A DNA stretch of 35,433 bases from a virus, in IMG/VR virus record IMGVR_UViG_3300021440_000078, positions 1 to 35,433 of that record; one strand, written 5' to 3'. Shown one piece after another: positions 1 through 35,433 of the stretch. A program made the translations under genes and the position numbers. Numbering within the stretch: position 1 is the first letter of the stretch; every line of letters begins with the position of its first letter. The notes below the pieces were generated by a model that did no database searches, had not been told where the DNA came from, and saw only the letters and a program-made list of their open reading frames with translations.

Positions 1-531
1 GCGTCCCCGCCGGCGGATCCACCTGTCACGTCGGGATCCCGCGAGCCGGAGTCTGTGACGCGCGCCCCGGTTGCGCCGCGCAATCTCGCCGAGGCGCTCG
101 CGTTGCCCCTCGCCGACCGGGCAGCGTGGGCCGAGCGCAATCCGCACGCGGTCGAGTGGGTCCAGCCGCAGCAGTGGCCCGAGGTCCGCGCGGTCGCCGA
201 TGCGCTGCACAGCGCTGGAGGCCTCGCTCCGCCCCGCCTGGGCGCTTACCAGCGCGATTCTGGGGTGCGTGCGGTAGTCGGGTTGTTCGCGACCGGAATC
301 GCATTAGCGGAGCTGCTAGGGGCAATTCCGGGGCTCGTCGAATCAGCGTGGTGGAAACAGGGACGCCGCGGGCTGTCCGCACTGACGCCGGAGGTGTACC
401 GCCGCGCGACGGCGCCGGAGCCTCAGCCCGCGCCGCTCACACAGGCGGACGCGGTGCTGCAGCGACAGCTGGACCGAGTCGCAATGTTGGAGCGCCGCGA
501 AGCCGCGCAGAAACGAGTGTTAACCCAATGA
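1..531 (+). CDS. Replication protein, C-terminal part (5' end probably outside window)
   Basis: The reading frame is open from base 1 to the TGA at 529-531. A GTG at 55 could start a 158-aa protein, but the frame stays open upstream with a Pro/Ser-rich, linker-like sequence, so I read this as the 3' end of a longer gene. The middle (GVRAVVGLFATG, then AWWKQGRRGLSALTPEVYRRA) resembles the C-terminal domain of phage replisome organisers and helicase-loader-type replication proteins, where a helix is followed by W...G...L.PE. The C-terminus is a charged helix. The gene overlaps the next gene by ATGA, and that gene is a helicase-loader-like protein, which supports a replication role. The family match is from memory of the pattern only. 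If translation starts at GTG 55, the call becomes a small protein of unknown function. Confidence 0.6.
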   Translation, partial: ASPPADPPVTSGSREPESVTRAPVAPRNLAEALALPLADRAAWAERNPHAVEWVQPQQWPEVRAVADALHSAGGLAPPRLGAYQRDSGVRAVVGLFATGIALAELLGAIPGLVESAWWKQGRRGLSALTPEVYRRATAPEPQPAPLTQADAVLQRQLDRVAMLERREAAQKRVLTQ

Positions 532-1112
532 CCGAAGTGGAAGTTTCCAAACTGGTGTCGATGTTGCTCGTTGCCTACCCCCATGCGAAACCGAGTGCAG
601 CGACGGCGCAGCTGTACGAAACGATGCTCGCCGACCTGGACTACCGCGCGACTGAGCGGGTGGTGATTGACATAATCGGGACCAGTAACTTTTTCCCCAC
701 AATTGCCGAGGTGCGGCAAGCGGCACTCGAAGCGATGCGCGGAGCGGTTCGCTCCGGCGGAGCGGCATACGGCGACGTGATGCTGGCCGTACGACGTCAC
801 GGGCGGACGTACGGCGGCGAGCCTGGGCCAACGTTCTCCGACCCATTAATCGCCGAGTGCGTTCGTGTTTGGGGCGGAAGCTGGAACACCGTGTGCGACT
901 CCCCGGATAACGACCCTGCTGGTCGTGCTCGGTTTATCGAGTTGTACGATTCGCTCGCCAAGCGCGAGCGACGCACGGCACAAACAACTACCGGGCTACA
1001 GCTGCAGAGCACGCCAGAGGTTAATCGGGTTGATGCGGGCAGGGTCGTTAGTCTACTAGGAATAGTCGGTCGCTCTGTGCCCGGTACCGAGCAGGTTAGG
1101 GCGCGCAAATGA
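528..1112 (+). CDS. G39P-like helicase loader/inhibitor (194 aa)
   Basis: The ATG at 528 overlaps the upstream stop (ATGA). The first ~65 residues (MTEVEVSKLVSMLLVAYP, then LYETMLADLDY and FFPTIAEVRQAA) match the pattern of the phage G39P family, small proteins that bind and deliver a DnaB-type replicative helicase to the origin complex. Typical features seen are an N-terminal helix, a YP turn, 'ML.DLDY', and 'FPTIAEVR' at the end of the folded domain. Residues ~70-194 form a longer, polar tail with W-containing segments (VWGGSWNTVCDSPD) and are probably the helicase-binding part. This gene plus the preceding replication protein would make a phage initiator/loader pair. No helicase is visible in the window. 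The same pattern also occurs in generic phage 'replisome organiser' annotations, so the exact subfamily is uncertain. Confidence 0.65.
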   Translation: MTEVEVSKLVSMLLVAYPHAKPSAATAQLYETMLADLDYRATERVVIDIIGTSNFFPTIAEVRQAALEAMRGAVRSGGAAYGDVMLAVRRHGRTYGGEPGPTFSDPLIAECVRVWGGSWNTVCDSPDNDPAGRARFIELYDSLAKRERRTAQTTTGLQLQSTPEVNRVDAGRVVSLLGIVGRSVPGTEQVRARK

Positions 1113-1387
1113 CGACCCCGCCAACAATCGGAGCCTGGGCGTGGACGCAGACCGCGCGAGACCAAGCCGCTGGCACTACCGAGTGGGCTCGCGGCCGGAT
1201 TCAGGTGGTGCTGAGTCGCGTAGTGGTTAACGACATGCCGCACAGTGTGCTACGAATCAAAAGCTCAAAATACATCACGGTTCAAAGCGCGCATAGCGTG
1301 CTCAAGGCGTTCGGGCTGGACATCAGTTTAGAGCCGGTAGTTTCACGCTCGGGATGGGTTTACACGTTTCAGGAGGACGCGATATGA
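1109..1387 (+). CDS. Small protein of unknown function (92 aa)
   Basis: This gene is translationally coupled to its neighbours: its ATG overlaps the upstream stop and its TGA overlaps the next ATG. The protein has no signal peptide, membrane segment or cysteine pattern. It is basic in the middle (RGRIQVVLSR, RIKSSKYITV), then ends in an aromatic, beta-like stretch (RSGWVYTFQEDAI). The alternation of hydrophobic and charged residues suggests a small alpha/beta domain. I do not recognise a family. Position between the loader and the nucleotide hydrolase suggests an early-gene role, by context only. A GTTAAC copy at 1226 encodes Val-Asn in this gene. Confidence 0.7.
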   Translation: MTTPPTIGAWAWTQTARDQAAGTTEWARGRIQVVLSRVVVNDMPHSVLRIKSSKYITVQSAHSVLKAFGLDISLEPVVSRSGWVYTFQEDAI

Positions 1388-2070
1388 TTGGGATCAAACA
1401 CGACGATGGGAAGCCGCTGGCTTTCACGGTGCTCTCAAAATTCTGGCCGGTGTTGTGGCATCAAATCGAAGGGCACATGCTAGCGGATGAGTTCGACGCG
1501 TTTATGCGCGGCGGGATCAACGTTCCGCTAGATGACCCGGATTACTGGTCCGATATCGTCGCAGTTGGGACGTTCGGGGTCGGTAAATATGGGGCCGACA
1601 ACTGGCAGTGTGTAGACGTCCAGCGATATCGCGAGGCCGGCGCTAGGCATATGTTGGCGATGCTCAGTGAGGGCACTGATGCGCTAGATGATGATAGCCA
1701 GTTACCTCACCGGGCGCACTTCCGCTGGAATGCGTTGGCGGTTGCAACGCTCGGCGCCAGAACCGTGACTGTCAAGCACCCGCCAAGGCGCATCGATCCA
1801 GTCGATCTGGAGGAAACGCCCGAGGAGCGACTAGCGATGATTGAGGAGCTTAAGCGTTCACTTTGCGCAACGGAACCCACAGAACGAGAGGCGGTTAACG
1901 ATGTCAGCGTGGAATGCCCCGATCGCTCGATGGCGCCAGTGCCGGAGCGCGCAACAATTCAGCCGTTCTTTCCGGCAACGCCCGAGCCGGTCCACCGCGA
2001 GCTGAAACAAGCGACGCACACAATCCGCAATGGGCTTGGCTGTGTCGCTAGACTGCGGGGCCAGAGGTGA
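1384..2070 (+). CDS. dATP/dGTP diphosphohydrolase-like protein (DUF5664/MazZ-like, 228 aa)
   Basis: The start is set by a strong ribosome-binding site, AGGAGG at 1371-1376, seven bases before ATG 1384. An in-frame upstream ATG at 1354 lies before that site and is rejected. Residues 1-120 carry the family hallmarks: KHDDGKP near the N-terminus, GTFGVGKYGADNW (the GxxKYG..NW motif), a conserved ARHMLA helix, then D..S.LPHRAHFRWNA. This all-alpha, MazG-like fold hydrolyses purine dNTPs to dNMP plus pyrophosphate. In phages with 2-aminoadenine DNA, members feed dGMP to PurZ. The remaining ~100 residues are charged and low in homology, and may be a linker or partner-binding tail. No PurZ or DatZ is visible here, so a simple nucleotide-pool role is equally possible. 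Confidence 0.75.
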   Translation: MIGIKHDDGKPLAFTVLSKFWPVLWHQIEGHMLADEFDAFMRGGINVPLDDPDYWSDIVAVGTFGVGKYGADNWQCVDVQRYREAGARHMLAMLSEGTDALDDDSQLPHRAHFRWNALAVATLGARTVTVKHPPRRIDPVDLEETPEERLAMIEELKRSLCATEPTEREAVNDVSVECPDRSMAPVPERATIQPFFPATPEPVHRELKQATHTIRNGLGCVARLRGQR

Positions 2071-2492
2071 CTGACGATCGCTACACCGAAAACTCCGCGG
2101 ATTCCGCACGCAATCCACTCGTTGCCGCCTGGCTGGACGCCGGAGGGGAATGCCCGTGGGAGGATGACTGTGCAGGCGACGGCTGCCAGGGGTGCCTGCG
2201 GGCGTACAGACGCGCTCAGTTGGTCACGGTGTCGAGCGCCCCAGAGAAGCCGGCGACTCAACCAATCGGGGTAGCGTCGCAACCGACTGAGGACCCGCCC
2301 AGTTACCCAGGCGGGCCATTCACTCACTCCGGTTCCGCAAAAACAGGAGTACCATGCAGGCAAACGAACGGCAACCAGTTTTCGGCGCGGGCAACCACCC
2401 GCGTCGTCGTGAGTACCACCCACATGCGCTATTGGAGATCTACTTCAACAGCGAACACACACTCGGCGAGAAAAGTTCCATGGGACCGATGA
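2067..2492 (+). CDS. Cys-rich small protein, unknown (141 aa; C-terminus doubtful)
   Basis: A GTG at 2067 overlaps the upstream stop (GTGA). The N-terminal third holds GGECPWEDDCAGDGCQGCLRAYR, four cysteines (about residues 29-42) that could bind a metal. The rest is Pro/Ser/Thr-rich, and the last ~45 residues overlap the next gene by 139 bases in another frame. That overlap is much larger than elsewhere in the window, so either the next gene starts later (ATG 2480) or this frame has a recent extension or indel. The last stretch (MRYWRSTSTANTHS) looks like non-selected sequence. No family is recognised. The gene lies in the early block. Confidence 0.5.
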   Translation: MTDDRYTENSADSARNPLVAAWLDAGGECPWEDDCAGDGCQGCLRAYRRAQLVTVSSAPEKPATQPIGVASQPTEDPPSYPGGPFTHSGSAKTGVPCRQTNGNQFSARATTRVVVSTTHMRYWRSTSTANTHSARKVPWDR

Positions 2493-3160
2493 TCCAACGG
2501 CTCGAAACGTACGGCGAGAAAAAGCGAGCGTGCAGCAAATGCAAGGGCGAAGGCGTGATCGAGACCAAGGAATTTGTGGATTGGAAGCGGCGCAAGGAGG
2601 ACTACGACGGCGGACTGTTAACGTTGCTCTACGATGGCGCCGAGGGGTCACCACGGAAGCCGTTCGAGTCGCTCCGCCCGCCGCCGCCTATGACTGCCGT
2701 CTGTTGGCGGTGCAAGGGTGCCTGCGAGGTTTACGCGCGCAAGGCGAAACCAGCGGAGGTGACTGCGTGGCCCACCGGGTCTAGCGAGGACATTACCGGC
2801 GTCCAGCGCGAGCCAGACTACGACCAGTTATTGACGCTGGCGTCCGCCAGCCGGTGCATGTTGCGCCTTGGCCGCGAGCGCGGGCAAAGCTTGGTCAAGG
2901 CGCTAACTGCTTACCACGGGCGCGCCGGAGACTGGTGTCAGGCGCATCTGGGCAACCGGGTGTTTGCTGTTGCCGCGCTTGACCCCGTGGTCGAGAGGAC
3001 GCTACGCAGCAACGCGGACACTGAGGCCGCGCTCAAAACGCTCCGAGGGTGGGCGTCGAACCCGGACCGCGCCGACGCCTGGGCGCTGATCGAAGCGCGC
3101 GCTGAACGGCTCGTGGCGCATGCTACGCGGGCTTGGTCGGAGGTGTGCCGTGGACAGTGA
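2354..3160 (+). CDS. Zinc-finger protein with paired CxxC motifs (268 aa)
   Basis: The start ATG 2354 has a good ribosome site (AGGAG at 2345-2349). Two CxxC pairs are visible, CSKC at residues 60-63 and CWRC at 117-120, each followed by KG (CKGEG and CKGAC) as in DnaJ-type zinc fingers. They probably bind one zinc across a ~55-residue insert. Residues ~145-268 are helical (LASASRCMLRLGRERGQ, then TLRGWASNPDRADAWALIEARAERL). I do not recognise a specific function; DNA binding or regulation of the switch to late genes is a guess from the zinc finger and position. An alternative start at ATG 2480 would shorten the overlap with the preceding gene to 13 bases but would discard a plausible N-terminus. 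Confidence 0.7.
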   Translation: MQANERQPVFGAGNHPRRREYHPHALLEIYFNSEHTLGEKSSMGPMIQRLETYGEKKRACSKCKGEGVIETKEFVDWKRRKEDYDGGLLTLLYDGAEGSPRKPFESLRPPPPMTAVCWRCKGACEVYARKAKPAEVTAWPTGSSEDITGVQREPDYDQLLTLASASRCMLRLGRERGQSLVKALTAYHGRAGDWCQAHLGNRVFAVAALDPVVERTLRSNADTEAALKTLRGWASNPDRADAWALIEARAERLVAHATRAWSEVCRGQ

Positions 3161-3386
3161 GCCCCCGCTGATGATTCCGGTGGATGACGTGCTGCCACAT
3201 TTGATGCCCGCAAAACATCGCGCGTTGGCGCTGGCGCTGCTCGAAGATCACGGGGTGGTAATCCGGGTCCGCAACCGACAGGGTCCAAAGGTCGTCAGGA
3301 TGGCGCTGCTGCGGCAGCGGATGCCGGAATTATACACTCGGCTACTACTAGCGCGAGCAGACAAGCCGAGTGCCGGACAGGAGTAA
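3150..3386 (+). CDS. Small basic protein, unknown (78 aa)
   Basis: GTG 3150 follows GGAGG (3139-3143) with six bases between, and overlaps the upstream stop by 11 bases. This start is preferred over the ATG at 3120 because of the ribosome site. The protein is basic and helical (PAKHRALALALLEDHG, RVRNRQGPKVVRMALLRQRM). It has no cysteines or membrane segment. The pattern could suit a small DNA- or RNA-binding protein, but no family is recognised. It is the last gene before the only sizeable non-coding gap. Confidence 0.65.
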   Translation: MDSEPPLMIPVDDVLPHLMPAKHRALALALLEDHGVVIRVRNRQGPKVVRMALLRQRMPELYTRLLLARADKPSAGQE

Positions 3387-3550
3387 CCGGCCGACAAACT
3401 GGGATAATCTGCGGCCAACTCACCCGGGCTGATCCAAACTCGCGAACCGGCCCGTTGGCTATATATGTTAGCAGTCCACAGCAAAAACGCTGCGGGCCCT
3501 GCAGGGTTGGCGCGGGCTATCAGGCCCCGCCTCCCACTCCTACTCAGATC
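3387..3550 (+). promoter_or_regulatory. Non-coding gap before late genes; possible promoter region
   Basis: These 164 bases separate the early block from the packaging genes and are the longest stretch with no convincing gene. AT-rich islands suggesting -10 boxes stand out in GC-rich DNA: GGATAAT near 3402 and TATATATG near 3461. No matching -35 hexamer is convincing. GC-rich inverted segments (GGGCCCTGCAGGG near 3495, GCGGG...CCCGC near 3517-3532) could form hairpins, but no T-run follows. A TTG at 3455 is in frame with the TerS gene but is not needed. This would be the natural place for a late promoter, and a packaging (pac/cos) site is also possible because it sits beside terS. Confidence 0.35.
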
Positions 3551-4039
3551 ATGGCGCGACCACGCAAGGACGCTCACCTCGGGCACGAGGCAAAGGCGCG
3601 GATAGTTTCCGAGGCGCTGCTCAGTGGCAACTCGTTTGCGTCAATTGCGTCAAAACATGGAATAAGCAAAAAAACGCTGGAACGGTGGCGCACTGACCTG
3701 GAGCACGATCCAGTTCTCCTGGGTTTGGTCGCGAAAGCACAGGTGGCGATTCGCAGCGAATGGGGGGACGAGGTACCAGCTTGTTTGCGCGACGCCATCA
3801 AGTTCCTACGGCGCTCCGCTGCGGAGGGTAACCCGTGCGACCCCGATATGGTCGAGGCCGTTAGCGGTGCACTGGTGAAGGTTTCTGAGGTCGCCGCAAC
3901 GTGGAAAATCATAGATGCTCGCCTCGCTGAATCGAATAGACAGGCAGGTAGCCCAGCTCGACCGGTGGTTGGCACCCACTTCACCGGCGGCCCAGCGCCG
4001 GGTACATCACCTGCCGAGCCAACCGACAAACGGCACTGA
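3551..4039 (+). CDS. Terminase small subunit-like protein (TerS, 162 aa)
   Basis: The N-terminus MARPRK is typical of phage TerS. Residues ~12-50 form a helix-turn-helix (EAKARIVSEALL, then SFASIASKHGISKKTLERW), the DNA-recognition domain that binds the packaging site. The central part (RDAIKFLRRSA, then MVEAVSGALVKVSEVAATW) is the expected oligomerisation helix region. The C-terminal ~35 residues are Gly/Pro-rich and overlap the large-subunit gene. TerS rings recruit viral DNA and stimulate the TerL ATPase. There is no good Shine-Dalgarno before 3551; a TTG at 3455 would add a poorly conserved 32-residue extension. The assignment rests on the HTH plus position directly upstream of terL. Confidence 0.75.
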   Translation: MARPRKDAHLGHEAKARIVSEALLSGNSFASIASKHGISKKTLERWRTDLEHDPVLLGLVAKAQVAIRSEWGDEVPACLRDAIKFLRRSAAEGNPCDPDMVEAVSGALVKVSEVAATWKIIDARLAESNRQAGSPARPVVGTHFTGGPAPGTSPAEPTDKRH

Positions 4040-5552
4040 GCAGTCGGCTGCCGAGTGGGTGGCGCCCGCTACGTGCGAGGAGTTTTTTCGCGATAACCTG
4101 AAGCTAGACATCACGGTCGCCCAGTGGGTACTGGTCAAGGTTCTGTTCGATCGGGTTGACCCAGTTGACCTGACACCAACCGACCGAGCGCTTGCGGCAC
4201 TCATGTTCGGCGATTGCGACCGAATTAACCCGGCGGCTCGTCACACGGTGGCGATGCTCAAGGGGGCTCGCGTTGGCGGCACGTGGCTCTGGTCGCTATA
4301 CCTGCTGTATCGGGCAATCACGGCTGATCTGTCACGCCTAGCCGCCGGCGAGGTTGCGTTTTGCCCGATCGTCTGCGAGCGTATGAGGCTCGGGCGGCAG
4401 ACCATCAACTACGTCCGCGGTGCATTACTCGTTGCGGGTATCGACAGTTTTCGAACCAACAACGCCACTGACTCGGTGGCGCTCATGCGCCCGGATGGGG
4501 GCCGCGTTACGATCGAGGTGTTTGCCGCTTCGGCGGGTGGCGCTTCGGTTCGCGGCAAATCCTTCGTTGCGGCGCTGCTGGACGAGGCCTGTTTTTTTCG
4601 ATCGGCTGAGTCTGGCATCGTCAACGATGACGAGATCTATCGAGCTGTTTCGCCGCGCGTAATGTCGGGTGGGACACTGGGGATTATCTCGACCGCATGG
4701 GCCGAGGAGGGGTTGCTATGGGACCTCGTGAAACGCAACCTGGGCACTCCTGGTGGGGAGCTCAATGCAAAACACGAGACGGCCCTGGCGTGTATCACGC
4801 CGACCGAAATTCTTCGCAACGACGACAAGATCAAGGCGGACATTGCGACCGCGCGAACTATTGACCCCGAGTCAGCGGCGCGTGAGTTCGACTGCATTCC
4901 GCTTGCACAGAATACCTCCAAGTTTTTTGCGTTGCCTGAATTGCGGCACGCCGAAACGCTCGGAGTTGACCTTGAATCACACATCACGCCCCATGGCGCG
5001 GAAGTCGGCTGTGGCCTCGACACGGGTCTAGTGAACGACTCTAGCGCGCTGGTTGCTGTGCATCTCGAGGACGAGGTGTTCACTGTCGCATGTGTGCTTG
5101 AGCGTCGCCCGACGCCAGCTGAGCCACTGAAGCTATCCGAAGTGTGTAAGGCTTACAGCGAGGAGCTCGCTAGGCAGCACTGTTACCGCGCAACCGCTGA
5201 TGTGCATGAGTTCGAGGCGTCGAAAGAATATCTGCCCGACATTGAGTTAATCCCAGCGCCCACAGGACTTGCGGGTAAACAAGAGGCGTATACGCTACTG
5301 CGGACGATCATACGCGAGAAGAAACTTCGACTCCCTCCCGGTAATGAGAAGCTGATCAAGCAACTTTCCGAAGTCGTCGCGAAGCCAGCGGACGGCGGCA
5401 AGCTTCGTATCTGGTCCCCACGTACCCGCGGCGGACACGGCGACCTTGTATCGGCGTTGGTGAACGCTGTTTGGCAGTTGCACCAAGACAGCGGGGGGCT
5501 TCTTTCTGCGCTTGATTACCTAGTATCACAGGACCATCACGCAATCGCTTAA
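3915..5552 (+). CDS. Terminase large subunit (TerL, 545 aa)
   Basis: This is the packaging motor. The ATPase half has a deviant Walker A region, AMLKGARVGGTW (about residues 113-123), lacking the usual GK[ST], and a clear Walker B, SFVAALLDEA with D223/E224. A coupling-type motif (GIISTAWAEEG) lies at ~256. The C-terminal RNase H-like nuclease has Asp candidates at D369 (GCGLDTG), D429 (ATADVHE) and D510 (GGHGDLVSA), the usual three-metal-ligand pattern. Length suits the family. The gene overlaps TerS by 125 bases if started at ATG 3915; no strong ribosome site is present, and GTG 4059 just before the conserved 'CEEFFRDNLKL' is an alternative. No GTTAAC copy lies in this gene, and its three Val-Asn pairs use GTC or GTG. 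Confidence 0.9.
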   Translation: MLASLNRIDRQVAQLDRWLAPTSPAAQRRVHHLPSQPTNGTEQSAAEWVAPATCEEFFRDNLKLDITVAQWVLVKVLFDRVDPVDLTPTDRALAALMFGDCDRINPAARHTVAMLKGARVGGTWLWSLYLLYRAITADLSRLAAGEVAFCPIVCERMRLGRQTINYVRGALLVAGIDSFRTNNATDSVALMRPDGGRVTIEVFAASAGGASVRGKSFVAALLDEACFFRSAESGIVNDDEIYRAVSPRVMSGGTLGIISTAWAEEGLLWDLVKRNLGTPGGELNAKHETALACITPTEILRNDDKIKADIATARTIDPESAAREFDCIPLAQNTSKFFALPELRHAETLGVDLESHITPHGAEVGCGLDTGLVNDSSALVAVHLEDEVFTVACVLERRPTPAEPLKLSEVCKAYSEELARQHCYRATADVHEFEASKEYLPDIELIPAPTGLAGKQEAYTLLRTIIREKKLRLPPGNEKLIKQLSEVVAKPADGGKLRIWSPRTRGGHGDLVSALVNAVWQLHQDSGGLLSALDYLVSQDHHAIA

Positions 5553-7345
5553 TGTCTCGCCGAAACAACACAACGAAGCGAACGCTTTCGACAGACGGAT
5601 GGGAAAACCCCATCACTGGAGTCGGCGGAGTCGGCGATAAGCTAACGTCGTTTATGCACATTGGTGGCGATGACCTCCAGTGGACTCCTTGGCGACTAGC
5701 TGAGTTGTACGAGACCGATGACATCGCGGCCCGCATTGTAGACGCAGTGGTGGACGAGGCTATGCGCCTCGGGTTCGGCGTAGAGATTCCGAGCGACGCG
5801 ACTGTCGAGCGTGAGGCAATCCAGGACTGGCAAGACGAATTCGACATCTCGGCTAAGTTCACGACCGCCGCCAAATGGGCGCGCCTAATGGGCGGCTCAT
5901 TGCTGTTTATCGGCTGCGATGACGGAGACCAAAGCGCCCCGCTACAGCTCGGCGCAAACCTGCACCTGGTGCAGCCATACGGGCGAGACGAGGTCACGCC
6001 GGCGCGCTGGTATCGCGACCCGCTTAAGCCCAACTTTGGCAAGGTGTCGCACTACCGAATTCAGCCCATGCAGTCGAGCTCTCAGAGCTTGCCGCTCGTG
6101 CACGAGTCTAGATGCATCCCGTTTTATGGGGCGCAGACCACGCGGTACAAGAGCATCCAGAACCAGAGCTGGGGAAGCTCGGTGTTAATCCGAGCAATGA
6201 AGTCCATCAGCCAGTTTCATGGATCTTTCGCTTCAGCTCTAGCAATCCTGGCCGACTCAAACCAAAACGTTTACAAGATCAAAGACTTTGCAGCTATAAT
6301 CAAAAGCGGCAACGAAGCCGCGCTCAAAAAGCGACTCGACATGGTCGAGAAATTCCGCAGCGTCACTCGAGCAATCGTGATGGATGCTCAGGATGAGGAC
6401 TTCGTCCGGTCAACGGTTTCGCTCAACTCCGGGCTGAGTGACCTGCTACAGCAGTTCGCTTTGCGCATTGCCGCGGCAGCGCGCATGCCCGTGACGGTGC
6501 TGCTAGGGCAAAGCCCAGCTGGCCTGAGCGCAACGGGCGAATCAGATCGCGCAATCTGGCAGGCGCAAGCCGAGACTGAGCGGGTTAACGTCGGTAGTAA
6601 GCTGACACGCCTGTTCAAGATCGCGTTCAACGCGGCGAACGGCCCCACTTGTGGTGTCGAGCCAGCAATCTGGAAGGTCACCTGGCCAGCTCTCTGGATT
6701 CCGACGGGTAAAGAGGCCGCGGAAATCGAGGCGTCTAAGGCCGCTACATACCGCCAGTATTTCGATATGGGCGTGTTAACGGCTAAAGACATAGCGACAG
6801 CGGAATTCGCTGGCGAGCAACAGCGTCCGAAGCTTGACTCGGCTGCGATTACGATGCTCGAACAGGTGCACACCGCGGAGACTGCTGGTGACGGGTCGGA
6901 CCTCGGCGTAACGCTTGCCCCAACAGACGTCGCAAAAGTCATATTGGTGCATGAAGCGCGGGCGTCACAAGGCCTTGGATCACTGGGCGATGACAGGGAC
7001 ATGTTAACCGTGGCTCAGTTGGATGCAATTACGGCGGCGCCGTCTGCATTAGCAGACGTCCCTGATCCAGTGGAAGCGGTGGGCGCGACTGGCGTTGAGC
7101 CGAGCCTGGACGCTCCTGCTATCGACGGCGGGGCGGCCTCTGTCGACGCTTTCGCGGCGCAGATGACGCAGCACGCAATCGAGCGATGCCCGCATGGTGG
7201 GGTCAACCGGTGCCCGCGTTGCGGTATCGAGCGCGTCAGGACTGTGGAGCTGGACACAGACGGAAACCATATCTGGCCAGTCGCATGGAGGCGCATAGGG
7301 GCACCAGCGGAGTCCGTGGTGGCAGAGTCAGACACGGGGCAGTAA
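5552..7345 (+). CDS. Portal protein, DUF1073 type (597 aa)
   Basis: The start overlaps the terL stop (TAATG). The sequence follows the DUF1073/phage portal pattern: DDLQWTPWRLAELYETDDIAARIVDAVVDEAMRLGF at the N-terminus, KWARLMGGSLLFIGCDDG, YGRDEVTPARWYRDP, WGSSVLIRA, and the long-helix hallmark RMPVTVLLGQSPAGLSATGESD. The portal forms the dodecameric ring at the capsid vertex through which DNA enters and to which the neck attaches. The C-terminal ~150 residues are Ala/Asp-rich. They carry an unusual zinc-binding-like cluster, CPHGGVNRCPRC (C546, H548, C554, C557), not expected in the core fold. Four neighbours (TerL, MuF, protease, capsid) match the same module order. Confidence 0.9.
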   Translation: MSRRNNTTKRTLSTDGWENPITGVGGVGDKLTSFMHIGGDDLQWTPWRLAELYETDDIAARIVDAVVDEAMRLGFGVEIPSDATVEREAIQDWQDEFDISAKFTTAAKWARLMGGSLLFIGCDDGDQSAPLQLGANLHLVQPYGRDEVTPARWYRDPLKPNFGKVSHYRIQPMQSSSQSLPLVHESRCIPFYGAQTTRYKSIQNQSWGSSVLIRAMKSISQFHGSFASALAILADSNQNVYKIKDFAAIIKSGNEAALKKRLDMVEKFRSVTRAIVMDAQDEDFVRSTVSLNSGLSDLLQQFALRIAAAARMPVTVLLGQSPAGLSATGESDRAIWQAQAETERVNVGSKLTRLFKIAFNAANGPTCGVEPAIWKVTWPALWIPTGKEAAEIEASKAATYRQYFDMGVLTAKDIATAEFAGEQQRPKLDSAAITMLEQVHTAETAGDGSDLGVTLAPTDVAKVILVHEARASQGLGSLGDDRDMLTVAQLDAITAAPSALADVPDPVEAVGATGVEPSLDAPAIDGGAASVDAFAAQMTQHAIERCPHGGVNRCPRCGIERVRTVELDTDGNHIWPVAWRRIGAPAESVVAESDTGQ

Positions 7346-7349
7346 GCCC

Positions 7350-8123
7350 GTGCCTGCCAAGTCAAGCGGCAAACCTAGGGAGGGAAAACCGTCACCGCTG
7401 CCACGGTCGATCGAGGCGGATGCTGTCCGGCAAGCGAACGCTATTTTCGAGCGCGCCAAGCGGCAAACAGTCGCTGCCGTAAACCGGCTACTCAAGGCAC
7501 AGGGCGCGCCGGCGGAGGCAACTAAACAACTACAGCGAGAGCTGGCAAACATCGTGTCTAGTGACGAGTTATCCGCATGGGCGACTGAACACGTGGGGCG
7601 ATTGTCCGTTCTCGTTCAGCGCAACGTCGCCCAGCAGATTGGCGGGACCGTCGCGATACAATCCCAAGTTCCCGCGGCGCTCCGAGCGCGCATTGTGCGG
7701 ACCGTTATCAGCACAATGCGCTCGATACCGCAATCCGTTGCTCGCCGAGCGTCGCCGGTACTCCGCACTGCACTGGAGCAGGGGCTGCGCGGTGAGGACA
7801 TTGCTGCCGAGCTCTCAGAGAGCCTCGGAATCAGCGAGAGGCAGGCGAGGAAAACCGCTGTTGGCGGTGTTCTCCGGGCCAACGCCGAGATAACGCGCGA
7901 GCGCCACCAAAGCGCGGGAATCACAAATTACCGCTGGCGGTCATCGCCAGACGCGTTAACTCGCGCATGGCACAAGAAACTTAACAACACGATCCAAAGC
8001 TACGACTCACCGCCATTAGGCGGTGGCGGCGGCCCCAAAGATCACGGAAACCCAGGCTCAGCCGACACGTGCCGATGTCAAGCCATCCCAATTCTACCGA
8101 CGAATCTAGGCTCGAAGCGATAG
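7350..8123 (+). CDS. MuF-like head morphogenesis protein (257 aa)
   Basis: A GTG at 7350 starts four bases after the portal stop; the ribosome site is weak. The protein has a basic, helical N-terminal region (VRQANAIFERAKRQTVAAVNRLLKA) and then the MuF core. GLRGEDIAAELSE and GISERQARKTAVGGVLRANAEITRERHQSAGI lead to YRWRSSPDALTRAWH, and the C-terminal signature GNPGSADTCRCQAIPI carries Cys241 and Cys243, typical of the 'hPG...CRC.A.P' ending of this family. MuF proteins join the portal inside the head and are ejected or structural. No extra toxin domain is present here. The last 55 bases overlap the next gene if that starts at 8069. Confidence 0.87.
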   Translation: MPAKSSGKPREGKPSPLPRSIEADAVRQANAIFERAKRQTVAAVNRLLKAQGAPAEATKQLQRELANIVSSDELSAWATEHVGRLSVLVQRNVAQQIGGTVAIQSQVPAALRARIVRTVISTMRSIPQSVARRASPVLRTALEQGLRGEDIAAELSESLGISERQARKTAVGGVLRANAEITRERHQSAGITNYRWRSSPDALTRAWHKKLNNTIQSYDSPPLGGGGGPKDHGNPGSADTCRCQAIPILPTNLGSKR

Positions 8124-9757
8124 CCGCCGATCGAGCGCGCGGGATGGCTGACGTCTTGGCGCGCTTTGAGCGTGTCGGTATCACCGGGGCACCAGGCACC
8201 GGGAAAAGCTCACTGAGCCGCCTGGTGGCAGATAGGCGTGTCATCCACGCCGACGAGTCGCTGATAATGCCGGACGGCACGCGCCGGGCATGGTCCGATA
8301 TCGGTCCAGCAGTGTGCGGCATATGCCCTCTCGATGGCCCCATGCTAGTCGAGGGTACAGAGGTCCCGCAAGCGCTTCGCGCCGGCCTGCAGCTCGATTG
8401 CCTGGTGGTGTTGACGGAGCCGTGCGAGGAGCAAGAGCCGGCGCATCTGCACCTGTGGGCGAGCATGGAAACTGTGCTGGCTCAGGTGGCTGAGGCTCGC
8501 CCCGAGCTGCCAATTCTTTACGAGGCTATGCCTCAGGATACGCAGAGATATTCTGTTATCACGCTGGACTCCAGCAACTGGGAGCCAACGCCGCAAGGCG
8601 GGATACGGCTTAAGTCTGTCGAGCTAAGTCGGGCCGACGTCTACAGCTACAAGCGCGACGGCAAAGTCGTCCGCGAGTATAGGTCCCCCGACGGATTACG
8701 CTCGCCAGCTGCCATTGCCTCGCTCGAAGGAGCGACTGTCACCCCCTCGGGGCACACGTTCGTAACCGGCGAAACGTTCAGACCGCTCACTCTCGGGCAT
8801 GTTCAGAGCGTTCGCTGGGATGATGCTGCGCAAGCGCTTGTTGGCGATATCGTTGTTAACGACGGGCCAACTGTTGAGCGCATCAAGCGCGGGGAACTGT
8901 GCGAGGTCTCCTGCGGATACGCCAATCGGTTTGACGACATCTCCGGCGTGTCCCCGAGCGGGAAGCCATACGACCGGATTCAGACCGAGTTCATTTTTAA
9001 CCATGTCGCTCTGGGACCAGAGGGGTGGAGCCGGCAAGGGACAGCGTTCACGTTGGACGCTACCGACAACCAAGTTCAATGCCCAGTGGGCGAGGAAACA
9101 AGCATGTTCAAAGCCAAACCAACAACCGACACCGAGGCAAAATCCGTTGTGGCGGCACCCGCTACAGGGCCTGCCGTTTCCCCGTCCACGGACGCTGTCC
9201 CCACTGACGCAGAGCTTTCCGCGTCGGCACCAAGCGACCCAGCGCTAGCCGCAGATCCAGCTCTAGTGGCGCAGCTAGTGGCCCTATTGCCGGACCTGCA
9301 AGCAATGCTTGCAGATTACCGGGCATACAAAGCCGATGAGGCTGCCGAGCTAGCCGCTGGCGAATTGATCGGTCCTGCCGCCCAAACGACGGACGCGAAG
9401 GATATCGAGTCGATCGTGGAAGCGACGGTTAAGCTTCGCACGGAAGCGGTCAGTATTATGGGTCCAAAGTATACGACTGCAGGAAAGTCTAATCGGCAGA
9501 TTCGCTCAGACATCGTCCTGAGTGCCGACAGTAAGTTTTCCATCCCAAGCGATGACTCGGCGCTTGAAGCCGCGTACCGCATGAGCCTGTCTGTGCTGTC
9601 CGAGCGAGCGCGGAGAACGTCACATAGCACCGACCAGCTCCGAGCCTTTGAGATCGTCACGTCGACAGACTCCGACGATTCCGGTTCGCGAGAGCCAGTT
9701 ATGGATCGCGTTTACGAATCAAGCCGTCGGCAAGCGCGGGCTGAATCCGCGCGATAA
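8069..9757 (+). CDS. P-loop kinase-like domain fused to DUF2213-type prohead protease (562 aa)
   Basis: Two domains share one frame. Residues ~30-150 look like a small P-loop nucleotide kinase: Walker A GAPGTGKSSLSR (40-51), VIHADES (58-64) and the substrate-site-like MLVEGTEVPQALRAG (92-106), then CLVVLTEP. Residues ~160-330 match the Mu-like prohead protease family DUF2213: REYRSPDGL, ASLEGATVTPSGH, SCGYANRFDD (281-290) and FNHVALGPEGW (310-320). The tail (residues 330-562) is Ala/Asp-rich and then helical (AVSIMGPKYTTAGKSNRQI), like the scaffold part of this family. Start candidates are GTG 8069, ATG 8075 and ATG 8144; the last avoids overlap with MuF. An internal ATG at 8528 (M154), after GAGG, could give a protease-only product. 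The cleavage role is inferred from family and position. Confidence 0.85.
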   Translation: MPMSSHPNSTDESRLEAIAADRARGMADVLARFERVGITGAPGTGKSSLSRLVADRRVIHADESLIMPDGTRRAWSDIGPAVCGICPLDGPMLVEGTEVPQALRAGLQLDCLVVLTEPCEEQEPAHLHLWASMETVLAQVAEARPELPILYEAMPQDTQRYSVITLDSSNWEPTPQGGIRLKSVELSRADVYSYKRDGKVVREYRSPDGLRSPAAIASLEGATVTPSGHTFVTGETFRPLTLGHVQSVRWDDAAQALVGDIVVNDGPTVERIKRGELCEVSCGYANRFDDISGVSPSGKPYDRIQTEFIFNHVALGPEGWSRQGTAFTLDATDNQVQCPVGEETSMFKAKPTTDTEAKSVVAAPATGPAVSPSTDAVPTDAELSASAPSDPALAADPALVAQLVALLPDLQAMLADYRAYKADEAAELAAGELIGPAAQTTDAKDIESIVEATVKLRTEAVSIMGPKYTTAGKSNRQIRSDIVLSADSKFSIPSDDSALEAAYRMSLSVLSERARRTSHSTDQLRAFEIVTSTDSDDSGSREPVMDRVYESSRRQARAESAR

Positions 9758-9788
9758 CTAGCAACCACGACTACCAAGGAACAAATAC

Positions 9789-10265
9789 ATGCCCCAAACA
9801 GCATACACCACGCTACCAGCGCTAGGCGTCCCAGGGACCCTGGCGAGTAATCGCCCGGCAGACATCAAAAGCAAGATCGCGGCTGCGGCTATCACGCCAG
9901 GTCTCTACGTCGTCTACAATAGCTCTGGCCAGTGCGTTCACCCATCGGGAACGCCGACTGTCGGCACCCGTGGCGGAATCGCGCTGCGCAACATGTACAT
10001 GCAGGCAGATGGCGTTTACGCCGCAGGTGACGCCGTCGACGTCATGGAGACTGGCGACGTTTGGGTATCGACTGAAACTGCAGCCGCACAAAACGCGCAA
10101 GCGTTTGCTCGGCAGGCATCCGGCGCTGGCGGGACAGTCCTGGGTGCTATTGGCAACGTCGCCGATACCGCAACGGCTACCGCGATTCCAGGCGGGTATT
10201 TCCGTGGACCGGCGCTGGCAGCGGCTGGGATCACAAAGCTCGAACTCACCAAGGGCGCAAACTAA
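9789..10265 (+). CDS. Capsid cement/decoration protein (Gp24/DUF2190-like, 158 aa)
   Basis: The start ATG 9789 has a good ribosome site (AAGGA at 9775-9779). The protein is small, Ala/Gly-rich and beta-like (GLYVVYNSSGQCVHP, GIALRNMYMQADGVYAAGDAVDVMETGDVWV), a pattern I associate with structural cement proteins of the Gp24/DUF2190 group. These bind the outside of the expanded capsid at three-fold positions. Position between protease and major capsid is the usual place. It has no transmembrane segment. A short hairpin follows its stop (see 10268). Confidence 0.75.
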   Translation: MPQTAYTTLPALGVPGTLASNRPADIKSKIAAAAITPGLYVVYNSSGQCVHPSGTPTVGTRGGIALRNMYMQADGVYAAGDAVDVMETGDVWVSTETAAAQNAQAFARQASGAGGTVLGAIGNVADTATATAIPGGYFRGPALAAAGITKLELTKGAN

Positions 10266-10267
10266 CG

Positions 10268-10284
10268 CTGATCTCTTTGATCAG
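10268..10284 (+). other. Hairpin between cement and capsid genes
   Basis: CTGATC (10268-10273) and GATCAG (10279-10284) are perfect complements with a TCTTT loop. A ribosome site (AAGG at 10290-10293) and the only non-coding GTTAAC copy follow, then the capsid ATG at 10302. No T-run follows the stem, so it is not a classic terminator. It could be an RNA processing or stability element near a highly expressed gene. Confidence 0.4.
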
Positions 10285-10301
10285 AACTGAAGGTTAACAT
10301 C

Positions 10302-11303
10302 ATGAAAGACAAGAGATCCTTAGTACCTACTGCGCAGAACATCGCGACTGGTCGATTCCTCGCGCAGATTGTCATGTCCCAAGCACCCGCGCTTGGATAT
10401 GTCGTGTCGACCGACTCGAATGATTTGACGGCACTGTTCGCCCGCGAGCTCGAACATATCGACGAGCAGCTCTACGAGACGGATTTCGCCGTGTTGAATG
10501 CCCCAGACATGGTGCCGTTTAGCAAGCTCGGAGGGCCATCTGTGCTCACCGAAACCTATCGCGAGGTGACCGAAGTGGGTCAGGCGCAGTGGGAAGGTGT
10601 TCAGGGCAGCGACTATCCGCTGGTTAACGCAGTAGGAAAGGAGAATGTCCGCAACGTCGCGCGCATGAATCTTGGCTACAAGATGACTGTGCATGAGCTT
10701 GCGCAAATCGCTCTTCGGCCATCTATTAATCTAGAGGCGACACTAAAGAAGGCGTGCATGAACGGAATCGCACGGTTCCACGAAGGCGTCGCTCTGCTTG
10801 GAGATACCAGCAAGGGATGGAAGGGCCTCTTTAATACGACGTCTGTTCCGGTCACCACTGTAACGGGTGGCTGGGTGGCGGCCGCTCCGGATGTAGTGCT
10901 CAAAGATATCACCAAGATGTATTCGGCCGTGGTTAGTACCACGAAGAAAAACATCATGCCTGATACGCTGGCTATGCCGCTGGCGCTGTTTGAGGCTCTC
11001 AATAAACCGATCGTAAGCGGGGCGGGAAGCGAAACTGTCATGGGGTTCCTGAAGAAAAATCTCCCGCAGATTACCGCGTACGAATGGACGCCGTACCTCG
11101 ACCTGGCCAACGCTGGCGGGAATGGGCCGCGTGCGATGGTATACAAGCGCAGCGAAGAGATCGTGCGATACGGCGCTAATGCGATGTACCAGGAGCTTCC
11201 GCCGCAGCTCGACGGGTTCGACATCAAGGTTCCGGCGTTTGGCGTGTCGTCTGGCACGCAGTTCATCAAGCCGCTTGGCGCAACGTACGCAGACGGTCTG
11301 TAA
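10302..11303 (+). CDS. Major capsid protein, DUF2184 type (333 aa)
   Basis: The length and order fit the HK97-fold capsid proteins of Mu/DUF2184-type heads. The N-terminus is an acidic-helical arm (LFARELEHIDEQLYE, residues ~37-60). The body contains recognisable blocks: PFSKLGGPSVLTETYREV, NLGYKMTVHELAQI, EATLKKACMNGIARFHEGVALLGD, KGLFNTTSVP, DTLAMPLALFEALNKP and the ending DIKVPAFGVSSGTQFIKPLGATYADGL. It forms the icosahedral shell. The start is ATG 10302 after AAGG. The protease just upstream probably removes an N-terminal peptide during maturation, which is inferred. GTTAAC occurs in its 5' leader (10293) and at codons 108-109 (10623). Confidence 0.92.
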   Translation: MKDKRSLVPTAQNIATGRFLAQIVMSQAPALGYVVSTDSNDLTALFARELEHIDEQLYETDFAVLNAPDMVPFSKLGGPSVLTETYREVTEVGQAQWEGVQGSDYPLVNAVGKENVRNVARMNLGYKMTVHELAQIALRPSINLEATLKKACMNGIARFHEGVALLGDTSKGWKGLFNTTSVPVTTVTGGWVAAAPDVVLKDITKMYSAVVSTTKKNIMPDTLAMPLALFEALNKPIVSGAGSETVMGFLKKNLPQITAYEWTPYLDLANAGGNGPRAMVYKRSEEIVRYGANAMYQELPPQLDGFDIKVPAFGVSSGTQFIKPLGATYADGL

Positions 11304-11307
11304 CCCA

Positions 11308-11619
11308 ATGAGACTCACTAACCAAGGCGAGTACATGGTGGATGCGTTTGGCGTGCTCCTCGCTCCGGGCGCAAGCCTGGAAGGGGAGCCGTGCAAAACC
11401 CTGCTGGACGCTCACCCAGAGATCCGGAACTCCATCGGTCGCAATGGCCTAGAGCTAGACCCGGAGGGGCGCGCGCAAGCGGGTATCTCCCCTAGCGCTA
11501 CTGTTGCGTCCGAAGTCACGCAGGGAAACAGTGCGCCTGCTGAGGAGACAGCCGAGGCGGACAAGCCCCAGGCGCAGCCGTCGAGGCCTCAGAATGGCAA
11601 CGGTAACCAGCGGAGGTGA
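11308..11619 (+). CDS. Small head-associated protein, unknown (103 aa)
   Basis: ATG 11308 begins just after the capsid stop. The N-terminal half is folded-looking (NQGEYMVDAFGVLLAPG, then LDAHPEIRNSIGRNGLELDPEGR). The C-terminal half is Pro/Gln/Ala-rich and ends in QPSRPQNGNGNQRR, likely disordered. Genes at this site often encode a head-tail joining or decoration protein, but no family is recognised. There is no good Shine-Dalgarno, so translation may be coupled to the capsid gene. Confidence 0.7.
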   Translation: MRLTNQGEYMVDAFGVLLAPGASLEGEPCKTLLDAHPEIRNSIGRNGLELDPEGRAQAGISPSATVASEVTQGNSAPAEETAEADKPQAQPSRPQNGNGNQRR

Positions 11620-11625
11620 TGCCGC

Positions 11626-11934
11626 GTGGCCGCAGTCCTATCGTTCGTTCAGTTCATTTCCGACGGTCGCTTCCGGGCGTTTCGTAGCCTCGACCAGTCC
11701 GACGTTGAGCCGGCGCTTTCCGCAGCTCACCGAATTTGGAACGAAGAGAATTGCGGCCCTTTGTACCTGGATATCGTTGGTTACCAAACCGCAGTATTCC
11801 TCGCCACCGGTTACGGCGGGGCACCTGCAAGCAAGACGCGAGCGACCGGCGACACACCTTACAGTGCTGTCCTAGACAGGTTAACTAAGGGCGTTGTCGG
11901 CAGCGGAATGGTGTTGGGGGTTGATGCCAGTTGA
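11626..11934 (+). CDS. Head completion/connector protein (DUF4054-like, 102 aa)
   Basis: GTG 11626 follows a strong GGAGG (11612-11616). The sequence resembles DUF4054/adaptor proteins: F.DGRFRAFRSLDQSDVEPALSAAHRIWNEENCG, a helix-rich N-terminal half with conserved aromatic positions, then YLDIVGYQTAVFLATGYGG, where the 'A..L.AH/TG' segment sits. These small proteins form a ring on the portal to start the neck. The gene overlaps the next one by 11 bases. Position directly after the capsid cassette supports the call, but identity is by pattern. Confidence 0.65.
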   Translation: MAAVLSFVQFISDGRFRAFRSLDQSDVEPALSAAHRIWNEENCGPLYLDIVGYQTAVFLATGYGGAPASKTRATGDTPYSAVLDRLTKGVVGSGMVLGVDAS

Positions 11935-12370
11935 GGACAAGGGCCAGCTTCCTAAGCTGGCTTTTGACGCGGAGATAACAGCTGGAATCCACGCCGAGGA
12001 AGGCGCCGTGGCTCACGGCGACGGGGTAACGAATGCCGACATCGGCATGTTTCACGAGTTCGGTTATGGCCCACCGAAGCGCTCGTGGCTCCGGGCATAT
12101 TTCGACGAAAACGAGTCCCGCTTGGGGGCTGCATTTGAAGACGCGATCGCGGACGCAATCGTTTCAGGGCGCGACGTAGAGCACGCTCTGCGCCGGATTG
12201 CAGCGATGATCGAGGGTGAGATCAAGGAGCGAATTTACGCCAGCATACCGCCAGAGCCGAGCAAGCCCGTCAAGGAGGCGCGCGGCGAGTCGGCAGTCCC
12301 GCTCATTGATACAGGCCAACTGATCAGCGCAATCCGCGCCGAGGTGCAGCTTCGGTTTCGAATCGAATAA
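11924..12370 (+). CDS. Head-tail joining protein, HK97 gp10-like (148 aa)
   Basis: I prefer ATG 11924 over TTG 11894. A central hallmark is DIGMFHEFGYGPPKRSWLRAYFDENESR (residues ~50-77), the 'hEfG...PpRsflr..fd' motif of HK97 gp10/virion-morphogenesis neck proteins. The N-terminal ITAGIHAEEGAVAHGDGVT is the usual G-rich beta hairpin. The C-terminus has a helix (ALRRIAAMIEGEIKERIYA) then PLIDTGQLISAIRAEV, also typical ('l.dTGql..si...v'). It likely fills the head-tail connector and lines the DNA exit channel. Confidence 0.75.
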   Translation: MPVEDKGQLPKLAFDAEITAGIHAEEGAVAHGDGVTNADIGMFHEFGYGPPKRSWLRAYFDENESRLGAAFEDAIADAIVSGRDVEHALRRIAAMIEGEIKERIYASIPPEPSKPVKEARGESAVPLIDTGQLISAIRAEVQLRFRIE

Positions 12371-12372
12371 AC

Positions 12373-12978
12373 ATGAGTTGCTACACCACGATCTTAGACG
12401 CGGCCCGCGAAGCTGCGGCCACGGCGTGGCCTGGGCTTAAGTCCAGGATGGTAACCTGGGACGAAGAGTCCCAGGACTTTGGTCCGGCGCATATCACGCT
12501 TGTCGTAGTGTCAGAGGTCGACGAGGACCCGGCTCCAATCAAGGTGATGACACCGAACGCGAGCGGGTCTCTGGATGTCCGTTTCGTACAGCGGGCACTG
12601 TTGAATGTCGACGTGCGAGTCGAGTGCCCAGACGGGAACTACGATATACGCAACAACGGGATTCAGCCGGACAAGCACTTCCTACGGCTTGTTCGACAGT
12701 TCCGTTTGGCGTGGGGTCTAGCGGCAGTTCGCGCCATCCTAGCCGATCCTATTTACCCAGTTAAGTTAACGGGGAAAATGGGGCCCATTGTCAACAACTC
12801 TCGCGACGTCGCCGGAATCACGTTGCCGATGTGTTCATTTGAGCTCCAGTTCCGGGCCATGCTCGGAGACATTTCAGACCCAACAACAGTTGGCGTAATC
12901 AATAGCGTAGCCGCGACCGGAACGACTGACGCCGCTGGCGACTCAGTCGCGAGTTCTTTCCAGGTGACACGGCCATAA
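12373..12978 (+). CDS. Neck/tail terminator-like protein (201 aa)
   Basis: The gene starts two bases after the upstream stop. It resembles neck/tail terminator proteins of contractile phages (LIC_12616/'gp12-like' group): MVTWDEESQDFGPAHITLVVVSEV and NVDVRVECPDGNYDIRN form beta strands. The middle has NNGIQPDKHFLRLVRQFRLAWG and AVRAILADPIYPVKLTGK. The terminator ring caps the top of the tail tube and sheath. The C-terminal ~45 residues are Thr/Ala/Ser-rich. A GTTAAC copy at 12775 uses the TTA Leu codon. Confidence 0.6.
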   Translation: MSCYTTILDAAREAAATAWPGLKSRMVTWDEESQDFGPAHITLVVVSEVDEDPAPIKVMTPNASGSLDVRFVQRALLNVDVRVECPDGNYDIRNNGIQPDKHFLRLVRQFRLAWGLAAVRAILADPIYPVKLTGKMGPIVNNSRDVAGITLPMCSFELQFRAMLGDISDPTTVGVINSVAATGTTDAAGDSVASSFQVTRP

Positions 12979-12986
12979 ACTCAACG

Positions 12987-13001
12987 CCGCTTTCGAAGCG
13001 G
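12987..13001 (+). other. Hairpin just upstream of a ribosome-binding site
   Basis: CCGCTT (12987-12992) pairs with AAGCGG (12996-13001) around a TCG loop. The next bases are AAAAGGAAG, which contains the ribosome site of the gene at 13013. This is the second case in this window of a compact 6-bp stem lying right before a Shine-Dalgarno (the other is at 10268). It may affect translation or mRNA 5'-end stability. Confidence 0.4.
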
Positions 13002-13012
13002 AAAAGGAAGAC

Positions 13013-13414
13013 ATGAACATAAAGCAAGCACTCGCCTGTCTAAAACAGGCTCCGCGTGTGATTACCAGCATGCGCTCAGACCTCGGACCGCGCTTCGCGG
13101 TTGATGTTATGGACGAAACCGACACCACAGCCAAGCTGCGTGTCGACGCCAGGCTGGCACTTCCCGGTCGCTCGCCTGCTGCGGTTACGCTGCGGTCTGA
13201 CGCAACGGGCGTCTACCTCACCTGCGACGCCACCGCGAAGCCTATCGCCGCCATGCTGGCTATGCATCTGCACGGCTCTGCTCCTGATGGAGCTGGCCCA
13301 GTAACAACGGCCAAGACGGCGGCGCTCGACGCAACTTCATTTGACATTGGCTTCAGCAGGCCAATGTCAAAGGCGGCTCAAAGCGTTGACACGAAGATCA
13401 AGGGGAACCCGTAA
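13013..13414 (+). CDS. Small structural protein, unknown (133 aa)
   Basis: ATG 13013 follows AAGGAAG. The protein has alternating beta-like segments (RFAVDVMDETDTTAKLRVDARLALPG, AVTLRSDATGVYLTCDAT) and an Ala-rich C-terminal half (TAKTAALDATSFDIGFSRPM). It sits between terminator and sheath, where small tail-completion or chaperone proteins are often found. No family is recognised. It has no membrane segment. Confidence 0.7.
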   Translation: MNIKQALACLKQAPRVITSMRSDLGPRFAVDVMDETDTTAKLRVDARLALPGRSPAAVTLRSDATGVYLTCDATAKPIAAMLAMHLHGSAPDGAGPVTTAKTAALDATSFDIGFSRPMSKAAQSVDTKIKGNP

Positions 13415-13417
13415 CAC

Positions 13418-14725
13418 ATGGCACAGATTTCTGATGTCGTCACAAGCAACACGATCGTTCAGGACAAGTCTGCGACTCGTTCATCGTTTGTGGTGGTTGG
13501 GATCTTCGCCGCTCACACGCTGGGGCCAGCAGTTCGCACGTATGATGCTTCTCCGTCTGGTCTGTCGGCTATGATTGCGGACGGGTTCACCTCCGGGCAT
13601 GACGCGTACATAAAGCTTTCCGCGATCAGCAAGCAAGACATAAAGCCACCGAAGGTCAAGGTATACAGACGGCTGACGGTTAACGCTCAAACTATCACGC
13701 TTACGGTGACGAACGTTGCGGTCGATTACGTCTACCGCTGGATCGTGAACTTCGGTGGAATAGCCACCTCGCAGAGTTACAAGGTGCTTTCCGGTGCGAC
13801 GACCACTACTGTGGCAACGGCTATCGCGGCTCTTATCGACCCACTAGCAGGGGTCGCCGCAACTTCGTCGGGTGCGGTAATCACGGTTACCCCGTCCACC
13901 GCTGGAACGCGCTTCATGGTTGACACATACGGCGCCGAGTTCACGGTGAAGGACACGTCGGCAGATGCCGGCATTGCGACGGACTTGGCAGCTGGTCAAT
14001 TGCTCGACCCGAATTTCTATGGCCTTGCAACGGACGGCTATTCTGAGGCAGAGATTAACGCTGCTGCCGCATGGGCAGAGGCCAACGGAAAGGTGTACCT
14101 AGCACTTTCAAATGATAGCGATGTGCTTAGTTCGTCGACGACTGACATCGCCTCGGACCTAAAGCTTGCAGGATACAACCGATGCGGGGTCATGGTGTCG
14201 CGCTCGCAGTCGTCGCAGATGGCAGTGGCTTCCATGGCTCGACTGGCAACTGAGCCAGGTAGCAGCGACGCAAACAACAAGGTTCTCAGCGGGATTGGGG
14301 ACAGCTTCTCCGCTACCGAGCAGACTAACGCCGAAGCAAAGCGCGCGAACATGTTCCTGGCATTCCCAGGAGTAAACGCGACGTACAACATGTCTACCGG
14401 CAGCGGTCGCCTGTGGGACACCACGCGAGACATCGATTGGTTCGACGCGAACCTAGCCGCAGACGTATTCAATGTCCTGCTAAACAACGAAAAGGTGCCG
14501 TACAACATTACAGGCAAGGGCCTTGTCCAGGCATCGGTTGAGCGGCGAGGGAGCATTGCCGAGAGCAAAGGCGTGTTCAACTCTGGCACTTTTAAGGTCG
14601 CGATGCCCGCAGATGGGGCAGATGACCCGGCGGACAAGATTGCTCAGTTGCTGAGGTTCACCTGGTCCGCTCAAAAGCAAATCGGGATCAAGAAGGTGGC
14701 CGTCGGCGGAACCGTATATCTATGA
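13418..14725 (+). CDS. Tail sheath protein (DUF3383 type, 435 aa)
   Basis: Length and order match contractile-tail sheath proteins of the DUF3383 family. The N-terminus (ISDVVTSNTIVQDKSATRSSFVVVG) and the C-terminal segment (WSAQKQIGIKKVAVGG) are typical, as are RLWDTTRDIDWFDANLAADVFNVLLNNEKVPYNITG and QASVERRGSIAESKGVFN. The sheath surrounds the tube and contracts to drive it through the host envelope. It marks this phage as having a myovirus morphology. A GTTAAC copy lies at 13679 (Val-Asn). Confidence 0.88.
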   Translation: MAQISDVVTSNTIVQDKSATRSSFVVVGIFAAHTLGPAVRTYDASPSGLSAMIADGFTSGHDAYIKLSAISKQDIKPPKVKVYRRLTVNAQTITLTVTNVAVDYVYRWIVNFGGIATSQSYKVLSGATTTTVATAIAALIDPLAGVAATSSGAVITVTPSTAGTRFMVDTYGAEFTVKDTSADAGIATDLAAGQLLDPNFYGLATDGYSEAEINAAAAWAEANGKVYLALSNDSDVLSSSTTDIASDLKLAGYNRCGVMVSRSQSSQMAVASMARLATEPGSSDANNKVLSGIGDSFSATEQTNAEAKRANMFLAFPGVNATYNMSTGSGRLWDTTRDIDWFDANLAADVFNVLLNNEKVPYNITGKGLVQASVERRGSIAESKGVFNSGTFKVAMPADGADDPADKIAQLLRFTWSAQKQIGIKKVAVGGTVYL

Positions 14726-14755
14726 CGCGCACGGCGCTTTTTGGAGGAAAACTAA

Positions 14756-15202
14756 ATGACTACTGAACGCCTTGCGTTATACGATATCGATTCCGTTTCA
14801 GCCACGGTAATGAACATCCCCATCACAGATGGGCGTGGACAGGAGGTGTTCCTTGAGATTACCCCTCCGGAACAGTTTGAGTACATAGAGGGGAACGGGC
14901 TTGTTGTCGCGTGTGCTACACGCAAGCGTCTTTACCCGGTCAAGCTGACTCTGGTTTCGAGCTCAAGGCACACGGCTCAATTGTCGGCGCTGCATGCCAT
15001 GGATTATTTGTCGGTTGGTGGGGCGGGTGTCGGGGCATTCCTCGTTAAGGACGCTGGATCGACGAGCCTGACCGGTGACTCGTGCAGAATTGTCCAAGCC
15101 CCGGCTCGCACGTTTGGCCGACTGATCAAGGAGGAAACTTGGCTACTCATGGTCACAAGTTCACCATCCAAGATGCTATTCGGCGGGCATGAGATCGTCT
15201 AA
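14756..15202 (+). CDS. Tail tube protein (DUF3277 type, 148 aa)
   Basis: ATG 14756 follows GGAGG (14743-14747). The protein has the tube-family pattern: YDIDSVSATVMNIPITDGRGQEVFLEI at the N-terminus, KLTLVSSSRHTAQLSALHAMDYLS in the middle, and FLVKDAGSTSLTGDSCRIVQAPARTFGRLIKEETWLLMV near the end. A final GGHEIV matches the '.GG.e' ending. Such proteins stack as hexamers to form the inner tube that the sheath surrounds. It follows the sheath gene, as expected. A small GCGC/GCGC stem and T5 lie just before its ribosome site but are too weak to call a terminator. Confidence 0.85.
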   Translation: MTTERLALYDIDSVSATVMNIPITDGRGQEVFLEITPPEQFEYIEGNGLVVACATRKRLYPVKLTLVSSSRHTAQLSALHAMDYLSVGGAGVGAFLVKDAGSTSLTGDSCRIVQAPARTFGRLIKEETWLLMVTSSPSKMLFGGHEIV

Positions 15203-15678
15203 TGGCCGACGAATTCACAATCGGCGATTTGAAGTTCCGCTTAGAGCCGATGACGATTGAAGAGGCAGAGCTTATCTACCCCAATGCTGTCCGCATCGGT
15301 GTTCCCGTAGCCGAGGCAATGGTTGACTTCGAGAGCATGGTCAGCCGGCTCTCGAAGTCAACACCGTCGGAAGACAGCGAAGCGGCAGATGGCGAAGCGA
15401 AGGCATCTGTTCATATCGAGCCCGAACTACTGACTAAGATCGTCGGTCACCTCAGCAAGGTTGCGAACGTGGCAACCGAGATTCCCGTTCTACGCATTGC
15501 GTTTATGCGCAAGTGCAAGGTTCGGTTGCCCGGTGGCGGCAACAAGTACGTTCCGCTTGAGACGTTTTTCAACGAGACTTTTCAGCGGAAGCACGGCCTC
15601 ATGTTGAGGTGGTTGGCCCATTGCGTGATGACGGAGTTCCACAGTTTTTTAGACGAGATCGCCCTCAACCTCGGGTAG
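15202..15678 (+). CDS. Tail assembly chaperone, unshifted product (158 aa)
   Basis: The ATG overlaps the tube gene's stop (TAATG). The protein is acidic and helical (DLKFRLEPMTIEEAELIYPNAVRIGV, LLTKIVGHLSKVANVATEIPVL), ending in FHSFLDEIALNLG. This is the shorter product of a tail chaperone gene, like lambda gpG. It lies between the tube and the tape measure, the usual place. Near the 3' end is TTTTTTA at 15645-15651, exactly in the zero-frame register T TTT TTA, the classical -1 slippery heptamer. Chaperone pairs coat the tape measure during tail assembly. Confidence 0.8.
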   Translation: MADEFTIGDLKFRLEPMTIEEAELIYPNAVRIGVPVAEAMVDFESMVSRLSKSTPSEDSEAADGEAKASVHIEPELLTKIVGHLSKVANVATEIPVLRIAFMRKCKVRLPGGGNKYVPLETFFNETFQRKHGLMLRWLAHCVMTEFHSFLDEIALNLG

Positions 15679-15896
15679 CCGAGCGGGGCGCGGTAAAGCT
15701 GCACTTGCCCCGGTGGATACACTGGGGCATCCACCGGGTGGCGACGTCCGAGATGTATCACGACAGCTACGCGGACATCCGGGATAAGTGGTCCCTGCAA
15801 GAGCTCGACGCGGCACACATCGTGCTTGATGCGATCGAGGATGCGCGTGAGCAACAACGCGAGCGAGAACGCGCGGCAAGTTTACACAAAGCGTAA
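15202..15896 (+). CDS. Tail assembly chaperone, -1 frameshift product (about 231 aa)
   Basis: A -1 slip at TTTTTTA (15645-15651) joins the first 150 codons of the 158-aa chaperone to an 81-codon extension in the next frame, ending at TAA 15894-15896 directly before the tape measure ATG. The extension encodes RDRPQPRVAERGAVKLHLP, then WGIHRVATSEMYHDSYADI and a helical end, ALDAIEDAREQQRERERAAS-like. It has no start codon of its own in a natural place. The same arrangement (G and G-T proteins) is conserved in tailed phages. The shift is inferred from the site and context and has not been tested. Confidence 0.75.
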
Positions 15897-17848
15897 TGTC
15901 TCTCCGAGAACTCATCATCAAGCTGGCTGTGAGGTCAGACGCGAGACAGGCGACTCAGTTGTCGTCTGTGCTCGATGGGTTGCGCGCGAGGGTCTCCCGT
16001 CTGGACACTGGCCTCGGCGGGATGGGCTCGGCCGCGGTCGGAGCGGGACGGAGCGGGACTGTTGCGTTTGGACAACTAGGCACGTCTACTGACCGTCTCA
16101 GGGCCAACCTGACCGGCGTTGCCGGCGTTGCCGAGCGAGCGGGCGCGGCGATACGCCAATCGATCAGCAACGCGGCACAGGCGTCTGAAGGCGCGATGTC
16201 GTCGATGTTGCGGCGCGTGTCTGCGGCTGGCGCCAGTGTGTCGTCTGGACCGCGCCCAGCGGCCCGCAAACGCGAGACGGCTGGAGATAGCGCACCCAGT
16301 GGGGGCGGGACGCTCGGCAACCTCGTTGCGGGAGCAGCCGGTGGCGCAATCGTGGCGGGCGCGCTTGCGCTCAAAGGGTATGCTTCGGCGGCTCTGGAGG
16401 CCGCTGGTCGCATCAATGACCTGCGTGCGGCGACCGGAGCAAATGCCAAGGTCATCCAGACGTGGGACGCTATCGTCACCCAGGCGGGTGGTTCACCGGA
16501 GACACTGGCGAAGGGTCTCAAAGGTCTAAATAAGGCCTTGTCTGACGCGTCCAAGGGTAACAAGGATGCCGTCGGCGCCTTCCGCGAGCTCGGCGTTGCA
16601 ACCAAAAACGCGGATGGCTCGGCTCGCCCATTGGGGACCGTGTTGCGTGAGGCCGGTGGCGCGCTAGGTGACATCACCGATGCGAGCAAAAAGGCCGCGT
16701 TAGCCCAGACGCTATTCGGCAAAGCCGGCTTCGATTTGCTGCCTGCATTCGAGGGAGGGACGGCTGCTGTTAACGAGCAAGTGGCAAGCTTTTCCAAGCT
16801 TGCTGCGCTCAACGACGAGCAGGTCACCAAACTGGACGCGACCGGCGATTCGCTCGACACGCTCAAACTGAAGCTGGCTGGGATAGGGGCGAAAGCGCTT
16901 GTTGCCTTTGGGCCGTTGATCGATGTTCTGTCAACGACCGCAATCCCTCTGCTAGAGTCGCTTGCCGCAGCAGTGATGCCGTTGATCGACGTTGTGGCAA
17001 CGGGACTGAAACCGGTGCTCGAAAGCCTGAAACCAGTATTCGAGCAGGTATTTGGAGTGCTGGGTCCAATCGTTGGGGAGCTTGCTCCTATTTTCGCTCA
17101 GTTGATTTCTCAGGTCTCGCCGCTGCTCCCGCTGCTAGTTGGCGCGCTGTTGCCGGTAGTAGTTGCCCTAGCACCAGTAGTGGTGCAGTTGGCAAATGCG
17201 TTCCTCCCGCTTGTAGAGCAGCTGCTCCCGCCATTGGTCGAGCTCATTCAAGCTCTGTCGCCAGTGGTGGTGTTCCTCGCGCAGGCCCTCTCTGGAGCAC
17301 TTGGCCCAGCAATTGGAGTTGTTTCGGCATGGGTTTCCACGCTGATAGCGGGGTTCGACGGAGCGGTCAAAACCATCAGGCTAGTGGGCTCTGCCCTGCA
17401 GGTTCTTTGGGCAACGTTCTTCGGCGGTCCGGCGGCTATCGAGGCGGCCGGAGCAGAGATCACCAGCTCTCTTGAGGCATGGTGGACATCTGTTGTTAAC
17501 ATCGGAGAAAAGATTCGAGCTTACTTTTCCGAGCTTTGGACGGGCATCGGAGATACTGTTTCAGGCATTTTTTCAGGCGCCGGAGGCAAATTTGGAGGGG
17601 CTGGGGCAACAGTCAACGTAGCCAACAACTCAACCCCATTCAGCGCGACAGCTGCGACACTGGGTGGCTCAGGCAGCTCCCAAACAACGACCAACAACAT
17701 GACTCTGCGCGACGAGCGCACCGTATCAGTAAGCGTCAGCACGCCAGCGCCGTCCGCAATCGCGGCCGCCGTGGGCCCAGCGGTGAGCAACGCTCTCGAC
17801 GTCGACCGCCGACGGATACAAGAAAACATGTCTCCGGGATCGCGGTAA
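15896..17848 (+). CDS. Tape measure protein (650 aa)
   Basis: The ATG overlaps the stop of the chaperone extension (TAATG). The gene has the family layout: a charged helical N-terminus (residues 1-40), a Gly/Ala-rich hydrophobic segment at ~143-160 (LVAGAAGGAIVAGALALKGY), Lys/Asp-rich helices around 200-320, and a very hydrophobic Leu/Pro/Val-rich stretch at ~330-510 (PLIDVLSTTAIPLLE, ELAPIFAQLISQVSPLLP, AQALSGALGPAIGVV). The last 70 residues are Gly/Thr-rich. By the usual ~0.15 nm per residue, a 650-aa measure suggests a tail of roughly 100 nm. It sets tail length and is ejected with the DNA. GTTAAC copies lie at 16769 and 17495. Confidence 0.88.
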   Translation: MSLRELIIKLAVRSDARQATQLSSVLDGLRARVSRLDTGLGGMGSAAVGAGRSGTVAFGQLGTSTDRLRANLTGVAGVAERAGAAIRQSISNAAQASEGAMSSMLRRVSAAGASVSSGPRPAARKRETAGDSAPSGGGTLGNLVAGAAGGAIVAGALALKGYASAALEAAGRINDLRAATGANAKVIQTWDAIVTQAGGSPETLAKGLKGLNKALSDASKGNKDAVGAFRELGVATKNADGSARPLGTVLREAGGALGDITDASKKAALAQTLFGKAGFDLLPAFEGGTAAVNEQVASFSKLAALNDEQVTKLDATGDSLDTLKLKLAGIGAKALVAFGPLIDVLSTTAIPLLESLAAAVMPLIDVVATGLKPVLESLKPVFEQVFGVLGPIVGELAPIFAQLISQVSPLLPLLVGALLPVVVALAPVVVQLANAFLPLVEQLLPPLVELIQALSPVVVFLAQALSGALGPAIGVVSAWVSTLIAGFDGAVKTIRLVGSALQVLWATFFGGPAAIEAAGAEITSSLEAWWTSVVNIGEKIRAYFSELWTGIGDTVSGIFSGAGGKFGGAGATVNVANNSTPFSATAATLGGSGSSQTTTNNMTLRDERTVSVSVSTPAPSAIAAAVGPAVSNALDVDRRRIQENMSPGSR

Positions 17849-17849
17849 C

Positions 17850-18647
17850 ATGGAAGGCTTAGAGTATTCTCCGAGTCGCTCAAAAGATGCGCCGGTGCTG
17901 TCCTGGGTAGCCGACGGCGGAGTCGTCTACATTGAGATCGACTGTGTCCCGAAGTTCACGGACACGCACTCAGGGCAGGTGACTGATTTCGCGCTCGAAG
18001 ACGGATCAAGCATCGCGGACAGCTTCATCCAGAAGCCGCACACGATCACGCTAGACATTGCGCAGACGACCGTAGGAAGCGACCTGGACCTCCCAGAGGC
18101 GGTGTCCAACTTTATCGGCGGGAGCCCGCGCACGCTCGAAACCGTCGAGCTTAACCTTGAGCCGAACAAGTTTCGGCCTTCGGGTTTGTTGCTCGCAACG
18201 GTCGCAATTACAGGGGCAATCAACTCGGGGCTCAGCCTGATTGGGCTGGGGGCAAGCCAGCCAGCCCCGTTGCGTGTTACAGTTGTTCGCGATCTGTCCG
18301 GTACGGACCGCATCAACAAGCTCTATGATGAGCTTGAGCGGGCGTTTAATAAGCGTGCGAAGTTTACGCTAATTTGGTTGGGGCGCACGTGGGAAAACTA
18401 CATCGCCGAGACCATTGGATATACTCGGTCGGGGTCACGCGAGCTAGGCGAGTTCTCGGTGTCGCTGAAAAAGATCAGCATCGTTACTACGGAGCAGGCT
18501 ACAGCTGTCCAGGTTCCAGCCGAGCTCACCATGAAGGCGCCCGTTAGCGCCGGAAACGTGCCAGGAAAAAAGGTCGCCCTTAGCAAGGGCACGGTCAAAT
18601 CGAATCCGAGTCTAGACAACCCGGCCCTCGCAAGCGAGGGATTGTGA
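17850..18647 (+). CDS. Dit-like baseplate protein (265 aa)
   Basis: The ATG lies one base after the tape measure stop. The protein begins VLSWVADGGVVYIEIDCVPKFTD, then DGSSIADSFIQKPHTITLDIAQTTVG, a beta-rich N-terminal domain of the type found in distal tail/baseplate hub initiators. The central part has LRVTVVRDLSGTDRINKLYDELERAFNKRAKFTLIWLGRTWENYIAETIGYTRSGSRELGEFSVSLKKISIV, the galectin-like lower half. It likely forms the ring at the end of the tube that organises the baseplate. The call is by sequence pattern and position between tape measure and hub. Confidence 0.65.
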   Translation: MEGLEYSPSRSKDAPVLSWVADGGVVYIEIDCVPKFTDTHSGQVTDFALEDGSSIADSFIQKPHTITLDIAQTTVGSDLDLPEAVSNFIGGSPRTLETVELNLEPNKFRPSGLLLATVAITGAINSGLSLIGLGASQPAPLRVTVVRDLSGTDRINKLYDELERAFNKRAKFTLIWLGRTWENYIAETIGYTRSGSRELGEFSVSLKKISIVTTEQATAVQVPAELTMKAPVSAGNVPGKKVALSKGTVKSNPSLDNPALASEGL

Positions 18648-19012
18648 TTACTCTCGTTGAGGTGACGGAGTTGATTCCGCCGCCGGCCGGAGTACCGTAC
18701 TACAAGTACAGAACACTGTTAACCGGATCGGACTATGAAGTCGCTTGGTCCTACAATAGCAGGACGGAAAGTTGGTCAATTTCAATCGGTGTAATTGGTG
18801 ACCAGACGTCACCCGCTGGTGAGGCTACGCCAGTTCTGAGTGGCGCCAAGTTGCACATTGGATTCGACCTGCTTCGGCGCTGCAGGCACCCGTTGCGTCC
18901 GCCCGGTGAGCTGTGGGTCTACTCGTCCGACGGTAGCCACAAGCGCCCAGGCATGAGCGATCTAGGCTCCCGTGTGCATGTGATTTACGCCGAGCCAGGT
19001 GACCTAGCGTGA
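18644..19012 (+). CDS. Baseplate plug protein (Pam3 gp18-like, 122 aa)
   Basis: GTG 18644 overlaps the upstream stop (GTGA). The pattern YKYRTLLTGSDYEVAWSYNSRTESWSISIGV and LGSRVHVIYAEPGDLA resembles the cyanophage Pam3 baseplate plug domain, a compact beta protein that sits near the central hub. Its place immediately before the hub gene agrees with that phage's order. The identity is from memory of the fold pattern. A GTTAAC at 18718 spans a TTA Leu-Thr pair. Confidence 0.6.
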   Translation: MITLVEVTELIPPPAGVPYYKYRTLLTGSDYEVAWSYNSRTESWSISIGVIGDQTSPAGEATPVLSGAKLHIGFDLLRRCRHPLRPPGELWVYSSDGSHKRPGMSDLGSRVHVIYAEPGDLA

Positions 19013-19917
19013 GCATCGGCGTAACACAGTGGGGGCGCGAGTGCCGCGTCCAGGTCGGCACCGTTGTGGTACGAGCAACATCCGATCAAGACAGCTTACG
19101 CGTCGCATTCGTTGTGGAGCGGGAACTCGGTGAAGTTCCCCCGCGAGCCGAAATTCAGATTTACGGTCTGAGCGAAGCGACTCGGAACAAGCTCGAGGAA
19201 ACCCCTAACCTGACCTGCTCAATAGACGCGGGCTACACTGGGCACATCTCGTCACTGTTCACCGGCGTCATGCGCCGAACAGAGTCCATCAAACAGGGCA
19301 CCGACTGGGTATTCCGCGCTTCGGTGGGAGACCCGGTGCAAATCACCGAAGAGTCGAAAAAGAAGGCGAAGGCGACCTTCCAAAAAGAGACCCCAAATAT
19401 CACTATCCTTTCGCAGCTGATCAAGCTGGCGGGGCTCAAAGCGGGAAACTCTGGGAAGCTTTCTGGATCGAGTAGTGAACTCAAGTTCTCGTCGGGCGCC
19501 GACAGGATCGAAAAGGCACTGAGCATCTATGGCTCCCCACTCGAAGAGCTTGGGTATTTTTGCCGATCCATTGGCATCATTTGGTCAATCGAGGACGGCG
19601 CTTTCAAAGGCGCGATCGCTGGCACACCATACGGTCCAGGGCCGCTACTTAACAGCCACACTGGGCTTATTGAGCAGCCGCGAATCAACGACCAGGGGCA
19701 CGTCCTCGGCTACGCGTTGCTGCTACCAGAACTTAGGCCGGGCATTGGGTTTACCGTTGAATCCCGACGCGTTAGCGGTCAGTTTATCGCTGTGCAAACC
19801 AAGCACTCGGGAGACACGCACGCGACCAACGACTGGCAAGTCGAGTTCCGTGGCGTGCCTCCAGGAGGGTTTGGGTCGCTGGTATCAAAGCGTTACCAAG
19901 CGGGTAACAATCTATGA
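19009..19917 (+). CDS. Baseplate hub protein (302 aa)
   Basis: The start overlaps the plug gene. The protein opens with RECRVQVGTVVVRATSDQDSLRVAFVVERE and then EIQIYGLSEATRNKLEE, the hub-like start of the phage D/gp27 group. A middle helix-rich part (AKATFQKETPNITILSQLIKLAGLKAG) and RIEKALSIYGSPLEELGYFCRSIGIIWSIEDGAFK follow. It ends with QGHVLGYALLLPELRPGIGFTVESRRVSGQFIAVQTKHSGDTHATNDWQVEFRGVPPG, the typical hub end (H.GDT..N.W.....). It forms the trimer that links tube and spike. Confidence 0.78.
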   Translation: MSIGVTQWGRECRVQVGTVVVRATSDQDSLRVAFVVERELGEVPPRAEIQIYGLSEATRNKLEETPNLTCSIDAGYTGHISSLFTGVMRRTESIKQGTDWVFRASVGDPVQITEESKKKAKATFQKETPNITILSQLIKLAGLKAGNSGKLSGSSSELKFSSGADRIEKALSIYGSPLEELGYFCRSIGIIWSIEDGAFKGAIAGTPYGPGPLLNSHTGLIEQPRINDQGHVLGYALLLPELRPGIGFTVESRRVSGQFIAVQTKHSGDTHATNDWQVEFRGVPPGGFGSLVSKRYQAGNNL

Positions 19918-20624
19918 GCTCCGTTGACCAACCATCCTGGGAAAAGCTTTTCGGCGTGTCCCGCGAGAATACGATCGCGGGAATCCACACAGGCGGACCA
20001 GGAATCGTAGTATCCTACGACCGCAATGCTCGGACTGCCGTTGTGCAGCCGGCAACGTATGCTGGCGATGAGCCGCTAGACCCGATCGAGGACGTCCCGG
20101 TTTTGTTTCCAAGGGGCGGTGGATTTCGCCTGGTGTGGGATCTCAAAAAGGGGGATGAGGTCGAGATCAAAAACGCAGACGTCGACCCTTCCAGGTTTCG
20201 GGTTACCGGCGAGACTAGCTTGTCCGACAACGTTCGGCGCGGCGGGATGTACGCCAATGCAATCCCGTCAAGTTCATCTGACCCACGACTCGCCGAAATC
20301 ACGTCTGAAGCCGGAGCCATCTCGCTTGGGACTGACGATGGCACAACCGACATCGTTGTAAAGGATGGATCGATCGACGTGCTAAGCTCCACAGTAAACG
20401 TCGTGGCCGATACGATCAAACTTGGTGCCACAACGACAGCCGACTACGTAGCGCTAGCTAGCAAGGTTGACCAGTTGTTCACGACACTCAAGGCGGCAAT
20501 TGCCGCCGGGTTAACAGCTGTCGGGGCTGGTCCGGCAGCGAATGGAGCTACCGGTGCAACTGCATTCAATAGCGCTTTCTCTCCTACTAGTGTAGCATCC
20601 TCAAAAGTCGGGATTGATTCCTGA
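19914..20624 (+). CDS. Central spike/baseplate assembly protein (Gp138/gpV-like, 236 aa)
   Basis: The gene overlaps the hub stop (ATGA). The N-terminal ~100 residues form the OB-fold spike domain: IAGIHTGGPGIVVSYDRNARTAVVQPATYAGDEP, DVPVLFPRGGGFRLVWDLKKGDEVEIKNADVDPSRFRVTG. Next comes a beta-prism-like region (AEITSEAGAISLGTDDGTTDIVVKDGSIDVLSSTVNVVADTIKLGA), then an Ala-rich helix. This is the membrane-piercing tip assembled on the hub. No apical metal-binding His motif is seen, so the tip may be completed by another protein. Confidence 0.8.
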   Translation: MSSVDQPSWEKLFGVSRENTIAGIHTGGPGIVVSYDRNARTAVVQPATYAGDEPLDPIEDVPVLFPRGGGFRLVWDLKKGDEVEIKNADVDPSRFRVTGETSLSDNVRRGGMYANAIPSSSSDPRLAEITSEAGAISLGTDDGTTDIVVKDGSIDVLSSTVNVVADTIKLGATTTADYVALASKVDQLFTTLKAAIAAGLTAVGAGPAANGATGATAFNSAFSPTSVASSKVGIDS

Positions 20625-20986
20625 TGCCATGTTTTCCAGTCAAGGGCGACCTTCAGCTTACTGCTGATGGAAAGCGCTTTGTTGTTGCCGCTGGCCCCGC
20701 TGCGCTGGCTCAGCGCATCAACATTGGGCTACAAACACCACTGGGTACATGGCGATGGGACAAGAGCCAAGGTGTCCCATTTCTTACCAACCAAATCGAG
20801 AAGCTCACCCCAACAATCTTACGCGCCATGCTGAGGCGTTACCTGCTGAGCTTCTCAGAGGTGACTTCCATATTGACACTGGACGTTCAGACTGAAAACG
20901 GAAACGCAACCGTGACCTACTCGCTCATGACCAACGTCGGGATAGTTAGCCAGGAATCGGTCCAGTTTTTGGTGGTTAACCGATGA
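20624..20986 (+). CDS. Baseplate wedge gp25-like protein (120 aa)
   Basis: The ATG overlaps the spike stop. Small alpha/beta protein with the gp25/gpW pattern: AGPAALAQRINIGLQTPLGTWRWDKSQGVPF at the centre ('.aq.i...L.t..GeW..d...G.py'), then EVTSILTLDVQTENGNATVTYSL ('gV.s...v...' and a final beta hairpin). This wedge part sits at the inner baseplate and starts sheath polymerisation. A GTTAAC copy at 20975 is in the last codons (VVNR), overlapping the J gene start. Confidence 0.75.
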   Translation: MPCFPVKGDLQLTADGKRFVVAAGPAALAQRINIGLQTPLGTWRWDKSQGVPFLTNQIEKLTPTILRAMLRRYLLSFSEVTSILTLDVQTENGNATVTYSLMTNVGIVSQESVQFLVVNR

Positions 20987-22161
20987 CCGTCTACGGCGCG
21001 ACGTCGACCGGGTACAGACGCAAGCCGTTTGCCGAGATTCTCTCTTCGGTTAAGGCACGCGCGCGCGCCCTAGTTGGAGCCCAGCTCGAGCTCGATGACA
21101 AAGACCCATTCGGCGCGATTGTGCACGCAGCGTGCGAGCAGATTGATGAGGTCTGGCAAGCTGAAGAGGCGGCATATTACGGATACGATCCGGACAACGC
21201 CGAAGACTTTCTCATGTTCGCGTTGTGTGGGCTGACGGGAATCTCCCAGTTGCCTCCAACCAAAGGGGTATGCACAAGTTGCACGCTTGGGCTTGAGGCT
21301 AACAAGAGCTTTGCAGCTGGACAGTTGGTCGCGTCAGTGACGGATTCCCCTGCAAATCGGTGGGTTAACCGCGACGCGATTACATCAACTACGGCAGGCG
21401 TTTATACTGGTGTCGTGTTCATTTCGGAGGGCACTGGGTCACTGTTCGCGGCACCGGCTGGGTCACTCGCGGTCATTGCGCAGCGCGTTTCTGGGTGGCT
21501 ATCAATCACCAACGCATCCGACGCCGTTGCGGGTAACGATGCCGAGAGCGTCGACGACTGCCGAGTACGTCGCAACGAGTCGCTCGCGATACAGGGCAGC
21601 GCGTCTGTCACTGGCATCCAGTCCGATGTGGCGGCGGTACCTGGCGTAATCCAGGTAAAGGTTTACGAAAACGCTACGGAGCACGCGACTACGACTCTGC
21701 CCGCTCACAGTTGCCGAGTGATCGTTTGGGACGGGGTGGTGCCACAGGCAAACGGCAACGCGATTGCGCAGGCGATTCAAGATTCGAAGTCAGCCGGTAT
21801 TTCAAGCATCGGCATTCTGTCTGGGGTTGCGATTGACGGGAGCGGAGTAACTTCAGTTGTGGCGTTCGACCGTTCTGCGATCGTTCAGCTTTATTGCGAG
21901 GTCACAGTTCAGGCGCCGATCGGGGTATCTGTCTCGGCCGTCAAGGCCGCGATCCAGGCTAAGGTCCCGGGAAAAATTGGTGAGCTGCTGATCCTGCTTT
22001 CGGCGAGGGCATCGGCGCTGGCTGTAGACGGTGTGATTGACGTTCCAGTATTCACGCTCGACACCGTATACCCTCCGCTCAATTCGCTTGTTAACATCCA
22101 GGCTGGTGCTGAGCAGATCTTATATCTGGACTCTGCAAACATCACGGTAACGGTGCTTTAA
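20983..22161 (+). CDS. Baseplate J-like wedge protein (392 aa)
   Basis: ATG 20983 overlaps the upstream stop. The N-terminus GYRRKPFAEILSSVKARARALVGAQLELDDKDPFGAIVHAACEQIDEVWQAEEAAYYGYDPDNAEDFLMFALCGLTGI is the J-protein helical start. The centre has WVNRDAITSTTAGVYTGVVF, DAVAGNDAESVDDCRVRRNES, and SVTGIQSDVAAVPGVIQVKVYENATE, all family-typical (E.D...R.R......G......I.....GV..V.V..N). It forms the wedge that joins adjacent baseplate sectors. Its order after gp25 and before gpI-like agrees, except that two extra paralogous genes are inserted. Confidence 0.87.
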   Translation: MTVYGATSTGYRRKPFAEILSSVKARARALVGAQLELDDKDPFGAIVHAACEQIDEVWQAEEAAYYGYDPDNAEDFLMFALCGLTGISQLPPTKGVCTSCTLGLEANKSFAAGQLVASVTDSPANRWVNRDAITSTTAGVYTGVVFISEGTGSLFAAPAGSLAVIAQRVSGWLSITNASDAVAGNDAESVDDCRVRRNESLAIQGSASVTGIQSDVAAVPGVIQVKVYENATEHATTTLPAHSCRVIVWDGVVPQANGNAIAQAIQDSKSAGISSIGILSGVAIDGSGVTSVVAFDRSAIVQLYCEVTVQAPIGVSVSAVKAAIQAKVPGKIGELLILLSARASALAVDGVIDVPVFTLDTVYPPLNSLVNIQAGAEQILYLDSANITVTVL

Positions 22162-22605
22162 GTGAGCTTGGACGCTCTACTGATTCAGGACCTGCCAGAG
22201 GCCCCAGCCATGCCCCAGTCGGGGCAAGACGGGTTCTTTGCCCGAGCAAGAGTGACTGGGGCATCCTACAATCTGCAGTATTCGGCCCCAGGCGTGAACC
22301 TGCTGGGGCCGAAGCGCGGTGCGGATATCGTTGTAGATGCCAACAAAACTGTGACCATTGCGACCGGTAACAACCTAGCAATCCCTGCCGGGAACGTGCT
22401 AGGTGCGTACGCGCTAACCCTGTCGACTGCTGGGGCAACAACTGGCGAGTTGTTTCAGGTCAGCCGCATCGATGCGTCACCCTATCAGGTTACGGTTAAC
22501 GGGCAGGCTCTAACGGCAGACCGTTCGCAGGTAATCCAATTCAGATTCAACGGCTCATCATGGGTCATTCGCGCGCGATGGAGGGCTGAGGATGTCCGGT
22601 CTTGA
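22162..22605 (+). CDS. Baseplate-associated beta protein, paralogue 1 (147 aa)
   Basis: GTG 22162 directly follows the J gene stop. The protein shares with its downstream neighbour a block at the centre and C-terminus: LTLSTAGATTGELFQVSRIDASPYQVTVNG in this copy versus LTLATTGANTGELIRVSRLDVGAFTFAVVNG in the next, plus a common QDGFFARARVT / QDGFLAVAEVT near the start and FNGSSWVIR / FNGTNWALD at the end. It is predominantly beta-strand. The two likely arose by tandem duplication. A role as paired baseplate peripheral or fibre-attachment proteins is inferred from location. Cys and membrane segments are absent. Confidence 0.75.
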   Translation: MSLDALLIQDLPEAPAMPQSGQDGFFARARVTGASYNLQYSAPGVNLLGPKRGADIVVDANKTVTIATGNNLAIPAGNVLGAYALTLSTAGATTGELFQVSRIDASPYQVTVNGQALTADRSQVIQFRFNGSSWVIRARWRAEDVRS

Positions 22606-23044
22606 TGGGCAAGTAATCGAGCTGTACACGGCGGGAATTAACGCCCCGTCGGATGGGCAAGATGGGTTTTTGGCCGTGGCTGAAGTTACGGCGACTGTTA
22701 AAAACCTGCGGTATATCGACCCTAAGTTGGCCATGTTGGGGCCGCTAGTTGGCCCAGCCTTGACCGATGCGAGCGTCACAATCCAGGTTAGCCAGAGCAA
22801 CGCGCGCGCGTTGCCATCTGCGACACTGACGGCAAACCGAACGCTCACACTCGCAACGACTGGCGCCAACACTGGCGAGCTGATTCGGGTATCGCGCTTA
22901 GACGTTGGGGCCTTTACGTTTGCTGTCGTCAACGGCGGGCCAGGCGGGGGCACACTGTACACATTCCCGGTGTCTATTGCCCGTGAGGCAACCTTCGTTT
23001 TCAACGGCACGAACTGGGCGCTTGATCTGCACTGGGCAATCTAA
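22592..23044 (+). CDS. Baseplate-associated beta protein, paralogue 2 (150 aa)
   Basis: ATG 22592 overlaps the upstream gene by 14 bases after a GAGG ribosome site. It is homologous to the preceding gene over most of its length (blocks SDGQDGFLAVAEVTATVKNLRY, NTGELIRVSRLDVGAF, FVFNGTNWALDLHW). The N-terminal 20 residues and the loop around LYTFPVSIA differ between the two copies. Diverged tandem copies could form a hetero-oligomer around the baseplate. No family name is known to me. Confidence 0.75.
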   Translation: MSGLDGQVIELYTAGINAPSDGQDGFLAVAEVTATVKNLRYIDPKLAMLGPLVGPALTDASVTIQVSQSNARALPSATLTANRTLTLATTGANTGELIRVSRLDVGAFTFAVVNGGPGGGTLYTFPVSIAREATFVFNGTNWALDLHWAI

Positions 23045-23767
23045 ATGGCGCTCACCCAAATCACTGACCATACGCGCCGGGCGATCTTGAATTTGCCCCC
23101 TCCACTTTGGGGGAAGCCGCGAATTGCCTCATGCTTGAGAGCAATCACCGACGAAATCCAAGAACTCGAAGACGCGATCTGGAACACCATGCGAATGCGC
23201 TTGGTGGACAACGCAACCGGAGTGCAGTTGCGCACGATCGGGCGCGTAGTCGGGGAGCCGGACCTAGGATACTCGGACGACATCTACCGGGTCATGGTCA
23301 AGTCACGAATCCGGATTAACATCGGACGCGGAACGATCGACGATATCCTAGCAATCATGGGTTATGCGTTCGGGTTGGTCGACTGGTTTTCGGATCCTCG
23401 CCAGCCAGCGCACCTTGAGCTTGGATTGGACAATCCATTTGCTCCGCACATCGGGATCCCATTGACCAGGCGGCTCGTGAGTGCGGCTCACTCTGCTGGT
23501 GTGAGCGTCACATTTTACACCAACGTGTACACTTCGTCACAGGAGTCTGGACTGAGGTTCGGAGATGAGCAGGGATTGGTTCCCGGCGCGTATGTCGGGG
23601 CGTTCGCGGATGCAAGCGCCGCCGTTTCCGTTAACTCGTTGCACCTATTCAGCGTAGAAACTACCGGCGCCCAAATTGGCTCCGGGGTATACAACGGGGG
23701 CTCCTTCTCGTTTGGTAGTAGCGGTTCGGGGTTGGGCTGGGGATACTCCCCATGGATAACACTCTAA
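23045..23767 (+). CDS. Baseplate wedge protein (gpI/DUF2612-like, 240 aa)
   Basis: The ATG immediately follows the previous stop. The first ~125 residues show the family pattern: LPPPLWGKPRIASCLRAITDEIQELEDAIWNTMRMRLVDNATGVQLRTIGRVVGEPDLGYSDDIYRVMVKSRIRINIGRGTIDDI, a helical domain that caps the wedge. The second half (AHLELGLDNPF, VSAAHSAGVSVTFYTN) ends in a Gly/Ser-rich tail (YNGGSFSFGSSGSGLGWGYSPWITL), likely for fibre attachment. In most phages it directly follows gpJ. Here two paralogous genes lie between. Confidence 0.8.
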   Translation: MALTQITDHTRRAILNLPPPLWGKPRIASCLRAITDEIQELEDAIWNTMRMRLVDNATGVQLRTIGRVVGEPDLGYSDDIYRVMVKSRIRINIGRGTIDDILAIMGYAFGLVDWFSDPRQPAHLELGLDNPFAPHIGIPLTRRLVSAAHSAGVSVTFYTNVYTSSQESGLRFGDEQGLVPGAYVGAFADASAAVSVNSLHLFSVETTGAQIGSGVYNGGSFSFGSSGSGLGWGYSPWITL

Positions 23768-23777
23768 AGGTTTACGC

Positions 23778-25640
23778 ATGGGATTCGCAAACGACACCAA
23801 CTACTCCGGGCTGACTGGGATCCTGGCTCCGCTTAACGGCACGCCAACCAAGATTCAGCCGACTGACACGCTGCAAGGATTCAAGCCTAACCAGCCCATT
23901 TCAGCGCAGAACATCAATTGGATTTGCAACAAGGCGATCTCAGTTGTTGGGGATCCGATATTTGGCCTTGGTGGCGACGGCGATCTTGTCATTGGATCTA
24001 GTGACGTAACGCTAGCCAAGGACGCTGAATTTGGTCAGATCAGCTGGTCAACGGGCGCGACGGGGAAACTTCGAACGAACGGATTCCGACTGCGCGCGCT
24101 AGTGATTGCTCTGGCCAACGCGCCAAGTGGCGCGATCAGCGGCGACGGCAGTGACTCAGTCGTCGAGACTGTGTTCAACCAGCCAGGCAGTTACAACTTT
24201 GTTGTGCCCGCTGGCGTTACATCGCTCAACGCCGTTGTTTTTGGCGCACACGGTGGCCGCAACACGTCTGGCACCAGCAATGGACGTGGCGGACGCGGAC
24301 AGGTAACCGGAACGATCCCGGTAACTCCTGGCGAGACACTCACGCTTACGGTCGGGGCCGCAGGTCAGGATTTCTCCGGGAATACCACCAACGGCGCCGG
24401 CGGCGGCGGGTACTCGGCAATTCAACGAGCGACGCTCGTGCTGATCGCGGCGGGCGGTGGCGGTGGCAGCGGTGGCAGCAATTGCCCCGGTGGCAACGGC
24501 GGCGGGACAACGGGCGGCAACGGCGGCGGCTCCAATGCAACCGGTGGGCGCGGCGGTACCCCGTCGGCCGGTGGCGCGCTTGGAGCGACAGGGTTCTCGT
24601 TCGGGTTAACGGCTGGCGGGACTGCTGGGTCACCGTACACCGGAGGCAATGGCGTCTACTCAACCTCGGTTGTCGGCTACGACCACAATGGGGGGTTTCC
24701 CGGCGGCGGGCACTCCGGCCGTAACGCGCTATCGCCAGCGACGGGTGGCGGTGGAGGCGGCGGCTTGTTCGGCGGCGGTGGCGGTAGCGCCAACCTAGTT
24801 TCGGGGACCGTTTACGGTGCCGGCGGCGGCGGCGGGTCTAGCCACGCCGACCCCAGCGTAACCAGCGTCACGCACAACCAAGGGACAACAACCACGGCGG
24901 CCGCGCTTCACGGCGCGATCTCGTTTACGAGCCTCGCGGCAACAGCCGCCCCCAACGGTATCTCAGGAACGCAGGGGTGGGGTCAGGGGGGGCTTGCTCC
25001 AGGCGCCGCGGTGAGCAACTACGCAGTCACGACGGGCGGGGTAGGGGGCGACGCAGGGGGCGCGGTGAGCGGCACTGGGTCTGGCGCGCGGGTGCCCGCC
25101 GGAAAACGCGACGTGAGCCCGCTGGGGCCCACTACATCACTCACCGTGTGCGGACTCGCGGGAGCGTCAGGTCCAGACGCGGTTGGGATGCCAACGTCGC
25201 CGAGCGGCGGGTGCTATGTTTCGATTCGAGCTGCTCTGATAATCCGTGACGCAACCGCAGCTGCAGGGTGCATTTCCTCACGAGGCGGAGCCGGGCTCAA
25301 ACCGAGCGGGACGTTTGCCACCGGCTTCGGCAACGGCCCCGGCGGGGGCGGTGGCGGGGTTGTCGATCTGGTTTACGGAGACCTCACGGGCCCGACAATT
25401 GTCGACGCGATTGACGCTTCGGGAGGCGCGGGGGGCGCGGGTGGCAATGCCGCCTCAGGCGAGGGAGCAGGCGGCGGTACGGGCGGCGAGGGCGGCAAAA
25501 TCTTCATTCGGAACCTGTTCGTCGGTGACACGCAGCGCGTGCTTTCCGGCAAGGTTTTGCCCGGGACACAAATCGCGAACGGCGGCGGGACAACGGGCGG
25601 AGCGGGAAGCGCTGGCGGAGTTTGCAAGGCGGACCTTTAA
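23778..25640 (+). CDS. Glycine-rich tail fibre/receptor-binding protein (620 aa)
   Basis: The N-terminal ~60 residues (NDTNYSGLTGILAPLNGTPTKIQPTDTLQGFKP) are a baseplate-anchor module shared with the next gene. Residues ~130-240 match the glycine-rich domain seen in phage and bacterial adhesins: VFNQPGSYNFVVPAGVTSLNAVVFGAHGGR, VTPGETLTLTVGAAGQDFSG. After that come long Gly-rich stretches (GGGGGSGGSNCPGGNGGG, TGGGGGGGLFGGGGGSA, SGGAGGAGGNAASG), likely polyglycine-II-type sheets that can bear variable receptor loops. It probably sits at the tail tip or side and binds the host surface. The gene is translationally close to gpI. Function is inferred from domain and position. Confidence 0.72.
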   Translation: MGFANDTNYSGLTGILAPLNGTPTKIQPTDTLQGFKPNQPISAQNINWICNKAISVVGDPIFGLGGDGDLVIGSSDVTLAKDAEFGQISWSTGATGKLRTNGFRLRALVIALANAPSGAISGDGSDSVVETVFNQPGSYNFVVPAGVTSLNAVVFGAHGGRNTSGTSNGRGGRGQVTGTIPVTPGETLTLTVGAAGQDFSGNTTNGAGGGGYSAIQRATLVLIAAGGGGGSGGSNCPGGNGGGTTGGNGGGSNATGGRGGTPSAGGALGATGFSFGLTAGGTAGSPYTGGNGVYSTSVVGYDHNGGFPGGGHSGRNALSPATGGGGGGGLFGGGGGSANLVSGTVYGAGGGGGSSHADPSVTSVTHNQGTTTTAAALHGAISFTSLAATAAPNGISGTQGWGQGGLAPGAAVSNYAVTTGGVGGDAGGAVSGTGSGARVPAGKRDVSPLGPTTSLTVCGLAGASGPDAVGMPTSPSGGCYVSIRAALIIRDATAAAGCISSRGGAGLKPSGTFATGFGNGPGGGGGGVVDLVYGDLTGPTIVDAIDASGGAGGAGGNAASGEGAGGGTGGEGGKIFIRNLFVGDTQRVLSGKVLPGTQIANGGGTTGGAGSAGGVCKADL

Positions 25641-25643
25641 CCT

Positions 25644-27608
25644 ATGACAACTACCAGACCAACGACGTTTCCCGACTACGCGACGGATGCCAACTACTCG
25701 ACGGGACCACACCTTGGGACCCCGACTAAGATCGCTCTCACAACTGGAGAGGTCCAAACTGGGAACGTCGCTGGGACGTCCCCAGACCCGCGCAAGTTCA
25801 ACGCGTGGCAAAACCAGGTTGGAGTCTGGACGCATTACCTAGACGAGCGGGCGAATGATTTCGACATCGATAAGCTCCCCATTCCTGAGCGCTACCTGTT
25901 ACCCGGCGAAACACCAGCTAGCATGGACGCAGCAAAAGGGTGGGAGGTCGCCATCAAGGCGATGCTCGCGGCAAATTCGGTTTGCTCACTAACCCCAGGC
26001 AAGGTTTACGAGATTTCGGGAGGAGACCTGCCATTCAATGCCGGCAACGTGCTGTTTATGCGTGGCGCGACCATCAAGAAAAAGGCAGGGTGCGCCCCAA
26101 GCACGAATTCTGCCTATATTCAGTCGGTTAACAATGTATCAATCATCGGGCCCGGAACGTTTGATGGGTCACTCACGAGCGACGGCGCCGCCGTAACGTT
26201 TGGAAATCTGCTCTACGTTCAGGACGTTGATGGGCTGTTCGTTGACAATATTGTTGTCAAGGATGTAGGCGCGGCGACTATTACGGGATCAGCATGTGGT
26301 TTTCGTTCGCGCGGTTACCTGCGCAACGCCACGATCAACGGAGTTTCATACAATCAGTCCGCTGCGTCAGTCGGAAACGGAGCAACGGGATTTTTTGCGG
26401 ACGGGGTGCTCACTAATGTAACTATGAGCGGCGGGGCGTCTGAAGCCGCAGGGTTCAAGGTGTGTGTCGGGTTCGATGTTACCTCAATGGAGCAGGTAAC
26501 TTGCACCGATGTAGCGATGAAGAACGGTGCCGTGCATGGTATCATGATTGGCTACTCCGCAACTAATGCTCACATGGGGATCAAGGTGGTGCGTCCCCGC
26601 ATCTCAAACTTCGGCTGGAACGGAATCTACAATCAAAGCGCCGGAAGTTACGGCACTGAGATCATAGACCCGGACATTGAGTTTTGCGGTGGCGCTGGAA
26701 CGTCTGGGATCGGCCAGTCTGGGATATTCACAAATGCGAAAGATACGTTAGTCCGCGGCGGAGAGATCCGCGATTCGGGTTACATCAAGGGCGGTGGTTC
26801 GCGCGGACAAGCCTTCCCGTTTGTATCGTTTGGATCGAATGGTCAAGTTGTCGACGGGACCAAGATCACTCGCTCAAACTGGGGCACCGGATATGTTTCC
26901 GATCCTGTGTTGTTCACCATGCGCGATGTAGTAGTTTCAGCATCTGCCTGGGATACGAACTTCGGGTTTTACTACCAATCGGGCTCCTACCACGGGGTAA
27001 TTAACCTAGAAGGTGTACGGTCGAATGTATTTGTGTCGGTCGGTGCTTACTCAAGTGCCGCGGCTCCAGTTGTGAATGCTCACGGGTGCCATTTCATTGG
27101 ACCCGATCTCGTGTCCGGAACCACGGCAACAACGTGCGCGCTGGACTGCTCGTACATCTACGGCGGCGACATCTCAGGCAATGAGTTCTCGGGTTGGAAT
27201 GGTACGGCTGGAGGCGCCATGCGTATGCAGGGTGATAGCCCAGGACTCAGAGACGGAACGCTCCGAATCCACGACAACTATGGTTCGAGGAACGATTCTG
27301 CGCTCCGCGTGGTTGGCATTTCTGGCGGTGCGCTCAACGTCTACACAGAACCTCAGGATGCCGTTGTGTCAACCAATGGGACAGTGGTCACCGGAGCCGG
27401 CGCGGCGCGGCACAGAACAATCGAACAGTGGTGGCCAACTAAGATCGTTCGGTCGAACACAGCTGCCGCAAGCGGTGAAGAGACGTGGAAGTTCGGCGAT
27501 GTAATCAGACCAGCGACCGCATGCATCACAGCCAATGAGCTTTTTCGCATGGCTGTTAACGCATCGCCGGCTGATCCTGGTACTTGGAAGACCGTAATCG
27601 GAACATGA
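25644..27608 (+). CDS. Beta-helix tail spike/fibre protein (654 aa)
   Basis: The N-terminus (YATDANYSTGPHLGTPTKIALTTGEVQTGNVAG) matches the anchor module of the preceding fibre. A linker follows, with FNAWQNQVGVWTHYLDERAND. From ~130 onward the sequence has the regular short-strand, Asn/Gly-rich pattern of a right-handed parallel beta-helix (pectate-lyase-like): SIIGPGTFDGSLTSDGAAVTFGNLLYVQDVDGLFVDNIVVKDV, and GIMIGYSATNAHMGIKVVRPRISNFGWNGIYNQSAGSYGTEIIDPDIEF. Such spikes often cleave or bind surface polysaccharide. No active-site residues were confirmed. The C-terminal ~130 residues (DNYGSRNDSALRVVGISGGALNVYTE) may form a trimerisation domain. GTTAAC copies are at 26127 and 27555. Confidence 0.78.
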   Translation: MTTTRPTTFPDYATDANYSTGPHLGTPTKIALTTGEVQTGNVAGTSPDPRKFNAWQNQVGVWTHYLDERANDFDIDKLPIPERYLLPGETPASMDAAKGWEVAIKAMLAANSVCSLTPGKVYEISGGDLPFNAGNVLFMRGATIKKKAGCAPSTNSAYIQSVNNVSIIGPGTFDGSLTSDGAAVTFGNLLYVQDVDGLFVDNIVVKDVGAATITGSACGFRSRGYLRNATINGVSYNQSAASVGNGATGFFADGVLTNVTMSGGASEAAGFKVCVGFDVTSMEQVTCTDVAMKNGAVHGIMIGYSATNAHMGIKVVRPRISNFGWNGIYNQSAGSYGTEIIDPDIEFCGGAGTSGIGQSGIFTNAKDTLVRGGEIRDSGYIKGGGSRGQAFPFVSFGSNGQVVDGTKITRSNWGTGYVSDPVLFTMRDVVVSASAWDTNFGFYYQSGSYHGVINLEGVRSNVFVSVGAYSSAAAPVVNAHGCHFIGPDLVSGTTATTCALDCSYIYGGDISGNEFSGWNGTAGGAMRMQGDSPGLRDGTLRIHDNYGSRNDSALRVVGISGGALNVYTEPQDAVVSTNGTVVTGAGAARHRTIEQWWPTKIVRSNTAAASGEETWKFGDVIRPATACITANELFRMAVNASPADPGTWKTVIGT

Positions 27609-27642
27609 CCACCAAGCTACCGGCAGTAAATAAGGCTCTCTA

Positions 27643-30600
27643 ATGGCATCAACAATCGACTCAGCCAATCGGGCCACTGGACAGATTGGGGTTAACCTAG
27701 TCGTTGTAATAAGCGCTCAGACGTCCGGGAAGCTTGTTGTAGAGCTCAACTCGGAGAGCACGGCAAACGTCTACACGGCATCGCTACATGGCGTTGCTCT
27801 GCGCCAGTCCGCATATGTGTCCGCAGCCGCGGGCCCGTCGACTACTGCTGTTTTTGAGCTGCTGTCTACCGACCCAATGTGGCCTGGGCCTGGCACGTAT
27901 ACGCTCACCACGACGGCTACGCTCGGAACGCCGGCGGATTCGACGGTTGTCGCGTACCAAATTTACGGCACAGTTCAGACGTACGTCGACTCGACGTCGG
28001 CACATGTCGCGGTATCTGATAATGCCACCGGTCCAGCGATATCGGCAACGATAACGGTTGCAGTCCCTGGGCTTGCGCTCGGAGTCACGCATCATGGGTC
28101 GTCGGTCGCGTCTGACTGGGGAGCTACGCCGGGCAACGGCGGCACAGCAAACGGCACGTTTGCTCGGGCATACGACGCCGATTCGTCGAACACGATCGGT
28201 GTTGCCGCTACCCGTAGCGTTACTACGTCAGGAACGGTAATTCTGACGGAGACTGCGATCGCTACCTACAATCGAGCGACGCAAATTCTAGTGTTTTTCC
28301 CTGATCTGGTTAACACAGGGTCGGCGCCGACACTAACGCAGACAGTCCCGACTGACGGGGCGACGGGCGTTGAATATTACAAGCCGCTTGTGCTGCGCTT
28401 CAACACGTCGGTTCAGGCGCAGAGTTCACCTGGGTACATCACGATCAGGAAGGTTTCGGATAGTTCCGTCGTCTACCGATACGCGGCTAACGCGTCGCAG
28501 GTAAGCTATAGCGGGGCTGTTGTACGCATTGCGCATCCAGGATTGCCAGGATCCACAAGCCTCTACGTCGAGATCGACGCCACGGCTATCGAGGAGGTCG
28601 GCGGCGCGGACTATGCCGGAATTTCCGGGGCAACGACATGGGATTTTGCGACTAGTAGCGCAATCTCCCCGACCGCGATCTATGTAGTTGGGGACGCGTC
28701 GTCGACCGGAAACGGTTGGGTTGACACGAACTATAAGGGCTGGATTCGGCAGTTCACGGACGATATTAACGGCGTGCGACCAGGTAGCGTATGTGATGTA
28801 TTTGGTGGCCCTGGGTATACATATGGAAACCTTGCGCCAGATGGCTACGTGTGGCCCGATGCTGGACGAGCGGCCCTAGCAAATTTCCAGATTGATGGGA
28901 CGCAGAACTCAACAGAAGTTCTCAAACGGAAGCCGGACCTGTTCATTTCCGCGTGCCAGTCGGATGTCGGGGCAGCGGTAAACGCCGCCGGAAGCAACAT
29001 CCTGACGGTAGCAGACGTCCAAGCATTTGTGGACAACGAGGTAATCCCAACTCTACGAGCGATCCGGGCTGAGGTCATCGCATCAGGAGCAGCCTGGTGT
29101 GTAATTACGGACACGCCAAACGACATGGCGGCGAGCCCTACTGCTGCCGAGATTCTGATCGCGGAAGGGAAAAAATACTTCAGCACGCGAATCATTGCGA
29201 CGTTCGCGGCTAACGAGGTGATCGATACGTACGCAGTCCTGACAGATGGCAGCAGCTCGGGCACGCTTGGCTACGGAAAGCTAAGCGCAACGTATGCTAG
29301 CGGAAATGCCTCGCATCCGAACCATGCTGGGCACCAGGCCTTAGCGGACGCAGCTAGGTTAACTCATGTGATACATGCCCGCGTCGGCCCAAAGTTGGCG
29401 CCGTGGACCGGGATGCCACCTACTCTGAAGCGCCTGATGTATTCACCGGTGCTTGGGTACGAGGACAATGGAGCCGGGCTAATCACCGCGCTGTATAACC
29501 ACGGGATTAACGACTACCAGACCGCCGGCGGCGGGCAGGGATACAGGCACGACGCTCGCCCACCTGCCGGCGCCAACAGTCCGCGGCTGACCAAGATCAA
29601 TGGGCGCCCGGCAATGCAGATTGTCGGTACTAACAGCGAAGCGCTGCAATACGCAGACGGAACCGTCGGCAGCACGACACCGGTGACATCTCTCGTGTCG
29701 GACCCGTTGTCGCACACAGAATGGATCGCATACCGGGTGCCAGCAGCCGCCACAGCAAATAACCAGTTGTTATCCTATGGCAACAATGGCTTGGCAGACC
29801 ATTTTGACCTGATCAGAACGAACGGCTCCGGAGGCATCACCAATGCTCGGCGCAATGCCCCGACGGGCTCCGGCGACGTCATAGGCCCTACCGCCTACGT
29901 GTCCGATTCGGTTAACTGGCTCTGGCGAGAGTACAGTGGCGGAACAACCGATGTTGGTTCACTTAAGGGCGACCAGGGAACGCTTGCCACAGGCACGCAG
30001 GATGATCTGCCGGTATTCAACAGATTAACGATCGGCGCAAACGGTAGAACAACCATCACATACAACACGTTGACGCTGGAAGTAGTCGCCGTTGCAATTG
30101 TTGCTGGAACAAGAACCCAAATTGGCAGCAAGGCTGTTGCCAGCATGGATGCGTGGTTCACGTGGCTCACGACGTCCGGGGTCGGCGGCGGGAGCGGGTC
30201 GACTGCCCGTGCCGGAGCAGAGACAATCACACCGCTGGCACTCGCCACAGCAACTCCAACTAGGGCATCTAGCGGCGCGCCCACGGCTGCGCTCGCCCCG
30301 GCTAGCGCCGGCGCAAAAAGCGAGGAGCGAAATGGCCCCCTCACGTTTTTCGTCTCGCCAGTCGGCGCGGGCTCGGGTAGTCGCTCACTGGAGCGCTCAG
30401 GCGCTGCCGCTGGGGGGATTGCTCCCCTACTGCCCGGCAGTCGCTCGCAGGAGCACTCTGGTGCGCTCGCCGTCACTGTGGGGGCATACGCGCCTGGGGT
30501 CGGGGCCGGGAGTCGCTCACTGGAGCGCTCAGGCGCTGTAGCGGCCACTCTCAGTGCAGCTGGGCGAGGCAGCGCGAGCACGTCAGCCGGCGGCGCAATT

Positions 30601-31044
30601 GCTCCTGGCGTCGGGACACAACTAGCGGGATCACAGGCTGACTCCGAGAGCGGGATCGTAGTAATCGTCAAATCAACGACGGTTGGTAACTTGGTTCCTG
30701 TTCGTGGGTATACGATCAAAGCTGGTGAGGAGTTTTGGCTCCAGAGTTTGCCTTCGATCTCGACCCACGGCGAACGACCGTTCTGGACTGATTTCAGCTC
30801 CGGGCTAGCCGCTGCACTGGATGTTTGCTCGACTGTCACAGTCGATGTAGTCGATGAGTTAACAGACACGGTAATCTCTGGAGTAGTAACCCCAAAGGGG
30901 TTTGCGTTTACCCCAGCTGGGGTCGTGACATTCTGGCTCCAAGCCGGTCCAAATCCAGGGCGAGCAATTGTCAGGGTCGGGGTGACCGGCCAAAATACCA
31001 ATTTCGCGGACGACATCCGCTTTGCAGTTTACGTAGACCTGTAA
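27643..31044 (+). CDS. Large multidomain tail adhesin with degenerate SGNH-like domain (1133 aa)
   Basis: Visible domains in order: residues ~1-220, Ala/Thr/Ser-rich beta region; ~230-345, an SbsA Ig-like (Big_5) domain (VPTDGATGVEYYKPLVLRFNTSV, LPGSTSLYVEIDATAIEEVGG); ~346-575, an SGNH hydrolase fold (VVGDASSTGNGW, FISACQSDVG, SHPNHAGHQALAD); ~590-845, a LamG/concanavalin-like module (TEWIAYRVPAAAT, LLSYGNN, VNWLWREYSGG); ~890-985, repeats of GSRSLERSGA type; ~1000-1133, a C-terminal beta domain (YTIKAGEEFWLQSL). The SGNH catalytic positions look changed: Ser to Ala in the GDS block, Asn to Ser in the block III ND, and Asp to Asn in the final DxxH. It may bind rather than cut. It follows the spike gene. 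Confidence 0.72.
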   Translation: MASTIDSANRATGQIGVNLVVVISAQTSGKLVVELNSESTANVYTASLHGVALRQSAYVSAAAGPSTTAVFELLSTDPMWPGPGTYTLTTTATLGTPADSTVVAYQIYGTVQTYVDSTSAHVAVSDNATGPAISATITVAVPGLALGVTHHGSSVASDWGATPGNGGTANGTFARAYDADSSNTIGVAATRSVTTSGTVILTETAIATYNRATQILVFFPDLVNTGSAPTLTQTVPTDGATGVEYYKPLVLRFNTSVQAQSSPGYITIRKVSDSSVVYRYAANASQVSYSGAVVRIAHPGLPGSTSLYVEIDATAIEEVGGADYAGISGATTWDFATSSAISPTAIYVVGDASSTGNGWVDTNYKGWIRQFTDDINGVRPGSVCDVFGGPGYTYGNLAPDGYVWPDAGRAALANFQIDGTQNSTEVLKRKPDLFISACQSDVGAAVNAAGSNILTVADVQAFVDNEVIPTLRAIRAEVIASGAAWCVITDTPNDMAASPTAAEILIAEGKKYFSTRIIATFAANEVIDTYAVLTDGSSSGTLGYGKLSATYASGNASHPNHAGHQALADAARLTHVIHARVGPKLAPWTGMPPTLKRLMYSPVLGYEDNGAGLITALYNHGINDYQTAGGGQGYRHDARPPAGANSPRLTKINGRPAMQIVGTNSEALQYADGTVGSTTPVTSLVSDPLSHTEWIAYRVPAAATANNQLLSYGNNGLADHFDLIRTNGSGGITNARRNAPTGSGDVIGPTAYVSDSVNWLWREYSGGTTDVGSLKGDQGTLATGTQDDLPVFNRLTIGANGRTTITYNTLTLEVVAVAIVAGTRTQIGSKAVASMDAWFTWLTTSGVGGGSGSTARAGAETITPLALATATPTRASSGAPTAALAPASAGAKSEERNGPLTFFVSPVGAGSGSRSLERSGAAAGGIAPLLPGSRSQEHSGALAVTVGAYAPGVGAGSRSLERSGAVAATLSAAGRGSASTSAGGAIAPGVGTQLAGSQADSESGIVVIVKSTTVGNLVPVRGYTIKAGEEFWLQSLPSISTHGERPFWTDFSSGLAAALDVCSTVTVDVVDELTDTVISGVVTPKGFAFTPAGVVTFWLQAGPNPGRAIVRVGVTGQNTNFADDIRFAVYVDL
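30309..30560 (+). repeat. In-gene repeat tract, SRSLERSGA-type units
   Basis: A 28-base segment occurs identically at 30379-30406 and 30511-30538. A diverged copy starts near 30439, and a more diverged one near 30309 (GAKSEERNGP). Unit spacing is ~60-72 bases, and each unit encodes G-S-[RK]-S-x-E-x-[SN]-G followed by a hydrophobic Ala/Pro segment. The tract lies between the LamG-like and C-terminal domains of the large adhesin. It looks like a linker that can expand or contract by recombination. Confidence 0.75.
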
Positions 31045-31065
31045 ACAAGGGACGCACAACACATC

Positions 31066-31926
31066 ATGTCAGCAAGATTTTTCCCCAAGGCTCACTCTGC
31101 CCACAACTTTTCGCTTTGGCCGTCGCAGGCGATCAAGGCGCGACTTATCAGAATCGACGGTACCATCACCGACACAGCGGTGAAAACCATCACCGGCGTA
31201 ACCAACGCAAACCCAGCGGTGTTCACCGTGGCGTCCACCTCAGGGTGGACCACTGGCGACATCGTTGTGACGCGCGATGTGCTAGGTAACCTCGCGGCAA
31301 ACCAGACTGGCATCCTACAAGTGCTTAGCGGCACGACGTTCAGCTTGAAAACGCTCGACGGTGTTCGCGACGTTCAAGGGTCAGCCGCTTACACGTCAGG
31401 CGGATGTGTTGTTAACTTGAGCCTAGTTGGGCTCCGCAGCGATTACGACGCGTGCGAGGTAGGTGGCGTCAGCGCTAACCTCGCGTCCGCTACAAATACG
31501 CTTGGCGTGCTCAACGCGTCAAACCCAACTGGGATGACGCTAAACACGACAGCGAACGCAATGGTGCTATACCTAGACGTTGGCTCAGCTGGTACCGATA
31601 TACCTCTTCATTTCCAGGATGGGAAACAGGTCGTTGAGATCGCGGCAGATGCTGCTTCAGCGGCCACGACGCTTTGGGTTAGTCCGCTAGCGGGCGCGAT
31701 GGACATCGGCGAGGTGATGACGTTCTCAAACGGAATCACGGCTACATTAACAGCAGCTCCGGCAGCTGGCGCCCGCTCGCTCTCGGTGAGTGCAATCTCC
31801 GGAGCAATCGCAGCGGGGCACCAAGCTGACGTGCGCACTAGCAACAGTGGGTTCCCGCTAAGCTCAGGCGGCGGGCCTGTTAGCCCGACGTTTGACACCG
31901 GCCCAAACAAGATTGGTCGGCTCTAG
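31066..31926 (+). CDS. Tail accessory/fibre protein, beta-rich (286 aa)
   Basis: ATG 31066 follows AAGGGA. The protein is Ala/Thr/Gly-rich and beta-like. It has ITGVTNANPAVFTVASTSGWTTGDIVVTRDVLGNL and TTLWVSPLAGAMDIGEVMTFSNGITATLTAAPAAGARSLSVSAISGAIAAG, similar to small beta-domains (FCCH-like) found in phage tail tips. No enzyme motifs are visible. It ends the fibre cluster, before a ~116-base gap with a small stem. Partner: probably the fibre or baseplate periphery, by position. Confidence 0.65.
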   Translation: MSARFFPKAHSAHNFSLWPSQAIKARLIRIDGTITDTAVKTITGVTNANPAVFTVASTSGWTTGDIVVTRDVLGNLAANQTGILQVLSGTTFSLKTLDGVRDVQGSAAYTSGGCVVNLSLVGLRSDYDACEVGGVSANLASATNTLGVLNASNPTGMTLNTTANAMVLYLDVGSAGTDIPLHFQDGKQVVEIAADAASAATTLWVSPLAGAMDIGEVMTFSNGITATLTAAPAAGARSLSVSAISGAIAAGHQADVRTSNSGFPLSSGGGPVSPTFDTGPNKIGRL

Positions 31927-32042
31927 CATTTATCCCTGCGGCGGCGCATGCCGAGTGCTACGCTCTAGCGCCCGGGGCTCCTACCGGAGCGCGGTTCAGT
32001 GGCGCTCGCTCGCCGTTCGCAGGGAACTTTTCAGGTGAACAC
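31927..32042 (+). terminator. Non-coding gap with hairpin, possible weak terminator
   Basis: This 116-base gap separates the fibre genes from the accessory/lysis region. GCTCC (31977-31981) and GGAGC (31986-31990) form a 5-bp stem with a 4-base loop. No T-run follows, so termination is uncertain. The ribosome site AGGTGA lies near 32031, before the ATG at 32043. No GTTAAC is present here. Confidence 0.3.
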
Positions 32043-32378
32043 ATGAAACACATCAAGCTACTCATTCCGTTTTTGCTGTCGGTATCGTGCGTGGGCGGCC
32101 CGGTCAAGTTTCCGGAACTGATCGAACACTGCGCTCCTACGCCGGATGACTTGCGCGGTACGGTCAAGGATTTGCTCGGCGGGCGTGACCCTAGCGCGTC
32201 GCTGAAAGAGCTTGGATTATCGACCGGAATCAACACCGTGCTCTGTGCCGTTCGCGATATCCAGCGCCAGCTCACGCGCGTTGGGGCATCCGCCGATGCC
32301 GACTACTCGCCAGCGGTGCTCGGCGCAGCTAACGCGTTTCTGGAGGAGTCCGGGACGCAGTTTGGTGGTGACCAGTGA
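32043..32378 (+). CDS. Small lipoprotein, unknown (111 aa)
   Basis: The N-terminus is basic then hydrophobic (MKHIKLLIPFLLSVSC), with a lipobox-like LSVS|C at Cys16, so a lipoprotein is likely. The mature part is helical (TPDDLRGTVKDLLGG, INTVLCAVRDIQRQLTRVG). It could be a small outer-membrane spanin-like (Rz1) or an immunity/exclusion protein, but neither is confirmed. It precedes the C1 peptidase. An AGGTGA ribosome site supports the start. Confidence 0.65.
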   Translation: MKHIKLLIPFLLSVSCVGGPVKFPELIEHCAPTPDDLRGTVKDLLGGRDPSASLKELGLSTGINTVLCAVRDIQRQLTRVGASADADYSPAVLGAANAFLEESGTQFGGDQ

Positions 32379-32409
32379 GCGACCCGGGCGATAACGATTG
32401 GGACTCAAC

Positions 32410-33234
32410 GTGATCCGAAAACTCGGCTATATCCACCGGGAGCCATCGCTGTTCGTCAAGGCGGGCAGCGCGGTTCGCTCGCGACGGGTACCTGACTCGT
32501 TCGAGCCGACTAGGCACCCTGAGTTTGCCAAGCGCTGGACCTTCCCGCTCGACCAGGGGGAAACCAGCGCTTGCACTGGGTTTTGGGCGGCAAAGGCCTA
32601 CGAGTTAACGATACTCGTGCGACACGGAGTAGAGCTTCAGATTTCTCCGCTTGCTGCGTACTACTGGGGCCGCGCGCGGCTTGCGGAGCGGAACTCCAGT
32701 GGTCAACCAATAGTTGACGACTCAGGCGCGTACACGGGGGATGTGCTTTGGGCCGCCAACTCAATTGGTGTTTGCCCGGAGCGCAGCTGGCCACAGAGGC
32801 GCCACTTTGCGGAGCACGTTAACGACGCACCGGGCCTAGACTGCGTATCCGCTGCGAAGCGCACTAGGCAGCTCTACCCAGCCACTGCACGCCAGATTGT
32901 GGCGTCTGGCGAGAGGCTTGTGCAGCGCGTTTTGCACTCGCTGGACTTGGGGCAATATGTCGGTGTCGCTGTGCCGGTAAGCCATGATTTCATGGATGAC
33001 CAATCGTCTGTTGTGCGTGGCCTGGGTAACGACTACGGGCTGCACCAGGTGGGTGTAATCGACTGGCGCAAAACGGAGGCGGGCGAGTTCGAGCTTCTCG
33101 TCGCTAACTCGTGGGGTGCCGGATGGGGCGGGAAACGCGGCGACGGAGTTGCCCCCCTCGGGTGCCGATGGGCCAGCTCGGCATTTGTAGCTCAGGCCGT
33201 TCACGCGTGCTATTTGGAGGCTCGCAATGCCTGA
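32410..33234 (+). CDS. Papain-like (C1A) cysteine peptidase (274 aa)
   Basis: The GTG at 32410 is preferred over a TTG at 32398; the ribosome site is weak. The sequence has all four papain-family catalytic features: oxyanion Gln49 and nucleophile Cys55 in DQGETSACTGFWAAKAYE, His212 in DYGLHQVGVIDW, and Asn233 in LLVANSWGAGWGGKRG. The last of these is the classic NSWG-xxWG block. Length suits a mature domain with a short N-terminal extension (FEPTRHPEFAKRWTF). No secretion signal is evident. Phages seldom carry C1 peptidases; it could process a virion protein, aid lysis or act on host proteins. The flanking genes encode lipoproteins, which suggests an envelope role, but this is inference. Confidence 0.85.
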   Translation: MIRKLGYIHREPSLFVKAGSAVRSRRVPDSFEPTRHPEFAKRWTFPLDQGETSACTGFWAAKAYELTILVRHGVELQISPLAAYYWGRARLAERNSSGQPIVDDSGAYTGDVLWAANSIGVCPERSWPQRRHFAEHVNDAPGLDCVSAAKRTRQLYPATARQIVASGERLVQRVLHSLDLGQYVGVAVPVSHDFMDDQSSVVRGLGNDYGLHQVGVIDWRKTEAGEFELLVANSWGAGWGGKRGDGVAPLGCRWASSAFVAQAVHACYLEARNA

Positions 33235-33505
33235 CGGGTCATGGATTCTGTGGGCAGCGCTGGCGCTAGGCTGCTCCCCACTCGCCGACATTCCGCCGCT
33301 CGTTGGCAATCCGCCTTCGCGCGCCACGACGCAACTGTGCAGCGCCTACTGCACTCGGTTGACCGAGTGCGCCGCGGATAGCGCTGGACCCACATGCGTG
33401 GCAGACTGCCAGGAAATCCTAGCTAGCCCAGCGCAGCAACGCGCAACTGGGTTTACACGTGACGCCGTTTCGAACTACATGAAGGCACCATGCGACAATC
33501 GATAA
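33227..33505 (+). CDS. Cys-rich lipoprotein (92 aa)
   Basis: ATG 33227 overlaps the peptidase gene by 8 bases. The hydrophobic N-terminus (WILWAALALGC) has a lipobox-like L-A-L-G|C. The mature part holds six further cysteines in CSAYCTRLTECAADSAGPTCVADCQ, spaced C-x3-C-x5-C and so on, a disulfide-style pattern I associate with envelope lipoproteins of Myxococcota. It is the only clue to host. Function is unknown; surface exclusion or a binding domain for the host envelope is possible. Confidence 0.65.
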   Translation: MPDGSWILWAALALGCSPLADIPPLVGNPPSRATTQLCSAYCTRLTECAADSAGPTCVADCQEILASPAQQRATGFTRDAVSNYMKAPCDNR

Positions 33506-34041
33506 AATCAGCGCTAATTCTGCTGTGCATCACCTTCGTGGTAGCTTTCACGTGGCCAGTGAAACAGCTGTGGTGCATTAACGACTACGGTGGGGTGCAC
33601 ATTTTCACTAGATGGGTCGTAGCCAGAGTTGCCTGGCGTTTTCTGGAGCCGCCCCATGTCACCGAATCCTACGCTTGCACAGTTGTTGCTGGCGAAGGGT
33701 TTTGGATCAAGGTCATGTCTGATGCCGCAATTGATCGTAGACCACAATGCGGAACAGCGGCAATCTGCATTGAACGCGGTACACAAAACTCGTATATCAA
33801 TGTGCGCGTGCGAGCCTCGTTTTGGGAGACTGGAACCATCACGGATTCAGTCCACATGACGGCGATGATTAACACGTGGGGCAAAATCTGGGGCCTTAAG
33901 AACGATACGACTTCGACCTTTAGCGTGATGCGCAACCCGCCCAATATCAGCTCACCGTCTCCCGCTGACCTAGCGGCAGCATCTCGCTGCACGACTGGCG
34001 GATGGAACGGTTCCACTTTCGTAGGATGCCCAGTTCCATGA
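33490..34041 (+). CDS. Membrane-anchored or secreted protein, unknown (183 aa)
   Basis: ATG 33490 overlaps the upstream gene by 16 bases. Residues ~7-22 (SALILLCITFVVAFTW) form a signal peptide or single membrane anchor. The exported part has paired cysteines (CTVVAGEGFW, PQCGTAAICIERG, SRCTTGGWNGSTFVGC), probably disulfide-bonded, and beta-like strands (NVRVRASFWETGTITDS). I recognise no family. It may be a surface or superinfection-related protein, based only on export and genomic place. It could also be a holin-type inner-membrane protein, but one TM helix only is seen. Confidence 0.65.
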   Translation: MRQSIKSALILLCITFVVAFTWPVKQLWCINDYGGVHIFTRWVVARVAWRFLEPPHVTESYACTVVAGEGFWIKVMSDAAIDRRPQCGTAAICIERGTQNSYINVRVRASFWETGTITDSVHMTAMINTWGKIWGLKNDTTSTFSVMRNPPNISSPSPADLAAASRCTTGGWNGSTFVGCPVP

Positions 34042-34202
34042 CAGACGACGCCGACCAACACAAAAACGTAGAGCTCTGCCCGCAGTGTAAGCTTCCAGGT
34101 TTATCCCTGGATGCCCCCGACCCGACCGTGCCGCACTGTGCGTGCTGGAAGATTGCTAACCACATGTTCGTGACTCCGACAGGAGAGGAGCCGACCGAAT
34201 GA
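34038..34202 (+). CDS. Small zinc-finger-like protein (54 aa)
   Basis: ATG 34038 overlaps the upstream TGA (ATGA). The 54-residue protein has CPQCKLPG and HCAC motifs (residues 14-37), likely one zinc site. The same ORF open upstream from 34002 overlaps the previous gene's end and is less likely. The function is unknown. It sits in a row of small overlapping genes leading to the amidase. Confidence 0.6.
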   Translation: MTDDADQHKNVELCPQCKLPGLSLDAPDPTVPHCACWKIANHMFVTPTGEEPTE

Positions 34203-34414
34203 GCAACGGCGAACCCAACACCATTATCCCGCCACCGTTAACCAAGCTCGACCGGCAAACCGCAGTCGAGATGACGATCGCAAGCGCGCTGCGAATCAGT
34301 ACGACAGCCGCGGAGATAGCGGGCCTCGCGGAGCAGATGGCCGCCGAAGTGCGCAGTCTCGGCGAGTCATGCGAGCTAGTCGCGGACTGCCTCACCTCGC
34401 CGGGGCTGCAGTGA
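34199..34414 (+). CDS. Small helical protein, unknown (71 aa)
   Basis: ATG 34199 overlaps the upstream TGA. The protein is helical with spaced hydrophobic residues (RQTAVEMTIASALRISTTAAEIAGLAEQMAAEVRSL), suggesting a coiled coil. No signal or TM segment is obvious. A lysis-related partner is possible by location but not shown. GTTAAC lies at 34237 (Leu-Thr). Confidence 0.55.
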   Translation: MSNGEPNTIIPPPLTKLDRQTAVEMTIASALRISTTAAEIAGLAEQMAAEVRSLGESCELVADCLTSPGLQ

Positions 34415-34584
34415 TTGCGGCGTCACTGCGGGATAGTCTGAGCGCGACGGCTCGGGCTCTCGATGCAACGGCGGCGCGCATGCGATTCGTCTCGGCCCAG
34501 ATGGCTGAGTTAGCGGCTGACCTTCGCGAGCGCCAGGGGCCGCCGTCATCGCGCCGTGACTGCCCGTTGGAGGTACATCCGTGA
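34411..34584 (+). CDS. Small helical protein, unknown (57 aa)
   Basis: GTG 34411 overlaps the upstream TGA (GTGA). The protein is helical and Ala/Met/Arg-rich (SLRDSLSATARALDATAARMRFVSAQMAELAADLRER). It ends with SSRRDCPLEVHP. It may pair with the preceding protein as a coiled coil. The function is unknown. The amidase gene starts with another GTGA overlap. Confidence 0.5.
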   Translation: MIAASLRDSLSATARALDATAARMRFVSAQMAELAADLRERQGPPSSRRDCPLEVHP

Positions 34585-35141
34585 TTGATCCAATGGATCC
34601 AATACCCATGATCCGCGCTGTTAACTACTGGGTGGTAGCACGAACCGATATACGACTCATCGTCATCCACACGATGGAGTCGCCCGAGAAACCAGGGACT
34701 GCTCGCGGAGTCGCGGAGTGGTTTGGTGGATTGCGCGGTAAGGCGCCCGAGGCATCGGCTCACTACTGCGTTGATCAGTCGGAGATAATCCAGTGCGTGC
34801 GCTTAGTTGACGTTGCGTGGCACGCTCCGGGCGCCAACCGAACCGGAATCGGAATCGAGCTTGCGGGGTGTGCGGCGCAATCCGACGCGGAATGGGCGGA
34901 TGAAGCGAGCCTGCGGACTCTAGCGCTCGCCAAAGAGCTTTGCGCCCACCTAGCTGCGGTGTACCAAATTCCCGTGCGTAGGTTAACTCCCGCACAGATT
35001 CGCGCCGGCGAGCGTGGGTTTTGCGGACACGGTGACGTTACCGCGGCTTACCCGGAGCGCGGGCACGGACACACGGACCCGGGCCCGAATTTCCCGTGGG
35101 ACGGCTTCCTCGCCAGCGTTTACCGGAGGGGTCTACAGTGA
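34581..35141 (+). CDS. N-acetylmuramoyl-L-alanine amidase endolysin (Amidase_2, 186 aa)
   Basis: GTG 34581 overlaps the upstream stop. The amidase-2 fold is clear: IRLIVIHTME with zinc ligand H30, a VAEWFGG substrate helix, SAHYCVDQSEIIQCVRLVDVAWHAPGANRTGIGIELAGC, and the C-terminal block GFCGHGDV...HTDPGPNFPW with H150 and D166. It cleaves the amide bond between MurNAc and L-Ala of peptidoglycan to release progeny. No signal peptide is present, so a holin or other export route is needed; none was confidently found nearby. GTTAAC copies lie at 34620 and 34982. Confidence 0.88.
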   Translation: MIDPMDPIPMIRAVNYWVVARTDIRLIVIHTMESPEKPGTARGVAEWFGGLRGKAPEASAHYCVDQSEIIQCVRLVDVAWHAPGANRTGIGIELAGCAAQSDAEWADEASLRTLALAKELCAHLAAVYQIPVRRLTPAQIRAGERGFCGHGDVTAAYPERGHGHTDPGPNFPWDGFLASVYRRGLQ

Positions 35142-35311
35142 GCGGCGGACTCGGCGTCGCAATGCGCCTGGCCGAGGCTGCGGCGCGCAAACTCGCAGAG
35201 TTCCGGGAGCGGCAGGTAGAGCGCTCGGCGGCGCGTGCGCGAGCCGCCGGCGAAGCCGCTGCAGCGTCATCTAGAGCAGCCGAGGAGCAAGCGCGTGTCA
35301 ATCGGGGGTGA
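35138..35311 (+). CDS. Small coiled-coil protein (57 aa)
   Basis: GTG 35138 follows GGAGGGG with suitable spacing and overlaps the amidase stop (GTGA). The Ala/Arg/Glu-rich sequence (RLAEAAARKLAEFRERQVERSAARARAAGEAAAASSRAAEEQAR) is a likely coiled coil. It could belong to a spanin or lysis regulator, but no membrane segment is visible. The 3' end overlaps the next gene's start by 17 bases. Confidence 0.5.
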   Translation: MSGGLGVAMRLAEAAARKLAEFRERQVERSAARARAAGEAAAASSRAAEEQARVNRG

Positions 35312-35433
35312 CGACCTGCGGGTGGTTACCCGCTCCCTGCTCAGCCTGACCGAGCTCGCACAGCGTCAGGACTCGGCGCTATCGTCGCTCACGCAGACGG
35401 TGGCCCAACTAGCGGCCACGAGTGCACAGATTG
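35295..35433 (+). CDS. Unknown protein, 3' end outside window (partial)
   Basis: GTG 35295 follows GAGGAG (35282-35287). The frame is open to the end of the window without a stop. The visible N-terminus is helical with regular hydrophobic residues (VVTRSLLSLTELAQRQDSA, LTQTVAQLAAT), suggesting a coiled coil. It is probably part of the lysis or structural small-gene row. Nothing more can be said. Confidence 0.5.
   Translation, partial: MSIGGDDLRVVTRSLLSLTELAQRQDSALSSLTQTVAQLAATSAQI

Follow-up and report, generated by a model that had tools for sequence, protein, structure and literature searches.

What is the function of a papain-family peptidase gene located between two lipoprotein genes of a phage? 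The window, i.e. the whole stretch of DNA that was analysed, is a 35,433-base virus record with genes for terminase, portal, head protease, tail, fibre and lysis functions. A preliminary description of its peptidase gene offered three guesses: an enzyme used at entry, a lysis helper or an anti-host effector. Of these, the lysis helper fits our results best, and the other two are rated lower. We give about an even chance to the view that the peptidase serves as the soluble enzyme in a module for envelope lysis, acting together with the lipoproteins and the endolysin.

The peptidase and its neighbours in the window

The peptidase ORF begins with GTG at 32410, or with an alternative TTG at 32398, and ends at 33234. 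The residues Gln49, Cys55, His212 and Asn233, previously described as an intact C1A catalytic set, were confirmed at these positions, and an NSWGAGWG motif is present. The protein matches the Pfam family PF00112 (Peptidase_C1) above threshold (24.5 bits, gathering score 20.7; E 3.4e-5). Searches with the single sequence revealed no relative in IMG/VR, phages or genomes; a weak match to Lactobacillus phage SAC12B (E 0.6) was dropped, since the C1A motifs are missing from it. In seven divergent relatives, and also in an alignment of 76 sequences, the Q, C, H and N residues and SWG..WG are invariant, and the motif is therefore not a chance one; the disrupted catalytic residues for which the relatives were to be inspected did not occur. 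The AlphaFold2 model (76-sequence alignment; pLDDT 86.7, pTM 0.87) has a papain-like predicted fold, and a PDB search with it gave 303 matches at E <= 0.001, with xylellain first and cathepsins next. Its catalytic set, Pfam match and predicted fold place the protein in the xylellain type of short bacterial C1A peptidases, with no sign of decay and with predicted E-64-sensitive cysteine protease activity. On its own it extends a known family by one new member. Its N-terminus is not hydrophobic, in agreement with the earlier remark that no signal peptide is visible.

Table 1. Peptidase gene of the window and the features flanking it
Feature	Coordinates	Strand	Basis
Lipoprotein 1, signal peptide, lipobox LSVSC	32043..32378	+	ORF; homology to gene upstream of L009/G004 peptidase
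C1A papain-family (xylellain-type) cysteine peptidase, no signal peptide	32410..33234	+	PF00112, catalytic set, AlphaFold2 model
Lipoprotein 2, cysteine-rich	33227..33505	+	Lipobox ALGC; HMM family beside C1A gene
183-aa protein, one N-terminal membrane segment	33490..34041	+	Hydropathy; between lipoprotein 2 and endolysin
Endolysin, N-acetylmuramoyl-L-alanine amidase (Amidase_2)	34581..35141	+	PF01510 E 2.6e-19; PHROG endolysin 4.5e-39

The peptidase gene does lie between two lipoprotein genes (Table 1). Lipoprotein 1 has a slightly off-consensus lipobox, and two further Cys residues (30 and 68) frame a predicted helical stretch; its assignment is backed by homology to a gene on contig G004 that immediately precedes the L009 peptidase gene (40% over 45 aa, E 8e-7). 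In lipoprotein 2 a canonical lipobox is followed by a cysteine-rich domain (C-x3-C ... C-x3-C ... C), for which a fold search against PDB gave no match. The lipoprotein 2 gene overlaps that of the peptidase by 8 bases and has a good ribosome site (ggag). The reported proximity to a lysis gene also holds, as the amidase endolysin is encoded 1.1 kb beyond lipoprotein 2, on the same strand as the peptidase. The intervening single-TM protein has no family match, and no holin was identified in the window.

Several other genes of the window are also worth recording. The protein encoded at 1354-2070 has an N-terminal dATP/dGTP diphosphohydrolase domain (PF18909) and possibly serves modified DNA bases. 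Beside the baseplate and fibre genes there is a tandem gene pair (22162-23044), whose products both resemble that of one gene of the related contig G002 (31% and 59%), which suggests duplication and divergence. A fibre-like protein of 1133 residues (27643-31044), for which no close relative was found in IMG/VR, contains low-complexity GSRSxERSGA-type repeats and a Big_5 domain of the bacterial Ig kind (E 2.6e-8).

Recurrence of the three-gene unit

A two-row profile found the L009 peptidase on a 52-kb contig (G004), between a lipoprotein-1 homologue and a cysteine-rich lipoprotein. The three-gene order of the window is also present in G005 (L110) and G006 (L200/L210). At the protein level, G004 and the window have nothing in common beyond the genes of the unit; nothing detectable is shared with G005, and only a distant terminase and the peptidase are shared with G006.

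An HMM of lipoprotein 2, built from eight loci, was used to search 236 C1A-bearing loci, which together have 17,865 ORFs. There were 16 matches at E <= 2.4e-7, all on the same strand as a C1A gene and no more than 603 bp from it; one additional match (L322, E 0.003) is likewise located beside a C1A gene on the same strand. Eight of the 16 matches were outside the training set. Only 12.3% of ORFs of similar size lie that close, giving a probability of ~5e-8 for eight out of eight if the ORFs are assumed to be independent. When viral and Myxococcota sequences are taken together, all 11 strong matches outside the training set lie beside a C1A gene. The preliminary description had proposed checking whether relatives keep the peptidase near lipoproteins, and they clearly do: about 20 loci have this arrangement, with the cysteine-rich lipoprotein family present in 17 viral contigs (one of them, L322, weak) and three Myxococcota genomes. 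The lipobox Cys and five more Cys positions are retained in most or all of its members. Two-Cys lipoproteins resembling lipoprotein 1 are encoded upstream in G006, L110, L333, L322 and L339. In three loci with sister peptidases (L273, L292 and L337) lipoprotein 2 is placed upstream of the peptidase and its first C-x3-C is without the second Cys. A conserved module composed of a lipoprotein, a C1A peptidase and a cysteine-rich lipoprotein is well supported by these sequence comparisons.

The partnered peptidases are also related to each other. In a FastTree phylogeny of 197 sequences the lipoprotein label requires 2 changes, compared with 15.6 in shuffles, and in an IQ-TREE phylogeny of 63 sequences a single clade with 99/99 support has 18 rows, of which 16 are partnered peptidases and two are others on long branches. 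The IQ-TREE phylogeny was built from the peptidase only and is thus independent of the lipoprotein evidence. The window peptidase is on a long branch within this clade, and its exact place is therefore unsure. A bacterial sequence on a long branch inside the peptidase clade (L235) is likely misplaced, as its chromosomal neighbours are ordinary.

Such tight pairing, the overlap of the genes and the grouping of the partnered peptidases could also reflect an enzyme and its guard, i.e. lipoprotein 2 would act mainly as a periplasmic inhibitor of leaked peptidase until lysis. Bacterial operons of a cysteine protease and its inhibitor are exemplified by staphopain and staphostatin, and the small, predicted disulfide-rich domain of lipoprotein 2, without a known fold match, would suit this role. 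However, this explanation leaves lipoprotein 1 unaccounted for, there is no likeness to known inhibitors, and peptidase and lipoprotein would be in separate compartments before lysis. We regard it as distinctly unlikely.

C1A genes as such had been described as uncommon in phages, which proved incorrect. An IMG/VR motif scan yielded at least 120 stretches with more than 100 C1A genes and, together with loci found before, at least 119 loci with a C1A-type ORF, most with a Cys motif upstream. Moreover, the acquisition of xylellain-type C1A peptidases by tailed phages (myoviruses and siphoviruses) has been published (PMC10380794). It is the setting of the peptidase, in a unit with two lipoproteins, that looks new: a search of the open literature on phage papain-family lysis genes and cysteine-rich phage lipoproteins, with most subscription papers outside its reach, found no description of the pair.

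The bacterial occurrences of the unit bear on the host. Among 284 genomes of Myxococcota (the phylum of a Polyangiaceae genome), the three best lipoprotein 2 matches (4e-15, 5e-9 and 2e-8) each abut a C1A gene and weaker matches do not; a second set, 297 genomes from the phylum to which the Acidobacteriaceae genome SbA5 belongs (treated here as Acidobacteriota), gave one weak match only. L339 has the full unit, including the two-Cys lipoprotein upstream. In L359 (1-3600) the peptidase, cysteine-rich lipoprotein and a glucosaminidase endolysin are followed by chromosome-like genes, and this unit likely sits at a prophage edge; in L360 the gene after the unit encodes a lysozyme-like enzyme with a relative in L009. 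The window terminase has a 46%-identical counterpart in the Polyangiaceae genome mentioned above. In the stretches read of Polyangiaceae prophage-like regions with a related terminase, no C1A NSWG motif was present. The units in Myxococcota genomes and the terminase counterpart make a Myxococcota host likely, though not proved, for the window. Some family members are low in G+C (e.g. L314, 31%) and may have other hosts.

The nearest relative found, judged by structural genes, is the 34-kb IMG/VR contig G002 (L003/L005/L006), which is colinear with the window from the terminase through the baseplate region (TerL 70% identity). A search of the 34-kb contig found no C1A gene; the peptidase therefore belongs to a module that can be exchanged and not to the core genes. 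The corresponding place in G002 is occupied by small proteins with sub-threshold hints of a coiled coil and an Rz1-like LysC, which are no evidence, yet would fit a swap of one lysis solution for another.

Two further explanations can be weighed here. A virion-borne entry enzyme, cutting surface proteins, has in its favour that the peptidase gene follows the tail-fibre genes and that some non-partnered viral C1A genes lie among head, portal and terminase genes. Against this, the conserved partners are lipobox lipoproteins, which are not virion parts, and G002, the closest contig by virion genes, is without the peptidase, making such a role very unlikely in our view. The second explanation, a cytoplasmic anti-host effector or a passenger gene unrelated to its neighbours, does not account for repeated pairing with one lipoprotein family in otherwise dissimilar phages. 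We judge it quite improbable, even though the missing signal peptide, the wide distribution of C1A genes in viral contigs and the absence of the gene from the closest relative, i.e. its not being essential to this phage type, are all in its favour.

Association with lysis genes

In 8 of the 20 loci a peptidoglycan hydrolase gene follows the peptidase-lipoprotein pair. The enzyme is an amidase in the window and L276, a GH25 protein in L261, L263 and L333, a glucosaminidase in L340, and lysozyme-like (weak matches) in L341 and L009. We also counted C1A-endolysin fusions in favour of a lysis role. In Alicyclobacillus phage MMB025 (L214 3920-6181; XXN61434) the C1A domain is fused with Ig-like, Rv2525c-type glycoside hydrolase and PG-binding domains, and in record G039 with an Rv2525c-type glycoside hydrolase. 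A search of viral structure models returned phage C1A proteins, some of whose entries are named peptidoglycan-binding, N-acetylmuramidase or Lysin A (names only).

Other observations were counted against this role, namely the mixed neighbours of viral C1A genes overall (terminase, portal, endolysin), the upstream position of lipoprotein 2 in three loci and the fact that no holin was identified in the window. Just 2 records out of 50 have Amidase_2 within 3 kb of C1A, and a general tie of all phage C1A genes to endolysins was dropped on account of the mixed neighbours. Loci in which no endolysin was seen in the vicinity of the pair are L178, L273, L292, L314, L337 and L322; in L299 and G006 none was identified there.

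Several of the loci just listed lie among tail-fibre-like genes, which the unit adjoins in the window, L009, L110, L178, L273 and L322. This location recalls receptor inactivation (superinfection exclusion), in which the small, exported lipoproteins would mask and the peptidase destroy the surface receptor, so that progeny would not be trapped on debris and rivals would be barred from entry. A precedent is phage T5, whose lipoprotein Llp blocks the receptor and is encoded beside the receptor-binding gene. The likeness, drawn from the general description of Llp, lies in a small phage lipoprotein beside receptor-binding genes; however, Llp works without a protease. Lacking a signal peptide, the peptidase would be unable to get to a receptor in the outer membrane until lysis, and a lysis enzyme is next door in the eight loci listed above. 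We consider receptor inactivation unlikely.

With regard to export and release, the partnered peptidases have no clear signal peptide, with one exception. The G006 peptidase (L210 7020-7895), unlike its relatives, has a twin-arginine-like signal (TRRTLLTGAIAVATTG); in the same contig a ClpP-like gene follows the cysteine-rich lipoprotein. The L009 peptidase has one short hydrophobic stretch, which is internal. TM or holin-like segments are encoded upstream in L009, L263, L322, L333 and G006, none of them with a holin-family match. In four loci (L009 5285-5881, L333 4058-4552, L322 4213-4872 and L263 4066-4860) a single ORF upstream of the C1A gene combines holin-like membrane segments with an internal lipobox and two Cys residues. 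In L333 there is no internal start codon ahead of the lipobox, and this ORF may therefore be a real membrane-lipoprotein fusion.

Proposed mechanism and comparison with known systems

The comparisons show an intact catalytic fold, a conserved three-gene unit, partnered peptidases that group together, and endolysins that are often neighbours of C1A or fused with it; beyond these observations, we infer the following with regard to timing, holin release, outer-membrane location, docking, substrate and proteolysis. During infection the two lipoproteins would be exported and lipidated, and would be located in the outer membrane, on its periplasmic face. Having no export signal, the peptidase would build up in the cytoplasm in folded form, as classical endolysins do. 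At lysis time a holin would open the inner membrane, allowing amidase and peptidase to reach the periplasm, where the amidase would cleave peptidoglycan. The peptidase, docked on the lipoproteins or checked by them, would cleave proteins that bind the outer layers together; candidate substrates are a proteinaceous coat on the surface or proteins that link the outer membrane to the wall. The lipoproteins might thus serve as docking site, guard or spanin-like partner.

A more specific and doubtful version, which we offer only tentatively, is that, in phages that infect Myxococcota and similar hosts, the unit takes the place of spanins and relies on a protease: the holin-released peptidase, held by the cysteine-rich lipoproteins, would cut outer-membrane protein anchors, with no membrane fusion. 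A survey of spanins found 91 of 677 phages to be without spanin genes and asked about another route through the outer membrane (PMC6139136). The conserved unit of protease and lipoproteins, found beside endolysins, offers a specific candidate for such a route, and one that can be tested. It also provides a hypothesis for the function of C1A peptidases in phage contigs, and the gene pair may be used as a marker for phages of the little-studied Myxococcota.

The closest structural counterpart of the window peptidase is xylellain of Xylella fastidiosa (PDB 3OIS; E 6e-13, TM 0.67), which has the catalytic set in common with it but is no more than 18% identical. Xylellain is a bacterial enzyme that stands alone, with no known lipoprotein partners, whereas the window peptidase has two lipoprotein neighbours. 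The MMB025 endolysin holds a phage C1A domain within a lysis protein, as proposed for the window peptidase; however, it is a single polypeptide from a phage of a Gram-positive host, with no lipoproteins seen nearby, while the window has separate genes. The two-component Rz/Rz1 spanins, which act in the last step of Gram-negative lysis, resemble the proposed module in having small outer-membrane lipoprotein(s) beside the endolysin. Neither window lipoprotein is like a known o-spanin (no Pfam match above cut-off, no NCBIfam match), and no coiled-coil inner-membrane spanin was identified between 31 and 35 kb, where hydropathy revealed one ORF with an N-terminal TM segment. In comparison with Rz/Rz1, the window unit adds a protease, and its lipoproteins are cysteine-rich instead of proline-rich.
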